Source: Saccharibacter sp. 17.LH.SD (lineage in GTDB: Bacteria; Pseudomonadota; Alphaproteobacteria; Acetobacterales; Acetobacteraceae). From it: a stretch of DNA of 64,000 nucleotides. The notes under the pieces are model-generated. The model was not told the DNA's origin. It did not search any database and saw nothing but the letters and a program-made list of their open reading frames with translations. Location: positions 498,501 to 562,500 of the forward strand of contig NZ_WVHO01000009.1 in NCBI RefSeq assembly GCF_009834805.1. Direction: 5' to 3'. A program made the position numbers and the translations under genes. Numbering within the stretch: the first letter of the stretch is position 1; the number at the start of each line of letters is the position of its first letter. Positions 1-64,000 of the stretch are shown piece after piece.

Positions 1-483
1 TATATCGTTCCCGGAGGGACAACGGCTCAAGGTCAGGCTCTTGCGAAGGTTGGGGTGATCGTACCTTCTTTCCAAGGTGAGAAGTTTTTGAAGTATGTCG
101 AAGATGTTTTTGGTCAAATCCTAAAGGCATTTGCTCGCGGCGAGCGTGTTGCGTTGGAGGGGATGGTAACGCCAGAGCTTATGACGGTTTTCGGCCAGGC
201 GTTAGTCCAACGTCAGGCAGATAATGGTGAGTTATACTGCGACCTTAAACGGGTGGAACGACTTGAGATTAAGGATGTTGTGCTTCCACAAGAAGGGCAA
301 GATGGGGAAGGAGCACGTCCTTGCCGAATAATGGTGGGTATTACGTCTTGGCAGATTCGGTATATGAGAGATGTGCAAGGCAATATTGTCGATGGGACAG
401 AAGCACTGACTGAATATCGTGATTTATGGGGTTTGGACTACGTTAATGGGCGTTGGTGGCTGGCAGAAACGTCCGCTGCGTGA
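1..483 (+). CDS. Tim44-like domain protein (5' partial)
   Basis: The reading frame is open from the first base, so the gene starts upstream and only its last 160 codons are here. The remaining part begins with a Tyr-Ile-Val-Pro stretch and contains the GEKFLKYVEDVFGQILKAF helix, an Asp/Glu-rich middle and a C-terminal part ending GRWWLAETSAA. This pattern matches the Tim44/TIM44-like lipid-associating domain of alphaproteobacterial membrane-bound proteins. The GTG at 55 is internal and is not a start. The next gene, mltA, follows on the same strand within about 70 bases; Tim44-like, mltA and Smr genes in a row are a familiar alphaproteobacterial arrangement. The exact function is not known; a role at the inner membrane or cell envelope is inferred from the family. 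Confidence 0.75.
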   Translation, partial: YIVPGGTTAQGQALAKVGVIVPSFQGEKFLKYVEDVFGQILKAFARGERVALEGMVTPELMTVFGQALVQRQADNGELYCDLKRVERLEIKDVVLPQEGQDGEGARPCRIMVGITSWQIRYMRDVQGNIVDGTEALTEYRDLWGLDYVNGRWWLAETSAA

Positions 484-549
484 GATGGCGATAATGTTGT
501 TCATTTAAAAATGTTTTATAATCCCTCTGCACGTAAAGGGGGAGTGTCG

Positions 550-1749
550 GTGTATTGTAAAATGAAATGTTTGTGGTCCCCTTTAGGTTTAGCGTTGCTT
601 TTGACAGCGTGTGTGTCTGACGTTCCAGCAGGTGAGATGACAATTGCGCCTGTGGGATATGAGAGTTTGATAGGGTGGAATGCAGATTCTCATACGGCGC
701 TTGTGGGGATGTTACGTGACGAGTGCCATCGTTTGGCACAGCTGCCGCCCAAAACGACAATGGGGGGCGCTTCTTCCTTGCCGTATGGGCGCAAGGCTGG
801 GGACTGGGCAGGGGTATGCGCAGCCTTGCCGGCATCAGAGAGTGTAACGGAAGAGAGTGCGCGAAACTTTTTTGAATTATGGTTCCAGCCTTACGAAATT
901 CAGGAAACAGTACTTTATACAGGATATTACGAGCCGCAGGTTGAAGCGTCTTTGACACGTGGAGGAGAGTATCAAACACCGCTCTATCGTCGTCCACCTG
1001 ATCTACTCCGAGGTCGCACAGATGATGGAAAGGTGGTGTTTGGGCATTGGGTAAATTCGGTATTCCAGCCTTATGATGATAGGGCGACGATTGATGGCGG
1101 TGCTCTGAACAACAAAAATTTGGAAGTGGCTTGGCTGAAGAGCCCTATTGACCTCTATGTTCTTCAGTTGCAGGGAGCTGGAAGGCTTCATTTGCCTGAT
1201 GGGCAGGTTTTGCGTGTTGCCTATGATGGGCGTAATGGACAACCCTATGTACCGATTGGGAAGATTCTTGTGCAACGAGGCGCTATGAGTGCCGTTGATG
1301 TGAACGCTGAAACTATTCGGGCATGGCTTGAGGCGCATCCTCAGGAATCACAAGAGCTTTTAGAAAAAAATCCAAATTACGTATTTTTCCGCACGGTTGA
1401 TCGCTCCGAGTTTGAGGGGCCTGGAGGAGCGCTCGGTGTTCCTTTAGTGCCTGGGCGTTCATTGGCTGTTGATCGTGCTTACGTTCCCTTTGCGGCTCCA
1501 GTGTGGGTTGAAACAGCGATGCTTGATTCGCAGGGTAAAGAGGGAAGCTGGCATCATACAACGTTTGCACAGGATGTTGGAACGGACATTCGGGGTGCTG
1601 GCCGAGGTGATCTTTTCACCGGATGGGGGGATATGGCCCGGACTACGGCCGGTCATTTGAGAAGTTCTGGTCGAATGGTTATTTTGTTGCCTCGTCCACC
1701 AGCGCAGCCTGTGTCTAATCCTTCTTCGTTGGATTTTCCATCTAAATGA
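550..1749 (+). CDS. mltA: Membrane-bound lytic murein transglycosylase A
   Basis: MltA cleaves the glycan strands of peptidoglycan, forming 1,6-anhydro-muropeptides at the outer membrane. A lipoprotein signal with lipobox LTAC lies at the N-terminus, so the mature protein is probably lipid-anchored. The MltA barrel is marked by the TGYYEP motif about a third of the way in. The C-terminal 3D domain contains AQDVGTDIRGAGRGDLF, whose Asp belongs to the catalytic Asp group of the family. GTG at 550 has a GGGGGAG Shine-Dalgarno ending 5 bases upstream; the ATG at 562 and an ATG at 511 are alternative starts, and both 550 and 562 keep the signal peptide. The stop codon overlaps the start of the methyltransferase gene, so the two are probably translationally coupled. 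Confidence 0.92.
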   Translation: MYCKMKCLWSPLGLALLLTACVSDVPAGEMTIAPVGYESLIGWNADSHTALVGMLRDECHRLAQLPPKTTMGGASSLPYGRKAGDWAGVCAALPASESVTEESARNFFELWFQPYEIQETVLYTGYYEPQVEASLTRGGEYQTPLYRRPPDLLRGRTDDGKVVFGHWVNSVFQPYDDRATIDGGALNNKNLEVAWLKSPIDLYVLQLQGAGRLHLPDGQVLRVAYDGRNGQPYVPIGKILVQRGAMSAVDVNAETIRAWLEAHPQESQELLEKNPNYVFFRTVDRSEFEGPGGALGVPLVPGRSLAVDRAYVPFAAPVWVETAMLDSQGKEGSWHHTTFAQDVGTDIRGAGRGDLFTGWGDMARTTAGHLRSSGRMVILLPRPPAQPVSNPSSLDFPSK

Positions 1750-2561
1750 TACGTACGCGCCGTGAGGTGCTCGGTGGTCATACGCTTTATCGTGCGGATT
1801 GTGTGCGTGTGTTAAAGCGTCTGCCATCCGAGAGTGTTGATGTTGTTGTTACCTCACCTCCCTATAATTTAGGTTTGGCTTATCGGAGCTACAAAGATCG
1901 CCTCACGGAAGATGATTATCTTACGTGGATGGAGGGAGTTTGCCGTGAGATAGCACGCGTCATGCGTGATGATGCTTCATTTTTTCTTAATATTGCGGGA
2001 TCGTCTGCTCAACCTTGGTTGCCCTTCGAGTTGATGGTACGGTTAAGGCAGATTTTTACGCTGCAAAATCATATTTCCTGGGTAAAATCTATTGCCGTGG
2101 GAGACGTGACTTTTGGGCATTTCAAGCCGGTAAACTCATCACGCTATATTAATCGCAATCATGAGCATGTGTTCCATTTGACGAAAAATGGGGATGTTAT
2201 GCTCGATCGTTTACGGGCTGGGGTGCCTTTTACGGACAAAACGAATATTGCCCGTCGGCAGCATCGGGCAGATCGCCGGTGTCGTGGGGATACATGGTTT
2301 ATCCCCTATGAAACGGTGCGGAGCCGCGCCGGAAAATTTAGTCATCCTGGAACGTTTCCTGTTGCTTTACCAGAGCGTTGTTTGGCGTTACACGGAGTGC
2401 ACGCTGAGAGCGTCTTATTAGATCCCTTTATGGGAACAGGGACGAGTTTGGTTGCGGCGGAAAAAAGTGGCATACGAGGGATCGGTATTGAGGCGGATAC
2501 AACGTATGTTCGCGTTGCGCGAGAGCGTTTAAGGGCTGTGATTGCTGAGCGGGCTGGGTAA
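1746..2561 (+). CDS. Site-specific DNA methyltransferase, beta class, orphan
   Basis: This 271-residue protein is an amino-methyltransferase acting on adenine N6 or cytosine N4. Motif IV (TSPPYN, about residue 36) comes first and the SAM-binding motif I (DPFMGTGTSLVAA, near residue 222) comes last, with a target-recognition stretch between them; this order defines the beta class. The motif is S-P-P-Y rather than the D-P-P-Y of CcrM, so the cell-cycle GANTC enzyme is unlikely. The start ATG overlaps the mltA stop (ATGA). No restriction endonuclease lies nearby, which points to a solitary, possibly regulatory, methyltransferase. Recognition sequence cannot be read from the sequence alone. Confidence 0.88.
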   Translation: MIRTRREVLGGHTLYRADCVRVLKRLPSESVDVVVTSPPYNLGLAYRSYKDRLTEDDYLTWMEGVCREIARVMRDDASFFLNIAGSSAQPWLPFELMVRLRQIFTLQNHISWVKSIAVGDVTFGHFKPVNSSRYINRNHEHVFHLTKNGDVMLDRLRAGVPFTDKTNIARRQHRADRRCRGDTWFIPYETVRSRAGKFSHPGTFPVALPERCLALHGVHAESVLLDPFMGTGTSLVAAEKSGIRGIGIEADTTYVRVARERLRAVIAERAG

Positions 2562-2630
2562 CGTCCGAGTTGGTATAAGATGGCTCTATCCGTTTTGGTA
2601 AGCGTGTGATGCCATGATGGTTATCCTGAT

Positions 2631-3227
2631 GTGAGTGTTAGAGATTTACAGGCCAAGGATTCATGTATTGTGGCGAGACGGAGCTTAGGAGATGATGAAG
2701 CGACGCTGTGGCGCATGGTCATGCATGATGTCACGCCATTGCGTAAGCCGCTTGTCCGCCCTGTTTCACCGTCTAAATCTCCGTCAGTACGTCATGAACC
2801 ACCGAAAAAAAGCAATGCACGTGCGGAGCCGGTTAAGACGCTCAAAGATCGAGTTGTCGATCCTGTTTCTGTGCCCAAAAAGCATCATCTTGTTATAGGC
2901 GGACGTACCCCCGGTTTAGACAATACGCAGTGGCGCCGTTTATCACGCGGGGACATACGCGTTGATGCGCGTCTCGATTTACATGGATATTACGTGCAGG
3001 ATGCTTTTGATGAATTGGTGCATTTTATGCATCGTGCGAGAAGCTTTCACTGGCGTTGTGTAGAAATTGTAACAGGGTTGGGGAGTGGGAACCGTGGCGG
3101 GACAATACGGCGTGAACTGCCTGCTTGGTTACAAAGAGGGGATATTCGGCCTATGATTTTGGCCGTCGTGCATACGCATCATGCGAACCAGGGTGCCGTA
3201 CGTATTTTGTTGAAAAAGGTGCGTTAG
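2631..3227 (+). CDS. Smr/MutS2-type domain protein
   Basis: The C-terminal half carries an Smr domain: LDLHG near residue 119, then VEIVTGLGSGNRGG about 45 residues later, which is the TGxG nucleic-acid-contact motif. The N-terminal half is basic, Pro/Ser/Lys-rich and probably disordered. Stand-alone Smr proteins of this size are common in alphaproteobacteria and several Smr domains have endonuclease activity on DNA or RNA; activity of this one is inferred. The chosen start is a GTG with a weak upstream ribosome site. It sits 69 bases after the methyltransferase gene on the same strand, so it could be part of the mltA transcript. Confidence 0.85.
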   Translation: MSVRDLQAKDSCIVARRSLGDDEATLWRMVMHDVTPLRKPLVRPVSPSKSPSVRHEPPKKSNARAEPVKTLKDRVVDPVSVPKKHHLVIGGRTPGLDNTQWRRLSRGDIRVDARLDLHGYYVQDAFDELVHFMHRARSFHWRCVEIVTGLGSGNRGGTIRRELPAWLQRGDIRPMILAVVHTHHANQGAVRILLKKVR

Positions 3228-3272
3228 TGAGGCGTTTGGATGAAAAAGAGAGCATGTTTATAAGATCTATTC

Positions 3273-3288
3273 GCAAATGATTATTAAC
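3273..3288. promoter_or_regulatory. Possible Fur-type operator and -10 region before the ABC importer
   Basis: The sequence GCAAATGATTATTAAC resembles half to two-thirds of the classical Fur box (AATGATTATT core). A TATAAT hexamer lies at 3319-3324, between this site and the first gene at 3393. A metal-responsive operator would fit an iron importer, but no second copy or experimental support is visible. Confidence 0.35.
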
Positions 3289-3392
3289 ATCGTATGGTTG
3301 GGCTGTTAAAGGCGAGTATATAATTTGGGGCGGCCGGTATCCCCCCATTCTGGAGAATGACATCTCATTTGAAGGTGTCGGGAGAATAAATA

Positions 3393-4532
3393 ATGTCTCT
3401 TCGGTCTGTTCTACGTGCTGTAAGTGTGGCTGCTTTTTGCGTTGGGGGGAGCTGGGCTTTTCTCTCTGTCTCGGCACAGGCAAAGAATGTGACGGATATT
3501 ACGGGCCAGGTGGTTTCTGTCCCCGATCATCCTCAACGTATCGTGTTAGGGGAGGGGCGCTTGATTTACGCGCTGGAACCTCTGGAAGGGAAGCATCTTT
3601 TTGACCGTGTTGTGGGATGGCAAGGCGAGTTCCGAGAAGCAGATGCTCAGAATTATGATCAGATGCGGAAGGTTTTTCCGCAGGCTGATCGCGTGGCAGT
3701 GATAGGCCGCACGACAGCGGATACAATTAGTCCAGAGAAAGTTCTGGACCTCCATCCCGACCTCGCAATTTTCAGCACGACAGGGCATGGGCCAGGACAA
3801 TCTGGCGATGTGACAGAACGCTTAAGAGCGGCGCATATTCCTGTGATTTTTGTCGATTTCCGTAAAGACCCCATTAAAACGACGCTTCCGAGCATGCGTA
3901 TTTTAGGGCAGGCCCTTGATCGCGAAGCTGAGGCCCAAGCTTATATAGAGTTTTATCAAAAGCGGTTAGATCAAATCAAAAATGTGGTCGATCAAATTCC
4001 GCAGGCGAAGCGGCCACGTGTTTTTATTGATATGTTAGCAGGGGCACGCCAGAGCTGTTGCCATACGGCTGGGCGCGGCAATATGGGCGCTTTTATCGAA
4101 GCTGCGGGAGGCCATAATGTCGCATCAGATTTGTTGCCTGGTTATTTAGGCGAAGTCTCAGCAGAAAAAGTGATCGCTCTGGATCCAGATGTTTTGCTGC
4201 TTGATGGAACACGTGGTCCCGGTAATACAGGCCCAGGGCTTAAGATGGGAGCGCAAGTGACGGCGGATGTCGCTCAGACTTCCTTGTGTGATCTATTAAA
4301 GGCACCGGAATTAGCGGGGCTTAGGGCTGTTCGAGAAGGGCGCGCCTATGGCATATGGCATACATTCTACGATAGTCCCTTCAATATTTTAGCCGTCGAA
4401 GTTATGGCAAAATGGTTCTATCCCGATCGTTTTGCGAGCCTCGATCCTGATGCGGACCGGCGGGAGATCCAGAATCGTTTTACCGTTCTTCCCGTTACTG
4501 GAATTTATTGGATCAAAGCTAATGCCCCCTGA
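3393..4532 (+). CDS. Periplasmic substrate-binding protein of iron/siderophore-type ABC importer
   Basis: The 379-residue protein starts with a Sec signal peptide (cleavage probably after SAQA, about residue 30) and has the two-lobed fold of the PF01497 family: HPQRIVLGEGR at the start of lobe 1 and ALDPDVLLLDG in lobe 2. This family binds ferric siderophores, haem or cobalamin in the periplasm and delivers them to a FecCD-type permease. The permease gene overlaps its 3' end by 11 bases and the ATPase gene follows, so the three form one importer operon. Substrate cannot be told from the sequence; iron is favoured by the possible Fur site upstream. A Shine-Dalgarno (GGGAG) lies upstream of the ATG. 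Confidence 0.88.
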   Translation: MSLRSVLRAVSVAAFCVGGSWAFLSVSAQAKNVTDITGQVVSVPDHPQRIVLGEGRLIYALEPLEGKHLFDRVVGWQGEFREADAQNYDQMRKVFPQADRVAVIGRTTADTISPEKVLDLHPDLAIFSTTGHGPGQSGDVTERLRAAHIPVIFVDFRKDPIKTTLPSMRILGQALDREAEAQAYIEFYQKRLDQIKNVVDQIPQAKRPRVFIDMLAGARQSCCHTAGRGNMGAFIEAAGGHNVASDLLPGYLGEVSAEKVIALDPDVLLLDGTRGPGNTGPGLKMGAQVTADVAQTSLCDLLKAPELAGLRAVREGRAYGIWHTFYDSPFNILAVEVMAKWFYPDRFASLDPDADRREIQNRFTVLPVTGIYWIKANAP

Positions 4533-5619
4533 GTCACCGTCGCTACCTCCTTCACATGATGACACGACGATAACACCAGAATTGGCAGCCCAATTTACTG
4601 GGATGCGTCAATCTTATGCAAAGTTAACGCGCCATCGTGTGATCGTATTAGTGGTTTTGGCGTTGCTCATTGTTGTTTCGTTATTGCTGGACTTTTCCTT
4701 AGGTCCAGCGGGATTAACACCGTCACAGCTTTTCCAGGCATTATTGCATCCATCCTCTGGGACTAACGCTGTGATTGTGTGGCATATTCGCCTCCCTTAT
4801 GCGATCATGGCTGTGCTGGTGGGGTTGGCATTGGGTCTCTCAGGTGGGGAGATGCAAACGATTTTGGATAACCCTTTGGCGAGCCCATTTACGTTAGGAG
4901 TTTCTGCAGCAGCGGCTTTCGGCGCATCTTTGGCTATTGTCTTACAATGGAAACTGCCTTTGGTTCCAGAAGCATGGATGGTGCCTATAGAGGCTTTTAT
5001 TTTCGCCGTTGGCTCTGCTTTTCTGCTAGATCTTGTGGCGCGTGTGCGTGCGCGTTCGACGGCAATGGTGGTGTTGTTCGGGATTGCGTTAGTTTTTACA
5101 TTTCATGCATTTGTCTCTCTTATGCAATTCATTGCGGACGAGGATGCCTTGCAGGAACTCGTCTTTTGGACGATGGGCAGCCTGACACGTGCAGATTGGG
5201 GGAAGATAAGCGTTTTGGCCGTGGGGTGCTTGGTTATCATTCCATTTTGCTGGAGAGCAGCTCCTGCCATGACGGCCCTACGGTTAGGGGAAGACCGTGC
5301 CGCTAGCTATGGTGTCGATGTCCATAGGCTGCGTCTTATGTCATTGCTGCGGGTGAGTATTCTATCCGCGTTGGCGGTCTCTTTTGTTGGAACAATCGGG
5401 TTTGTCGGTCTTGTGGCGCCGCACATTGCGCGACGTCTTCTGGGAGAAGATCATCGCTTTTATCTCCCTGGTTCTGCCTTGTGTGGATGTTTGATTATGT
5501 CGCTTTCCTCTATTGCGGCTAAAAACCTTCTTTCCGGTGTTGTGATCCCGGTTGGTATCGTAACGGCGTTGGTGGGCATTCCTTTCTTTTTGGGTGTGGT
5601 TCTGAAGAGGGGGGGATAA
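4522..5619 (+). CDS. FecCD-family ABC transporter permease
   Basis: This polytopic membrane protein has about nine to ten hydrophobic segments and the FecCD signatures GLALGLSGGEMQTILDNPLA in the N-terminal half and GTIGFVGLVAPHIARRLLG near residue 300, where it contacts the ATPase. The start is placed at ATG 4522, which overlaps the end of the binding-protein gene; an upstream extension in the same frame (from 4432) lies entirely within that gene and is not needed. Its first 50 residues are hydrophilic and cytoplasmic, making it slightly longer than usual. It forms the membrane channel of the importer. Confidence 0.9.
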   Translation: MPPESPSLPPSHDDTTITPELAAQFTGMRQSYAKLTRHRVIVLVVLALLIVVSLLLDFSLGPAGLTPSQLFQALLHPSSGTNAVIVWHIRLPYAIMAVLVGLALGLSGGEMQTILDNPLASPFTLGVSAAAAFGASLAIVLQWKLPLVPEAWMVPIEAFIFAVGSAFLLDLVARVRARSTAMVVLFGIALVFTFHAFVSLMQFIADEDALQELVFWTMGSLTRADWGKISVLAVGCLVIIPFCWRAAPAMTALRLGEDRAASYGVDVHRLRLMSLLRVSILSALAVSFVGTIGFVGLVAPHIARRLLGEDHRFYLPGSALCGCLIMSLSSIAAKNLLSGVVIPVGIVTALVGIPFFLGVVLKRGG

Positions 5620-6416
5620 TGGAAGAGGGAACGAGAACGGAAATGACAAAAGGGTTGTCTGTGCGTGACCTCACAGTGCGGTATGGAAAACGAGAAATAC
5701 TGCACGGTATGACCCTGTCGACGATGCAACCTGGGAAAGTGACGGCTTTGCTCGGGCCTAATGGGTCGGGAAAATCAAGCTTTTTACGCGCTATTGCAGG
5801 ACTGACCCCTTCAACGGGGTATGTGGGTTTCGATGGGCGTGACTTATCATCTTTACCTATCGGGATGCGGGCGCGTGTCGCCGCTTATTTACCTCAAACA
5901 TTACCGCCTATGGTGCATCTACAGGTATTAGAAGCAGTGATGGTGGCACGTCGGGCTGGGGAGAATGTTGCTGCAGAGCAGGCGTTGAGAGACAGCATCG
6001 AGATTTTAGAAAAAATTGGCATAGATAATCTTGCATTGCGCTATCTGGATGAGTTGTCTGGGGGGCAGCGTCAACTTGTAGGGCTTGCTCAAGCCTTGGT
6101 CAGACGTCCTGAGATGCTCTTGTTGGATGAGCCGCTGAGCGCGCTTGACCTGCGCTACCAATTCGCGGTTATGGAGGTTGTGAGGCGAGAAACGCAAGCG
6201 CGCGGTATCGTGACATTGCTTGTCGTCCATGACCTTAATATTGCCTTACAGCGTGCGGATGACGTCGTTTATATGCGTGATGGCCGCTTGCTTGGCCAAG
6301 GTGTCGTGATGGAGGTTACCACTCCGGAAATGTTGGCCGATGTTTACGGCGTTCAGACACGTTTGGAGGTCTGCCCGCGTGGTTTGCCGCATGTCTTAGT
6401 TGATGGTGTGGTGTAA
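5619..6416 (+). CDS. ABC importer ATPase (FecE/BtuD type)
   Basis: All motifs of an ABC nucleotide-binding domain are present in order: Walker A GPNGSGKSS near residue 49, the Q-loop PQTLPP, signature LSGGQRQL near residue 147, Walker B MLLLDEPLSALD, and the switch His in VVHDLN. It energises the import complex encoded by the two preceding genes; its start codon overlaps the permease stop (TAATG). Length (265 residues) is normal for the family. A hairpin terminator follows directly, so this is the last gene of the operon. Confidence 0.92.
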   Translation: MEEGTRTEMTKGLSVRDLTVRYGKREILHGMTLSTMQPGKVTALLGPNGSGKSSFLRAIAGLTPSTGYVGFDGRDLSSLPIGMRARVAAYLPQTLPPMVHLQVLEAVMVARRAGENVAAEQALRDSIEILEKIGIDNLALRYLDELSGGQRQLVGLAQALVRRPEMLLLDEPLSALDLRYQFAVMEVVRRETQARGIVTLLVVHDLNIALQRADDVVYMRDGRLLGQGVVMEVTTPEMLADVYGVQTRLEVCPRGLPHVLVDGVV

Positions 6417-6418
6417 GA

Positions 6419-6451
6419 GCTGTTGTGCCACATGAAAGAGGGCACAACAGC
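6419..6451. terminator. Bidirectional hairpin between importer ATPase and hemF
   Basis: A perfect 11-bp stem (GCTGTTGTGCC pairing with GGCACAACAGC, loop of 11 bases) separates two convergent genes. There is no strong T-tract on either side, so it is called on position and stem strength. Confidence 0.6.
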
Positions 6452-6469
6452 CCTCACTTAATCAATGTG

Positions 6470-7399
6470 TTATGGCCATTTTACTTCAGGAGGCATGCTC
6501 ATCAGAATAGCCTCTGTATTACCGCCTGTTTTTAGACCGAAAATTGTTCCACGATCATAGAGTAGATTAAATTCAACGTAGCGCCCACGACGTTTCAGTT
6601 GTGCTTCGCGGTCTTCGTCTGTCCAGTGATTGAACATGCGGTTTCGAACGGCACGAGGATACGCTGCATAGAAGGCTTCGCCGACATCTTTAGTGAAAGC
6701 AAAGTCATTTTGAAGATTCTCAGTGCGTAACCAATCGTAGAAGATTCCTCCCAGTCCACGTGGCTCATTACGGTGTTTTAGGAAGAAATATTCATCACAC
6801 CATTTTTTGAAGCGTGGATAATAGCTGGGGTCATGCTTATCGCAGGCGTCTTGGAAGGCTTTATGAAATTGGGATGCGTCTTCAATGGCGTTTTTGCTCT
6901 TGGGAAACATAGGGGTGATGTCCCCACCGCCACCAAACCATCCCTTTGTTGTGATGATCATCCGTGTGTTAAAATGAGCAGCGCTGACATGGGGATTACA
7001 TGGGTGAGCGACGAGTGAAATCCCAGTTGCGAAGAAACGCGGGTCTTCCTCTGCTCCTGGAATGTTTTTGCGGAATTCAGGCGAAAACTCTCCCCAAACA
7101 GTGGAAACATTAACACCAACTTTTTCAAAAACACGACCATGCATAACAGACATGACACCGCCACCACCTTCAGGCCGCTCCCAAGCGTGGCGCTCAAAAC
7201 GTCCAGCTTTGTGGCGTTCTCCAAGAACTTGAGAGTTCTGAGAAACAGCGTCATCTTCTAATTGTTCATAAGAATGGCAAATACGGTCGCGTAAGGACTC
7301 AAACCAGGCTCTGGCTTCTTTTTTTAGGGCGTCATGAGGGACATCGGGCCGGATTAAGTCGCCAAAATGAGGGGATGTGTTCACTGTGTTGTCTTTCAT
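6470..7399 (-). CDS. hemF: Oxygen-dependent coproporphyrinogen III oxidase
   Basis: HemF converts coproporphyrinogen III to protoporphyrinogen IX with oxygen, an essential late step of haem synthesis. At 309 residues it is of usual size and carries the diagnostic [11 protein letters not shown] stretch and [13 protein letters not shown]-type C-terminal signature, followed by [17 protein letters not shown]. Haem made here would serve the cyo oxidase encoded at 27-31 kb, which fits an aerobic lifestyle. The gene stands alone and converges with the ABC importer. No anaerobic hemN-type enzyme is encoded in the window. Confidence 0.97.
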
Positions 7400-7637
7400 T
7401 TTTCAGATACGATACGCAGGATCGAGAAGACGCTAGCACACACCTTATCGTTCTAGGTAATGTGGTCTAGAGACTTTTTGGAAAGTTGCGTTAATAAGGC
7501 TAGCTGGAACGATAATGTGACTGGGGATGGTGTAGGCTATCTCTTGAGATTTTCGTGTATCTATGTTCCTGAGTGAACATGCTGGTTAGGAATGCAACGC
7601 GATAGATTTAAGTGAAGAGTTAAGAGGAGAGCGGCAT

Positions 7638-8531
7638 ATGGTTGAGGGAACGCACGTGAAGCCTGTGATCGGTGTGATCGGGGGGTCGGGCTTATATGAT
7701 ATTGATGGCTTAGAGAACAAAGAATGGCGTCGTTGTGAAAGCCCGTGGGGGACGCCTTCTGATGAACTCCTTTTTGGAACGTTAGATGGTGTAAAGTGTG
7801 TTTTCCTCCCAAGGCACGGGCGCGGGCATCCTATCCCACCGTCACATCTGAATTTTCGTGCGAATATTGATGCATTAAAGCGTGCGGGGGTGACTGATAT
7901 CATTTCATTGTCGGCTGTTGGTTCTTTGAAGGAGGAGTTGGAACCAGGGCGCTTCGTTTTGGTCGATCAATTTATTGATTTAACGCAGGGTAGAGCGCGT
8001 ACCTTTTTTGAAGAAGGTTGTGTTGCTCATGTGAGCATGGCGGAACCTGTTTCTCGTCATATGGTTGATAAGCTGGGTGCGGCCGCAGAGAAAATTGGGA
8101 TTCCGGTGACGCATGGTGGGACCTATGTGGTGATTGAAGGTCCTCAGTTTTCGACACGGGCTGAAAGCCAACTCTACAAGTCCTGGGGGTGTTCCGTCAT
8201 TGGAATGACCAACATGCCAGAGGCGCGTCTTGCTCGTGAAGCTGAGATGAACTACGCGACAGTGGCTATGGTGACGGATTATGATTGCTGGCACGAAGAT
8301 CATGAGAGTGTCACGGTCGAGGCTGTGGTTCGAACAATGAAAACAAATGCTAGCCGTGCACGTGACCTGGTGAAAGCGGCGATTCCTGAACTTGGTAAGC
8401 CTCGTAGCTTGTGCCCAACAGGAGCGGAACGGGCGCTTGATAATGCTATTATTACCCCACCTTATGCTTGGGACTCTGCTGTCTTAGGGCGGCTAGATGC
8501 TGTCGCTGGGCGTGTTTTACTCAAGGTATAA
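7638..8531 (+). CDS. mtnP: S-methyl-5'-thioadenosine phosphorylase
   Basis: MtnP splits 5'-methylthioadenosine with phosphate into adenine and methylthioribose-1-phosphate, the entry to methionine salvage. The N-terminal GVIGGSGLYDIDGL loop is the phosphate-binding motif; LPRHGRGH and the central YVVIEGPQFSTRAES segment are typical of the family, as is MVTDYDCW. ATG 7638 is preceded by a good Shine-Dalgarno (GGAGAG). No other methionine-salvage gene is near. An orthologue specific for other purine nucleosides is possible but the substrate-loop motifs favour MTA. Confidence 0.93.
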   Translation: MVEGTHVKPVIGVIGGSGLYDIDGLENKEWRRCESPWGTPSDELLFGTLDGVKCVFLPRHGRGHPIPPSHLNFRANIDALKRAGVTDIISLSAVGSLKEELEPGRFVLVDQFIDLTQGRARTFFEEGCVAHVSMAEPVSRHMVDKLGAAAEKIGIPVTHGGTYVVIEGPQFSTRAESQLYKSWGCSVIGMTNMPEARLAREAEMNYATVAMVTDYDCWHEDHESVTVEAVVRTMKTNASRARDLVKAAIPELGKPRSLCPTGAERALDNAIITPPYAWDSAVLGRLDAVAGRVLLKV

Positions 8532-8581
8532 TGGATGTCCGTTTGATCCCCTTTTTAAGGAAGTAGGATCAATGTCTCGTA

Positions 8582-8619
8582 GCAGGGGCTTTCCTTGGAA
8601 TGAAGGAAAGTTACCCTGC
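8582..8619. terminator. Hairpin between mtnP and the convergent SDR gene
   Basis: GCAGGG-CTTTCCTT pairs with AAGGAAAG-CCCTGC, with small bulges and a six-base loop. It lies between two converging genes, as expected for a shared terminator, but lacks a T-tract. Confidence 0.4.
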
Positions 8620-8629
8620 GATAGAGAGA

Positions 8630-9415
8630 TCACAAACTGCGAAGAAGACCGCCATCAATGGGAATGAGAGCTCCTGTTACATAAGCGGCTAGGGGGCTTG
8701 CGAGGAATGTGGCCATATGACCAAATTCCTCTGGTGATCCGTAGCGTCCAACTGGAATTTCATTCTCTTTTTGTTGGCGTAACTCAGCGACGGAAATACC
8801 CTGTTTTTGCGCACGCGTTTGGTTGAGTTGCGCGACGCGGTCCGTGTCAAAACGTCCTGGCATCAGTGTATTCACGGTCACGCCATCACGTCCCACCTCT
8901 CGAGATAAAGTTTTGCCCCAGTTGGCGAGGGCTGAGCGTAATGCATTGGATAAGACGAGGCCTGGAATAGGCTCAGCGACGCTTGTCGATGAGACCATGA
9001 TGATACGACCAAATTTTTGCTTACGCATGGCGGGAAGGAACGCATCGGTCATGCTCATAACAGGCAGAAGCATAGCCTCAGTTTGTTGCTTCCACAAAGC
9101 AGCATCAAATGATGTGGCAGGCCCAGGAGGAGGGCCTCCACCATTTCCGATAATAATGTCGATAACGTTACAGTGTTCCTGAAGGGTAGTAATGGCGGTT
9201 TGCACACCCGCCAGTGATGACAAATCAGCGGCGATCCATGTTGCTTTACCACCCTCGGCTTGAATCTGAGCGGCTGTGTGCTGGAGCTTTTCAGTATTGC
9301 GAGAAATGAGATAGACGTGAACACCTTCGGCAGCCATGCTCCGTGCAATACCAGCGCCTAGACCTGAACTCCCGCCCATTACAACGGCGGAATGCCCACT
9401 GAGTTTGAGATCCAT
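8630..9415 (-). CDS. SDR-family protein with non-standard active site
   Basis: The 261-residue protein has the short-chain dehydrogenase Rossmann fold: GGSSGLGAGIA near residue 12 binds the nucleotide, and the C-terminal GSPEEFGHMATFLAS and TGALIPIDGG stretches are typical. The NNAG motif is replaced by GNGGGPPPGP, and where a classical YxxxK is expected the sequence reads LVLSNALRSAL, with no Tyr or Lys. This belongs to a GGPPPG-containing SDR subfamily whose substrates are poorly known. The start is ATG at 9415, with GGAG upstream; an in-frame extension to 9457 is unlikely. It may act as a reductase with altered chemistry or as a non-catalytic NAD(P)-binding protein. Confidence 0.8.
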   Translation of the reverse strand: MDLKLSGHSAVVMGGSSGLGAGIARSMAAEGVHVYLISRNTEKLQHTAAQIQAEGGKATWIAADLSSLAGVQTAITTLQEHCNVIDIIIGNGGGPPPGPATSFDAALWKQQTEAMLLPVMSMTDAFLPAMRKQKFGRIIMVSSTSVAEPIPGLVLSNALRSALANWGKTLSREVGRDGVTVNTLMPGRFDTDRVAQLNQTRAQKQGISVAELRQQKENEIPVGRYGSPEEFGHMATFLASPLAAYVTGALIPIDGGLLRSL

Positions 9416-9592
9416 AATCCATCTCCCAACGATTATTATCGTCGGTAATGAGATCATGTTTCTGTGGTAGCGAGAAGAGGCAGAGTCTATGGGGAAGGGA
9501 TCTCATCTCACAGGTGAGATAAGCAAAAAAAACATATCGTTATTCTGTGATGGCAGAAGTGAGAAAAATTTATCATTCCTGCTTGGGGGCTT

Positions 9593-9621
9593 CTTGACGC
9601 TCTGTGGGGGGCGCACTATCT
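9593..9621 (+). promoter_or_regulatory. Heat-shock (sigma-32 type) promoter of groESL
   Basis: CTTGAC at 9593-9598 is followed after 17 bases by CTATCT at 9616-9621, close to the alphaproteobacterial RpoH consensus (CTTGAC, 17-18 bases, CYTATNT). It lies about 110 bases before groES. A sigma-70 reading is also possible because the elements overlap in sequence. Confidence 0.55.
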
Positions 9622-9732
9622 CTGATCTACCTCTCCTCTTGGGAGGGGAGGATTGATCAAAGCGCTGCTGTATTGAGCGCATAACCCGGCCATGCTGCTT
9701 TGAACAAGGGCTGGCCTAGAATGGAGCGATCC

Positions 9733-10023
9733 ATGACGAAGTTTCGTCCCCTTCATGACCGTGTAGTGGTCCGCCGTTTAGAAGGCGAACAAAAGACTGC
9801 TGGTGGCATCATCATCCCAGAGACAGCGAAAGAAAAGCCGATGGAAGGCGAAGTTGTCGCCGTTGGTCCGGGCGCTCGTAACGAGCAAGGTCAGGTTGTG
9901 GCTCTGGATGTTAAAGCTGGCGACCGTGTTCTTTTCGGCAAATGGTCAGGCACTGAGGTGAAGATCGGTGGTGAAGACCTGCTGATCATGAAAGAGAGCG
10001 ACATTATGGGGATTGTTGGCTAA
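9733..10023 (+). CDS. groES: Co-chaperonin GroES
   Basis: The 96-residue protein begins [15 protein letters not shown] and includes the mobile loop region with [13 protein letters not shown], the part that docks on GroEL. It caps the GroEL ring during ATP-driven folding in the cytoplasm. The start at 9733 gives the normal family length and has a GGAG upstream; the in-frame ATG at 9700 would add 11 residues not found in the family. groEL follows 53 bases later. Confidence 0.97.
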
Positions 10024-10055
10024 CGCCACTCGCCCGATTCCTCTTTTTAAAATGA

Positions 10056-11738
<1,683 letters not shown>

Positions 11739-11816
11739 GCCGCACAGCTTCACGCTTTCTCTCCTTCTTGAAAGGGAGGGGAGAAGTTTGGCCCTACATT
11801 CAGTACTGTGAGAAGA

Positions 11817-11848
11817 GCCTCGCTTTCGAAAGGAAGCGGGGCTTTTTT
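11817..11848 (+). terminator. groEL intrinsic terminator
   Basis: A GC-rich stem (GCCTCGCTTTC with GGAAGCGGGGC, loop GAAA) is followed by a run of six T. Its surroundings are alignable with the region at 14930-14990, showing that the downstream duplication took this terminator along. Confidence 0.8.
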
Positions 11849-11872
11849 GTGTGAAAATAGCTCCGTTACAAA

Positions 11873-11890
11873 TGTGTCATAAAAATCACA
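11873..11890. promoter_or_regulatory. Conserved TGTG/CACA dyad in receptor leader, copy 1
   Basis: TGTGTCATAAAAATCACA occurs here and, with one base changed, at 15009-15026, at matching places before both TonB-dependent receptor genes. The partial dyad (TGTG, 10 bases, CACA) could be a regulator-binding site. No regulator is assigned. Confidence 0.35.
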
Positions 11891-12000
11891 GAATTCGTGA
11901 AAATTCTTATTGATTCGGTATCGGAACATTTCGTTGTTGTGTTTTTATTACGATAATGGATTAAATTAAAGAAATGTAACGAACCAGGAATTTTTGGCTT

Positions 12001-14847
12001 ATGACGATCCCCACTCGCCATTTGATGCTCTGTGTATCTGCTTTGTCCATGGGGCTTCTTCCTGGGGTAGCCGTTGCAGATGTTGGGCAGCATGGAAAAG
12101 ACGCACGTTATTCTACGCACCACTCATCCATAAAAGGAGATCTTAAGGGGCCAACGCATGCAGCACGCGCAATGCGTGCGCGGGCTCTGCATGGGGTCAG
12201 TAGCCATCGTATTGAAGAAGTGATAGTCACAGGCTCAATGTTGAGTACATCAAAGAACTCGAATGCCAATCCTGTTCAAATAATTTCTAGCAAACAAATT
12301 ATGCAGACAGGTGTGACGAGTTTGAACGACGCGTTGCAGCGTATGCCGTCAGTGGGTTCAAACGGTCAAAATAACACGACGACAAACGGAGGAGGAGGAG
12401 CTGCGTGTATCGATCTCCGTAACCTCGGTTCTAACCGTGTTTTGGTATTGATTGATGGGAAACGTACAGCACTCAATGCACAGGCGAGCTGTGTGGATCT
12501 GAATACGATTCCCATGCAGCTGGTTGATAGTGTTGAAATTCTTAAAGATGGAGGCTCAGAACTCTATGGGGCAGATGCTGTTTCTGGTGTGATCAATATT
12601 AAACTCCGTCATGATACGACAAAAGGTGGTATTCTTATCCGTGGCGGGATTACAGGCCACGGTGATGGCAAGAATGGAATATTATCAGCGTATAAAGGTT
12701 GGAACTTTGATGAGGGGCGCGGCAATATTACTGTGTCTGGATCCTACAATACGACAGAAGGAATCCGGCAGAAAAATAGGGGATGGGCACATCCTGTAGA
12801 GATTGGGACAGATGGGACGACCTTTGGGTCTGGTACTAGTCCTCAGCCTTTATGGCTGGGTGATAACGGGAACCCAATACCGGGGCAGCCCCCACGGTCG
12901 CGTTATGATTTTACTCAAGATTCTTGGCTGACGAATAGTGTCAATACGGGGACACTGTATGGCGATGCACATTACGATTTTAACAAGCATTTTACTTTAT
13001 ATTCCAATGTTCTTTACAGCCATCGTAATTCCTTGTCACAAATGGCTCCGCAAGGATTTTTTGGAAGTGTTACGCCGTCGACATTGCCGTCGAATTTGAC
13101 GGTGCCTGCTAATTATCCTGGGAATCCTTTTAGGCAGGATGCAACCATGGCGACGCGGCGATTTACAGAATTTGGCCCTAGGCGTTTTGAAAATGCGTCA
13201 GATACCTACACCGCGAAAGTTGGGTTGAAAGGTGAGATCATTGCAAACTGGATGTATGATGCATCCTTCACCTATGGATGGAACCAAGTCTTAGAGCATG
13301 ATGAGAATATGGGCAATTATGCCGCTCTTTTAAATGAATATGGACTGCGTCAGATTAACCCAGGAAACTCTAATAGTGCCCTCGCTTATGATCCGTCTTT
13401 ATGTCCTTCATCAGGGTGTGTGAGCCCTTTTAAGCCTCTTTCGGGTAAGGCTGCGGCTTATGCGAATGCGACAACCAATCAGCATAGTTATTATCAACTG
13501 CGTGATTGGAATTTGAGAATACATAACAATCAAGTGACGCGCATGCCATGGGAGAATGGGGGGCGTCTTGGCATTGCGTTGGGCATGGAGCATCGGGGTG
13601 AGCAGCTCTCTCAAACGCCAGATCCATTGGTTTCATCGGGTCAATCTATGGGCAATGCTACAACGTATACCGGGGGTGGTTTTCACGTAACGGAAGGTTA
13701 TGCGGAAAGTAACATTAACCTGTTGCATAATGCCTTTTTGGCGAAGGATCTGACGATCGACGGGCAGGGGCGTGTTTCTGGCTATAATAACATGGGCATT
13801 ACAAAGAATTGGAAAGCGTCTATTAACTGGATGCCAACGCGGGATGTGCGCTTCAGAGGAACGATTGGGACGTCTTATCGACAGCCACAAGTTTATGAGC
13901 TCTATCAAGGAGAACAGATAAGCTATATAGAGGCGCAAGACCCGTGTGATATGAATCAAATCTCTACATATGGAGCGCAACAGGCGGCTGTTGCAGCAAG
14001 GTGCGGTCAGCAGGGAATTAATACAAAGAAATTTGTGGCGCAGGGTAGTGGGCAGGTACCGACGATGTCGGGAGGGAATAGTCACCTTCATGCGGAAACT
14101 TCGCGCACCTATACTTTTGGAGCTGTATTTACACCACGTTGGGTTCCAAGATTAATGGTTTCTGCTGAATATTGGCATACAAATGTTAATCAAACGATTG
14201 GGGTTCTTGGCACACAATATGTTCTTGATCAATGCTATACATCCGGCAACCTCTGTGGTAGCGTTCAGCGCTATAATAATAATGGACATCAAATTAAACA
14301 AGTAACAGCTAATACTGCTAATCTTGGTGGTTTGAGAACGAGTGGTATTGATTTTGATTTGAATTATTCGCTTATTTTAACGCCATATGATGTTGTCAGT
14401 TTAAGTAACACTATTCAACAGCTTGTGACGTATAAGCAACAAAATTCACCTGGTGGACCATGGTATAATTACTCAGGTAGACTATTGTATAATGCGTCAC
14501 CGTCTGTGGGACAACCTAAACTGCGTGATTATGCGACGGTAACTTGGCGGCATAATAACTTTAGCATTACCTATATGATGCAATATATGAGTGGAATGAC
14601 GTGGAATAACTCGACAAGAGATTTAACGTTGGCCGATGGTCCGCGTTACAAGACGCCTGATATGTTTGAGCATGATGTAACCTTGAATTACCGTATGGGG
14701 AAATGGAATTTTGAAGGGGGTATTAATAATATCACCAATAAAAGACCTCCTTTCGTGGCGGATGGTACCCAAAATACCGTTGGGAATATGTATGGAGGTT
14801 ATTTTGCCGGACGTTCCTTCTTCATGCAGGCTAATGTTGATTTTTGA
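12001..14847 (+). CDS. TonB-dependent outer-membrane receptor, copy 1
   Basis: The 948-residue protein has a Sec signal peptide (cleavage probably after GVAVA), a variable linker, a TonB-box-like EEVIVTGS stretch near residue 77, a plug domain with LNDALQRMPSV and NRVLVLIDGKR, and a long 22-strand-type barrel ending FFMQANVDF; the terminal Phe is the usual outer-membrane insertion signal. Two Cys in the plug (CIDLRNLGS and SCVDLNTIP) may form a disulfide. The receptor imports an unknown ligand with TonB energy. It is the first of a tandem pair with the gene at 15140; they differ mainly in the post-signal linker and in extracellular-loop segments. No signalling (STN) domain is present. Confidence 0.93.
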   Translation: MTIPTRHLMLCVSALSMGLLPGVAVADVGQHGKDARYSTHHSSIKGDLKGPTHAARAMRARALHGVSSHRIEEVIVTGSMLSTSKNSNANPVQIISSKQIMQTGVTSLNDALQRMPSVGSNGQNNTTTNGGGGAACIDLRNLGSNRVLVLIDGKRTALNAQASCVDLNTIPMQLVDSVEILKDGGSELYGADAVSGVINIKLRHDTTKGGILIRGGITGHGDGKNGILSAYKGWNFDEGRGNITVSGSYNTTEGIRQKNRGWAHPVEIGTDGTTFGSGTSPQPLWLGDNGNPIPGQPPRSRYDFTQDSWLTNSVNTGTLYGDAHYDFNKHFTLYSNVLYSHRNSLSQMAPQGFFGSVTPSTLPSNLTVPANYPGNPFRQDATMATRRFTEFGPRRFENASDTYTAKVGLKGEIIANWMYDASFTYGWNQVLEHDENMGNYAALLNEYGLRQINPGNSNSALAYDPSLCPSSGCVSPFKPLSGKAAAYANATTNQHSYYQLRDWNLRIHNNQVTRMPWENGGRLGIALGMEHRGEQLSQTPDPLVSSGQSMGNATTYTGGGFHVTEGYAESNINLLHNAFLAKDLTIDGQGRVSGYNNMGITKNWKASINWMPTRDVRFRGTIGTSYRQPQVYELYQGEQISYIEAQDPCDMNQISTYGAQQAAVAARCGQQGINTKKFVAQGSGQVPTMSGGNSHLHAETSRTYTFGAVFTPRWVPRLMVSAEYWHTNVNQTIGVLGTQYVLDQCYTSGNLCGSVQRYNNNGHQIKQVTANTANLGGLRTSGIDFDLNYSLILTPYDVVSLSNTIQQLVTYKQQNSPGGPWYNYSGRLLYNASPSVGQPKLRDYATVTWRHNNFSITYMMQYMSGMTWNNSTRDLTLADGPRYKTPDMFEHDVTLNYRMGKWNFEGGINNITNKRPPFVADGTQNTVGNMYGGYFAGRSFFMQANVDF

Positions 14848-14946
14848 GATGGGGGGATATTTGAAAAATGGGCAGTATGATTTGCTTTAATAGGCAGACT
14901 TTTAGCTTTTTCTAAGAAGAGAAAAGTCTGATTCTATATTCAGTGA

Positions 14947-14988
14947 TGTAAAAAGTATCGCCTTCGCAGGAAGGCGATACTTTTTACA
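14947..14988. terminator. Perfect 19-bp hairpin terminator between receptor genes
   Basis: TGTAAAAAGTATCGCCTTC pairs without a mismatch with its complement around a four-base loop (GCAG). The A-run on one side and T-run on the other make it a bidirectional intrinsic terminator. It occupies the place of the groEL terminator in the duplicated unit but has a different stem sequence. Confidence 0.8.
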
Positions 14989-15008
14989 CGACATAACCTC
15001 GTCATATA

Positions 15009-15026
15009 TGTGTCATAAACATCACA
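15009..15026. promoter_or_regulatory. Conserved TGTG/CACA dyad in receptor leader, copy 2
   Basis: TGTGTCATAAACATCACA matches the copy at 11873-11890 except for one base, at the corresponding place before the second receptor gene. Preservation while the flanking leader has drifted suggests a function in regulation or transcription start. Confidence 0.35.
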
Positions 15027-15139
15027 CAATTTTATGGAAACCCTAATCGCTTCGATGTCCGAACGTTTCGGGGGTTGTGTTTTTTATAATTTATGTAGAT
15101 TAGGTTAAATAAATGTAACGAACCAGGAATATTTAGCTT

Positions 15140-17998
15140 ATGACGATCCCCACTCGCCATTTGATGCTCTGTGTGTCTGCTCTATCTATGGGGCTTCTTC
15201 CTGGGGTAGCTACGGCGAATGGGGGGCAATATAGCAAAGCGGTAAAATATTCTGCGAAACAGCCATCTGTAAAAGCGCATCCTCGAGGGCGAACCCATGC
15301 AGTAAGTGCAACGCATGCCCGAGTGTTGCACGGGGTGAGAAGTCATCGCGTTGAAGAAGTGATGGTCACGGGTTCGATGCTGAGTACATCAAAGAACTCG
15401 AACGCTAATCCCGTGCAAATCGTTTCGAGCAAGCAAATTATGCAGTCAGGTGTGACGAGTTTGAACGATGCGTTGCAGCGTATGCCGTCAGTGGGTTCAA
15501 ACGGTCAGAATAATACATCTACTAATGGTGGTGGTGGAGCTGCATGTATCGATCTCCGTAACCTTGGGTCTCAACGTGTTTTGGTGTTGATTGACGGAAA
15601 GCGCACAGCACTCAACGCACAATCCAGTTGTGTGGATTTGAATACAATTCCCATCCAGCTGGTTGATAGTGTTGAAATTCTTAAGGATGGGAGTTCAGAA
15701 CTCTATGGGGCAGATGCTGTTTCTGGTGTGATTAATATTAAACTCCGCCATGATACGACCAAGGGTGGTATCCTTATACGTGGTGGGATTACAGGCCGTG
15801 GCGATGGCAAGAATGGGATTTTGTCAGCGTATAAAGGTTGGAATTTTGATGAAGGCCGCGGGAACATTACAATATCCGGGTCCTACAATACGACAGAAGG
15901 AATAAGGCAGAAAAATAGAGGTTGGGCGCATCCTGTGCAAATTGGAACGGATGGGACAACCTTTGGATCCAGTTTGAGTCCTCAGCCTTTGTGGCAGGAT
16001 GTTAATGGAACTACGTTGCCATATGGGCAGCCAGGACCACCGCGATATGATTTTGGTCAGGATCAATGGCTGACCAATAGTGTCAATACCGGGACACTTT
16101 ATGGTGATGCGCATTATGATTTTAACAAGCACTTCACCCTATATTCTAATGTTCTTTACAGCCACCGTGATTCACTGTCTCAATTAGCACCGCAAGGCTT
16201 CCAAGGGAGTGTTACCCCGTCGACATTGCCATCAAATCTGACGGTTCCTGCTGATGATCCTAGGAATCCTTTTAAGCAGGATGCAACCATGGCGACGCGG
16301 CGATTTACAGAATTTGGCCCTAGGCGTCTTGAAAATGCGTCAGATACCTATACGGCGAAAGCGGGGTTAAAGGGCGAAATCATTGCAAACTGGATGTATG
16401 ATGCATCCTTTACTTATGGGTGGAATCAAGTTTTAGAGCATGATGAAAATGTTGGTAATTATGCGTCTCTCTTAAATGAATATGGTTTACAGCAAATCAC
16501 ACCTGGGAATGCTAGTAGCGGCCTTAAATATGATCCGTCTTTATGCCCTTCGTCTGGATGTGTAAGTCCTTTTAAGCCGCTTTCTGCGAAAGCAGCGGCT
16601 TATGCGAATGCGACAACCAATCAACATAGTTATTATCAACTGCGCGACTGGAATTTGAGAATACATAATAATCAAGTGGCGCGGATGCCATGGGAACATG
16701 GAGGGCGTCTTGGGATTGCGCTTGGCATGGAGCACCGTGGGGAACAGCTTTCTCAAACACCTGATCCGTTGGTTTCGTCAGGACAAGCGATGTCGAACGC
16801 CACGACCTATACAGGAGGTGGTTTCCACGTAACGGAAGGTTATGCGGAAAGTAACATTAACCTGTTACATAATGCCTTTTTGGCGAAGGATCTGACGATT
16901 GATGGTCAGGGGCGTGTCTCTGGTTATAATAACTTAGGGGTGACGAAAAACTGGAAAGCATCCATTAACTGGATGCCAACGCGGGATGTGCGTTTCAGAG
17001 GAACAATTGGGACATCGTATCGACAGCCGCAGGTTTATGAGCTCTTTCAAGGAGAGCAGATAACCTATGCGGAAGCACAAGATCCGTGTGATATGAATCA
17101 AATCTCTACATACGGAGCACAACAAGCGGTTGTTGCAACAAATTGTGGTAACTCCATCAAAAAGTATAACAAACATAAGTTTGTAGCACAGGGAGGTGGG
17201 CAGATCCCTACTATGCAGGGCGGGAACAGCCATCTTCAGGCAGAGACCTCACGGACGTACACGTTTGGAACGGTATTTACTCCACGTTGGGTTCCGAGAT
17301 TGATGGTTTCTGCCGAATATTGGCATACGAATGTTAGTCACACGATTTCGCCTCTTCAGACACAATATGTTTTGGATCAATGTTATACGTCTAAAAATCT
17401 TTGCGGTAGCGTTCAGCGGTATGGAAGCGGGCAGATCAAACAGGTAACGGCCAATTATGAGAATCTTGGTGAGTTAAAGACAAGCGGTATTGATTTTGAT
17501 TTGAATTATTCGCTTATCTTGACGCCATATGATGTGGTCAGTTTGAGCAATACGATTCAACAGCTCGTAACCTATAAGCAACAGAATGTACCAGGAGGGC
17601 CCTTTTATAATTATTCTGGCCGACTGCTTTATAACGGAATAGGGCAGAATTCGGCTGGAGGGCTCCCTAAGCTGCGTGATTACGCAACAGTGACGTGGCG
17701 GCATAATAACTTTAGCATTACCTATATGATGCAATATATGAGTGGAATGACATGGAATAATGGAACGCGGGACTTAACGGCTGCTGATGGTCCTCGTCAC
17801 AAGACGCCAGATATGTTCGAGCATGATCTGACACTTAATTACCGTATGGGGAAATGGAATTTCGAAGGAGGTATTAATAATATTACGAATAAAAGACCTC
17901 CTTTCGTGGCAGATGGCGGCCAAAATACCGCAGGGAGTCTGTATGGAGGTTATGTTGCAGGGCGTTCCTTCTTTATGCAGGCTAATGTTGATTTTTAA
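15140..17998 (+). CDS. TonB-dependent outer-membrane receptor, copy 2
   Basis: The 952-residue paralogue of the preceding gene has the same signal peptide, a diverged linker, the EEVMVTGS box, an almost identical plug and a barrel ending FFMQANVDF. Most differences are silent in the plug and transmembrane strands; replacements and short indels concentrate in a few barrel segments, for example around residues 285-305, 665-690 and 735-775, which probably are surface loops. This pattern suggests that the two receptors recognise related but different ligands or escape phage or host recognition. It has its own leader and so can be expressed independently. A terminator follows at 18052. Confidence 0.93.
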   Translation: MTIPTRHLMLCVSALSMGLLPGVATANGGQYSKAVKYSAKQPSVKAHPRGRTHAVSATHARVLHGVRSHRVEEVMVTGSMLSTSKNSNANPVQIVSSKQIMQSGVTSLNDALQRMPSVGSNGQNNTSTNGGGGAACIDLRNLGSQRVLVLIDGKRTALNAQSSCVDLNTIPIQLVDSVEILKDGSSELYGADAVSGVINIKLRHDTTKGGILIRGGITGRGDGKNGILSAYKGWNFDEGRGNITISGSYNTTEGIRQKNRGWAHPVQIGTDGTTFGSSLSPQPLWQDVNGTTLPYGQPGPPRYDFGQDQWLTNSVNTGTLYGDAHYDFNKHFTLYSNVLYSHRDSLSQLAPQGFQGSVTPSTLPSNLTVPADDPRNPFKQDATMATRRFTEFGPRRLENASDTYTAKAGLKGEIIANWMYDASFTYGWNQVLEHDENVGNYASLLNEYGLQQITPGNASSGLKYDPSLCPSSGCVSPFKPLSAKAAAYANATTNQHSYYQLRDWNLRIHNNQVARMPWEHGGRLGIALGMEHRGEQLSQTPDPLVSSGQAMSNATTYTGGGFHVTEGYAESNINLLHNAFLAKDLTIDGQGRVSGYNNLGVTKNWKASINWMPTRDVRFRGTIGTSYRQPQVYELFQGEQITYAEAQDPCDMNQISTYGAQQAVVATNCGNSIKKYNKHKFVAQGGGQIPTMQGGNSHLQAETSRTYTFGTVFTPRWVPRLMVSAEYWHTNVSHTISPLQTQYVLDQCYTSKNLCGSVQRYGSGQIKQVTANYENLGELKTSGIDFDLNYSLILTPYDVVSLSNTIQQLVTYKQQNVPGGPFYNYSGRLLYNGIGQNSAGGLPKLRDYATVTWRHNNFSITYMMQYMSGMTWNNGTRDLTAADGPRHKTPDMFEHDLTLNYRMGKWNFEGGINNITNKRPPFVADGGQNTAGSLYGGYVAGRSFFMQANVDF

Positions 17999-18051
17999 GT
18001 CTGCAAGATCAGCGGGACACGTTTTGACGTTGTGACAAAGCTTAGAATAGC

Positions 18052-18090
18052 AAAGGGAGGGGCACTTAGGTGTTACCTCCTTTTGTTTTT
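18052..18090 (+). terminator. Terminator after second receptor gene
   Basis: AAAGGGAGG with inner CAC pairs imperfectly with GTG and CCTCCTTT, followed by TTGTTTTT. Position 50 bases after the stop codon supports an intrinsic terminator. Confidence 0.55.
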
Positions 18091-18299
18091 GAAGAGTAAA
18101 GTCAAAAACACGATGGGTAACTTGTTGTAAAATAATGATATTTTTCGAATTTTGAAAAAATTATAAAAGAATCGAAAAAATATATTGATTTTAAGAAAGA
18201 ACAACGCTTACCGTAATAATTACAGGGAGCAAGAACGGTCTCTGTAAATAGAGGAATGACTGTTTAACAGTATTCCAAAGTTGTTGGGAGTGTAGCGTT
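18091..18299. other. AT-rich leader with two inverted repeats
   Basis: The first half is very AT-rich with A- and T-runs. It holds an imperfect inverted repeat at 18220-18247 (TTACAG...CTGTAA) and a stronger one at 18253-18276, where GGAAT-ACTGTT pairs with AACAGT-ATTCC around a single T with one bulged G. They precede a short open frame at 18300 and could be an operator or an mRNA-leader structure. Confidence 0.4.
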
Positions 18300-18494
18300 A
18301 TGTCTACAAAAAGTAAACTGACATCAGCTTTTATCTCTTCCTTTTCTACTTTGGGTGGTGCCATTGGGTCGTTGTCTACGAAGATCCTGGATGCGCCTTC
18401 CTCCCCTCATGTAGGTTCTTCTTTTGCCAGGCAAAGGCACGCGTTATGGGATGACGTCGCTTATGCTAAGCGGGGGTACCGATCTATTATCTAG
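18300..18494 (+). CDS. Possible small protein, unknown function
   Basis: A 64-codon frame starts at ATG with TTGGGAG about eight bases upstream. The N-terminal part is rich in Ser, Thr and Gly with a mildly hydrophobic stretch (FISSFSTLGGAIGSL); the C-terminal part is basic and aromatic, ending KRGYRSII. I recognise no family. It stands alone between a receptor gene and a convergent helicase gene, behind a structured AT-rich leader, which is the main support for its being real. It could equally be a chance frame in an RNA gene. Confidence 0.4.
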   Translation: MSTKSKLTSAFISSFSTLGGAIGSLSTKILDAPSSPHVGSSFARQRHALWDDVAYAKRGYRSII

Positions 18495-18705
18495 GGCCTT
18501 TGATGAAGTCCCGTTCCGTCTTTTGTGATTAACGTTTAGTTGAAAGAGGGGTCGGGGGTGTTCTTTGGGCACTTCCGACTGTCTGTAATATTCATAGGCG
18601 AGAGTGTGGCGGGTGGTGCGTTGTGTCCTTTGAGGAGGGCGTGACGTCTCTGCAGAAAGAGATTTTTAGAGTATCGTTATCCAGTAATTGCCGTTAAAGA
18701 GGATA
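18495..18705. other. Intergenic gap, no gene seen
   Basis: About 210 bases between the possible small gene and the end of the helicase gene hold no convincing frame and no clear terminator. Confidence 0.5.
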
Positions 18706-21657
18706 TCACCTCGCCTCTCTCCTTTCTTGTAAGAAAACTTCTATTTCTGATAGCGCGTCGTCGAACGGTAGACGTTTGATAGGGACCCCCTTAGGAAAAG
18801 CAGAGAGTAGGCGTGATGGCATCCGCCGGTCGAGCGTAACAAAAACCCCATAATCATCAGAGCGACGAATAAGGCGGCCGAAGGCTTGCTGTAGGCGCAT
18901 GCGCGTGATTTGATCATCATAAGCCCCGGGTCTGCCGCCAGAGAGAAGGCGCCGACGTTCGCGGTGGAGAATGTCGGGCCGTGGCCATGGTGTGCGTTCA
19001 AAAACGACCATTTGTAATGCTTCTCCTGGTACATCTACGCCGTCGCGCATGGCATCCGTCCCCAGTAGGCAGCTATGGGGTTCGGTGCGGAAAACGTCGA
19101 TGAGGGTGGCGTTGTCCATCGCGTCAACATGCTGCGCGTAGAGGGGGAGCCCCTGTAGGGCGAGGGCCTCATGGATGCGGCGGTGAACTTCTTTTAAACG
19201 TTGGATGGCTGTAAAAAGCCCAAGAGCTCCGCCCCGTGAGGTTTCAAATAAACGTTGAAACGCGTGTGCCAGGGAGGCCATGTCTTTTGGCACGTCCGTA
19301 ATAATATAAGCGCGTGTTTGTTGTGCGTAATTAAAAGGACTCATGAGAGCCGCTCGAAGGGGAGGCTGGAGGAAATGTGTTGTGCCGAGGCGCTGCTCTG
19401 CTTTTTCCCAACTTTCTTCTTCGGTATCGTCACCATCACGGTCGCGTAACGTGGCCGATGTCATGAGGAGCCCGTGTGTTGTGCTCTGCAATGTGCTGGC
19501 AAAGGGGATGGTTGGATCAAGCCAATGTCGGTTGAGAGCTATGTCATAGCTTTCTTCCATAGTGCGAAGGGCAGGAAGGCGTTCTCGGCGAATGAAATCA
19601 ATATAAAGAGGATGATCATGTGGATTGGGAGGTGTGATGATCGTCCGAAGAATGCCCACCCATCCTTGGAGGCGTGAGAAAGCGCGCCGATAGAGGCTAC
19701 GGAGTGTCGACTCAAGCCGTTGTCGGAAGGGCATGTCGCCTTCTTCAGCAGGAGCTTCGAGCTGCTCGCTGATGAGTTTGATGAGTTGATCAAGGGGACG
19801 AAGGATGGCTTGTAGAGCGTTAAGAAGATGTTCCGTCGCTTCCGTGAGGTCGGGAATGGTGGGATGTAGATCGCATTCTTGACGGGTATGTGAGACGTCG
19901 CCTCGCTGTTGTTGGTGCTCTTCTTCGCGTCGAGCCAGAAGTTGTCGCTCAAGCATGAAGAGAAATATTTCAGCCGGGTGGTCAAGATCCTCAGGAATGG
20001 TTCCTGGTGGTGTTTCTGTCCCTTGAGTGGGCTGCTCCCGGGTCGCTTGTAAACGTAGGCTCCAGCCTGGTCGAGGGAGGCCTTTTTGAGTAGCATAAAT
20101 CAATGTTTGAAAAGGGGCTTGCAGCTCGGGAAGACGTTCTAAAATATCATCCATGCGCCGTGCTAAGCCACGAGCACGGGAGCGACTTCCTTCAGCGCCT
20201 AAGAGCCAGCGTCTGAGTTCAGCGGCCTCTAAACCAGAAAAAGTGAGCGAGAAGGCGCTGTCTGCAGCATCTGGAATGTGATGGCCTTCATCAAAAACGT
20301 AACGTGTCGGGATTCCATTTTCATCAGCGATATCGGCTGGAGCGCGTTTTTGGGGAATCAGCGCATTCCAGGCAGCCTGAGAGAGGACAAGTGCATGATT
20401 AGCAATGACTAAGTCAGCATGCTGAGCACGGCGTATACTATGTTCAATAAAACATGTTTGGTAATGAGGGCAGGCTGCGTGAATGCATTCACCGCGTCTA
20501 TCGGCAATGGCTGATAAGAGTCCATGGCTAAATAATTCACCAAACCAGCCGGGAAGGTCTCCGCCCATCAGATCACCATCAGATGTGCATTCAGCCCATC
20601 TTATGAGCAGTGTGAGGGGTATGAGGCTATGTTTTTGCTGTGGTGGACGATTTTGGACAGTGTTGAGAATATCTTCAAGATTTAAAAGACAAAGATAATT
20701 TTCACGCCCTTTGCGAATAACAGCCTTCTGGCGCCGTTGCTCAGCATCCGGGTAGAGGCGAATGAGTTCTTGCTCGATTTGGCGTTGTAAATGGCGTGTA
20801 TAGGTGCTGATCCACACAGCACCATCATTGGTTTCTGCCCACAAACTGGCTGGAGCAATATACCCCATGGTTTTTCCAGTCCCTGTTCCGGCTTCGGCCA
20901 AAATAATGTTCGGAGCGTTAGGGATATCACGTGGGCGGAAGGCATGGGTAACTGCAGAGGCGAAGTCGGCCTGGCCTGGTCGAGGTTCAGCCGAATGACC
21001 AAGCATTGTGGCTAAGCGTTTTCGGGCAGCAGTAGGGTCAACAGGTTGGCTTCCCGGGTGAGGGCGCTGAGCTTTTTCTTCCCATTGAGGCAGACGTTTC
21101 CAAACTTTTAGGATGTCATAAGCGGTGCTTCTTTTGGGGGCTGCCGTTGCGAATGTGGATGATGTTTCATGTAAGAACTGTTCGAGAAAAGGAGCCCAAC
21201 TCCATCCTGCTTGGCGCAAAGGGATAAGAAAAGCGTGCAAACGGGCTTTTATAGAAGGGGTCTGAGCGGCTTCCTGTAAATCTTGCACGAGCTTTTCACA
21301 AATTTGATAGAGTATATCAGCCGTTAAGATTGTTTCTTTAAGGGCTTCAGGTGTTAATAGACCGAGTTCTAGACCGATACCGCGTGCTGTAGGTGTCGCG
21401 CTCCGTGCAGGATGAACGAAGAGAAAAAGCTCCAACAAGTCGAACCAAGGGGCCGGTGGGGGTTCGGGGGGAAGACTTAAAATACGGAGTGTGGCGGGCC
21501 CGTGAATAAGAAGTGGAGGCGGCATCGTGCGAAGTTGTGCACGCAGCTCGTCCTTTCCGAGTTCCATGAGCTCTCCATCTGGAGTGAGCAGGGAAGAAAG
21601 CCCGTAAGATGCAATAAGAGCAGGCGCTTGGAAGGGAGAACGTATTGGGTCTGACAT
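18706..21657 (-). CDS. DinG/XPD-like ATP-dependent DNA helicase
   Basis: A superfamily 2 helicase of 983 residues. Walker A (GTGTGKT) is near residue 258, the DEAH-like box (DEGH) near 455, and motif VI-like FGRLIRRSDDYG near the C-terminus. Between motifs I and II lie Cys residues (NYLCLLN, then CIHAACPHYQTC) spaced as in the iron-sulfur cluster of XPD/DinG helicases. The first 230 residues are a family-specific N-terminal region of unknown role. It would unwind damaged or R-loop DNA in the cytoplasm. The start is ATG 21657, next to an in-frame GTG at 21660. It diverges from lysK across about 105 bases, so their promoters must be close or overlapping. Confidence 0.9.
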   Translation of the reverse strand: MSDPIRSPFQAPALIASYGLSSLLTPDGELMELGKDELRAQLRTMPPPLLIHGPATLRILSLPPEPPPAPWFDLLELFLFVHPARSATPTARGIGLELGLLTPEALKETILTADILYQICEKLVQDLQEAAQTPSIKARLHAFLIPLRQAGWSWAPFLEQFLHETSSTFATAAPKRSTAYDILKVWKRLPQWEEKAQRPHPGSQPVDPTAARKRLATMLGHSAEPRPGQADFASAVTHAFRPRDIPNAPNIILAEAGTGTGKTMGYIAPASLWAETNDGAVWISTYTRHLQRQIEQELIRLYPDAEQRRQKAVIRKGRENYLCLLNLEDILNTVQNRPPQQKHSLIPLTLLIRWAECTSDGDLMGGDLPGWFGELFSHGLLSAIADRRGECIHAACPHYQTCFIEHSIRRAQHADLVIANHALVLSQAAWNALIPQKRAPADIADENGIPTRYVFDEGHHIPDAADSAFSLTFSGLEAAELRRWLLGAEGSRSRARGLARRMDDILERLPELQAPFQTLIYATQKGLPRPGWSLRLQATREQPTQGTETPPGTIPEDLDHPAEIFLFMLERQLLARREEEHQQQRGDVSHTRQECDLHPTIPDLTEATEHLLNALQAILRPLDQLIKLISEQLEAPAEEGDMPFRQRLESTLRSLYRRAFSRLQGWVGILRTIITPPNPHDHPLYIDFIRRERLPALRTMEESYDIALNRHWLDPTIPFASTLQSTTHGLLMTSATLRDRDGDDTEEESWEKAEQRLGTTHFLQPPLRAALMSPFNYAQQTRAYIITDVPKDMASLAHAFQRLFETSRGGALGLFTAIQRLKEVHRRIHEALALQGLPLYAQHVDAMDNATLIDVFRTEPHSCLLGTDAMRDGVDVPGEALQMVVFERTPWPRPDILHRERRRLLSGGRPGAYDDQITRMRLQQAFGRLIRRSDDYGVFVTLDRRMPSRLLSAFPKGVPIKRLPFDDALSEIEVFLQERREAR

Positions 21658-21762
21658 CACGTGATAGTGTATCGAGAAACGAGGTTTCTGCCGAGAGGTT
21701 TCTTAGATGTTTGAAGTGCTTGCTTGACCAAGAAGCTCAGGCTCCATAATTTCTCAATCCTT

Positions 21763-23355
21763 ATGCAAAAAAAGACCTCTTCTATCTCATCTGATTCGTC
21801 ATTCCCCAAATTGTGGCCGTTTGAGGAAGCTCGAAAAATTGTCGTACGTGTCGCCGATAGAGACCCGGCGAAGCCTGTATTGCTGGAAACAGGGTATGGC
21901 CCATCAGGTTTGCCCCATATTGGCACGTTTGGAGAGGTCGCTCGTACGAGCTGGGTGCGCCAAGCTTTTGAAGCCATGACCGGGCGTCCTACACGTTTGC
22001 TGACATTCTCTGATGATATGGATGCATTACGGAAAGTGCCCAGTAACGTGCCTCAGCAGGACATGCTGGAGAAGCATCTAGGCTTACCATTGTCACGTAT
22101 TCCCGATCCATTTGGAGAATATGAGAGCTTTGCGGCGCATAATAATGCACGCTTGCGTCAATTTCTGGATAGTTTTGGTTTTCAATACGAATTTGCGTCC
22201 GCTACGGATTATTACACGCGGGGTGTATTTGACGCGGCTTTAAAGCGTGTTCTTGAAGAGCATGATAAAATTGTTGCGGTGATTGCTCCCACATTGGGCA
22301 AGGAGCGACGTGCAACCTATTCGCCCGTTCTGCCCATTCATCCAGAGACTGGGCGTGTCATGCAGGTGCCGATTGAGCAGGTAAACCCTGAGGTCGGCAC
22401 TGTTGTTTGGAAAGATGAGGACGGGCGGCAGTTCGAGACATCTGTCTATGGTGGGCATGCCAAAATGCAGTGGAAGGCCGATTGGGCCATGCGTTGGTAT
22501 GCTTTAGGTGTTGATTACGAAATGTCCGGTAAGGATTTGATTGATAGCGTTAAATTATCATCGAAAATCTGCCGTATTCTCGGGAAAACGCCACCTGTTG
22601 GGCTGACATATGAGCTCTTTTTAGATTCCCAAGGACAGAAGATCAGTAAATCTAAGGGGAATGGTCTCTCTGTTGAGGAGTGGCTTCGTTATGGGCCGGC
22701 GGAGAGCTTGGGGCATTATATGTTTCAGCAGCCGACACGGGCAAAGCGTCTTTATACGGACATGATTCCTCGGGCGACGGATGAATATTTGGCCCTCGTG
22801 CAAAAGGGAACAACACAAAATAAGGAAGAGTTTCTCGCTAACCCTGTATGGTTTATTCATGCGGGTCAGTTTCGCCCTCAGGATACAAGCCCCGTTTCTT
22901 TTACCGCATTGTTAAATCTTGCGAGCGTGGCGAATGCCAAAGAAGTGGCCACGTTGTGGAAGTTTTTACAGCGTTATGATGCTTCACTCTCTCCTGAGAG
23001 TCACCCTTATGTGGCGCGTTTGGTCGAGCATGCATTGGCTTATTTCAATGAGCGTGTTCGCCCCAATAAAGTATATCGCGCACCGAATGAGACGGAGCGT
23101 AAGGGGCTTGAAGATTTGGCCGAAGCTCTTAAGGCTGTTCCTGCAGGGGCCTCTCCGGATGATGTGCAAAATATCGTTTTTGAAGTTGGGAAACGATATT
23201 TTGAGAAATCCGAGTTACGTTCTTGGTTCGGATGCTTATATGAGGTCTTGTTAGGGCAAAGCGAAGGGCCACGATTTGGTATTTTTGCCTCTCTCTTTGG
23301 CTTGAAAGAAACGGTCGCCTTGATTGAAGAGGGGCTGAAGCGCTCTGACGTTTAA
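21763..23355 (+). CDS. lysK: Lysyl-tRNA synthetase, class I
   Basis: This charges tRNA-Lys with lysine. The class I signature HIGH appears as HIGT in TGYGPSGLPHIGTFGE near residue 50, and KMSKS as KISKSKGNG near residue 290, so it is not the unrelated class II LysS. The start is ATG 21763 (MQKKTSS); an in-frame TTG at 21724 is an alternative. Length is usual for the family. The next gene, 73 bases away on the same strand, encodes an MprF-like protein that in its complete form uses lysyl-tRNA, so the neighbourhood links lysyl-tRNA supply with lipid modification. Confidence 0.95.
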   Translation: MQKKTSSISSDSSFPKLWPFEEARKIVVRVADRDPAKPVLLETGYGPSGLPHIGTFGEVARTSWVRQAFEAMTGRPTRLLTFSDDMDALRKVPSNVPQQDMLEKHLGLPLSRIPDPFGEYESFAAHNNARLRQFLDSFGFQYEFASATDYYTRGVFDAALKRVLEEHDKIVAVIAPTLGKERRATYSPVLPIHPETGRVMQVPIEQVNPEVGTVVWKDEDGRQFETSVYGGHAKMQWKADWAMRWYALGVDYEMSGKDLIDSVKLSSKICRILGKTPPVGLTYELFLDSQGQKISKSKGNGLSVEEWLRYGPAESLGHYMFQQPTRAKRLYTDMIPRATDEYLALVQKGTTQNKEEFLANPVWFIHAGQFRPQDTSPVSFTALLNLASVANAKEVATLWKFLQRYDASLSPESHPYVARLVEHALAYFNERVRPNKVYRAPNETERKGLEDLAEALKAVPAGASPDDVQNIVFEVGKRYFEKSELRSWFGCLYEVLLGQSEGPRFGIFASLFGLKETVALIEEGLKRSDV

Positions 23356-23428
23356 GAAACAGCGTCAAATATGGATGTTGTAAAATATTAAGCGCAGTAA
23401 TGCATGCATCACGCTTATACCGGTTGAT

Positions 23429-25441
23429 GTGCCAAGAAAGGAACGTTTTTTGCAGGTTTCAGCTCGTTATCAGCGCTTGATGATGAGAGCACCGGCCCTT
23501 TTTGGGGCGGTGCTTCTTGTGGTGGCTGTTGTCGTCATATGGCGTGAATTACGACATCTCTCCGTGCATGATATCGTTCTAGGATTGCATGCGATCCCCG
23601 TGCAGGCCTTGTGGAAAGGAGTTGGGGCGACATTTCTCGCTTATTTCATTCTTTCTTTTTATGATGGCTTGGCGTGCCGGCACGTTAATGCGGGCGTTTC
23701 TTGGGGGCGCTCTGCGTTCGTTGCCTTTTGCTCTTATGTGTTGTCGCACAACATTGGGTGTGCTGCTGTATCAGGCACAGCGGTAAGGTATCGTCTTTAT
23801 CGCAGTTGGGGTGTGCCTAGCGGAAAAATTGCTTCCATCATTGCTTTTTGTTCGTTGACCTATTTGTTAGGGACAATTGGGTTGGTGGGGTTTGTCTTGC
23901 TGTGGCAACCTCAGGCTATTCCATTTTTGTCTCATGCGCCTTTATGGATTTCTCATTGTGCTGGAATAGGATGCTTTGGGGCGTTGCTCGCCTATGTTGG
24001 ACTTTCGATATGGAAAAAGGAAATCAAGATCTATCGCTGGCGACTTGATCTGCCACGATGGGACATTAGCATTGCGCAGATTTTAATCAGTATGGCCGAT
24101 ATGTCGGTCACAGCATTGATTGCGTGGTGTGTGATCGGTCCACTACCCCCAGGGACGGGATTAAATTTTGGTGGGTTTCTTGCCATTTATATCGTGGCTT
24201 ACACGGCTGGTCTTGTAGCAAGTGTTCCTGGAGGGTTAGGGGTTTTTGACAGCGCTATGTTGTTAGCATTGTCTCCTTGGCTTCCTCTCCCGCGTATTAT
24301 GGGGGCTATCCTAGTTTTCCGTTTATTCTACTACATCATCCCGCTGATATTAGCGGGCGTGATGTTTGCTGGACATGAGCTATTATTGCGGGGAATGCCT
24401 TCTCTTTCTCAACGGCCAGGACAAGGTGGAATCCTGCATCCTAATCAGGTTGTGCGTGAGTCAGAGGCTGATTTTTCAGTCATTGTCGCGACAAGTGTTC
24501 AGGCTGTTTTAGGGATAGTGACGATCCTTTATGCGTTGCTTGCTCCCTTGCCAGTTTTTCATTCGGTCATTCATGCCACTATATTGCAGCTGTCAGCTTT
24601 TTTATTGTGGTTGTGTGGTGTCATCTTGTTTGGGCTGGCTGGAGGTCTGTCTCAACGTGTGGCCTTAGCATGGCGTTTATCTGTGTATGTGCTGTGTGCT
24701 ACCTTGGTTGTATTAGGGTTAAGACAAGCTCATTGGGCCGTTTTCTTGTTTGTAGCAGCCGTCCTTGTGGTGCTTTTGCCTTTCAAAAAGGGATATTATC
24801 GGCAAGCCCATTGGCGTGTTGAACCTTTATCTCCGTCTATCTTAGCGCCTATCTCGTTGTGGGCGGTTGGCCTGGCCGGAGTAGGCTGGGTAGGGTTACA
24901 ACGTCATCTTGGTCCTGTCTGGTGGCGGGCGATGATTTATGATGCGCATACCGCTATAGGCCGATGGTTCATGGGCATTTCTGCTCTGTGCTGTCTGTTT
25001 GCGTTGTGGCGGGCTGTTCGGCGGACGCGTCTTCATCCCTTGCCGTGGAATCTACAAAATGCTGCGAAATATGGATGTCTGGTGGATGCCGCAACGACGA
25101 CACATATGTTGCGCGATGTGAAGATTATGCCTGATGGAATTATTCAGGATGAATCAGCAAAAGCAGCGCTAGCCTTTATCAAAAGGGATCCTTTTCTTGT
25201 ATCGTTAGGGAGCCCTGTGGGGGTGAAAGCTTTCCATGCAGCGGCGATCTGGCGATTACGCGATTATGCTGTACAGGAAGGCTATGGGTTAGTGTTTCTT
25301 CAGGATGATACGACATTAAGAGATATATATGAGGATATAGGGCTGAACGGATTTGTTCTGAAAAAAGGTGGATATTGTTTTTGTAACATTAATCAATATC
25401 CCCTTGTGCAGTCTTATCTAGATCGGCTTGGCTTACGCTAA
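23429..25441 (+). CDS. mprF: MprF-like lysyl-phosphatidylglycerol flippase, truncated synthase domain
   Basis: The first part (to about residue 320) is the polytopic flippase domain of the UPF0104/MprF family, including the segment AGLVASVPGGLGVFDSAMLLAL; further membrane segments run to about residue 530. The C-terminal part starts the DUF2156 synthase domain: SLGSPVG, then RLRDYAVQEG and YEDIGLNGF. It stops at residue 670, just after the first GNAT-like half, where typical MprF proteins (about 850 residues) continue for some 150 more residues. The aminoacyl-transfer half is therefore missing and it may only flip lipids or do something else. Start is GTG 23429 with a poor ribosome site. The last bases overlap the end of the convergent gene. 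Confidence 0.8.
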   Translation: MPRKERFLQVSARYQRLMMRAPALFGAVLLVVAVVVIWRELRHLSVHDIVLGLHAIPVQALWKGVGATFLAYFILSFYDGLACRHVNAGVSWGRSAFVAFCSYVLSHNIGCAAVSGTAVRYRLYRSWGVPSGKIASIIAFCSLTYLLGTIGLVGFVLLWQPQAIPFLSHAPLWISHCAGIGCFGALLAYVGLSIWKKEIKIYRWRLDLPRWDISIAQILISMADMSVTALIAWCVIGPLPPGTGLNFGGFLAIYIVAYTAGLVASVPGGLGVFDSAMLLALSPWLPLPRIMGAILVFRLFYYIIPLILAGVMFAGHELLLRGMPSLSQRPGQGGILHPNQVVRESEADFSVIVATSVQAVLGIVTILYALLAPLPVFHSVIHATILQLSAFLLWLCGVILFGLAGGLSQRVALAWRLSVYVLCATLVVLGLRQAHWAVFLFVAAVLVVLLPFKKGYYRQAHWRVEPLSPSILAPISLWAVGLAGVGWVGLQRHLGPVWWRAMIYDAHTAIGRWFMGISALCCLFALWRAVRRTRLHPLPWNLQNAAKYGCLVDAATTTHMLRDVKIMPDGIIQDESAKAALAFIKRDPFLVSLGSPVGVKAFHAAAIWRLRDYAVQEGYGLVFLQDDTTLRDIYEDIGLNGFVLKKGGYCFCNINQYPLVQSYLDRLGLR

Positions 25442-26013
25442 AATTCATCTGAAAAGAGAGATGGATCCATCCTTTGACCATAGCAGCTATAGGTTTCAAG
25501 GACCTGAAAGGGGAGAGTTTCATTGTAGCCAAATTGTTCAATGAGGCAGATATGATCCACTCTTATAGGTTGGCTGGAAAAAAGATTATGGCGTTGTATC
25601 CAGGGTATGACGTCATGATGGCGATCAGGCAACAGGTAGCCGAGCGTTAGTTCAGGCGAAAGCGTTTTGAGAGATGATGGCGGGCAATCAGCAGCTTTTA
25701 AGCGTGATGCGATGCGTTTTTGAAGGTGTGTTAAGTCGTCATTAGGCATGACTGGCGAGGTTAAGCGGTCTTTCTCATGCCCTTGGTGATGGAGAATTTG
25801 CTGTAGTTTTATAGTGAATGGAGACCATGTGATCGTCGATAACGCAAGACCGATATCCTCAATAAGGTGATAGCGATCCACCTGCCCGAGTGATTGCAGT
25901 AAGATGATTCCGTGCTTGTTGGATACCCAATGGACGTCATTAAGCGTGCCACGCAAAAGGGACAAGTCGTCATCAATGAGTGAGGCTGTTGGTAACCCAA
26001 TAGCAAGTTTCAT
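25438..26013 (-). CDS. Degenerate 2H-phosphoesterase (ThpR-like) protein
   Basis: The layout of this 191-residue protein follows RNA 2',3'-cyclic phosphodiesterase/2'-5' RNA ligase-like ThpR: an N-terminal strand MKLAIGLP, VHWVSNKH, LGQVD, and later PELTLGYL and LIEQFG. In active enzymes the two HxT/S motifs lie at NLHxTLxFLGEV and PHLTLAR. Here the first reads KHGIILLQSLGQVD and the second PELTLGYL, so the second His is Glu and the first motif is disrupted. It may be a catalytically dead descendant. Similarity is judged by eye and is moderate. It converges on the mprF-like gene with a 4-base overlap. Confidence 0.5.
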   Translation of the reverse strand: MKLAIGLPTASLIDDDLSLLRGTLNDVHWVSNKHGIILLQSLGQVDRYHLIEDIGLALSTITWSPFTIKLQQILHHQGHEKDRLTSPVMPNDDLTHLQKRIASRLKAADCPPSSLKTLSPELTLGYLLPDRHHDVIPWIQRHNLFSSQPIRVDHICLIEQFGYNETLPFQVLETYSCYGQRMDPSLFSDEF

Positions 26014-26148
26014 ACAGATAACAATCCTAGAAGGGGGTGATTGTTTAATCTTGACTTAACCTAAAAACATTCCACATCCTAGGGTAGGAGCAGAGTGGGG
26101 GAGTAGTCTCCCGCTACTGTTAGTTTTTTTCTTTCGGAAAAAGGTATC

Positions 26149-26919
26149 ATGGCTTTTAATTCCGACTTTCGTTCTGCGGAGTCTCAGCAGGGGCAGGTTG
26201 CTTTTGATGCAGGCTTGCGCGCTTATATGTTGCGTGTCTTCAATTGGATGGCTTTTGCGCTCGTTTTGACCGCTGTCTCTGCCTATGCGGTGGTGCATAC
26301 GTCTTTAAGGGGGATTTTCTTCCGGGCACATGGGCTGGCTAACGGGCAAATAGTGATGGGCCCGAGCATCATAGGTATGGTGGCGATTTTTCTGCCACTG
26401 GTATTTGTGATGGTGTTGTCCTTTGGGGTTAACCGTCTGTCGCGAAGTGCCGCTCAGGGAATCTTCATCCTTTATAGTGTTGCGATGGGGATTAGTCTGT
26501 CCAGTATTCTTCTGGCCTATACAGGAGCTTCAGTTGTCAGAACCTTTTTGATTGCAGCGAGTCTGTATTCAGCAGTGGCATTGTGGGGGTATGTGACAAA
26601 TCGTTCTCTGTCTGGCTTTGGAATGTTTCTCTTCATGGGGTTGGTTGGGCTCATGATTGCTGGATTAGTGAACATGTTCATCCCGACGTCTTTCATGACG
26701 ACGGCAATTTCTTTCGTCGGTGTATTGTTGTTCTCAGGCTATACGGCTTACGATACACAGCGCATTAAGATGTCATATCTCCAATATATGGGAGCCTATT
26801 CGGCTGATGATATTGGAAAATTAAGCATCTATGATGCTCTTTCAATGTACTTGAACTTTGTGAACTTGTTTCAGTCTCTGCTTCAATTTGTCGGCGTTCG
26901 GAGCGACGATCGCGGATAA
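26149..26919 (+). CDS. Bax inhibitor-1 (YbhL/YccA) family membrane protein
   Basis: A 256-residue inner-membrane protein with a hydrophilic N-terminus and seven hydrophobic segments. The family signatures MGISLSSILLAYTG and SGYTAYDTQRIK are present, the latter just before the C-terminal Asp-rich segment DIGKLSIYDALSMYLNFVNLF, where conserved Asp residues sense pH or calcium in homologues. Its physiological role in bacteria is uncertain (calcium leak or membrane stress). The ribosome site is purine-rich (GGAAAAAGG). A hairpin terminator at 26930 separates it from the cyo operon. Confidence 0.9.
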   Translation: MAFNSDFRSAESQQGQVAFDAGLRAYMLRVFNWMAFALVLTAVSAYAVVHTSLRGIFFRAHGLANGQIVMGPSIIGMVAIFLPLVFVMVLSFGVNRLSRSAAQGIFILYSVAMGISLSSILLAYTGASVVRTFLIAASLYSAVALWGYVTNRSLSGFGMFLFMGLVGLMIAGLVNMFIPTSFMTTAISFVGVLLFSGYTAYDTQRIKMSYLQYMGAYSADDIGKLSIYDALSMYLNFVNLFQSLLQFVGVRSDDRG

Positions 26920-26929
26920 TGGATTTTAG

Positions 26930-26968
26930 ATGTGGCGTAGGAGAGGAGTCTCTTTTGCGTCACATTTT
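26930..26968 (+). terminator. Terminator after BI-1 family gene
   Basis: An imperfect stem pairs ATGTG-CG-GAGA with TCTC-CG-CACAT around GGAG and runs into TTTTAATG. Position 11 bases after the stop supports the call. Confidence 0.5.
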
Positions 26969-27335
26969 AATGTTTCGCGAAGCACACATGGCCTTAGAAA
27001 TGAAGAATATCTTGTGTGCGGTGTAAATTTTATAAAAAACCTCTATCCCGCAGAGAAAAGCCATTTTTCCATAGTGGACTTAATTAGTTCGTTTATTTTA
27101 TGTCAATTTTCTCTTGTATTACGCGCTATTCAGGCGGAATAGGGTGGGTGGCACCGGGAGCATCTTCCCGATTTTTGAGAACTCAGAAGGGGCATCCCCT
27201 TCTTTGTCAGGATACGAACGAGGAAAGGCATTGAAAAATGACAGCAACGTTCGGTGGCGTTGAGGCGATCCTGGCTTGTGTGTCACAAAGTGTTTTGGCC
27301 TTTGAGGGCCAGAGCGACAGATAGAGGCAGGACCC
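26969..27335 (+). promoter_or_regulatory. cyo promoter region and structured leader
   Basis: No gene is seen in this gap. An AT-rich stretch at about 27070-27120 is the likely promoter zone. Hairpins follow: CGGGA..TCCCG then ATTTTT at 27155-27175, a perfect AGAAGGGG-CAT-CCCCTTCT at 27185-27203, and TGGCC/GGCCA at about 27298-27313. A leader with consecutive hairpins before a respiratory operon may act on stability or attenuation. No FNR site was seen. Confidence 0.4.
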
Positions 27336-28325
27336 ATGAAAAGACTCTGGCGACTTTTTCCTGCGTTGCCTGCGTTGATGCTGTCGGGCTGTACGGTTGA
27401 TTTGCTTCAACCAGACGGTCCGATTGGCGAGGGCAATCGCGACATGATGGTGCTTGAGTTCGCCATTATGATGTGTGTTGTCGTACCAACGTGCATTGCG
27501 ACGCTGTTCTTCGCCTGGAAGTATAGAGCATCAAATACCAAGGCAGAATATAGACCTAATTGGTCGCACTCGAATGCGGTTGAGGTTTTTATTTGGGGTA
27601 TGCCAATAGCTATTATCGCTGTTTTGAGCGGCTTTAACTATTGGAGTACGCATTATTACGACCCATACCGATCTCTTCCGAAAGATATGTTGGTTCGTGA
27701 ACATGCAGAAAATACAAAACCATTGACCATTGAAGTTGTTGCGATTGATTGGAAGTGGTTGTTTATCTACCCAGAGCAGGGGATTGCGACGATAAATGAG
27801 CTTGATGTTCCGACAAAAACACCGCTGAATCTCCATATTACGTCCGATAGTGTGATGACGTCGTTCTTTATTCCGCAGCTTGGATCACAGATCTACAGCA
27901 TGGCGGGAATGGAGACACAGTTGCACCTTCTAGCACGTAACCCTGGTGTTCTTCGTGGTGAGGCTGCGCAGTATAGTGGTCCTGGTTTTTCCGACATGAA
28001 GTTCAAGACAATTGCGTTACCACAAGAGCAATTCCAGTCTTGGGTGGAGAATGTTCGCAATGGTAGCAGCCAGTTTGCGTCGCATGAGCCGCTGAATCTT
28101 CAGACTTATCCGAAATATGCGAAACCGCCCGTGGTTCGTGAGAGCGTTGCTCCAACGCCATCTCCTGTGATCTATTTCGGCGAAGCACAGTCTGATCTCT
28201 TCCAGCACATTATTGCTAAATACAATAATGGTATGGTTCGCAGTATCAATAATGGCAAAATCATGCGTATGGATATGCACGCTGCCTCCAACGGCGCAGC
28301 ATCATCTTCCGACACCGGCATGTAA
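27336..28325 (+). CDS. cyoA: Cytochrome bo3 ubiquinol oxidase subunit II
   Basis: The lipoprotein signal ends in LMLSGC (lipobox), followed by two membrane spans and a periplasmic cupredoxin-like domain. The copper A ligands of cytochrome c oxidases are absent; the site reads [15 protein letters not shown], typical of quinol oxidases. CyoA anchors and shapes the quinol oxidase that passes electrons from ubiquinol to oxygen while pumping protons. At 329 residues it is usual length. It starts the cyoABCD operon with AGAGGCAGG upstream of the ATG. Confidence 0.96.
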
Positions 28326-28339
28326 GGAATTACCTAAAG

Positions 28340-30337
28340 ATGCTCGGAAAACTAACACTTTCATCCATACCATATGATGTGCCGATTTTGGTCGGTACAT
28401 TCATTGGTGTGGCCGTTATTGGGATTGCTGTTCTCGCAGCAATTACCTATTTTCGTAAATGGGGCTATTTGTGGCGTGAATGGTTGACGACAGTCGATCA
28501 TAAAAAGCTTGGCGTCATGTATATCGTATTGGCGATTGTCATGCTGTTGCGTGGCTTTGCTGATGCGTTCATGATGCGTACCCAGCTCGCATTGTCATAT
28601 GCGGGTAATCCAGGTTATTTGCCCCCTCACCATTATGACCAAGTCTTCTCGGCTCATGGCACGATCATGATTTTCTTCATGGCCATGGCGTTTATGACAG
28701 GGTTGTTTAACTTCGTTATTCCGCTCCAGATCGGTGCGCGTGACGTGGCTTTCCCGTTCTTGAACTCCGTCAGTTTCTACATGACATTGGTCGGTGCTGT
28801 ACTGATCAACGTGTCATTGTTTATTGGTGAGTTCTCGAACGTTGGTTGGTTGGGTTATCCTCCAATTTCGGAGCTGCAATTTAACCCAGGCGTAGGTGTT
28901 GATTACTACATTTGGGCTGTGCAGATTTCTGGTGTTGGGACCTTGCTGACCGGGGTGAACTTCTTCACGACTATTGTGAAGATGCGCGCACCGGGCATGA
29001 AGTGGATGCAGATGCCGGTTTTCACATGGACGTCTTTTTACGCCATTGTGATGATCCTGCTGACCTTCCCTGTTTTGACGGTTACGATTGCTCTGTTGAG
29101 CCTTGATCGTTATCTGGGAATGCACTTCTTTACCAATGATGGTGGCGGAAGCGTGATGCTTTACCTGAACCTGATTTGGTCTTGGGGACATCCGGAAGTT
29201 TACATTCTCATCCTCCCAGCATTTGGTGTTTTCTCCGAAATTGCAGCAACATTTTCAGGTAAGCCGCTCTTCGGTTACAAGACCATGGTCTATGCGAGTG
29301 GTGTGATCACCTTATTGGGGTGCCTTGTTTGGGTTCACCACTTCTTCACGATGGGTGCAGGTGCAGATGTTAATACCTTCTTCGGAATCATGACGATGTT
29401 TATCGCTGTTCCGACGGGTGTGAAAATCTTTAACTGGCTCTTCACGATGTATAAGGGGCGTGTGCGTTTTGAAGGTCCAATGAACTGGATTGTTGGCTTC
29501 ATGATTACCTTCTCTATCGGTGGTATGACCGGTGTGATGATGGCGATGCCTGCAGCTGACTGGGTACTTCATAATTCTCTCTTCTTGGTCGCGCACTTTC
29601 ATAACGTGATTATTGGCGGTGTGTTCTTCGGTTACATCGCTGGTATGAACTACTGGTTCCCCAAAGTGTTTGGTTACAAGCTGCGTGACAGCTGGGGTAA
29701 ATGGGCTTTCCGTTGTTGGTTCGTCGGTTTCTACCTTTCCTTTATTCCGCTCTACATTGTCGGTTTAGAGGGTATGACACGTCGTTTGAACCACTATGAC
29801 AATCCAAATTGGCATCCTTGGTTGCTGGTAGCCTGTGTTGGTGTGTTCGTCCTTGCTGTTGGTGTGGCATGTCAGGTTGGGCAGTTGATCTGCGCGATTA
29901 TTGATGCTGTTCACCAGAAGCGCGATGCACTGGATGCGACAGGTGATAACTGGGGTTCAGGTCGTACGTTGGAATGGTCTATCCCTTCCCCTGTTCCGCA
30001 CTACAACTTTGCGCGTCTTCCAACAGTACGTGGGCTCGATACATTCCATATCGAGAAAGAGTTGGGCCGTCCGACACCAGTGGAAAGCCTGAAACCAATT
30101 CATATGCCGAAATATTCGGTCTTGGGGCCAGTGATTGGTGTGTTCACCTTCCTGTTTGGCTTCGCGATGGTCTGGCACATTTGGTGGATGGCGATCATAG
30201 GTTTGCTTGGCGTATTTGCTGCTATGGTAATACGTAGTGCTGACCTTGATATTGACTTTTATGTCCCTGTGGAAGAAGTCCGCGCGGATGAAGAGGCCTT
30301 TGCTAAGCGGATTTCCGCTGCGCAGGCAGCAGAATAA
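28340..30337 (+). CDS. cyoB: Cytochrome bo3 ubiquinol oxidase subunit I
   Basis: The catalytic subunit (665 residues, about 15 membrane spans) holds haem b, haem o3 and CuB. Ligand motifs are visible: [12 protein letters not shown] (low-spin haem His), [17 protein letters not shown] (CuB His and the cross-linked Tyr), VHHFFTMG (CuB His pair) and [11 protein letters not shown] (haem His residues). It follows cyoA after 14 bases. Haem O needs CyoE, which is not encoded in this window. Confidence 0.98.
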
Positions 30338-30354
30338 GGGAGGCGATGATTACT

Positions 30355-30966
30355 ATGTCTCACGACACAACTCACGCGCCCGAAGCTCAGCACGGAGAGC
30401 ACGAGCATCACGAGACACCCGTGGTGTTCGGCTTCTGGGTCTATCTGATGACAGACTGCATCCTATTCGGGACGTTGTTCGTCGTTTTCGCTGTCATGTG
30501 TCACCAGTTTGCTGGTGGCCCAACAGGGAAAGAGCTATTCGATATCACCAATGTTGAGATCGAAACGGCAATCTTGCTCTTCTCTTCCATCACCTATGGG
30601 TTTGCGTCTATCGCAGCCCATGCACGGAAGAAGTCGGCGGTACTAGCGTGGCTATTAGTTACATTCGTATTAGGTGTTTCCTTCGTTGGGTTAGAGATAC
30701 ACGAGTTTGCTGATCTTGTTGAGCGGGGCGCAGGTCCTGATCGTTCAGCATTTTTGTCGTCTTTCTTCACCTTGGTGGGGACGCATGGTCTGCACGTGAC
30801 TATTGGTCTTATTTGGATGTTCATTCTGTTCTTCCAAATTCTGGGCCGTCAGGGGCTCAGTGACCGGATGCAATCCAAGCTGACGTGCCTTAGCCTTTTT
30901 TGGCACTTCCTTGATATTGTGTGGATTTGCGTCTTTACCTTCGTTTACCTGGGGAGTGTGATGTAA
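30355..30966 (+). CDS. cyoC: Cytochrome bo3 ubiquinol oxidase subunit III
   Basis: A 203-residue, five-span membrane protein with FGFWVYLMTDCILFG near the start and GTHGLHVTIGLIWM in the second half, characteristic of subunit III of haem-copper oxidases. It stabilises the complex. ATG 30355 is preferred because GGGAGG lies 11 bases before it; ATG 30346 is only 2 bases from that site. Its stop overlaps the cyoD start (TAATG), which suggests coupled translation. Confidence 0.96.
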   Translation: MSHDTTHAPEAQHGEHEHHETPVVFGFWVYLMTDCILFGTLFVVFAVMCHQFAGGPTGKELFDITNVEIETAILLFSSITYGFASIAAHARKKSAVLAWLLVTFVLGVSFVGLEIHEFADLVERGAGPDRSAFLSSFFTLVGTHGLHVTIGLIWMFILFFQILGRQGLSDRMQSKLTCLSLFWHFLDIVWICVFTFVYLGSVM

Positions 30967-31301
30967 TGAGCCAGGCCCATACAACTTCACATGAAGGGGA
31001 GAGCCACGGTTCTGTTGGCTCTTATATCACTGGCTTCGTTCTAGCTGTGATTTTGACAGTGGCATCTTTTGCCACTGTTCTAACCCACGCGTTCTCCTTC
31101 TGGACGACGCTTGTGGTCATGAGTATTCTGGCCGTTGTGCAGATTTTTGTTCATTTGGTCTTTTTCTTACATATGAACACAAGTTCTAAACAACGTTGGA
31201 ATTTGATGACCTTTGCCGTGACAGCGCTTACCGTGCTTATCCTGGTATGCGGGTCTCTGTTTGTTCTGTGGAACACACAGATGCATATGATGGCACGTTA
31301 A
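30966..31301 (+). CDS. cyoD: Cytochrome bo3 ubiquinol oxidase subunit IV
   Basis: A 111-residue protein with three hydrophobic spans and the subunit IV motif VQIFVHLVFFLHMN. It is needed for CuB-site assembly in homologues. The start overlaps the cyoC stop; a longer in-frame version from 30921 lies within cyoC and is not used. cyoE does not follow: two strong terminators end the operon here. Confidence 0.95.
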   Translation: MSQAHTTSHEGESHGSVGSYITGFVLAVILTVASFATVLTHAFSFWTTLVVMSILAVVQIFVHLVFFLHMNTSSKQRWNLMTFAVTALTVLILVCGSLFVLWNTQMHMMAR

Positions 31302-31320
31302 GTTTTAATGTGTTTTCAAT

Positions 31321-31357
31321 AAAAAGAGCCGGAGGGGATTCTTCCGGCTCTTTTTTT
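31321..31357 (+). terminator. Terminator of the cyo operon
   Basis: A perfect 13-bp stem (AAAAAGAGCCGGA with its complement) and a following T-run form a strong intrinsic terminator, with A-run on the other side for the opposite strand. Confidence 0.9.
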
Positions 31358-31381
31358 ATGCCTTTTTGGACAGGGTATAAA

Positions 31382-31409
31382 AAAACCCTGGGTTTAATCC
31401 CAGGGTTTT
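31382..31409 (-). terminator. Terminator of fdxA (bidirectional)
   Basis: AAAACCCTGGG pairs perfectly with CCCAGGGTTTT around a six-base loop. It ends the minus-strand fdxA transcript and backs up the cyo terminator. Confidence 0.85.
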
Positions 31410-31436
31410 AGTTGGTGCTTTCGAGAGGAGGGCTAT

Positions 31437-31769
31437 CTAGCCTTCGTGGGGTTTTTCGGAAAGCATCTCGCGCTTCCCAGGTTTCCCATTCCACTCTTCG
31501 CTATCGGCAGGTGGTGTGCCCTTCTGGCTCATATTGGGCCAGATAGCCGCATATTTAGCGTTGATTTCCATCCATGAGGCGGCACGCTCATCGCTGTCAG
31601 GGAAGATGGCTTCCGCAGGACATTCAGGTTCACATACGCCGCAATCAATGCATTCGTCTGGATTGATAACGAGGAAATTTTCACCAGCGTAGAAGCAGTC
31701 AACAGGGCAGACCTCTACACAATCCATAAACTTGCAACGAACGCAGTTTTCGGTGACCACATAGGTCAT
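31437..31769 (-). CDS. fdxA: Ferredoxin FdxA (7Fe type)
   Basis: The 110-residue protein begins MTYVVTENC and has two Cys clusters, [18 protein letters not shown] and [12 protein letters not shown], as in the [3Fe-4S][4Fe-4S] ferredoxin FdxA, with the usual 40-50-residue C-terminal tail. It is a low-potential electron carrier in the cytoplasm. It lies last in a minus-strand run with an S4-domain gene and a Suv3-like helicase, an arrangement repeated in many alphaproteobacteria, where a carD gene often comes next; carD is not seen here. Confidence 0.95.
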
Positions 31770-31829
31770 TATGGCTGTCTCCGGTTTTGATTTTATGACA
31801 GGCCTGCCAAACGGGCCTTATACGAGATT

Positions 31830-32159
31830 TCAGCACTGATATGCCGAAGATGAGGGGGGTGTGGCAAGTCTATTGTCATTTCTTTCCACGATTGTTTCAT
31901 AAAGATAGGCTGCTTCTGAGGCGGGGCCGCGGCGTTCTCCCAATTTTTTTATGCGCCAAACATAGACTTCGTGAGGCTTGTGGGGTGGAACAAACGTGAG
32001 AATATCGCCAGTACGAATGCGTGCATGTGCTTTGTCTGTACGCTGTCCATTAATGCGGACATGCCCAAGTTGGATGAAGCGCGAGCAAAGACTCCGTGTC
32101 TTCGCAAGCCGTGCATAATAGAGCCATAGATCTAATCGCTGAGCATCAGGTGTAGGCAT
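31830..32159 (-). CDS. S4-domain RNA-binding protein (Hsp15-like)
   Basis: The 109-residue protein has an N-terminal S4 domain (LDLWLYYARLAKTRSLCSRF, then GHVRINGQRTDKAH) and the GDILTF stretch after it. Hsp15-type proteins bind stalled 50S subunits carrying nascent peptides. The gene lies 21 bases after the helicase gene and 60 bases before fdxA, so the three are likely one transcript. Confidence 0.88.
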   Translation of the reverse strand: MPTPDAQRLDLWLYYARLAKTRSLCSRFIQLGHVRINGQRTDKAHARIRTGDILTFVPPHKPHEVYVWRIKKLGERRGPASEAAYLYETIVERNDNRLATPPSSSAYQC

Positions 32160-32180
32160 ATAGAAGACGCAGCACTCTCT

Positions 32181-34742
32181 TTATGATGATGTCCATTTGG
32201 CTAAAGCGGCAAAGGGTGAGTTAAGCAGCCGCTCTGGTTTCTTTGCCGAGATCCTATTGTTTTTGCGGCGAGAAGATGCAGCGTGTTTTTTGCGTGAACG
32301 TGATTGTCCAAGAATAAGCAGAGGAGAAGGAGGGCCGTACTGGTTGTGAGGGAGAGATGAAGGGGGGCGGTGTGGAACTTTAAGATGTTTTAGAAGTTCT
32401 GCGAGCATAGATTTCTTGATGCCAAGCGAGGAGGCAAGATCTGCTGGTGCTGGATAACTTCTACGTGGGGGGTGACCATGAGGCATTAACCGGTTTAAGA
32501 AGCGTTCCATCATATCAATACGGATGATCATAGAGCCAGCAGGAGCCCAACCTGGTGGTGTTATGGTGTGTCGCTGGGGGAGGAGAAGCTCTCCGGCAGA
32601 TGGCGCTGTACATGAGGCATTATGCCAGAGATTATACAGCAAAGTGAGTGTCGGAAGCGTATCGGGCTTGAGGAGAGAAGGGTAAAATATGAAACGCTGT
32701 CCTACAGTGATTCCTAATTTGTGAAGGCGCTTCTTCGTTACGTGCGGGAGAGCACTGTCATTAGCGAGTGTTGGGGTAATCCCACCATCTTCAATTAATC
32801 GATGAAAAAGGCCTCGCAGGTTTGGGTCTTCGCGCCATTTTTGGCGTGTCTCAAAGAGAATATGAAAGTGCTTTTTGATCTGAAGCGTTGTCATATGTGT
32901 GAGATGTTGGCTGACACGTTGGCTTTGCGTCATATCCTGAAATTCACCTGGGAGTAGACGAATAGACGGTTCGAAAAAGCTGTTTCCCTTCGTTAGTCGA
33001 GCGATTTCCGTGCCCTCCCATAGAATCTTTCCCGTTTCTTTGAGGACGAGCTTATCTTCTTTTTCCTTGAGAAAGTTCTGGATACGGTTTGGCATGGCGT
33101 GGCGAAGGGCGCGGCGTCCTGCACGGAGAAGAAGAGCTCCTTCCGAACTGTCTGTGGGGGCATCAATCTCTAAAGAAAAGCCCGCGATGCGTCCGATGTC
33201 ATGCCCCTCCACAATAAGCCGATTATGGGATGTGATGGCGGAGAGATAGTCAGGGGCTTCTCCTGGGGATGAACGCCGTAATAAGGCAGTGGCACGTTTA
33301 TTAATAAATCGTGCGGCAAGACGCTCATGGAGTGTATCGGAGAGACGATCTTCAACATCACGGCTTTTTTCTTGCCAGCGTGTGCTGTTACGTAGCCAGC
33401 CAGACCGAGCTGCAATATAAGCGCAGACACGAACCCCAGAGAGACGGTGCATAAGGGTATCAATATCACCATCCGTACGATCGAGCCCACGTAATTGCCC
33501 TTCGATCCAGTTAGGGGGAATATGCCCATGATGTAACCGGTCCAAAAAGAGGCGACCACATAAACGAGCGTGGCTTCCATCCCCGATTTTGCGGAAATCT
33601 GGAATTTGGCACGCTTCCCACAAAAGTTGGGTTGCTTTGTGCCCGCGGGCTGCTTGGCGAATTTCTGGAAGTGAGATGAGGGTCGTTAGGACATCTAAGT
33701 CTGAAGCAATACGCCCTGTGATAAGCCCAGGATGAGGCGGTTTGTTCATGAGGCTTGTGAGAAGAGCTTCTGGACTTTTGTAATCAAGCTTTGTTTGGCG
33801 CCAATAGAGTTGGCGAATAGGATCAAAGCGGTGCTCTTCAATAGCATTCACCATATCGACCGGCATAGGAGAGCATGTGCCAGTAGTTGTGCCGAAAGTG
33901 CCATCTTTCATGCCGCGTCCTGCGCGTCCAGCAATTTGGGCAACTTCTTGTGGTGTGAGGGGACGAGAGACCGTTCCATCAAATTTTTTCAAAGAGGCGA
34001 GGGCGACATGGTTAACGTCCATATTTAGCCCCATGCCAATAGCATCGGTCGCGACGAGATAATCAACTTCACGGTTCTGATAGAGTTCAATTTGAGCGTT
34101 CCGTGTGCGTGGGCTTAAACGCCCCATAATGACTGCACAGCCCCCACGTTTTTGGCGTATGGCTTCAGCAATGGCGTAAACCTCATTGGCAGAGAAAGCG
34201 ACAATTGCTGAACGTGGCGGAAGACGCGTAAGATTAATGGAGCCTGTATAAGTCAGTTGTGAGAGGCGGTTGCGCGTTTCTATTTCGATCTCTGGGATCA
34301 ATTTTTTCAATAAATTGCGTATCGTTTCGGCACCGAGAAAAAGGGTCTCATGTTCTCCTCGAGCATGGAGGAGGCGGTCAGTAAAGACATGTCCACGGTC
34401 AGGATCAGCGGCGAGTTGGATTTCATCAATGGCAATAAAATCAACCTTGCGGTCAAGCGGCATGGCTTCAACTGTGCATGAAAACCACCGTGCACGGGGC
34501 GGGATGATCTTTTCTTCTCCTGTAAGGAGAGCAACAGACTTTTCCCCTTTTAATTTGACGAGACGTTCATAATTCTCTCGTGCCAATAAACGGAGAGGAA
34601 AACCGATAATGCCACTCTGATGGGCGATCATACGGGATAGGGCATAATGCGTTTTTCCCGTATTAGTAGGGCCTAGCATAGCGTGAATTGTCGCTGGCAT
34701 GGCCGAGAAGTGCTTTGAAGCTTTGTATGCATGTCCCATCAT
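32181..34742 (-). CDS. Suv3-like DEAD/H RNA helicase
   Basis: An 853-residue superfamily 2 helicase of the mitochondrial-Suv3/MgpS group. Walker A (GPTNTGKTHY) is near residue 24, motif II reads DEIQ, GRLSPRTRNAQIELYQ and VATDAIGMGLNMDV lie in the second RecA domain, and QIAGRAGRG is motif VI. A long C-terminal helical region and a Lys/Arg-rich tail follow. It probably acts in RNA turnover or ribosome-linked processes. The start may be the second Met (34739) or a Met at 34700; neither has a strong ribosome site. Confidence 0.88.
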   Translation of the reverse strand: MMGHAYKASKHFSAMPATIHAMLGPTNTGKTHYALSRMIAHQSGIIGFPLRLLARENYERLVKLKGEKSVALLTGEEKIIPPRARWFSCTVEAMPLDRKVDFIAIDEIQLAADPDRGHVFTDRLLHARGEHETLFLGAETIRNLLKKLIPEIEIETRNRLSQLTYTGSINLTRLPPRSAIVAFSANEVYAIAEAIRQKRGGCAVIMGRLSPRTRNAQIELYQNREVDYLVATDAIGMGLNMDVNHVALASLKKFDGTVSRPLTPQEVAQIAGRAGRGMKDGTFGTTTGTCSPMPVDMVNAIEEHRFDPIRQLYWRQTKLDYKSPEALLTSLMNKPPHPGLITGRIASDLDVLTTLISLPEIRQAARGHKATQLLWEACQIPDFRKIGDGSHARLCGRLFLDRLHHGHIPPNWIEGQLRGLDRTDGDIDTLMHRLSGVRVCAYIAARSGWLRNSTRWQEKSRDVEDRLSDTLHERLAARFINKRATALLRRSSPGEAPDYLSAITSHNRLIVEGHDIGRIAGFSLEIDAPTDSSEGALLLRAGRRALRHAMPNRIQNFLKEKEDKLVLKETGKILWEGTEIARLTKGNSFFEPSIRLLPGEFQDMTQSQRVSQHLTHMTTLQIKKHFHILFETRQKWREDPNLRGLFHRLIEDGGITPTLANDSALPHVTKKRLHKLGITVGQRFIFYPSLLKPDTLPTLTLLYNLWHNASCTAPSAGELLLPQRHTITPPGWAPAGSMIIRIDMMERFLNRLMPHGHPPRRSYPAPADLASSLGIKKSMLAELLKHLKVPHRPPSSLPHNQYGPPSPLLILGQSRSRKKHAASSRRKNNRISAKKPERLLNSPFAALAKWTSS

Positions 34743-34813
34743 GATCAGAATGGTTGGGGAGAGTATGTGGCAAAAGCAAGATTGTTTTTAGGATGATGTG
34801 AAGGTTTTTTATA

Positions 34814-36187
34814 ATGTCTGAAAATTCTCTACCTTTAGTGATTGCGAATGAGACGGTTCATTATACGCCACTTTATCTTGTAAAATCTCAGGATGAGGCT
34901 GTGTTGTCGGAGCTTTGTGGTGCTTATGGGGCTTTCCTCCGTAGCCAAGGGTTTAAAGGAAAAGAAGGCGATTTTACGCTTCTTCCTAATGATCAAGGGA
35001 GCGTCATCGGGGCTGTTTTTTGTGTGCCAGAAAAAAAAGGACCGCTGCCTTATGGAGCGTTAGCTACTCTTTTGCCGGAGGGGGTGTGGCGGCTAGAAAA
35101 CAGAACCGGCAGTGAGCAATTCCTCAATGAGGCTGTGCTCGGGTTTTGTTTGGGACGCTATCACTATCGTTTAGGGCAAAAGGAAACGTCTCAATCGGTT
35201 AAGCTATGTGTGCCTGAGGCTGTTGATCCACAGGTCGTTAATCTTGCCAAGGCTGCGTGGTTGGGGCGTGACCTCATCAACACGCCCGCAAATCTTTTAG
35301 GGCCTCAGGAATTGGCTCATAGAGCACAACAGGAATTAGAAAGCCGTGGTGCTACTGTTGAGGTGATTAGAGGCGATAGCCTTACTCAGAATTATCCTTG
35401 TCTTGCTGCTGTTGGGGCTGGGTCAGACCGCTCTTCTGCCGTTGTTGTCGCCCGTTGGAAGGCACGGGAGGGCGCGCGCCGTCTGTCTTTAGTTGGGAAA
35501 GGGGTGTGTTTCGACACAGGAGGTTATGATCTCAAGCCGAGTGCTTCAATGTTGAAAATGAAGAAAGATATGGGTGGGGCAGCACTTATGTTGTCACTCA
35601 CCTGTGCGTTGATTGATGCAAAAAGTGATGTGGATATTGAGTTACGCTTAGGGTGTGTCGAGAATAGTGTCTCTGGCCATGCGATGCGACCTGGTGATGT
35701 GTTGCCGACACGTAAAGGATTATATGTCGAAATAGGGAACACAGACGCAGAAGGACGTTTGGTGTTGTGTGACCTCTTGGCAGAAGCTTCAGAAAGTAAG
35801 CCAGATATTTTGCTTGATGCTGCGACGCTTACCGGTGCCGCACGTGTAGCGCTTGGTCCAGATCTTCCAGCTTTGTTTAGCAATGATGATGAGTTGGCCG
35901 ATTCTCTTATTAAAGCGTCGGAAAAAGCACATGATCCTTTGTGGCGTTTACCACTCTGGCCTGACTATGATGCATGGCTTGAAAGCCCAATCGCGGATTG
36001 TAACAATGTTTCGTCTCGGCCTATGGCTGGTGCAATTACGGCTGCTTTATATCTCCAGCGGTTCATTCCAGAAAAGCAAAAATGGGCGCATATTGATACA
36101 TATGGCTGGAATGACGTAGGTAAAATGGGGCGTCCAGCCGGTGGGGAGACATTAATGTTGAGGGGACTATTTGAGGCGTTTAAATAG
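34814..36187 (+). CDS. M17-family leucyl aminopeptidase
   Basis: A 457-residue cytoplasmic metallopeptidase. The C-terminal catalytic domain carries GKGVCFDTGGYDLKPS (metal-binding Lys and Asp) and the M17 signature NTDAEGRLVL. The N-terminal about 150 residues are the variable domain of the family and are diverged from PepA. It removes N-terminal residues from peptides. The gene stands alone, diverging from the helicase gene. Confidence 0.93.
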   Translation: MSENSLPLVIANETVHYTPLYLVKSQDEAVLSELCGAYGAFLRSQGFKGKEGDFTLLPNDQGSVIGAVFCVPEKKGPLPYGALATLLPEGVWRLENRTGSEQFLNEAVLGFCLGRYHYRLGQKETSQSVKLCVPEAVDPQVVNLAKAAWLGRDLINTPANLLGPQELAHRAQQELESRGATVEVIRGDSLTQNYPCLAAVGAGSDRSSAVVVARWKAREGARRLSLVGKGVCFDTGGYDLKPSASMLKMKKDMGGAALMLSLTCALIDAKSDVDIELRLGCVENSVSGHAMRPGDVLPTRKGLYVEIGNTDAEGRLVLCDLLAEASESKPDILLDAATLTGAARVALGPDLPALFSNDDELADSLIKASEKAHDPLWRLPLWPDYDAWLESPIADCNNVSSRPMAGAITAALYLQRFIPEKQKWAHIDTYGWNDVGKMGRPAGGETLMLRGLFEAFK

Positions 36188-36388
36188 AATTGTCTCGGTT
36201 TAGTCATAATCTCATGACATATCAGATTAGATCTGTTTGCAACGACGGGTCTTATTTGATTTTGACGATACTTGCGCATCCGTTCCAAAAGCCCCAGATA
36301 AGGTCGCATGGAGATGGAGCTTCATAAGCCGTCTAAAGGGAACAGAGTTTTGGTAGCGTTTTGTTAGAGAGAAAGAAGGAGATACCCC

Positions 36389-36793
36389 ATGAACCGCAAC
36401 ACAGATGATCAAATGCTCGATTTATTGCGTGACACGATCGTTGCGACAGTTCGGGGTGAAGGTCCTGATCTGTCTGCACGTCAGCTTGCTGTGTTTTTAG
36501 TCTGTTACCTGGAAAAGGGGGCTCACACAGTGCGTGGTTTGGCCCAGCTTTTGAATGTTTCGAAGCCGGCTATTACGCGTGCGCTAGATCGTCTCAGTGA
36601 GTTAGATCTTGCACGTAGAAAGGTGGATCCTTTGGACCGTCGTTCTGTGCTTGTGCAGCGTACCCTGAAAGGGTCTGCTTATCTCAATGAGTTGCGTCGC
36701 GTGATGGATGATGCAGGACATGGCGAGAAGTTGGTTTCTACGCAGAAGCCACGTGCACAAGTTACATCATTCCGCTCGCGCCGCGTCGGCTAA
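36389..36793 (+). CDS. MarR-family transcriptional regulator
   Basis: A 134-residue winged-helix protein: the recognition part is GLAQLLNVSKPAITRALDRLSEL, followed by the wing DPLDRRSVLVQ. The C-terminal 25 residues are basic and probably flexible. The ribosome site AAGGAGAT is among the best in the window. It is an orphan by position, with no efflux or degradation gene beside it; the region before it contains several short AT-rich dyads that could be its own operators, but none is clear. Ligand and targets are unknown. Confidence 0.88.
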   Translation: MNRNTDDQMLDLLRDTIVATVRGEGPDLSARQLAVFLVCYLEKGAHTVRGLAQLLNVSKPAITRALDRLSELDLARRKVDPLDRRSVLVQRTLKGSAYLNELRRVMDDAGHGEKLVSTQKPRAQVTSFRSRRVG

Positions 36794-36822
36794 GGGGCTC
36801 TCGTTACGGGTCTGCTCTCTTG

Positions 36823-37812
36823 TCACCATTTCTCTGTAAGGTGACGGCGGGCGCGGTGAGTGACGGTGAGAGTCCACATGATTTGTGGTAGGCTGAGTGC
36901 AATGAGGCATTCTGGCATAGAGGGGAGGCAGAAACTGATGCCTCCCCAAATTGTGAATCCCCAATGGATAAGAGTGACGGCAGGTGCTGGTATGTTCGTG
37001 CGAACAGCCAACTGGTAGAGATGGCCCCGGTGGGCTTGTGCTAAGGACTCTTTTGCGCGTGTTCGTCGGGCCAATGTAAAAAAAACGTCCCAAAGCATGC
37101 CATTTAAAAGACATGGAAGAAGCCAAAATTCCCCGGCTATATATGGAAAGTGGGGAATGGGCTGGAAAACTGTCATGCCAACACCACTCAAGATGAAAGC
37201 ACAGGGTTGGCTTCCTGCATCTCCCATAAAAATACGCGCGTTAGGGAAGTTAAAAGGAAGAAAGCCGACGAGGCTGACTCCGAGTAGGAGGAGGTCGAAT
37301 GGAACGATATTCATCCCTGCCATAAAGAATGATGTTAGAGCGATGACACCTGCTGCGAGCCCGTTAAGGCCATCCATGAAATTGATGGTGTTGGTAAGGA
37401 TAATGGTTGTGGCGACCATAGGGATAAGAAACAGAGAAGATGAAGGGTGGCAGCCAAGAGCGATGATGATGCCGGCGAGGGCTTGAGCGCTCAGTTTGTA
37501 GCGCGCCGCAAAGGGGCGGATATCATCCAGCCATGAGACGACACAGAGTAGTAATGTGCCGATGACGAGACATAGTTGAAATAATGTGAATGGCGTATGC
37601 TGTAGAACCGAATGAAAAGCCATTCCCCCTAAAAAAGCGGTTATAATGGCGATACCCCCCCCTTTGGGGATAGGGGTATGGTGGGCGCTGCGTTGCACTG
37701 GGGTATCCATAATGCCCAGTCGGATCAGCGCAGGGATTATGAAGATGCAGAGCAAGAGGGCAACCAGGTCGCTGAGATCTAGCGTATGAAGAAGAGGACT
37801 ATAAGAAAACAC
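36823..37812 (-). CDS. WecA/MraY-family undecaprenyl-phosphate sugar-phosphate transferase
   Basis: A 329-residue polytopic membrane protein with about ten spans. Family motifs include HHTPIPKGGGIAI (after the first span), the DDIRPFAARYKLSAQ segment, NTINFMDGLNGLAAG (catalytic Asp) and NFPNARIFMGDAGS. It transfers a HexNAc-1-phosphate to the lipid carrier to start O-antigen or similar polymer synthesis. It diverges from the CapD-like dehydratase gene, which would make an unusual sugar nucleotide; together they suggest the start of a surface-glycan pathway. Confidence 0.9.
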   Translation of the reverse strand: MFSYSPLLHTLDLSDLVALLLCIFIIPALIRLGIMDTPVQRSAHHTPIPKGGGIAIITAFLGGMAFHSVLQHTPFTLFQLCLVIGTLLLCVVSWLDDIRPFAARYKLSAQALAGIIIALGCHPSSSLFLIPMVATTIILTNTINFMDGLNGLAAGVIALTSFFMAGMNIVPFDLLLLGVSLVGFLPFNFPNARIFMGDAGSQPCAFILSGVGMTVFQPIPHFPYIAGEFWLLPCLLNGMLWDVFFTLARRTRAKESLAQAHRGHLYQLAVRTNIPAPAVTLIHWGFTIWGGISFCLPSMPECLIALSLPQIMWTLTVTHRARRHLTEKW

Positions 37813-37918
37813 GTCAGCTACCTTAACTTGCTGTAAGACTCTCTAGTTTATGGGATAGGCGATTGTCGGTTCTTCAGCTAGAGACAGGAAAGCATGGTGG
37901 GGGGATAAAAATATTTCT

Positions 37919-39844
37919 GTGCAGTCCGGGATAAGGAGTTGGGTGCAGGCACGGAAACGCATCGCCGCGAATATCTTGTTGGATGGTGCTGTATCTGCGC
38001 TTATGACGCCGTTAGCGCGGTGGTTGGCTGACCCTAGTGGGGGGATTTTTCACCCATTATGGTTCGTAGCGGGTGGAGCGATTACTTTACTGGCAAGTGG
38101 GGTGTTATTCCGCGTTCCGCAGCAATATTGGCGTTATAGCGGGGTTGTTGACCTGCGTAATATTATTGCTGCGGCTGTTGTGAGCGCGACGCTTTTCTCT
38201 TGTTTATTGTGGGTTACGGGCTATGGCCTTCCTACACCGGCCTTTCCGTTTATTGATGCCTTAATGCTCATTATGGGGTTAGGAGGCATTCGTTTAGGTG
38301 CTCGCCTTGTTAAAATAAGACAAAAGAAGAGTGCACAACAGATACAAGGGGAGAAAGTCTTACTTGTCGGAACGGAAGAGCATTTAGATTTTTTAATTCG
38401 CCTCATACAAAAGGGAATATTACGCCGTCGGATATTAGGGTTGGTCGTGACTGAAGGTTTATCGCGAGGGCAACGTATCCATGGCTACAGCATATTAGGT
38501 GTTACAGACTCAATTAGAGCGTTAATAGCTCGGATGATAGAAGAAGGTAATCGCCCTTCTCAGGTTATTTTAGCCGACCCTGAGTTACGAGGGGCGGATT
38601 TGATGGCTTTATTATCAGCAATCGGTGATTACGATATTCCCGTTCTGCGTATGCCTTTTCTGGATCACTTTCATCCAGCAGAACATATTGAATTACAACC
38701 AGTTGTTTTAGAAGATTTATTAAATCGCGCACCTATTCGTGTTCCTGACTCGATGAGAACGCACATTACACAGCTCATTGAGGGGAAAGTTGTTCTCGTT
38801 ACAGGGGCAGGGGGGAGTATTGGTACAGAATTAGTCCAGCAAATTGCGCATCACCGCCCTGCACATCTCGTTTTACTGGAACGTAGTGAATATGCCCTAT
38901 GGAAGATAGGTCTCACATTATCGGAGCAGTTTTCAGATATTCAGTATGATTCCGTAATAGGAGATGTTCAAAATCGTGAAAAAATGGCGGAACTTTTCGC
39001 ACGCTATCGTCCTGAACTCGTTTTTCATGCGGCTGCTCTAAAACATGTTCCTCTGGTTGAGCAGAATCCTTGTGAGGCTATTCTGACAAATGTTGTGGGA
39101 ACACGGATTATTGCGGATTGTGCGCATACCTATAAAGCTCATGCCCTTGTTGTGATTTCAACGGATAAAGCGGTTCATCCCTCAAGTGTCATGGGGGTAA
39201 CAAAGCGATGTGCAGAAATTTATACACAGGCGCTCGATTATGTGATGCACGAGCAGGGCAGTAGGACATCGTGTCTGACGGTTCGGTTTGGTAATGTTTT
39301 GGGGTCTACGGGGTCTGTGGTTCCGTTGTTCCAGCATCAATTAGCCAATGGTGGCCCACTGACCGTCACAGACCCAGAAATGACTCGTTATTTTATGACG
39401 ATTTCTGAAGCGGTTGGGCTCGTGCTTCAGGCTATGCAGCGGCGCCTTACTGTCTCAACAGCAGGAAGTCTCTTTGTTCTGGATATGGGGAAACCTGTGC
39501 GAATTATGGAACTGGCGCGGCAGATGATTCGCTTGGCGGGCTTACAGCCGGATCGTGATATGGCCATTGCCATAACAGGAAGGCGAGAAGGCGAGAAATT
39601 GGAAGAGACGTTGTTTTATGAACAAGAATATTCTCAGAGAATAGATCGCAATGGTTTATGGGAAGTCGTGCCCTCTATGTCGTTACGCCTGAGTGAGGTG
39701 GCCGAGTATTTTGAACAGCTTGAGGCGGCTTGTCATGGTGGGGATACAGAGAAAGCCTTTGACATTCTCCATGAGATTGTTCCTGAATTTTTACCGGTAA
39801 AGATGGAAGAAAAACACGTCTATCACTCTGAGTATGTTTCTTAA
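37919..39844 (+). CDS. FlaA1/CapD-type membrane-bound NDP-sugar 4,6-dehydratase
   Basis: The 641-residue protein has four N-terminal hydrophobic spans, a CoA-binding-like linker (about residues 140-230) and a C-terminal extended SDR domain: VTGAGGSIGTELV near residue 292 binds NAD(P), and ISTDKAVHPSSVMGVTKR contains the altered active-site Lys pattern of WbpM/PglF enzymes in place of YxxxK. These convert UDP-GlcNAc to a 4-keto-6-deoxy sugar. The next gene is a sugar aminotransferase, the expected next step. Start is GTG 37919 with GGGGGG upstream. The 3' end overlaps only an upstream in-frame extension of the next gene; the chosen starts leave a short gap. Confidence 0.9.
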   Translation: MQSGIRSWVQARKRIAANILLDGAVSALMTPLARWLADPSGGIFHPLWFVAGGAITLLASGVLFRVPQQYWRYSGVVDLRNIIAAAVVSATLFSCLLWVTGYGLPTPAFPFIDALMLIMGLGGIRLGARLVKIRQKKSAQQIQGEKVLLVGTEEHLDFLIRLIQKGILRRRILGLVVTEGLSRGQRIHGYSILGVTDSIRALIARMIEEGNRPSQVILADPELRGADLMALLSAIGDYDIPVLRMPFLDHFHPAEHIELQPVVLEDLLNRAPIRVPDSMRTHITQLIEGKVVLVTGAGGSIGTELVQQIAHHRPAHLVLLERSEYALWKIGLTLSEQFSDIQYDSVIGDVQNREKMAELFARYRPELVFHAAALKHVPLVEQNPCEAILTNVVGTRIIADCAHTYKAHALVVISTDKAVHPSSVMGVTKRCAEIYTQALDYVMHEQGSRTSCLTVRFGNVLGSTGSVVPLFQHQLANGGPLTVTDPEMTRYFMTISEAVGLVLQAMQRRLTVSTAGSLFVLDMGKPVRIMELARQMIRLAGLQPDRDMAIAITGRREGEKLEETLFYEQEYSQRIDRNGLWEVVPSMSLRLSEVAEYFEQLEAACHGGDTEKAFDILHEIVPEFLPVKMEEKHVYHSEYVS

Positions 39845-39860
39845 AAAAGAGGGCGGTCCG

Positions 39861-41006
39861 ATGGTTAAGCCTATTACCTTTCTTGATTTGCCAGCGCAGC
39901 AGAAACGTCTTGGGCAGCGTGTGCAAAAGCGTGTAGAACATGTTTTCCAGCATTGCCGTTTTGTAATGGGTCCAGAAGTCACCGAGCTGGAAGAGCGTTT
40001 GGCGTCATATGGCGGGGCGCGGCATGCCATCGGTGTGTCATCCGGCACAGATGCATTGTTGATGGTTCTGATGGCGGAGGGGATCGGGCCGGGAATGGCG
40101 GTGTTTTTGCCCGCTTTTACCTACACGGCGACCGCAGAGGTTGTTTTGCTCTTGGGGGCTTTTCCTGTTTTCGTCGATGTTGATGAAGGTAGTTTTCAAA
40201 TTAGTATAGCGTCTTTGACGCAACGTTTGTCAGATGTTCAGCAACAAGGGCAGTATCAACCGCGTGCCATTATTGGGGTTGATCTTTTTGGGCAGCCTGC
40301 ACCGTGGGAAGAGTTGAGAGCATTTGCACAAAAGCACGACCTCCTTTTATTTGCGGATTGTGCACAATCTTTTGGTGCGTCTTACCAAGGGCATAAGCTA
40401 GGTCATGAGGCGCTTGCCACAACGCTGTCTTTTTTCCCTTCTAAGCCTCTCGGTGCTTACGGTGATGGCGGAGCAGTTTTGACTGATGATGATGACCGAG
40501 CTGCCTTATATCGGTCGTTGCGTAGTCATGGTGAAGGTAAGCAGCGTTATGACGTACAGCGTATTGGGCTTAATGCCCGGTTGGATACGCTTCAAGCGGC
40601 TATTCTCTTAGCAAAAATGGAGATTTTTGAAGAAGAGTTGGTGCGTCGCGCAAAAATAGCGGATCTCTACGATGCGGGGTTACCAACAGGGATTAAGGTG
40701 CCTCAGCGTGTGCCAGATAGCCAGAGTGCGTGGGCTATATATTGCATTACCCTTCCTACGTCGCAACAGAGGGATTCATTGCAAAGCTATCTGCGTGAAC
40801 ATGCCGTGCCGACGGCGATTTATTATCCTAAACCACTTCATTATCAGCCTGCTTATCAGGCTCAACATGATGGAGTATCTCTGCCTGTTTCGGAATCTCT
40901 TGGTGAGTGCGTTCTCGCATTACCGATACATCCTGATATTTCAGATGAGCAGGGTGAGCAGCTGTTAGAAATTATTCAACAATGGGCAGAAAATAACCAA
41001 TTATGA
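39861..41006 (+). CDS. DegT/DnrJ/EryC1/StrS-family sugar aminotransferase
   Basis: A 381-residue PLP enzyme. PLP Lys lies in FFPSKPLGAYGDGGA near residue 200; GVSSGTDALLMVL near residue 58 and DCAQSFGA are typical cofactor contacts. It aminates the 4-keto-6-deoxy sugar made by the preceding enzyme, giving a precursor like UDP-4-amino-sugar. Start ATG 39861 (MVKPITFLDLP) has GAGGGCGG upstream; an earlier ATG at 39834 would overlap the previous gene. It shares four bases with the next gene. Confidence 0.9.
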   Translation: MVKPITFLDLPAQQKRLGQRVQKRVEHVFQHCRFVMGPEVTELEERLASYGGARHAIGVSSGTDALLMVLMAEGIGPGMAVFLPAFTYTATAEVVLLLGAFPVFVDVDEGSFQISIASLTQRLSDVQQQGQYQPRAIIGVDLFGQPAPWEELRAFAQKHDLLLFADCAQSFGASYQGHKLGHEALATTLSFFPSKPLGAYGDGGAVLTDDDDRAALYRSLRSHGEGKQRYDVQRIGLNARLDTLQAAILLAKMEIFEEELVRRAKIADLYDAGLPTGIKVPQRVPDSQSAWAIYCITLPTSQQRDSLQSYLREHAVPTAIYYPKPLHYQPAYQAQHDGVSLPVSESLGECVLALPIHPDISDEQGEQLLEIIQQWAENNQL

Positions 41007-41416
41007 CACGAAACAACCGTCTATTATTGAGCTTTGTTATCATCGTTCTCGTACCTGTGATCATCGTATGGTATACTGTGTGGCCTATTTTGAGAGGGAT
41101 AGACTTTCCCAATATTGTGTCTGGCGAGGAATTATCTCCAGTCGAGCACGTGCTTACATCTTCTGAAGCAACGATGTGGGACACATGGCTGCATGCTCAT
41201 CGTTCGGGATGGGGGGCAAAGGGAGAGACACCTCCTACCCAAACAGCGGGGCGTATTATGATGTTTAAGGGCCCTAAAGGTGAAGAAGTGATACTCTCCC
41301 TATGGCATTTTCGGCATCATGATGATGTTGCGGGGCTTCAATTCTTGCGAAATGGTCCTTACCGTATGCGGTCATTTGGTGAGGGAGGACTCTTGCCGCT
41401 GATACAAGGAAAATAA
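41003..41416 (+). CDS. Small membrane-anchored protein, unknown
   Basis: A 137-residue protein with one N-terminal hydrophobic segment (LLLSFVIIVLVPVIIVWY) and a hydrophilic remainder that probably faces the periplasm. I recognise no domain. It overlaps the aminotransferase gene by four bases (ATGA), so it is co-translated with the sugar genes and may be a partner of that pathway, for example a small accessory subunit of the membrane dehydratase. A terminator follows at 41440. Confidence 0.7.
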   Translation: MTRNNRLLLSFVIIVLVPVIIVWYTVWPILRGIDFPNIVSGEELSPVEHVLTSSEATMWDTWLHAHRSGWGAKGETPPTQTAGRIMMFKGPKGEEVILSLWHFRHHDDVAGLQFLRNGPYRMRSFGEGGLLPLIQGK

Positions 41417-41439
41417 GTCAGGAAGATATTAGAAAGATC

Positions 41440-41479
41440 AGCACGTAATGGTTTGCGTGAGGCTGAACCATTACGTGCT
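41440..41479. terminator. Terminator between sugar locus and permease gene
   Basis: AGCACGTAATGGTT pairs perfectly with AACCATTACGTGCT around a 12-base loop and precedes TTCATTT. It lies between two convergent genes. Confidence 0.75.
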
Positions 41480-41493
41480 TTCATTTATTGAGA

Positions 41494-42672
41494 TTATTTA
41501 TCGTTTTTAGGAGCTTCTGCTTCCGCTTCTTTCTTTTGGGCGGCGAGTTCTTCGTCGTTAAGTTCATCTACAGCAAGTTGTGTATGTTCGGCATTTTCCA
41601 ATGGTGGCATAGCACGATCAAAAACGGCCAGTAGGGCTGCCGTAATGGGAGAGGCGAGTACGAGCCCAGGAGCCCCTAGGATAGAACCAAAGACGGTCTG
41701 GGATAGAATAGCCAGTGCCGGTGGCATGTGAACTGCACGACGCTGAATGAGCGGTGCGAGAATGTTCCCTTCACAGAATTGAATAACGCTATAGAGGATC
41801 GCAACAAATAAGGCCTCACGCGTGCCAAGGGAAAGGCTAATGAGCAAGGCAGGGATAGCGCCCAGAATGGCACCGATATAGGGAATAAAATTACAAAGCC
41901 CCGCGACGACCCCAAGTGCGAGTGCGAGTGGTACGCCAATGATGTACAGCCCAAGGCCGGAGAGAAGTCCAACAACGAGCATGTCAAGGGCCTGTCCAGC
42001 CGTCCATGCCCATAATGTATTGCCGGCAGCGAACAGAAGTGAGCGTGCGGTATCTCTATGAGGTGGCGGAATAAGGCGTAAGAAGCCGTTAATGTAAAGT
42101 GATGGTGAAACAGCAAAATAGAACGCGGCCATGAGGACAACAAAGATCGTGCCGAGGAGACCAAAGGCGCTTCCTAAAAGACCTGTGACCGATCCGGCCA
42201 ATCCAAATCCTAAGCTACCGAGAGGGTTGGTTTTGTCATTCCCACCAACAGACGCCGGAAGATGATCAAGAATAATTTTCCCGAAGTTACTATGCGAAAG
42301 ATGTTCCTTGATGTCTCCAGATTGGGTGACAAGGGCTGATTTCAGGCTTAAGAACTGCTCTCCGATAGCGGGGCCACTGCTCCAGATTAATGCTGTTAGA
42401 AGCCCCAAAATGGTAGCGGCGACGATGGCGACTGCAATCGTGTAGGGAATGAAACGAAGGCGCCGACGTATGATGCGTGCCAGGCCGTGTAAGACGATTG
42501 CCATGAGAGCCGCAGCAAAAACGACCGCTAAAACGTCCCCAATCAGCCATATGGCGATCATCATTAATGCAATGACAAAGGCTGCGCGGATGAGAACAAA
42601 GATGCGATTGATCGATGTCGTAGGCGTAGCCTGCGACTCCGGAGCTGGTGGGTGAGAGAAGAACAGAGCCAT
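41494..42672 (-). CDS. AI-2E family transporter (PerM-like permease)
   Basis: A 392-residue membrane protein with about seven to eight spans, the GVPLALALGVVAGLCNFIPYIGAILG segment being the conserved core of the family. The C-terminal tail is charged and rich in Glu and Lys. Members export small signals or sodium/protons; substrate cannot be assigned here. It diverges from nothing: the neighbouring ABC-F gene is on the same strand upstream, 46 bases away. Confidence 0.88.
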   Translation of the reverse strand: MALFFSHPPAPESQATPTTSINRIFVLIRAAFVIALMMIAIWLIGDVLAVVFAAALMAIVLHGLARIIRRRLRFIPYTIAVAIVAATILGLLTALIWSSGPAIGEQFLSLKSALVTQSGDIKEHLSHSNFGKIILDHLPASVGGNDKTNPLGSLGFGLAGSVTGLLGSAFGLLGTIFVVLMAAFYFAVSPSLYINGFLRLIPPPHRDTARSLLFAAGNTLWAWTAGQALDMLVVGLLSGLGLYIIGVPLALALGVVAGLCNFIPYIGAILGAIPALLISLSLGTREALFVAILYSVIQFCEGNILAPLIQRRAVHMPPALAILSQTVFGSILGAPGLVLASPITAALLAVFDRAMPPLENAEHTQLAVDELNDEELAAQKKEAEAEAPKNDK

Positions 42673-42718
42673 GAAAGGAAAAACCTAACAATAATAATGA
42701 AAACAAGAAAAGAAAACG

Positions 42719-44614
42719 TCAGGTAGTTAAGCTGTTTTCCAGTTTGTCTTGTAAGTCAAGCCAAAGTGTTTCTATCACCTGTTGTTCGTGCGTAATAGAA
42801 GCGAGCTGTGTGTTTAATGCCGCGATATCATCAGCTTTGTTTGCCTGATAAAGCAAGGGATCAGCCAATTTATCTTCTAAACGTTGCTTGGTGTGTGTGA
42901 GTTTCTCCAATTGTGTTTCCAGTTGGCGAATCTCGCGGCGAAGGGGAGCTAATTGTCGAGTTTGTTCCTTACGTTGGGCGCGTTGTTGGGCTTTTGCAGG
43001 GGCTTTCTCAGTGCGCGATGGCGCGCTTTGTTCAAGCTGAGCCTGTTTTGCGCGTTCATCAAGCCAATTTTTGTAGTCATTCATGTCACCATGGAAAGGG
43101 GAAATTGTGCCCTTTTCAGCAATCCAGAGGCGGTCTGCGACGGATTCAACGAGGTAGCTATCATGGCTGATGAGAATGACGGCTCCTTCGAAGTCGCATA
43201 AAGCGCGGATAAGGGCATCACGTGCATCAAGATCTAAGTGGTTGGTTGGTTCATCTAAAATGAGAAGATGGGGCGCATGACGTGTGGCGATTGCCATAAG
43301 CAGTCGTGCTTTTTCTCCACCTGAAAGATTTTTAACGGGAGTTTCTGCACGGTCAGCATCAAGGCCAAAGCGCGCTAATTGCGCGCGCACTTGAGGGGGG
43401 GTGGCCTGAGGGAGTGTACGCGCCATATGATCGACTGGGCTTTCATCAAGGACCAGTTCATCACTTTGGTGCTGAGCAAAATATCCAACGCGAAGTTTGT
43501 TCGCTGGGCTATAGTCGCCTGACATCGGTTCAAGCTGACCAGCCAAAAGTTTGGCAAAAGTAGATTTACCGTGCCCATTACGCCCTAAGAGGGCAATGCG
43601 GTCTTCCATATCAAAACGCAGTGAAAGATTTTGGAGCACGACGCGGTCGCCATAACCGAGAGAGACATCGTTCAGTTTGATCATGGGTGGGGGCAAAGCC
43701 CCAGGTTCAGGGAATGAAAAATGCGTCGCTGTTTCTTCAACGACGCTTTCAATTTGAGGAAGACGTTCTAGAGCTTTTAGGCGTGCTTGGGCTTGTCGTG
43801 CTTTCGTTGCTTTTGCGCGAAAGCGGGCAACGAAAGCTTCCATTTTTGCACGTTGGTCTGCGACGCGTTCTGCCGCTCTGTTTTGTTGCAGTGCTTGCTC
43901 TGTACGAATTTGAACAAAGCGATCATACCCACCTGGAGTGAGCGAAAGGCGGCCATTTTCTAAGTGAGCAATGGCTTGAACGGTATGATCAAGTAGGGAG
44001 CGGTCATGACTGACCACGAGGACAGCGCCAGAGAAGCGGGCGAGCCATCCTTCTAGCCACAATGTTGCTTCGATATCGAGATGGTTGGTAGGCTCGTCAA
44101 GTAAAAGAAGGTCGGGCGAGAGGAAAAGGGCGCTCGCTAAAGCGACACGCATCCGCCAGCCACCTGAAAAATCCCGCACGGGACGTTGTTGTGCCTCTTG
44201 GTCAAACCCCAATCCGGCCAGGATAGTGCTCGCACGTGCAGGAGCGCTGTGCGCATCAATGGCTAAAAGACGTTCATGAATATCGGAAATTTTGGCTGGG
44301 TCTTCGGTATGTTCAGCCTCATGGAGTAAACGAGCGCGTTCTTCATGGCTGGCTAGAACAGTGTCAATGAGTGACAAATCACCAGAAGGTGTTTCTTGTT
44401 TGACACGTCCCATCGTTGCGCGACGAGAAAAGGTGATTGTTCCACTATCGGGGGGAATATCGCCCGCAATGGCGGCAAGTAAGGTGGATTTGCCCGTACC
44501 GTTACGACCAATCAAACCGATACGACGTCCTGGCTCGATAGTCAGGGAGGCTCCATCTAAAATAGGGCGTCCGGCGATGCGCAGGGTTAAGTCAGTAATT
44601 GTGAGTAAACTCAA
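42719..44614 (-). CDS. ABC-F family ATPase (YheS/Uup-like)
   Basis: Two ABC domains are joined by a charged linker. Domain 1 has GRNGTGKSTLL near residue 37 and DLLLLDEPTNHLDIEA; domain 2 has GRNGHGKSTFAKL near 350, NLSGGEKARLL and HLLILDEPTNHLDLDA. A C-terminal coiled-coil stretch (about 540-630) binds nucleic acid in homologues. ABC-F proteins act on the ribosome rather than in transport. Length (631) fits YheS. Start is well separated from ndk on the other strand. Confidence 0.9.
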   Translation of the reverse strand: MSLLTITDLTLRIAGRPILDGASLTIEPGRRIGLIGRNGTGKSTLLAAIAGDIPPDSGTITFSRRATMGRVKQETPSGDLSLIDTVLASHEERARLLHEAEHTEDPAKISDIHERLLAIDAHSAPARASTILAGLGFDQEAQQRPVRDFSGGWRMRVALASALFLSPDLLLLDEPTNHLDIEATLWLEGWLARFSGAVLVVSHDRSLLDHTVQAIAHLENGRLSLTPGGYDRFVQIRTEQALQQNRAAERVADQRAKMEAFVARFRAKATKARQAQARLKALERLPQIESVVEETATHFSFPEPGALPPPMIKLNDVSLGYGDRVVLQNLSLRFDMEDRIALLGRNGHGKSTFAKLLAGQLEPMSGDYSPANKLRVGYFAQHQSDELVLDESPVDHMARTLPQATPPQVRAQLARFGLDADRAETPVKNLSGGEKARLLMAIATRHAPHLLILDEPTNHLDLDARDALIRALCDFEGAVILISHDSYLVESVADRLWIAEKGTISPFHGDMNDYKNWLDERAKQAQLEQSAPSRTEKAPAKAQQRAQRKEQTRQLAPLRREIRQLETQLEKLTHTKQRLEDKLADPLLYQANKADDIAALNTQLASITHEQQVIETLWLDLQDKLENSLTT

Positions 44615-44731
44615 AGCCGAGCCCCTATTGCTGCGTAAAAATTCGAAAAGCTGCTATATGTCTTATCAGAGCGGTTTTCTTTCCTCTAGAGGAGCCGTAT
44701 CATTGAGCACCGTACTTTTAAGGAGTGAGTT

Positions 44732-45154
44732 ATGGCAGTAGAACGTACATTGTCCATTATTAAGCCAGATGCGACGCGTCGCAATTTGACAGGTAAAGTG
44801 AACACAGTTTTTGAAGATGCGGGGCTAAAAATTGTTGCTCAGAAGCGCATTTTCCTTACAGAACGCCAGGCTTCTGCCTTCTATATTGAACATAAAGACC
44901 GTCCATTTTACGGGGCGTTGGTCGAGTATATGACATCCGCTCCGGTTGTGGTTCAGGTGCTTGAAGGCGACAATGCGATTGCACGGAACCGTGAGCTTAT
45001 GGGTAAAACAAACCCTGCAGAAGCGGCAGAAGGAACAATCCGGCGTCTCTATGCTCAGAGCCTGCAGGAGAACTCCGTACATGGATCAGACAGCGCTGAA
45101 AGTGCTGCACGTGAGGTTGCCTTTTTCTTCGCAGAAACAGAAATTCTTCCTTAA
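44732..45154 (+). CDS. ndk: Nucleoside diphosphate kinase
   Basis: A 140-residue enzyme transferring the terminal phosphate between nucleoside triphosphates. It begins [13 protein letters not shown]; the phosphohistidine is in [13 protein letters not shown] near residue 117. A strong AAGGAG lies before the start. Divergent ABC-F gene on one side and convergent purN on the other isolate it as a single-gene unit. Confidence 0.97.
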
Positions 45155-45163
45155 TTAAGGAAG
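45146..45163. terminator. Palindrome over the ndk stop codon
   Basis: CTTCCTTAATTAAGGAAG is a perfect 18-base palindrome that includes the ndk stop codon. It may help to stabilise or end the transcript. Confidence 0.35.
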
Positions 45164-45197
45164 AGACGTTTCTTTTTGAGAAAAAGAGATGTCGGCG

Positions 45198-45228
45198 GAA
45201 GGGGAGGTCTTATAGTGGCCTCCCCTTC
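45198..45228. terminator. Convergent terminator between ndk and purN
   Basis: GAAGGGGAGG pairs perfectly with CCTCCCCTTC around an 11-base loop between the two gene ends. Confidence 0.7.
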
Positions 45229-45234
45229 GTTCGT

Positions 45235-45843
45235 TTATGCGAGGTTTAATTTAGTGATATAGTCAGCGAGAACGCGTGGGTAGAGCTGGTGTTCTTGTTC
45301 CAGCACGCGGGCGGCGAGGCGCTCTGCTGTATCATCTGGGAGAACAGGCACGGAGGCCTGTGCGAGAATAGGGCCTTCATCAACACCATCAGTGACGAGA
45401 TGGATCGTGCAACCATGTCGTTGGACGCCTGCTTTTAAGGCTGCTTCGTGTGTATGGAGCCCGGGGAAAGCTGGAAGAAGGCTTGGGTGGATATTCAGCA
45501 TTTTCCCTTGCCATTGTTGGACAAGAAAAGGCGTTAAAACGCGCATATATCCCGCAAGGCATACAAGCTGTGCCCCAGATTGGCGAATGGCTTCATCAAC
45601 AGCCTTCTCGTGAGATCTGCGATCTTTCCCATACTGCTTATGGTCGATACAGAGTGTCGGCAATCCGGCGTCATGCGCGGTCTTTAACCCAATGGCGTCA
45701 GGACGATTACTGAGAACGAGACTGATACGGGCTGGATAATCAGGGCGAGAACACGCCTCCATCAAGGCAGTCATGTTACTGCCTCGTCCGCTGATCAAAA
45801 CAGCGATGGGGGTTTTCTGTGGCATAAGGCGCTCTCTGTTCAT
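45235..45843 (-). CDS. purN: Phosphoribosylglycinamide formyltransferase
   Basis: A 202-residue enzyme of de novo purine synthesis that formylates GAR with 10-formyl-THF. It has the N-terminal SGRGSNMTAL loop, the catalytic His in MLNIHPSLLPAFPG and the Asp in HLVTDGVDEGPIL. The start at 45843 overlaps the purM stop codon; Met at 45825 is an alternative. It is co-transcribed with purM. Confidence 0.95.
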   Translation of the reverse strand: MNRERLMPQKTPIAVLISGRGSNMTALMEACSRPDYPARISLVLSNRPDAIGLKTAHDAGLPTLCIDHKQYGKDRRSHEKAVDEAIRQSGAQLVCLAGYMRVLTPFLVQQWQGKMLNIHPSLLPAFPGLHTHEAALKAGVQRHGCTIHLVTDGVDEGPILAQASVPVLPDDTAERLAARVLEQEHQLYPRVLADYITKLNLA

Positions 45844-46901
45844 TAAAGAGTGAGAGGAGCTGTTAAGGTGAAAGGAACGTCACTGCGCACGACTTTCCCA
45901 ATTGGAAGTGCTTCTTCATCCATAGCGGAAAGTTCGGCCAATACGTCTTCTGGTTTATCGGTGATAAGAACCATGCCGATACCACAATTGAACACTTTTA
46001 GCATTTCATCATGCTCAACGGGTCCTTGCTCGGCAAGCCATGAGAATACCCCTGGGATAGGCCAGCTTTGTCCATCAATTTGAACACCAAGTCCTTCTGG
46101 TAACACACGAGGTAAGTTTCCAGGCAAACCGCCGCCGGTAATATGGGCACATCCGTGGAGAAGATTCTTTTGGTGCAGCACCTGGACGGTGCGCACATAA
46201 AGCCGTGTAGGGGTTAAGAAGGCTTCAGCAAGCGTTTGTTTGGGAGAGAAAGGAGCCGGATCGTTCCATGAGAGCCCCGTATTCTCGACAATGCGTCGTA
46301 CGAGGGAAAAACCGTTAGAATGGACGCCCGATGATGGAAGGGCAATGAGGCTATCACCTTCACGAATTCCCGCAGGGAGCAAGTGGGCACGCTCTGCTGC
46401 GCCGATGCTAAAGCCAGCAAGGTCGTAATGGCCTTTTCCATAAAGCCCGGGCATTTCTGCTGTTTCCCCACCAACAAGAGCGCAATCACTTTCCTTGCAG
46501 GCATGGGCAATACCGCGAATGATGCGCTCAGCGACAGGGACGGAGAGAGCCCCTGTTGCTAAATAGTCAAGGAAGAAAAGAGGGCGTGCGCCTTGGACAA
46601 TGAGATCATTGACGCACATAGCTACAAGATCGATACCGATTTCGTCATGGAGCCCGCTCTCAATGGCTAAAAGAAGCTTCGTGCCAACGCCGTCTGTGCA
46701 ACTGACCAAGACAGGATCCTGGAAGCCGGCAGCTTTGAGGTCGAAGAGAGCACCAAAGCCACCAATATTTCCCATAACACCAGGTTGATGTGTTTCTTTA
46801 GCGGCAGGTTTAATGGCTTCGACCAGGGCATCTCCTGCTGTAATATCAACACCTGACTCGGCGTAGCTTGTTCCTTTAGAGGAGGTGGATGTCTTGGTCA
46901 T
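45843..46901 (-). CDS. purM: Phosphoribosylformylglycinamidine cyclo-ligase
   Basis: PurM closes the imidazole ring to give AIR, using ATP. The sequence has ESGVDITAGDALVE at the N-terminus, the SCTDGVGTKL and GGETAEMPGLY motifs, and the conserved HITGGGLPGNLPRVLP late in the protein. The start MTKTS at 46901 is preferred; ATG 46916 would add five residues. The stop overlaps purN, and the pair diverges from hdaA. Confidence 0.95.
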   Translation of the reverse strand: MTKTSTSSKGTSYAESGVDITAGDALVEAIKPAAKETHQPGVMGNIGGFGALFDLKAAGFQDPVLVSCTDGVGTKLLLAIESGLHDEIGIDLVAMCVNDLIVQGARPLFFLDYLATGALSVPVAERIIRGIAHACKESDCALVGGETAEMPGLYGKGHYDLAGFSIGAAERAHLLPAGIREGDSLIALPSSGVHSNGFSLVRRIVENTGLSWNDPAPFSPKQTLAEAFLTPTRLYVRTVQVLHQKNLLHGCAHITGGGLPGNLPRVLPEGLGVQIDGQSWPIPGVFSWLAEQGPVEHDEMLKVFNCGIGMVLITDKPEDVLAELSAMDEEALPIGKVVRSDVPFTLTAPLTL

Positions 46902-47017
46902 GAATGCGGGCCCCATTTCCTTCTAGTTGATGCTCGTACTATTCTAGAGCATCCTGTGTATGTACGGAATGGATAGCCTTAACGTAAATGCATATCTAGG
47001 GAGGGGCGAAGGAAAAT

Positions 47018-47725
47018 ATGGCAAAATACCAAGCCCAGTTGGCATTAGATTTGCAGAGGGAGAGCCGTTTCTCGGCATCACACTTTATCCCAGGGGGGTC
47101 CAACGCTGCGGCGCGTCATTGGTTGTCGCGTGATGCCTGGCCGGAGGGGCGTCTGTGGATTTGGGGGAGTGCAGGCACGGGGAAGACCCATTTATTACGG
47201 GCATGGGCAGCCCGGCATCAGGCGCTTGTCGTCGAGGCCGATACCTTATTGTGTGATGAGCAAGGAGAAATCTTCGCACAAGGGCTTCCTTTCCATCCGA
47301 TAAAGGGAGCTGTGGTGCTCGATCATTTAGACCGTTTAAAAAATGAAGTGGCTTTGTTGCATATTTTAAATCGGTCACAAGCTGAAGGTGTGCGTGTGTT
47401 GATGGCAGCGCGTTTCCCACCAGCACGGCATCATTTTGCGTTACCAGATTTAGCATCACGTTTGAGAGCCACACTGACGGCAGTTATTGACGAACCTGAA
47501 GATGATTTGCGTGCAACATTGATCCTGTCCTTGCTTGCGGAGCGTCAATTGGTGGTGGCGCAACCAGTGACGGAATGGCTATGGCGCCATTTACCACGAA
47601 CGGGGGAAGCTCTTGTGGAAGCGGTGAAACGATTAGATGCGGCTGCCTTAGAGCGAGGAGGGCCTATTACGCGGCAGTTGGCGCAAGAGGTGTTGAGCGA
47701 TATGTTGAGTTCAGCAAGTATTTAA
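47018..47725 (+). CDS. hdaA: DnaA-related regulator HdaA/Hda
   Basis: A 235-residue protein resembling the AAA+ part of DnaA without its DNA-binding domain IV. Walker A is GSAGTGKTHLLRA near residue 51 and the Walker B-like segment is GAVVLDHLDR. Near the N-terminus AQLALDLQRES resembles the clamp-binding motif (QLxLxL) that lets Hda proteins reach the replication clamp. It would stimulate ATP hydrolysis by DnaA and prevent re-initiation. Its position before ppk is common in alphaproteobacteria. Confidence 0.88.
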   Translation: MAKYQAQLALDLQRESRFSASHFIPGGSNAAARHWLSRDAWPEGRLWIWGSAGTGKTHLLRAWAARHQALVVEADTLLCDEQGEIFAQGLPFHPIKGAVVLDHLDRLKNEVALLHILNRSQAEGVRVLMAARFPPARHHFALPDLASRLRATLTAVIDEPEDDLRATLILSLLAERQLVVAQPVTEWLWRHLPRTGEALVEAVKRLDAAALERGGPITRQLAQEVLSDMLSSASI

Positions 47726-47796
47726 ATCGACTAATATTTGACAGCGTGTTGGAAACTCAACATTCTGCAGTTTGCGACAGTCTGGCTCGGGGTATT

Positions 47797-49971
47797 ATGG
47801 TGACTGAAAAACGTGATGTGTTTCCCTCTCCCGCTTTAGAAGAGTTGAGACATTCCCCTGCGCGTTTTATCAACCGTGAGTTGTCGTGGCTTGATTTTAA
47901 TCGGCGGGTGATTGAGGAAGCAGAAAATCTGCGGAATCCTCTTTTAGAGCGTGTCAGATTCCTCTCAATTAGTGCCAGCAATCTGGATGAATTTTATTCT
48001 GTGCGTGTGGCTGGTTTAGTGGGGCAAGTGCGTGAGGGGACGTCTGTTCTGAGCCCAGATGGGGTGACCCCCTCTCAGCAATTGGATGCTGTGCGCCAAA
48101 AAGCGAGAAGCTTGAAACTTGATCAGCAGCGTGTTTGGCAAAAATTACGCCAAGAGCTTGTCAAACAAGGTATTACCATTTCATCAGGGGATGATTTTGG
48201 TCAAGAAGATCAAAAATGGCTATCTGACTTTTTTAATGAGCAAGTTTTCCCCGTTTTAACGCCATTAGCTGTCGACCCCTCCCATCCATTGCCGTTTATT
48301 CCCAATAAAGGTTTGGGACTGATCCTATGTTTGAATGATCCGGCAAGCGGACAGCGCGTGATGGATGGTATTGTTTTGCTGCCGGTCCAGATCCCGCGTT
48401 TTTTACGTCTGCCAGGGCGTGGGAAAAAGATTCGCTTTATCCTATTGGAAGATCTGATCACGCGTTTTGCGGAGCGTCTTTTCCCCAATTTAACGATAAC
48501 GAGTGCGGGTGTTTTGCGTATTATTCGCGATACGGACGTGGAGTTTGAAGATGAGGCAGAAGATTTAGTTCGATCCTATGAAACCGCCTTAAAACGTCGC
48601 CGTCGAGGTGTGGGGATTCATCTCGAGCTTGAAGGCAGTCTTCCTGATCGATTAGGGCGTGAGATTGGGGAGGAGCTTGGCGTTAATCATGGGGACTCAA
48701 TCATTCTACCAGAATTTGTTGGAATGGCTGACCTCAATCAGCTCGTCGTGAGTGATCGACCAGACCTTATCTTCCCTCCCTATACGCCGCGTTTCCCGCA
48801 ACGTGTTTCTGATTATGATGGGGATTGCTTTGCGGCCATTCGGTCTAAGGATCTTGTCGTTCATCATCCGTTCGAGAGCTTTGATGTTGTTGTTCAATTT
48901 CTACAGCAAGCGGCGCGTGATCCGAATGTCTTAGCGATTAAACAGACATTGTACCGTACATCACGTGATAGCCCTATTGTGCAGGCTCTTATTAAAGCAT
49001 CTGAAGCAGGGAAGTCTGTCACAGCTGTGGTTGAATTACGGGCACGTTTTGATGAAGAGGCCAATATTCATCTTTCTCGTGCTTTAGAGGCGGCTGGGGT
49101 TCAAGTCGTTTTTGGGCTTTCGCACTATAAAACGCATGCCAAGATGAGCCTTGTTGTCAGGCGAGAAGGGCGGAAGTTACGGTCTTATGCCCATTTCGGG
49201 ACGGGGAATTATCACCCCGTGACGGCGAGGATTTATACCGATTTATCCTTCTTTACGTGTGATCCTGTTTTAGTGTCCGATGCCGCTAAGCTTTTTAATT
49301 ATGTGACGGGTTGTGCGGTGCCGGATGTGAAAGAAGTGAGTTTTTCGCCTGTCACCATCCGAAAAAATCTAGAACAGCTCATTCAGAATGAGATTGCCCA
49401 TGTCCAAGCGGGCAAGCCGGGGCATATCTGGATAAAGGTTAATAGCCTCATAGATCCAAAATTGATTGATTTGCTCTATGAAGCCTCTCAGGCTGGGGTA
49501 AAGATTGTGGCGATTGTACGTGGGATGTGTAGTTTACGCCCAGGTGTTCCAGGATTATCCGAGCGCATTCAGGTCAGATCGATCGTTGGCCGCTTTTTGG
49601 AACATTCGCGCATTTTCGTTTTTGGCAATGGCCGTCATCTTCCGTCACGCCAAGCAAAGGTGTTCATCTCCTCAGCAGATTGGATGCAGCGGAATATGGA
49701 TCGGCGCGTTGAAGCTATGGTGCCGATCGTGAATCCAACAGTGCATGCGCAAATTTTAGGTCAGATCATGACGGCCAATTTGCGTGATACGTTACAGAGT
49801 TGGAAAATGATGCCGGATGGGAGTTGGCAAAGAGTAAAAGCACGGCAACGTCAGTTTTCGGCACATGAGTATTTTATGCATAACCCTTCACTTTCAGGAA
49901 GTGGTTCAGCACGGAAATTAAGTACGATGCTGGAGCCATATGCCGGAGTTGATACAGGTCGGGAGAATTAA
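47797..49971 (+). CDS. ppk: Polyphosphate kinase 1
   Basis: PPK1 polymerises the gamma-phosphate of ATP into polyphosphate. The N-terminal domain contains FINRELSWLDFN; the catalytic C-terminal half carries the autophosphorylated His in LSHYKTHAKMSLV, FGTGNYHPVTAR and the second active-site His in EHSRIFVFGNG. The protein is 724 residues from ATG 47797 (MVTEKRD), which has CGGGG upstream; an in-frame extension to 47575 would overlap hdaA and is not needed. The 3' end is next to ppx. Confidence 0.95.
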   Translation: MVTEKRDVFPSPALEELRHSPARFINRELSWLDFNRRVIEEAENLRNPLLERVRFLSISASNLDEFYSVRVAGLVGQVREGTSVLSPDGVTPSQQLDAVRQKARSLKLDQQRVWQKLRQELVKQGITISSGDDFGQEDQKWLSDFFNEQVFPVLTPLAVDPSHPLPFIPNKGLGLILCLNDPASGQRVMDGIVLLPVQIPRFLRLPGRGKKIRFILLEDLITRFAERLFPNLTITSAGVLRIIRDTDVEFEDEAEDLVRSYETALKRRRRGVGIHLELEGSLPDRLGREIGEELGVNHGDSIILPEFVGMADLNQLVVSDRPDLIFPPYTPRFPQRVSDYDGDCFAAIRSKDLVVHHPFESFDVVVQFLQQAARDPNVLAIKQTLYRTSRDSPIVQALIKASEAGKSVTAVVELRARFDEEANIHLSRALEAAGVQVVFGLSHYKTHAKMSLVVRREGRKLRSYAHFGTGNYHPVTARIYTDLSFFTCDPVLVSDAAKLFNYVTGCAVPDVKEVSFSPVTIRKNLEQLIQNEIAHVQAGKPGHIWIKVNSLIDPKLIDLLYEASQAGVKIVAIVRGMCSLRPGVPGLSERIQVRSIVGRFLEHSRIFVFGNGRHLPSRQAKVFISSADWMQRNMDRRVEAMVPIVNPTVHAQILGQIMTANLRDTLQSWKMMPDGSWQRVKARQRQFSAHEYFMHNPSLSGSGSARKLSTMLEPYAGVDTGREN

Positions 49972-49975
49972 TGCT

Positions 49976-51487
49976 GTGACATCCCATGCTTTAACACCAG
50001 AAAGCCAACAACGGGCTGCTGTCGTGGATCTTGGTTCTAATTCAGTAAGAATGGTTGTTTTTGAGGGTGTAGCACGCAATCCCGTCCCGATTTTCAATGA
50101 AAAATCGACCTTGCGTTTGGGTAAGGGGCTTGAGGCGACAGGGCGGCTGAGTGAGGAAGGCATCAGCAAGGCCATGGAAGTACTGAGCCGGTATGGGACA
50201 ATTGCTCAGGCTATGGGGGCGACGCCCTTTGATGTTCTGGCGACGGCCGCGGTGCGGGATGCCCATAATGGAATGGACTTTATCGAGGCCGCACAAAAGC
50301 GTGTACCGAATGCACATTTCCGTATTTTAAAAGGAACAGAAGAGGCTGATTACTCGGCTTGTGGTGTTCTTTGTGCAGTGCCTGATGCTGATGGTCTTGT
50401 TGCCGATATTGGGGGGGGCTCTCTTGAATTAATTCGGGTGCAAGATGGACATTATTCAGATGCGGACTCGACCCCGCTGGGCGTAATACGTTTGCGTGAA
50501 CGTTCTGATGGGGATCTTGCTACAGCGCAAAATTTGGCAAAACATGCTTTTGCCAATGTTAAATGGTTACCGGAAGCGCGTAAGCGCCCGCTCTATCTTG
50601 TAGGGGGTGCTTTCCGTGCTTTGGCTCGGCTGCATATCGCACGGATGCAATATCCTCTCAACATGGTTCACCTGTATCATTTGTCCTATGAAGAGGCCTA
50701 TGAGATGGCGTCTTGGACGGTTTCGGCGTCGCGTAAGCAGATCGAAAAAATTGGCAATGTGCCGCGTAAACGTTTGGTTGATGCGCCATTTGCCGCAGCT
50801 GCTTTACTGAGGCTTTTAAAACATGTTCAGCCCTCTGACGTGTGGTTTAGTGCAGAGGGGCTGCGTGAGGGGTGGTATATGGGGACGGTTGCTTCCTCTG
50901 TGAAGCAGCAAGACCCGATGGAAGCCTTAGCGAGTGAAATGGCAAGCCGATTGGGGCGAAATGCGTCTTTGCCTGAAGCTCTGATTAGTTGGACAGCTCC
51001 ACTTTTTCTTGAGCATGAAGAATGGTCGAAAAGTGAAAATGAAGTTTCCTTACATCGTTTAGCCTGCATGGTGTCGGACATTGGGTCTTATGACCATCCT
51101 CAATATCGTGCAGAGCAAACATATCGTCGGCTTCTTTATTCTCACGGAGTAGGGTTTGACCATAAATCACGTGCCTTTTCAGCGTTAGTTATTGCGGTGC
51201 GTTATGAAATAGACCTTGAACATCCAGTCTTAGAGCCATCACGCGTTTTATTAAGCAAGTCATGGTTTTCAAAAGCGGTGCAGCTGGGGATGGCCTTGCG
51301 TCTTGCCTACACTTTATGTGCAGGGACGGACATTTTGTTGAAGTCATGTCAGTTACGTGTTGAGGGTGAAACACTCATTTTAGACATGGGGGCAGGGAGC
51401 CTTCGTGCTGCGGGGAGTGCGGTAAAACGGCGGTTTGAACGTTTGGCGGATGCTTTGAACATGACACCACATGTTAAAGGTGGATAG
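49976..51487 (+). CDS. ppx: Exopolyphosphatase / Ppx-GppA family
   Basis: The protein (503 residues from GTG 49976) has the ASKHA fold: AAVVDLGSNSVRMVV (phosphate 1), ATAAVRDA, VADIGGGSLELI (phosphate 2) and a C-terminal HD-like domain with SDIGSYDHPQYR. It releases phosphate from the ends of polyphosphate or converts pppGpp to ppGpp. A GGGAG stretch lies 10 bases before GTG 49976; the ATG at 49940, overlapping the ppk end by 32 bases, is an alternative. With ppk it controls polyphosphate level. Confidence 0.92.
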   Translation: MTSHALTPESQQRAAVVDLGSNSVRMVVFEGVARNPVPIFNEKSTLRLGKGLEATGRLSEEGISKAMEVLSRYGTIAQAMGATPFDVLATAAVRDAHNGMDFIEAAQKRVPNAHFRILKGTEEADYSACGVLCAVPDADGLVADIGGGSLELIRVQDGHYSDADSTPLGVIRLRERSDGDLATAQNLAKHAFANVKWLPEARKRPLYLVGGAFRALARLHIARMQYPLNMVHLYHLSYEEAYEMASWTVSASRKQIEKIGNVPRKRLVDAPFAAAALLRLLKHVQPSDVWFSAEGLREGWYMGTVASSVKQQDPMEALASEMASRLGRNASLPEALISWTAPLFLEHEEWSKSENEVSLHRLACMVSDIGSYDHPQYRAEQTYRRLLYSHGVGFDHKSRAFSALVIAVRYEIDLEHPVLEPSRVLLSKSWFSKAVQLGMALRLAYTLCAGTDILLKSCQLRVEGETLILDMGAGSLRAAGSAVKRRFERLADALNMTPHVKGG

Positions 51488-51489
51488 CT

Positions 51490-52224
51490 GTGGCACGACG
51501 GAGCAAACGTATAGGGATCATCACTCTAGGAACGTTTGCCATTATTGTGGGGGGAGGAGCTTTATGGTGGTATTATGTGCGTGATGCCGATGCTCTTTGG
51601 AAGATTGTGCATGAGCGATGTGCCTTAAGTCCTCACCATACTCCTTGTGCCATTTATTCTCCCAGTAGAGGGATGGTCCTGCTAAAGGACCAGCGTGGGC
51701 GTGGGCAATATCTTCTTATTCCTCTTCAGCGTGTTTCTGGGATTGAATCGGAAATTTTGCTAAAACCAGATACTCCCAATTATCTTGAAGATGCTTGGGA
51801 AGAGCGTCATTTTGTGTCGGATGCTTATGGCCGTTTTATTGCGGATGATCGGCTCTCCCTGGCGATTAATTCGGCTGATACGCGAAGCCAGAATCAGTTG
51901 CATATTCACATAGACTGTCTCCGCCAGGATGTCGCGCAAGCACTGGAAGCCTACGCACCTTCTACGAAGAGTGGAGACATATCCCTTCGTGGGATGACCT
52001 ATCGGACGTTGTTTTTACCGAGTTTAGAACCATCGCCTTTTTATCAGTTGCGGCAGGAGCTTTTTGCTTCTGAGGATGAGAAAGAGCGTGGACAACACGG
52101 AATTCTCGTTGCATCTCTTAAAGTGGGTGGGTTTATTTTGCTTGAAGAGCAAGCGACGCATGGGTTTCGCTTTGGTGGGATTGAGCGATTGCAGGACCAT
52201 CAATGTCGTATAACTCAGCCTTAA
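51490..52224 (+). CDS. cdh: CDP-diacylglycerol diphosphatase
   Basis: Cdh hydrolyses CDP-diacylglycerol to phosphatidate and CMP. The 244-residue protein has one N-terminal membrane anchor, then DALWKIVHERC, LLKDQRGRGQYLLIP, SLAINSADTRSQNQLHIHI with the HIT-like His pair, and the C-terminal DHQCRI motif, an almost complete match by eye to the E. coli enzyme. Start is GTG 51490, two bases after ppx, so it is probably in the same transcript. Confidence 0.92.
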   Translation: MARRSKRIGIITLGTFAIIVGGGALWWYYVRDADALWKIVHERCALSPHHTPCAIYSPSRGMVLLKDQRGRGQYLLIPLQRVSGIESEILLKPDTPNYLEDAWEERHFVSDAYGRFIADDRLSLAINSADTRSQNQLHIHIDCLRQDVAQALEAYAPSTKSGDISLRGMTYRTLFLPSLEPSPFYQLRQELFASEDEKERGQHGILVASLKVGGFILLEEQATHGFRFGGIERLQDHQCRITQP

Positions 52225-52249
52225 CGGATCTAATGAGCAAGGATCACGC

Positions 52250-52933
52250 ATGAAACGGTTTTTTCGTTTTTCGCTCACTCTATTCTTCTTAGAAGTTGGA
52301 ACTCTCTCCCACGCTGTGGCTGAAGCCCCAGCCAATGTCGGGAAAGCCATTATTGCGGCTGAGGCGTATCACGATAGCGGTGACTATCAAAGAGATTTTG
52401 ATGCTATCATTGCGCAGGCTCGTAGCGTTTTAGACAAAGAAGCACCTAGGTTGAAAAAGCCAGCAATTATTTTGGATATTGATGAAACAACTCTTTCTAA
52501 TTGGCCAGCAATGCGGGCTGATCGTTTGGGTGATATTGATGGCCCATGTGATCAGTTACCTAAAGGGCCTTGTGGGATGAATGCGTGGATTCAGCGTGGA
52601 GAAGGGCCCGTTTTTGAGGCGACGCGTGCGCTCTATCAAGATGCCCAAGCACATCATCTAGCGGTGTTTTTTGTGACAGGGCGTTCAGAGGATGAGCGGG
52701 GGGTAACAGAACGGAATTTGACACGAGCCGGTCTCTCAAGTTGGAAGAGGCTCTATATGCGCCCAGTGGGGGACCATCGTCGTGCGGAAGATTACAAAAC
52801 GCCGATACGGTCCGCGATCGAGAAGCAAGGATATACTATTCTTCTCAATATAGGGGATCAGGAAAGTGACTTAATGGGTGGGCATTCTTTGCACGCCTAT
52901 CAAGTGCCTAATCCATTTTATTATATTCCATAA
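52250..52933 (+). CDS. HAD-IIIB acid phosphatase, secreted
   Basis: A 227-residue protein with a Sec signal peptide (cleavage near SHAVAEA) and the HAD motifs ILDIDETTLSNW (nucleophile Asp), VFFVTGRSEDERG and NIGDQESDLMGGHS. It belongs to the class B/e(P4)-like group of periplasmic acid phosphatases that release phosphate from nucleotides or other esters. It follows cdh at 25 bases and, with ppk and ppx, gives a phosphate-linked cluster. Confidence 0.88.
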   Translation: MKRFFRFSLTLFFLEVGTLSHAVAEAPANVGKAIIAAEAYHDSGDYQRDFDAIIAQARSVLDKEAPRLKKPAIILDIDETTLSNWPAMRADRLGDIDGPCDQLPKGPCGMNAWIQRGEGPVFEATRALYQDAQAHHLAVFFVTGRSEDERGVTERNLTRAGLSSWKRLYMRPVGDHRRAEDYKTPIRSAIEKQGYTILLNIGDQESDLMGGHSLHAYQVPNPFYYIP

Positions 52934-52944
52934 GGATTTTTGAG

Positions 52945-52981
52945 AGAAGAAAGGTTTCTGCCAAAGAGAAATCTTTCTTCT
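52945..52981 (+). terminator. Terminator after HAD phosphatase gene
   Basis: AGAAGAAAG-TTTCT pairs with AGAAA-CTTTCTTCT (one wobble) around a seven-base loop and precedes TTATAAATT. It ends the hdaA-to-phosphatase run. Confidence 0.75.
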
Positions 52982-53035
52982 TTATAAATTAATAATGAAC
53001 TAGAGTACGTTGGCTGAATTAATGATGGGGCCGTG

Positions 53036-53260
53036 TTATTTATTATTAATTATTCTCGCTATAAAATTTCTGATCAGTTGTGAAGTATCTTCTATTTTTT
53101 CGTCTAATGCAAAGTGACCTGTGTCGAGGATGTGTAGTTCTGCTGTTGGTACGTCACGTTTGTTTGTAGCCCTTGTGCTCTCGGAACGATGAATGAAGGG
53201 TCGTAGCGGCCTAACCTAACGGCCTGCAACAGGGCCGGTAAAGATTGGATGATGGTGTGA
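53036..53260 (-). pseudogene. Remnant of an alpha/beta-hydrolase gene (C-terminal end)
   Basis: On the minus strand the last codons read DVPTAELHILDTGHFALDE then LIRNFIARIINNK before a stop, which is the C-terminal end of haloalkane-dehalogenase-like alpha/beta hydrolases with its catalytic His (GHFAL). The preceding match, RYDPSFIVP, lies in a different frame, so a frameshift separates them near 53170-53185. There is no start or N-terminal part. It is a decayed fragment at the left border of an accessory region. Confidence 0.6.
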
Positions 53261-53450
53261 GGCTAATTAGATGCATAATTTCAAAGGGAGGTATTGAAAA
53301 AAAACCGGGGTTGTGCCGTTTAAAAGCTAATCCAAATTGGACAGTTATTATATCGTATTCTATGAAATTGATGATATTACTAAGACTCTAAATAATCTGT
53401 GCTGCTGGCGTACGATTGTGGGATCAACCTTAAATTTTGGAAGTTCCTCT
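53261..53450. other. Intergenic gap before the GGCT-like gene
   Basis: No gene is seen; the stretch becomes AT-rich toward 53450. An open frame from 53337 continues into the next gene but its first 38 residues look non-coding. Confidence 0.4.
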
Positions 53451-53798
53451 ATGAAAGATAGTGTTGAATTTCTTTTTTCTTATGGAACCCTTCAACTGGA
53501 AAGCGTGCAATTAGCTTCTTTTGGCAGGAAACTAAAAGGAGGAAGGGACGCCATGATTGGTTTCAAAAAAGATCTTATCGAAATAACGGATGAAGATGTT
53601 ATAAAGAAGAGTGGAGAAAGATTTCATCCTGTAGTTTCAGAAACCAATATTCCTTCTGATGAAGTGGAAGGTGTTGTTTTTGACATTACAAAAAAGGAAC
53701 TATTATCAGCGGATCAATACGAGGTGTCTGATTATAAAAGAGTAAGTACACGTTTGAAGTCAGGAAAAGTGTCTTGGGTATACGTTAAATCATCTTGA
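53451..53798 (+). CDS. Gamma-glutamylcyclotransferase-like (AIG2) protein
   Basis: The 115-residue protein has FSYGTLQ near the N-terminus (the ligand-binding loop), then SGERFHPVV, VEGVVFDITKKELLSADQYE and WVYV, as in the GGCT/AIG2 family, whose Glu in the last segment is catalytic. Such enzymes cyclise gamma-glutamyl groups to 5-oxoproline. The start at 53451 has GGAAG upstream. It is more AT-rich than its neighbours and lies between a pseudogene and a decayed stretch, so horizontal origin is likely. Confidence 0.8.
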   Translation: MKDSVEFLFSYGTLQLESVQLASFGRKLKGGRDAMIGFKKDLIEITDEDVIKKSGERFHPVVSETNIPSDEVEGVVFDITKKELLSADQYEVSDYKRVSTRLKSGKVSWVYVKSS

Positions 53799-54325
53799 AT
53801 ACTGTGATTGTTTTATTGGAACACTAGAATGAGTGCGCTGTCATATCTGGCCTTTTTTTCTATCATACGTGATAGCCTTTGAGACTGAGTCTTTTTGGTG
53901 CTGCTCTTGCCTGCGTTTTACACAGATTCGGAGACATCGGCTTGAGACTATTGTTGGGTGATAGTGTGAAGTTGGTCAGATGAGTGATTGTTATCTGTTT
54001 TCGACCTGTATTATTATTGTCAAAGCGACTAAACGTTCCCTAGGTAAGGTGGGAATAGTCCGAAAGGCAGGGAAGATTAAGACAGATAGGCGGTGTGATA
54101 AGAGGGCTCAAACAGCCGACCAGACCAAGCAATTCTCAGGCTTAAGAAAGCTGCTTACGTTACCATAAAAAGTTTTGAGGTCATGTTGCCCCAAAAAGGG
54201 GCAAACAAAACTCCTTCGGTATCAGGACCGGGCATCGAGGGCGGAGAGTGTCCTGTCCGAAAGCAACTCGGGGCGTATATCGCTCACAAGGTCAACACAC
54301 TTTGCAGCAGCACCAAATTTTTACG
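53799..54325. other. Gap without recognisable gene
   Basis: About 530 bases hold no convincing gene. A 62-codon plus-strand frame at 53980 has no recognisable domain. The hairpin TTGCCCC-AAAAA-GGGGCAA lies at 54186-54204 and has no T-tract. The region may carry remains of a mobile element, but no transposase motif is readable. Confidence 0.45.
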
Positions 54326-55318
54326 TTAACCTACGTTATTAGCGCTATCACCACCAGTTACGGAGAAGCACCCTCCACTGATCATACGTGCTGCATCAGA
54401 GGCAAGAAAGGCAACCATTGGTGCTACGTCTTCGGGTTCAATCCATGGGACGCCGAGTGGTGATTTGCCTGCCAGGCCAGCACGGGCCGTTGCTTCGTCT
54501 TTGGCCACTTGTCCGGTTGGTGTCTTCCCTGCGACTTCGATGGCTTGTGCATAACGCTGTTCATGGCGGGTGAGCGGTGTGTCGATCAGGCCGGGAATGA
54601 GTGCATTAACAGTGATATGATGTGGCCCCAGCTCGAGTGCGGCTGATTTCATCAGGCCGATGATACCCCATTTTGAGGCGGAATAGGCCGAACCATTGAG
54701 CGTTCCATGCTGCCCTTGCGTTGACGACGTTACGATAATCCGACCGCCGCCGCGAGCGACAATATGCGGCGCGAAAGCGCGGATGGCATTGGCAGTACCA
54801 TTGAGATTAACGTCGATCTGGTCATGCCAGTCTGGGTCATTCATCTCTAAAAGTGATTTGAAGGCTTGAATACCCGCATTGGCAAAAAGGATATCAATGC
54901 CACCGAATGTGGCGACAGCGCGTTCAGCTGCCGTACGAAGCAGGTGAATTTTCCGTTGGTCCGCGACAATAGCTAACCAGCGACCACCTAGCGCTTCAAT
55001 GCGTCGCCCTGTCTCGGCTAAGTCAGCAGGCGTAGCGGGGGTCACCTCCAGCGTGTTACTGACCGGCCCTGCAATATCAATGCCGACCACATTGGCGCCT
55101 TGGCGGGCGAGTTCAATAGCTGTTGCTCTTCCAATCCCTCGGGCTGCACCAGTCACGATAGCTGTTTTGCCTGCGAGGGTATTCGTCGTGGTTAGTTTAT
55201 TTCGTTCTTGTGCGTATGCTTCTGTCATGTTCCATGCTCCAAAATGAGCTTGTGTAGCGGCTGCTAAAGCACAGGCGGGCACGCCTCCAAGAAGGAGGCG
55301 TCGGGAAATGTCTTTCAT
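54326..55318 (-). CDS. SDR oxidoreductase with Tat signal peptide
   Basis: The 330-residue protein opens with a twin-arginine signal (SRRLLLGG, then a hydrophobic Ala-rich stretch ending AYAQ). The SDR part has VTGAARGIGRATA for NAD(P) binding, NAG (FANAGIQ), catalytic YSASK and the C-terminal FLASDAARMISGG. It resembles mycofactocin-coupled SDRs in insert and C-terminal pattern, yet no mycofactocin genes are here. An exported SDR is unusual because NAD(P) is scarce in the periplasm, so a bound cofactor and Tat export in folded form are expected. ATG 55318 has GGAGG at the right distance; ATG 55324 is too close to it. Confidence 0.85.
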   Translation of the reverse strand: MKDISRRLLLGGVPACALAAATQAHFGAWNMTEAYAQERNKLTTTNTLAGKTAIVTGAARGIGRATAIELARQGANVVGIDIAGPVSNTLEVTPATPADLAETGRRIEALGGRWLAIVADQRKIHLLRTAAERAVATFGGIDILFANAGIQAFKSLLEMNDPDWHDQIDVNLNGTANAIRAFAPHIVARGGGRIIVTSSTQGQHGTLNGSAYSASKWGIIGLMKSAALELGPHHITVNALIPGLIDTPLTRHEQRYAQAIEVAGKTPTGQVAKDEATARAGLAGKSPLGVPWIEPEDVAPMVAFLASDAARMISGGCFSVTGGDSANNVG

Positions 55319-55418
55319 GGCCATCCCTCCAAGATATTAGCGTGTCAATGTTGGCCTCAACCTGCGAGACGTCAAGGTTTTGTTCTCATTTATCTGAGAG
55401 GTCGGAAGGCTTGTTGGT

Positions 55419-58106
55419 TTACTGATTGTCATGAAGTGGCGCGAGGAGGCGATTGAGATAATCGAGCTCACTTTGCGGACGTGTCCGGTCTGAGGCACGG
55501 CGTTGCAGTTCGCGTTCAATCGCGCGTCTTTGGTTATTATCCTGGCTAGGGATATGTGCATCAGATGTGGGGCCGTCATCAAGTTTCCGGCCTAGCGGGT
55601 CCTGTTGCTTTGGCGAACTATCATCGTCGTGGTTCTCATTTTGGTCGTCTGAATCTTCGTCTTGATCTGGGTCAGTTAAGTCACTGCCCAGATCATTTTG
55701 TTTTTGACCGGCACCGTTTTGCGGGCTTTGGCTTTGTTCACCTTGGGACGGAGGAGGGATAAAGCCGAGATGCCCTTTTTGTGATGATTTCTGGCTTTGT
55801 TGCATCTCTTTACGCGCTTGAGAGAGGTCATCAAGCACCTTTTGTTCCGAGATTACAGCATGATCGTCACGTTGTTGTGCGAGGTCATGCAGGGCCGTAC
55901 TCATATCGTGGTCTGCTTTTTTAAGGCCTTTGAAATTTTGATGAATTTGTTCCTGGCTGCGGCGCAGAAGAATACGATCCAAGGTTTGTAGGGCTCGTTG
56001 AATGGCATGGTCATGCCGCCGTTCAGGCGATTGCTGCCAGAGGATTGTGTGATCCAACTCCTGGGAGGAGGTGCTGTCCTGTGTGTTGGCTGGAGGGTTC
56101 ATCCCCAATTGGCGGAGGAGATCAGCCGTTGACATATGGCTGATATCTTCATGCTCAAGATTACCATTCTTTTGGGCAGCGGTGAGGCGCGCTTGGGTGC
56201 GATTCAGCAATTGAGTTTCTTGTTTGATGAGATCACGAAGGGCTCTTTTTTGAGCACGAATTTCTGCTTGAGCTTTCATTTGTTGCGCAAGCGATTGCAT
56301 ATCGCCCATCGTTGCTTGGCGCATACGTTCAGCCATATCAACGAGCTGCCGTAATGACGCGAGAGCCTGGTCTGTTTGATTATGCAGGGCGTCTCTCTGA
56401 ATGGTTTGAGAAAGTTTATTCCATGGAGCACCTTTCCCATTAGGTAACGGCATGACGATGCCGCTTTGGTTGGCCTTTTGCACCATGAGCGTCATACGGG
56501 TATTGAGTGCTTTTTGAAGGCGATCAAGCCGTTGATGTAATTCCGTTTGCTGGGCTGTTGTTGGCGGGTGTGCTGCAGCCATGTGTTCAAGTTGTAAGGC
56601 AACATCCTGTTGTGCTGCGCGAAGTTCCGCCATGGAAGCCGCCATGACAAGACCATTTTGTTGGCGATCCTCAGCATATAAAGCAAGGAACCAGAGCTTT
56701 TCTTGCAAGGTATCAAGTGCGGTTGTGGAATGAAGTTGCGTGATGATCATCCAGAGAGGGGTGAGGATATCACGCGGGAGGGGAAGCTCTCCTAAAAGGG
56801 TGAGATCGCGCTTGGCTTCCGTTAAGTTCTCGTCGCCTAAAGCTAATTGTTGTCTTAGTGTAATAAGGGCTCGTGCCAAAGGATCTGTAAACGGGCGTGC
56901 GCCTAAGCGGAAATGAACGGAAGTGCTTGTGCTTTCCAGGCCAGATACCCCGCGTGCGTGAAGGCGTGCATTAACGATCATTCCCGCAAAAGGGTCATCT
57001 GAAAGATCAAGCGTCGTTTGTGCATGAGCGTCGCGAGGGTGTCCCGTGAGAGGAATGGGAATGTGTGCAACACGGTGGCGACGATTTTGATGGGGATGGG
57101 GCGGAAGGCTTAACTCAATCTCCAAAGACGCAATGCCGTGATTTTGTTGCGCTTTCCAGGGGAAGGTTGTGTGCCAATCATCGGGTTGAGTGCTTGGTTT
57201 CCCTGTCCATTGTACGACGGGTGGGAGATCCGGAGTAACGTTAAGGGGCCACGACGCTAGTGTACGTCCACGGACGCGTATTGTAATGGTCGCGCTTTCT
57301 GTTAACTGTCCCTCAACCTGCCAGCTTTTCTCGGATAATTGTCGATAGTGAAGGGAGTGGACGCCACTCAGAGAAGGAGCCGTGGCGCTCCCGGTGACGA
57401 TGAGATGGAAAATAGCCCCCTGCGCTAAAGGCGTTGAAGAAGGGGGGGGATTGGCGTTTAAAAAAAGCGGTGGAGCTGGTGCATAAGAAGGGTTATCGAT
57501 CCAAGCCTGAAATTGAGGGAGCGCAACACTATCATCATCAGTGCCGGGAAGAAGACCAGCGCGAATACGGGTCAATGTATAGGGATTGCTGATGTAAAAA
57601 GCACCTCCCATCCCAAGAATGACTAAGAGGGCAATGACTTTATCACGCGGCTTGGGGAAAAGCCTCGGCGCATGGACGCGAAGATTCTGGGCTCGTTCAA
57701 GAATACGGCTTTGGTGTTGAGCCCAGACGAACTGTATGCCGTCATCCGCTGATGAAACAGCGTCTGTGGTGATAGGACGAGCCGGCACATCGGACAGCAC
57801 CATGAGCGGTTGAAAGGACGTGCGTGAATCACGTTCAATCCGCGTATCAATTTGTTGTGAGGTAAGGGGGGGAAGGCGTTTAAGAGCGTGGATAATACCC
57901 CATAAAACACCTCCGAAAAGAGGCACCTCAATCAGCCAATGGAGACTATCTGGGAGGGACTGAGGGAAATGGAAAAGCGAGCTTCCAACCCATAGAATAG
58001 GGACGACCAACCAAAGACGCAGGGCCCGCCAGAGTTGCTCTATGCGTAACACAAGGCGTGCTTTTTGGCGTGTCGTATCAATCCTGTGCGTGAAGCTCGC
58101 TTTCAT
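55419..58106 (-). CDS. TIGR02302/DUF4175 family membrane protein
   Basis: An 895-residue protein with two N-terminal hydrophobic spans (LWLVVPILWVGSSLF and, after about 40 residues, GGVLWGIIHAL), a further hydrophobic segment near residue 155, a beta-rich middle and a long Gln-rich, coiled-coil C-terminal half. Residues about 770-850 are low-complexity, Asp/Glu/Gln-rich. The layout fits the alphaproteobacterial TIGR02302 family, function unknown. It is immediately downstream of lysA on the same strand (nine bases), a linkage seen in relatives, but no role in lysine synthesis is known. Confidence 0.82.
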   Translation of the reverse strand: MKASFTHRIDTTRQKARLVLRIEQLWRALRLWLVVPILWVGSSLFHFPQSLPDSLHWLIEVPLFGGVLWGIIHALKRLPPLTSQQIDTRIERDSRTSFQPLMVLSDVPARPITTDAVSSADDGIQFVWAQHQSRILERAQNLRVHAPRLFPKPRDKVIALLVILGMGGAFYISNPYTLTRIRAGLLPGTDDDSVALPQFQAWIDNPSYAPAPPLFLNANPPPSSTPLAQGAIFHLIVTGSATAPSLSGVHSLHYRQLSEKSWQVEGQLTESATITIRVRGRTLASWPLNVTPDLPPVVQWTGKPSTQPDDWHTTFPWKAQQNHGIASLEIELSLPPHPHQNRRHRVAHIPIPLTGHPRDAHAQTTLDLSDDPFAGMIVNARLHARGVSGLESTSTSVHFRLGARPFTDPLARALITLRQQLALGDENLTEAKRDLTLLGELPLPRDILTPLWMIITQLHSTTALDTLQEKLWFLALYAEDRQQNGLVMAASMAELRAAQQDVALQLEHMAAAHPPTTAQQTELHQRLDRLQKALNTRMTLMVQKANQSGIVMPLPNGKGAPWNKLSQTIQRDALHNQTDQALASLRQLVDMAERMRQATMGDMQSLAQQMKAQAEIRAQKRALRDLIKQETQLLNRTQARLTAAQKNGNLEHEDISHMSTADLLRQLGMNPPANTQDSTSSQELDHTILWQQSPERRHDHAIQRALQTLDRILLRRSQEQIHQNFKGLKKADHDMSTALHDLAQQRDDHAVISEQKVLDDLSQARKEMQQSQKSSQKGHLGFIPPPSQGEQSQSPQNGAGQKQNDLGSDLTDPDQDEDSDDQNENHDDDSSPKQQDPLGRKLDDGPTSDAHIPSQDNNQRRAIERELQRRASDRTRPQSELDYLNRLLAPLHDNQ

Positions 58107-58115
58107 AAGTGGGCC

Positions 58116-59447
58116 TTATGATTCCGTTTGAGAGAGCCATTGAGGCAATCGCTCATGAGCCATGAGCTCTTCTAGGCTTTGGCGTTGGCGGATGATCTCC
58201 CATTTCCCCTCATGAATCATAACCTGAGCTGCAAAAGGGCGCGAGTTATAGGTAGAACTCATGACGGAGCCATAAGCGCCAGCATCTAAAAAAGCGAGGA
58301 TATCATGACGTTTGAGAGAGGGAAGGGCACGTTGGCGTGCGAATGTGTCACTGGATTCACAAACAGGCCCGACGACATCGACACGTTCTATCGGGGTTGA
58401 GGGGCTTGTGGGGCCGACAGGAAGAATACCGTGCCATGAATCATACATCGCTGGGCGCACGAGGTCATTCATACCGGCATCAACAATAGCGAATTTACGC
58501 ACACCTTCTTTCGTATCAATGACCTGCGTTAAGAGCACACCAGCAGGTGCTGCGAGCCAACGTCCTGGCTCAATGCGAAGATGGACGTCCATATCACCAA
58601 AAATATCGTTGATGACATGGGCGAGCATGGAAGGTGGTGGGGCTATTTCATCGCGGTAAGTGATTCCCAAACCACCCCCACAGTCAATTTCTTCTACGGT
58701 GAGACCCTCATGCCGCAAAGAACGGATGAGCTCTGCGATTTTGGTATAACCTTGTCTGAAGGGAGCTTCAGTTGAGATCTGGCTTCCAAGATGGACAGCT
58801 AGCCCCACGAGATGAATACCGGACATTTCGCGTTGAGCATGACGATAAAGAGCGTGGATCTCATTATAAGCGATACCGAATTTGTCTTCAGCGCGGCCCG
58901 TTGTGATTTTATCATGCGTTTGCGCATCGACATCAGGATTAACGCGAAGGGAAATGCGCGCGCGTTTTTTCATAGTGCTGGCAAGAGCATTAAGACGGTA
59001 GAGCTCTTCACGGCTTTCAACATTTATTTGAGCAATATCATGTGTAATAGCGAGCTTGAGCTCATCATCTGTTTTGCCGATTCCAGAGAAGACAATACGC
59101 TCTGCGGGGATATTGGCGGCAAGAGCACGTTGTAATTCCCCACCGCTGACAACATCAGCTCCCCAACCTTGCTGGGCAAGAAGTGACAGACAAGCACGGT
59201 GGTCTTGTGACTTAACGGCGAAATGGTAGTCAATGGGTAAGCTATATGCTTCGAAAGCAGTTTGCATGTCCTGGGCGCGTTGGCGGAGTGTTCCGGCATC
59301 AATGATCCAGCATGGCGTGCCGACAGCCTGTGCAATATCGCGCAGAGCAACCCCGCCCATAACCAACCCGCGTTGTAGATCCTTCTTAAGGGTCGGATGG
59401 TTGTGTAGTAGGGTGTCTAAGGTGGGGTCAGGATGTGAAGTAGTCAT
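58116..59447 (-). CDS. lysA: Diaminopimelate decarboxylase
   Basis: LysA makes lysine from meso-diaminopimelate, the last step of the pathway. The PLP Lys is in HFAVKSQDHR near residue 80; the SGVGKT-like segment reads VFSGIGKTDDELK, and EIDCGGGLGIT and RIEPGRW bind the cofactor phosphate. The C-terminal CESSDTFARQR segment supplies the Cys of the second active site. Length (443) is normal. It is followed by the DUF4175 gene and preceded by two tRNA-Arg genes. Confidence 0.95.
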   Translation of the reverse strand: MTTSHPDPTLDTLLHNHPTLKKDLQRGLVMGGVALRDIAQAVGTPCWIIDAGTLRQRAQDMQTAFEAYSLPIDYHFAVKSQDHRACLSLLAQQGWGADVVSGGELQRALAANIPAERIVFSGIGKTDDELKLAITHDIAQINVESREELYRLNALASTMKKRARISLRVNPDVDAQTHDKITTGRAEDKFGIAYNEIHALYRHAQREMSGIHLVGLAVHLGSQISTEAPFRQGYTKIAELIRSLRHEGLTVEEIDCGGGLGITYRDEIAPPPSMLAHVINDIFGDMDVHLRIEPGRWLAAPAGVLLTQVIDTKEGVRKFAIVDAGMNDLVRPAMYDSWHGILPVGPTSPSTPIERVDVVGPVCESSDTFARQRALPSLKRHDILAFLDAGAYGSVMSSTYNSRPFAAQVMIHEGKWEIIRQRQSLEELMAHERLPQWLSQTES

Positions 59448-59562
59448 TCCCTTAGGTTACCGTTCCTCGTGCAGGTTGGAAAGGCTCACTGCGTGGAATG
59501 AAGGCAGAGAAATGCCTAACTAAGGAGAAGAAAAATAAATACAATTTTTGGTAAGGGATACA

Positions 59563-59639
59563 TGGTGCACCCGAGAGGACTCGAACCTCTAACCCCCAGA
59601 TTCGTAGTCTGGTGCTCTATCCAGTTGAGCTACGGGTGC
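59563..59639 (-). tRNA. tRNA-Arg(ACG), copy 1
   Basis: The 77-base gene, including an encoded CCA, folds as a cloverleaf: acceptor GCACCCG/CGGGTGC, anticodon stem CCAGA/TCTGG with loop CTACGAA (anticodon ACG, reading CGN after deamination to inosine), and T arm GGTTCGAGTCC. It lies 100 bases from a near-identical copy. Confidence 0.95.
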
Positions 59640-59662
59640 ATGCGAGAACGCATTATGTATTA

Positions 59663-59739
59663 TGGTGCACTCGAGAGGACTCGAACCTCTAACCCCCAGA
59701 TTCGTAGTCTGGTGCTCTATCCAGTTGAGCTACGAGTGC
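59663..59739 (-). tRNA. tRNA-Arg(ACG), copy 2
   Basis: Identical to copy 1 except in one acceptor-stem pair: here GCACTCG pairs with CGAGTGC, so a C-G pair has become U-A. Both halves changed together, so both genes can fold and are probably functional. Confidence 0.95.
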
Positions 59740-59763
59740 GCTGTGGGGCGGTTTCTATCGGTT

Positions 59764-59802
59764 CCTGCTGTGGGGCGCAACCCCCCAGCAGGCGTTTTTT
59801 TT
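59764..59802 (+). terminator. Plus-strand intrinsic terminator without a plus-strand gene
   Basis: CCTGCTG-GGGG pairs with CCCC-CAGCAGG (one mismatch) and is followed by CG and eight T. It works on the plus strand, but the nearest upstream plus-strand gene is far away, beyond lysA and the DUF4175 gene. Confidence 0.65.
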
Positions 59803-59829
59803 ATTTTTCTTACAAAGTCGCGACGGGGC

Positions 59830-60204
59830 TTAACGTCTTACCAAAGTAACGTGAGCGCGGCAGCGTGGGCTGCGATAGGTCCCCCCGATTGCGCGTCCAA
59901 CAGGATAGCCATCAAATGTCTGGCGGTAGGGGGTATTGTTCATCCCTTTATCGACCAATTCAGCGTGATAATTTTGTTGGCCCTCATGATAGGAGCCGTG
60001 CAAAACGGAAGAATTCAGCCCTGGATTAAAAACGAGACTGTTCCCACGTAAGCGAAGGGCTGAGAGCTCTTCTGTTGGGCATTGGCCTTCGTCTGTAATG
60101 AGTTTGCCAACCCAGGTGCCATAGGGATCAGAGTCAGCATTAGGGGAGCTGCATGAAGCCAAAAGTGCCAGGCTTATGAGAGGGAAAAACAGAGTTAGGC
60201 GCAT
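59830..60204 (-). CDS. Small predicted lipoprotein, unknown
   Basis: A 124-residue protein with a lipoprotein signal (LALLASCSS lipobox, Cys near residue 18). The mature part is about 105 residues with several Gly/Tyr and two Cys, beta-rich by composition. I recognise no family. ATG 60204 has AGGGAC upstream; an earlier in-frame ATG at 60255 would disturb the signal peptide. It is between the tRNA genes and guaA and transcribed away from guaA. Confidence 0.7.
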   Translation of the reverse strand: MRLTLFFPLISLALLASCSSPNADSDPYGTWVGKLITDEGQCPTEELSALRLRGNSLVFNPGLNSSVLHGSYHEGQQNYHAELVDKGMNNTPYRQTFDGYPVGRAIGGTYRSPRCRAHVTLVRR

Positions 60205-60343
60205 GATTGTCCCTGAGTGAAGGCGGGTGAAGACAAAAAGAAGTGTAGAACTCATTCGTTAAGGATGACGTCGCTGGTCTGTCGTCCTATAGAGACTATC
60301 ACGATATATAGTATGTTACATAGTTAGAGGCGAGGTCAGAGTC

Positions 60344-61939
60344 TTGACGCAGCATAATGCGAATTCCCTTCAGAATCTTGAAGCCACCCTTCATGAGGAT
60401 AAAATTCTTATCCTCGATTTCGGGAGCCAAGTAACGCAGCTTATCGCTCGTCGCGTGCGCGAGAGTGGTGTTTACTGCGAAATCTGGCCATTTACTGCAA
60501 CAAGTGAGCAAATCAAGAAGTTTAGTCCACGAGGGATTATTCTTTCTGGAAGCCCAGCCAGTGTTCATGACACTAATGCCCCTAAAGTGCCAGAGGGTGT
60601 CTTTACAATGGGGCTGCCCGTGTTGGGGATTTGTTACGGTCAGCAGGCCATGTGCCATAATTTGGGCGGGCGTGTCGAAACACACAATCATCGTGAATTT
60701 GGCCGTGCCTATATTGATATTGCTGAGGAATGCTCACTTTTTCATGGCGTATGGGCGCAGGGAGGGCGTGAACAGGTGTGGATGAGCCATGGCGACCGTG
60801 TCACAGCTCTTCCGCCAGGCTTTAAAGCGGTAGCCTATTCTGAAGGGGCGCCTTTTGCGATTATCGCGAATGAGGAACGTCACCTTTATGGTGTTCAGTT
60901 CCATCCTGAGGTTGTGCATACACCTCATGGTGCAGCTTTGTTGCGTAATTTTACCCATGATGTTGCAGGTTGCAGCGGCAGCTGGACGATGGCGGGTTTC
61001 CGTGACCTAGAAATTGAACGTATTCGCCACCAGGTTGGTGATGGTAAGGTCATTTGCGGTTTGTCTGGTGGGGTGGATAGCTCTGTTGCCGCTAAACTGA
61101 TCCATGATGCGATTGGAGACCAACTGACCTGTATCTTTGTTGATCCGGGAATTCTGCGCGCTGGAGAAGCGGATGAAGTGGTCACCACATTTCGGGATCG
61201 CTTCAACATTAAGCTGGTCCATCGTGACGCCTCAGACCTTTTCCTTGGCGCGCTGGAAGGGGTTAGCGACCCAGAAGTAAAGCGTAAAACCATTGGCCGC
61301 CTTTTTATTGAAGTGTTTGAGCAAGAAGCTGAAAAATTGGGTGGCGCGCAGTTCCTCGCTCAGGGGACGCTTTACCCTGATGTGATTGAAAGTGTGAGCT
61401 TTAACGGCGGCCCCTCTGTGACGATCAAGTCACACCATAATGTGGGTGGTTTGCCAGAGCGGATGAATATGGAGCTGGTTGAGCCATTGCGTGAGCTCTT
61501 CAAGGATGAAGTACGCGCTTTAGGGCGTGAGCTGGGCGTGCCAGAACATATTGTGGGGCGGCATCCTTTCCCAGGGCCAGGATTAGCGATTCGTATTCCT
61601 GGCGCGATTGACCGCGAGAAGCTTGATCTTTTGCGTAAGGTCGATGCGATCTATTTGGAAGAAATTCGTAAAGCTGGGTTGTATGATGAGATTTGGCAGG
61701 CTTTTGCGGTCCTGCTTCCAGTTAAGACGGTGGGTGTCATGGGTGATGGCCGCACCTATGACCAAGCCTGTGCCCTTCGCGCTGTCACCAGCCGAGATGG
61801 CATGACGGCTGAGGTCTATCCGTTCTCGTTCGAGTTCCTTGGCCGTGTCTCTGGGCGCATTGTAAATGAGGTTCGCGGCGTTAACCGCGTAACCTATGAC
61901 ATTACGTCCAAGCCACCAGGAACGATTGAATGGGAATAA
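60344..61939 (+). CDS. guaA: GMP synthase (glutamine-hydrolysing)
   Basis: GuaA converts XMP to GMP. The N-terminal glutaminase domain has [14 protein letters not shown], the nucleophile Cys in [11 protein letters not shown] and the catalytic His/Glu in [10 protein letters not shown]; the ATP-pyrophosphatase domain has [12 protein letters not shown] (PP loop) near residue 238; the C-terminal dimerisation part ends KPPGTIEWE. The start is TTG 60344, because no in-frame ATG lies at the expected N-terminus. The 3' end of guaA is a known integration site for genomic islands, which bears on the next feature. Confidence 0.96.
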
Positions 61940-61986
61940 TCCCGCGTCTAATATAAGTAGATATCAGACAGCATGAGAATGCCATT

Positions 61987-62011
61987 AAGCCCGCGGAGAT
62001 GCGGGCTTTTT
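61987..62011 (+). terminator. guaA terminator
   Basis: AAGCCCGC pairs with GCGGGCTT around a six-base loop, followed by TTT. It lies about 50 bases after the stop codon. Confidence 0.85.
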
Positions 62012-62258
62012 GCGCTAGCGTGGAATTTCTTGTTATCAGACTGTCAATGTCATAGCAAACAGAATGCATACTAAAATTAAAGTTTGTTCTTGCGGATAGA
62101 AAGGTGAACTGTATTTGAGTTTATGGTTCTTATTTACATACAAGAGGTCAACATCTAAGGGGCGACGAAATCCGACTAAATACTACAGTCCTAGAGTGCC
62201 GATAGATATTGGAAGAAGGTTGGTGTAGTAATTTGGTGCGAACCGAGAGGCGGTATGT
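62012..62258. other. Gap between guaA terminator and right-end ATPase gene
   Basis: About 250 AT-richer bases hold no gene. No repeat of the guaA 3' end and no integrase was found here, so an attachment site is not shown. Confidence 0.4.
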
Positions 62259-64000
62259 ATGACGATGGAAGCGGAGGCCTTAGCCAATATTCTGAAGTGG
62301 TCCGTTGATAGTCCTGGTTGGCAACGTGATGCGTTGCGTAGACTTGTGGAACAAGAAATTCTGGATCAAACGAAGATTGATGAATTGGTTTCCATTTGTA
62401 AGGGTGATAGCCTAGCTGTTCCACTGAACGAGGGACATCTTCGTAACCCGAATCTCGACCCGCGAGCAGTTAACCTGCGACAGGTGAGTGGTGTTCGGCA
62501 TGTTAATGCTCTGGCTCAGGATCAACGGTTGACGTTTTCCCGTGATGGTTTGACCGTCATATATGGTGATAATGGATCAGGGAAATCTGGCTACGCGCGT
62601 ATTCTCAAGAAGGTGTGCCGCGCACGAATGGCTGGGAGGATCGAGGAAATTGTCCCTGATGTGTATGAGGTTGAACCAGGAGGTGTGCCAAGCGCTACAA
62701 TCGAATATGTAATTGGTGGTCAGAAACGTAATTGTGTTTGGGAGCTTGGACACACTGCTGATACAGCGCTTTCAAGCATCAGTGTGTTTGATTCCCGTAC
62801 CGCTAATGTCCATGTCGATGCTGAGAATGATGTGGCCTATACGCCGTTTCCACTCAAGTTGTTAGGTGAACTTTCGCAGTTGTGTGCGTCGGTCAAAAAC
62901 AAATTGGCAGAGGAAATTGCGCATATAAAGAAGCAAACACCTGAAGCGATCAAGGTGCCGGCATTTAGTAGAGACACAGCGGTTAGTAGGCTTATGAATC
63001 AACTTGCTGCTGATACTGAACCGGAGACGGTTGAGGCATTGGCTGCGTTGACGCAATTAGAGCAAGACAGGCTGTTACAGCTTACAGAAGATTTAGCTGG
63101 TGATCCAGTCCGCAAGATGCGTCAACTTGATGGGGTAAAAGCCAAAGTTGAAAAATATATTATACGTCTCGATCAATTGTTTTCTTCGATCAGTGATGAG
63201 AACACTAAGAAGCTACATTGTTATGCTATTGATAGTGATGTTGCTCGTCGAGCTGCAGAAGCTGCTTCTAGTAAGCTTTTCCGTATCGAACCTTTACCGC
63301 ATATCGGGTCAGAGATTTGGAGGGCGTTGTGGGAAAGTGCCCGAGCATTCTCGGATACTGAGGCTTATCCCAAACGGTGCTTTCCCGTCACAGACTCCGG
63401 TAGCGTATGTGTGCTTTGCCAACAAGAATTAACGCCCGTTGCTGTTGATCGTCTGAATCGTTTTGAGGCTTTCATACGCAATGATAGTCAAGCGCGTGCT
63501 GAGGCTGCACGGCTTGCATATGATCGGGAGCTCGCAACGTTCAAGGAGAAGGCTATCTCGTTGGGTGAGCTGACGGATATAATAGAGACTATTCGTAATG
63601 AACTTGGTCTGGATGGCTTGGCACTAGAGTTTAGATCTGCGATTGTAAGTGCTTTGTGGCGTCATCGTCAAGTTCGACTACGCCATGTAAATCAAATCGT
63701 TTCTATTGATGTCACGGTTGCTAAATATCCTCGTCAGGCATTGGTCGAGCAAGTAAAGGATATTCAGAAGCGGATGGACGCTCTTGTGGTGGATGCTAGC
63801 TCTCCAGTTCGTAATGCCTTGATAGCTGAGAAGGCTGAGCTTGCGGACAGACAATTTCTTGGTGGTATTAAGGCGGATGTCCTTAAAGAAATTGAACGCC
63901 GGAAACAGATTGCGTTGCTAGAGGTCGCTCAACGGGACACAGCGACCAATCGTATTACTCTCAAGAGTACGGAGCTTGCTCGAACTTTAGTGACTGATAC
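62259..64000 (+). CDS. SMC/Rad50-like AAA ATPase (3' partial), possible defence protein
   Basis: The frame is open from ATG 62259 to the window end (580 residues visible) and has no stop. After a helical N-terminus (DSPGWQRDALRRL) comes Walker A IYGDNGSGKSGYARIL, with GDNGSGKS at residues 103-110, and SVFDSRTANVHV, typical of AAA ATPases of the Rad50/RloC type. Long helical stretches follow, with a CVLC motif at residues 384-387 like a zinc hook. The Walker B half is beyond the window. It could be a toxin-like or anti-phage ATPase; a housekeeping SMC-like role is the alternative. AGAGG lies before the start. It is preceded by guaA, so it may sit at an island edge. Confidence 0.85.
   Translation, partial: MTMEAEALANILKWSVDSPGWQRDALRRLVEQEILDQTKIDELVSICKGDSLAVPLNEGHLRNPNLDPRAVNLRQVSGVRHVNALAQDQRLTFSRDGLTVIYGDNGSGKSGYARILKKVCRARMAGRIEEIVPDVYEVEPGGVPSATIEYVIGGQKRNCVWELGHTADTALSSISVFDSRTANVHVDAENDVAYTPFPLKLLGELSQLCASVKNKLAEEIAHIKKQTPEAIKVPAFSRDTAVSRLMNQLAADTEPETVEALAALTQLEQDRLLQLTEDLAGDPVRKMRQLDGVKAKVEKYIIRLDQLFSSISDENTKKLHCYAIDSDVARRAAEAASSKLFRIEPLPHIGSEIWRALWESARAFSDTEAYPKRCFPVTDSGSVCVLCQQELTPVAVDRLNRFEAFIRNDSQARAEAARLAYDRELATFKEKAISLGELTDIIETIRNELGLDGLALEFRSAIVSALWRHRQVRLRHVNQIVSIDVTVAKYPRQALVEQVKDIQKRMDALVVDASSPVRNALIAEKAELADRQFLGGIKADVLKEIERRKQIALLEVAQRDTATNRITLKSTELARTLVTD

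Follow-up and report, generated by a model that had tools for sequence, protein, structure and literature searches.

What does an MprF-type protein do when half of its synthase is missing, and why does its gene stand directly behind that of a lysyl-tRNA synthetase (LysRS)? These questions are raised by a locus of Saccharibacter sp. 17.LH.SD (contig NZ_WVHO01000009.1) that we analysed within a stretch of 64,000 nucleotides, hereafter the window. The original prediction described a LysRS gene adjoining an MprF-like gene whose product ends at residue 670 in front of a convergent gene, and the layout of the locus bears this out:

18706–21660, minus strand: DinG/YoaA-like helicase gene, a divergent neighbour upstream of LysRS (ORF list and profile match)
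21763–23355, plus strand: class I LysRS gene lysS (NF001968, 807 bits against a cut-off of 648), upstream partner in the putative two-gene unit
23356–23428, plus strand: 73-bp spacer from the LysRS stop to the MprF-like start
23429–25441, plus strand: short MprF-like protein of 670 aa, GTG start
23462–24409, plus strand: flippase subdomain 1 (TM1–8), residues ~12–327 with D224, D274, R298 and Y301 (PF03706, model helices, residue counts)
24458–25015, plus strand: subdomain 2 (TM9–14), residues ~344–529 with R458, equivalent to R456 of R. tropici (model helices, residue counts)
25028–25363, plus strand: GNAT fold 1, residues ~534–645 (PF09924 profile positions 30–95 and structure comparison)
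25364–25372, plus strand: putative junction at the place that GNAT fold 2 occupies in full-length MprF (structure and tail comparisons)
25373–25426, plus strand: C-terminal strand and helix, residues 649–666, probably equivalent to the C-terminal end of full-length MprF
25438–26013, minus strand: 2'-5' RNA ligase/phosphodiesterase-like gene (TIGR02258, 42 bits, below the cut-off of 65.7), a convergent neighbour outside the unit whose stop codon overlaps that of the MprF-like frame at 25441

The LysRS frame starts with an ATG at 21763 or, alternatively, a TTG at 21724, and lysS and the short mprF are probably co-transcribed. A promoter/terminator scan of the locus listed no terminator-like site inside the spacer and yielded nothing usable overall: it found 6 sites where shuffles averaged 5.1 (sd 2.3), and 7 where they averaged 5.0 (sd 2.4). 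The window gene is the single class I LysRS match of the genome. We looked for an additional, dedicated LysRS and rejected the idea: apart from the window gene, the strongest LysRS-like match is EpmA, a class II relative (TIGR00462, 373 bits against a cut-off of 287), and the remaining two LysRS-like pieces share one 632-aa frame at C9:367175 that we take for a putative AspRS. As the only LysRS found in the genome, the window enzyme must be the housekeeping one. A lysine link had been proposed from the adjacency of the two genes, and the adjacency itself is firm: LysRS is the immediate upstream gene in the window and in 60/60 fetched loci, as well as in 7/7 further reduced loci and 80/80 named loci (three overlapping sets), with a median spacer of 26 bp among the 60 and 43.5 bp among the 80 loci. 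Yet adjacency is not activity, and the enzyme involved is a housekeeping one. The helicase gene is divergent and adjoins LysRS in 46 of the 60 relatives, and BI-1 lies within 5 kb in 23 of them.

Profile searches recognised a flippase region at residues 30–308 (PF03706, 50.7 bits against a cut-off of 33.4), while the LPG_synthase_C profile PF09924 was covered only at positions 30–95 of 298 (24.2 bits, below the cut-off of 27.5). The second GNAT half is thus absent as predicted, and the 670-aa protein has no complete LPG_synthase_C domain with its two GNAT folds. Aligned to the bifunctional MprF equivalog NF033480, the protein covers profile positions 6–623 of 841 (295 bits, below the curated cut-off of 600). 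Its overall fold matches that of solved MprF (Foldseek E 2.3e-23, TMq 0.63, rmsd 8.9; VIA Z 32.0 over 558 residues in the whole-length comparison), and GNAT fold 1 matches five solved MprF soluble domains with VIA Z scores of 11.8–15.7. This fold also resembles NAGS and other acetyltransferases (Z 7.6–9.6 in the rows shown), a likeness too general to guide functional assignment, and we identified no catalytic residue in it. According to PMC8131360, the lysyl-tRNA cleft of MprF lies between two GNAT folds and the aminoacyl-tRNA site needs both. Since fold 2 is absent, the known transferase site is gone, and the short protein presumably does not transfer lysine by this route.

The protein had been predicted to be cut directly after its first GNAT half, which is correct in that fold 2 is missing but not in that the chain simply stops there: its last strand and helix (~649–666) probably match the C-terminal strand and helix of full-length MprF. 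In a shuffle test, the short C-terminus resembled this end (z 4.5) and not the contiguous linker (z -0.2), so GNAT fold 2 seems to have been lost from inside the protein with the C-terminal end retained. An hhalign comparison of the tails was weak (C-terminal end 10.5, linker 8.0, middle 6.8; probability 0.65%), and it is the shuffle test and the residue ranges of the structure comparison that carry the claim. By length comparison with full-length MprF, roughly 190–200 residues are missing, and the single GNAT fold 1 appears to have re-closed after the excision.

The short form is a family-wide architecture and neither chance nor an assembly error. A match to the protein was found in 185 of 200 Acetobacteraceae genomes, with lengths seen for the matches listed; the encoded length was 640–712 aa in 59/60 fetched loci, and GNAT fold 1 was the only GNAT fold recognised in the short proteins among the profile matches listed. 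One of the 60 relatives, L078, is interrupted (402 aa); like the 509-aa fragment L137, it was left out of the divergence comparison, the tree, the residue counts and the tail comparisons. F_L116, a protein with a degenerate second half, was kept in the tree and excluded from the full-length group in the divergence, residue and tail comparisons. In eight genomes that retain LysRS no match to the short MprF was found; among these is G002, an assembly of 91% completeness in which LysRS sits at the end of a contig. In a search of the class, the LysRS-linked short MprF came up in this one family, setting aside three long frames that match the flippase part only (G477, 714 aa; G217, 651 aa; G409, 609 aa) and, in G202, a 119-aa frame with a weak match in the GNAT part. 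Two genera (six genomes) and genome G103 encode a flippase-only form of ~320 aa directly behind LysRS, and in these seven genomes TM9–14 and GNAT fold 1 are gone with the LysRS adjacency kept. The LysRS-linked proteins form one group in the tree (support 100/99) in which the reduced forms fall together with the short MprFs, and L150, the one reduced form scanned, matches bifunc_MprF. The excision apparently dates to the ancestor of the Acetobacteraceae or before.

Across 60 short proteins the gate and head-group positions are conserved: R298 and Y301 are present in all 60, D274 is D in 54 and E in 6, and D224 is D in 49 and E in 11, so that counterparts of R. tropici E280–R304, D234 and Y307 occur in 60/60. 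The same four positions are each kept in 7/7 flippase-only proteins. N108 is kept in 59/60 short proteins and only 4/7 flippase-only ones, and the position of R. tropici Y303 is F in all 60. Three of the published docking residues of fold 1 (R. tropici R136, D604 and R639) are not retained in the short proteins. Purifying selection acts on each of the three remaining parts, with median omega of 0.045–0.060 by simple Nei-Gojobori counts (0.060 for GNAT fold 1, 26 pairs). In the short group, divergence is faster in TM9–14 and GNAT fold 1 than in the flippase; full-length MprF does not show this, and the comparisons are built on non-independent pairs. Faster divergence would fit neutral decay of the synthase remnant; the strong purifying selection speaks against it, and we rejected this option. 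We take both results together as pointing to a changed but retained constraint on the remnant. Selection on GNAT fold 1 exceeds what a bare flippase would need, and the fold therefore does something.

The prediction had left a choice between lipid flipping alone and a partner that supplies the transfer step. The flippase part indeed remains. A genome search for a separate synthase domain returned only the short mprF itself as PF09924 match (E up to 10). One FemAB-like GNAT protein of 320 aa is encoded (PF13480, 39.6 bits; TIGR03019, 36 bits, below cut-off). No VirJ/AcvB-type match was found in a search that is weak, as its control exceeded the cut-off in 0/14 genomes. OlsB-like genes occur in 37 of 38 genomes, Saccharibacter sp. 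17.LH.SD included, and in 8/8 examined genomes without the short protein, so that co-occurrence does not single out an ornithine-type cargo.

We consider it likely that the short protein, encoded behind lysS, descends from MprF and works as a lipid flippase or scramblase without GNAT fold 2 and the aminoacyl-tRNA cleft. Internal excision would have removed the latter two and left the TM1–8 transport core, TM9–14 and fold 1, and the closed fold may dock on the cytosolic face via R458–D612 and serve there as a cap, structural or regulatory. The transported lipid, synthesised by other enzymes, would most likely cross the inner membrane via the MprF route, with the acidic D224 beneath its head group and the D274–R298 gate; candidate cargoes are an ornithine-type aminolipid or bulk phospholipids. 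The flippase-only genomes, which keep just ~320 aa behind LysRS, suggest that transport is the part kept longest. MprF of P. aeruginosa translocates PG, PC and PE in unmodified form in vitro (PMC11980842), and the transmembrane part of S. aureus MprF without synthase confers no peptide resistance alone (PMC2774229).

The fixed LysRS neighbour, unexplained by this flippase reading, suggests a lysine-related role. It is unlikely that both proteins form a working pair in which the re-closed fold detects or takes over lysine, lysyl-adenylate or lysyl-tRNA passed on by the class I LysRS and either gates flipping according to how far lysine tRNA is charged or makes a lysine lipid by a new single-GNAT reaction. 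In a split synthase, another GNAT-fold protein would contribute the missing half in trans, the neighbouring LysRS would deliver the Lys-tRNA, and the resulting lipid would be flipped by the short protein. Such a division would fit the constant adjacency, the retained acidic head-group residue, the FemAB-like protein and the S. aureus MprF halves that function in trans (PMC2774229). We hold it to be quite improbable, given the single PF09924 match, the (weak) lack of a VirJ/AcvB-type match, the loss of TM9–14 and fold 1 in two genera, and an acidic residue that each of the four compared groups carries and that is not lysine-specific but also affects AlaPG binding (PMC8131360). Still more doubtful is that fold 1 takes lysyl-tRNA or lysyl-adenylate from the class I LysRS as transferase or sensor. 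Its apparent re-closure, its selection and the fixed adjacency agree with such a two-gene counterpart of LysX, which joins an MprF transferase to LysRS; the two-fold requirement of the known site, the lack of an identified catalytic residue and the seven genomes that kept LysRS adjacency without fold 1 argue against it. Mere inheritance of the gene order, with the flippase as a housekeeping scramblase, denies only the tie to LysRS and is compatible with the preferred flippase reading. It would suit an arrangement seen in one family and the eight LysRS-retaining genomes without a short-MprF match, but other neighbours have shifted where LysRS has stayed, and we judge it improbable. That a frameshift, an assembly error or pseudogene decay shortened the protein, as the interrupted L078 might recall, was rejected and has a negligible chance in view of the like form in many separate assemblies and the low omega; as a way to refute the prediction, frameshift or assembly error is excluded for the family by the uniform lengths. 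The other refuting condition, orthologues of the short form with demonstrated synthase activity, was not encountered in the open-licence literature searched.

An Acetobacter gene of the same name carries the annotation phosphatidylglycerol lysyltransferase (K14205; PMC10269862), and a family of vinegar, fruit-fly and bee bacteria may thus be credited with lysyl-lipids whose synthesis by the known route is impossible for it. An MprF that naturally lacks the known transferase site and retains the transport half would be a clean tool for studying flippase cargo when no aminoacyl-PG is made, as well as the role of GNAT fold 1 alone, and the fixed LysRS neighbour makes the lysine link directly testable.

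Among known systems, the bifunctional MprFs (R. tropici LpiA/MprF, P. aeruginosa MprF) share TM1–14, GNAT fold 1, the gate and head-group residues and the fold (six solved chains, VIA Z 27–32, 534–582 aligned residues, rmsd 5.4–6.9), but they possess GNAT fold 2, and 0/21 MprF loci of other alphaproteobacterial families had a LysRS match within 1.5-kb flanks. LysX of mycobacteria and corynebacteria, described in PMC10580965 as a fusion of six predicted TM helices, the GNAT-like transferase and a class II LysRS, likewise couples an MprF-type protein to LysRS, there by fusion and here by gene order; our locus differs by separate genes, a class I LysRS, a kept flippase and a lost transferase half. 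C. perfringens MprF1, a synthase without flippase domain, also keeps one of the two MprF functions, though the opposite half (PMC11980842). HpnL, the genome's other PF03706 protein above cut-off, and further flippase-like proteins share this domain and are close in size to the reduced forms, which, however, group with the short MprFs and sit behind LysRS.

The window carries the two genes singled out by the original prediction, a lysyl-tRNA synthetase (LysRS) gene adjoining that of an MprF-like protein with an incomplete synthase part, and both facts proved correct:

21763-23355, + strand: class I LysRS gene, 73 bp upstream of the MprF-like gene
23429-25441, + strand: short MprF-like gene (670 aa) with matches to NF033480, PF03706 and, in part, PF09924

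Profile alignment placed the 670-aa protein on the bifunctional MprF model NF033480 at 295 bits (cut-off 600) over profile positions 6-623 of 841, with the flippase region PF03706 spanning residues 30-308. The protein is 69% identical to its counterparts in the genus-mates Saccharibacter sp. EH611 and S. floricola, and the stop of its gene overlaps that of the convergent neighbor. The second GNAT fold is absent as predicted, and a profile search of the source genome (2.1 Mb, 13 contigs, estimated 100% complete) found no second match to the synthase domain PF09924. The potential lysyl-tRNA site of MprF has been placed in the cleft that separates its two GNAT folds (PMC8131360); the short MprF chain by itself cannot form such a cleft.

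The view that the synthase half is cut held insofar as PF09924 is matched at profile positions 30-95 of 298 only, but the protein does not appear to be simply truncated, because its C-terminal tail resembles the end of full-length MprF. The last elements of an AlphaFold model (25-row alignment, mean pLDDT 83.2) are strand 649-652 followed by helix 654-666. Structural alignment with five solved MprF soluble domains paired just 126-133 residues, yet the aligned range reaches the C-terminus of those chains (e.g., model 542-669 on 6lv0 542-860). When the tails of 60 short proteins were compared with segments of 31 full-length proteins against 60 shuffles, the last 40 residues of full-length MprF gave a mean best score of 27.63 versus 25.08 for the shuffles (sd 0.56, z 4.5, highest shuffle 26.80), with an RYLVC-like stretch common to the best pairs, whereas neither the contiguous linker (z -0.2) nor the central part of fold 2 (z -0.6) showed any excess over shuffles. 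An hhalign comparison of the tails gave the same rank order, though weakly. Alignment range and tail scores together suggest that an internal excision took out GNAT fold 2 but spared the strand and helix that close fold 1. From these alignments we infer that fold 2 is nested within fold 1 in full-length MprF. An analogous layout is known from FemX.

A frameshift or assembly error at this locus, which would have made the short form an accident, is contradicted by its recurrence: 59/60 fetched Acetobacteraceae loci (chosen where the match lay on a contig of sufficient length) encode 640-712 aa, the exception being interrupted at 402 aa (L078). The 80 best-matching named relatives, which overlap with these loci and include Saccharibacter, Bombella, Gluconobacter, Neokomagataea, Asaia, Acetobacter and Komagataeibacter, range from 629 to 704 aa, and at least 185/200 family genomes have an MprF-like match, flippase-only forms included. 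Since it is so common across genomes and fetched loci, the short form is no accident. At least 12/200 family genomes also have, beside a separate short-form match, a PF09924 match covering most of the profile (E < 1e-80; split over contigs in genome G069); the 12 extra copies fetched comprise 11 with a frame of at least 866 aa and one 509-aa fragment. A search of 337 alphaproteobacterial genomes revealed no short form outside the family, with a weak match (G202, a 119-aa frame with one stop) and three frames of 609-714 aa matching in the flippase part only set aside. Outside the family, 24 matches extend at least as far as position 635, and 23 of these occupy open frames of 841-918 aa. The remaining one (G274:C60:61332-62279), in a frame of 598 aa whose match begins only at about TM9, is possibly an alphaproteobacterial MprF without its flippase part. 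In another alphaproteobacterial family, the 859-aa frame of locus L116 (G226) combines an MprF-like first part with a degenerate second GNAT half in which the usual motifs are lacking; synthase function may have been lost independently here.

What remains of the protein appears to be maintained. In 26 close, non-overlapping pairs drawn from the named relatives, omega had a median of 0.045 for the flippase, 0.045 for TM9-14 and 0.060 for GNAT fold 1 (highest 0.33); fold 1, now on its own, is therefore not drifting. Among more distant pairs, TM9-14 and fold 1 outpace flippase divergence in the short proteins, an effect absent from full-length MprF: for non-independent pairs whose two flippase parts average 0.5-0.6, divergence was 0.752 and 0.669 (761 short pairs) versus 0.542 and 0.403 (73 full-length pairs), and bins 0.3-0.4 and 0.4-0.5 concur, with 7 and 19 full-length pairs only. 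The constraint on these parts has changed, not vanished. The short MprF is subject to purifying selection and common throughout a single family.

Conservation of the transport residues of R. tropici MprF was counted in 60 short proteins, that of the window and 59 others, with positions matched through HMMER alignment to R. etli MprF and the R. tropici numbering in print (offset +2). R. tropici R304 (R298), Y307 (Y301) and Y303 (F297) positions are invariant as R, Y and F; E280 corresponds to D274 (54 D, 6 E), its S. aureus counterpart being Asp254 (PMC8131360); and D234 corresponds to D224 (49 D, 11 E). N117 (N108) is N in 59/60, compared with only 4/20 and 0/11 full-length and 4/7 flippase-only proteins. 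The conserved residue docking to GNAT fold 1, R456, is R458 in 60/60, its acidic partner E611 is D612 in 60/60, and the D635 position is D in 47/60; the fold-1 docking residues R136, D604 and R639 are not retained in this set.

The tie to LysRS is real as synteny. In the window, all 60 loci, all 7 flippase-only loci and, accepting spacers between -100 and 600 bp, all 80 named loci, an overlapping set, the LysRS gene immediately precedes the MprF-like gene in the same orientation. Median spacers are 26 bp in the 60 and 43.5 bp in the 80; at L041, whose best LysRS piece is incomplete, the spacer reads 474 bp. Other neighbors are less stable, with a helicase adjoining LysRS in 46 of the 60 loci and BI-1 within 5 kb in 23, although some loci stop at a contig end. 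At 21 MprF loci outside the family, among them L116, the 1.5-kb flanks contained no LysRS match, and these loci and the 12 extra copies contained no LysRS-like frame of at least 300 aa (0/33). The single LysRS found in the source genome is class I, the class II relative being EpmA.

In genera g69 and g90 (three genomes each) and in G103, the flippase part alone is encoded directly behind LysRS (L146-L152, from G068, G140, G187, G089, G193, G150 and G103; about 320 aa). Five measure 315-320 aa, and two frames read 400 and 458 aa because of an early start codon. LysRS occurs without an MprF-like match in g97 (3 genomes), g54 (3), g24 (1) and g3 (1); in G002 it sits at a contig end, and G182 and G183 have neither match. 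In a flippase-part tree (99 rows), LysRS-linked proteins form one group (support 100/99) and the family's full-length copies cluster with other Alphaproteobacteria. Here g90 and G103 are placed within the short forms (92/99, below the starred level) and g69 is basal on a long branch (81/84), so that the flippase-only state takes three changes, of which starred branches alone force just one. These flippase-only proteins, further reduced natural MprFs, suit asking how little the transporter needs.

The origin is ordinary (MprF) and the form unusual, with GNAT fold 2 apparently excised and the gene behind LysRS. We consider the short MprF likely to be a lipid flippase or scramblase without the known transferase site, and a LysRS-coupled function, which the synteny might suggest, distinctly improbable. 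No aminoacyl-lipid would be needed, since P. aeruginosa MprF transports unmodified PG, PC and PE in vitro (PMC11980842). Ornithine lipid is no more than a candidate cargo, proposed because the source genome encodes an OlsB-like L-ornithine acyltransferase (NF052555 283 bits, below the cut-off of 320) and 37/38 family genomes examined have a PF13444 match. Searches of open-licence literature, judged by title and abstract, turned up no description of the short form or its LysRS link, and PMC11630815 does not mention "acetobact". One of two mprF-named transposon mutants of Acetobacter fabarum differed from wild type in fly persistence (PMC10269862); A. fabarum strain LMG 24244 (L242) carries the short form behind LysRS.

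Besides the short MprF, one further protein of the genome exceeds the PF03706 cut-off: HpnL (TIGR03476 285 bits, cut-off 195.65), encoded outside the window (G000:C9:571426-572334). A frame near it may encode a hopanoid-associated epimerase. On the strand opposite the short MprF gene, some 33 kb away, the window holds lysA (diaminopimelate decarboxylase; 58116-59447, TIGR01048 440 bits, cut-off 297.9). The window also contains tandem TonB-dependent receptor-like genes (12001-14847 and 15140-17998; 948 and 952 aa) and tandem tRNA-Arg(acg) genes (59563-59639 and 59663-59739) with 23 bases between them.
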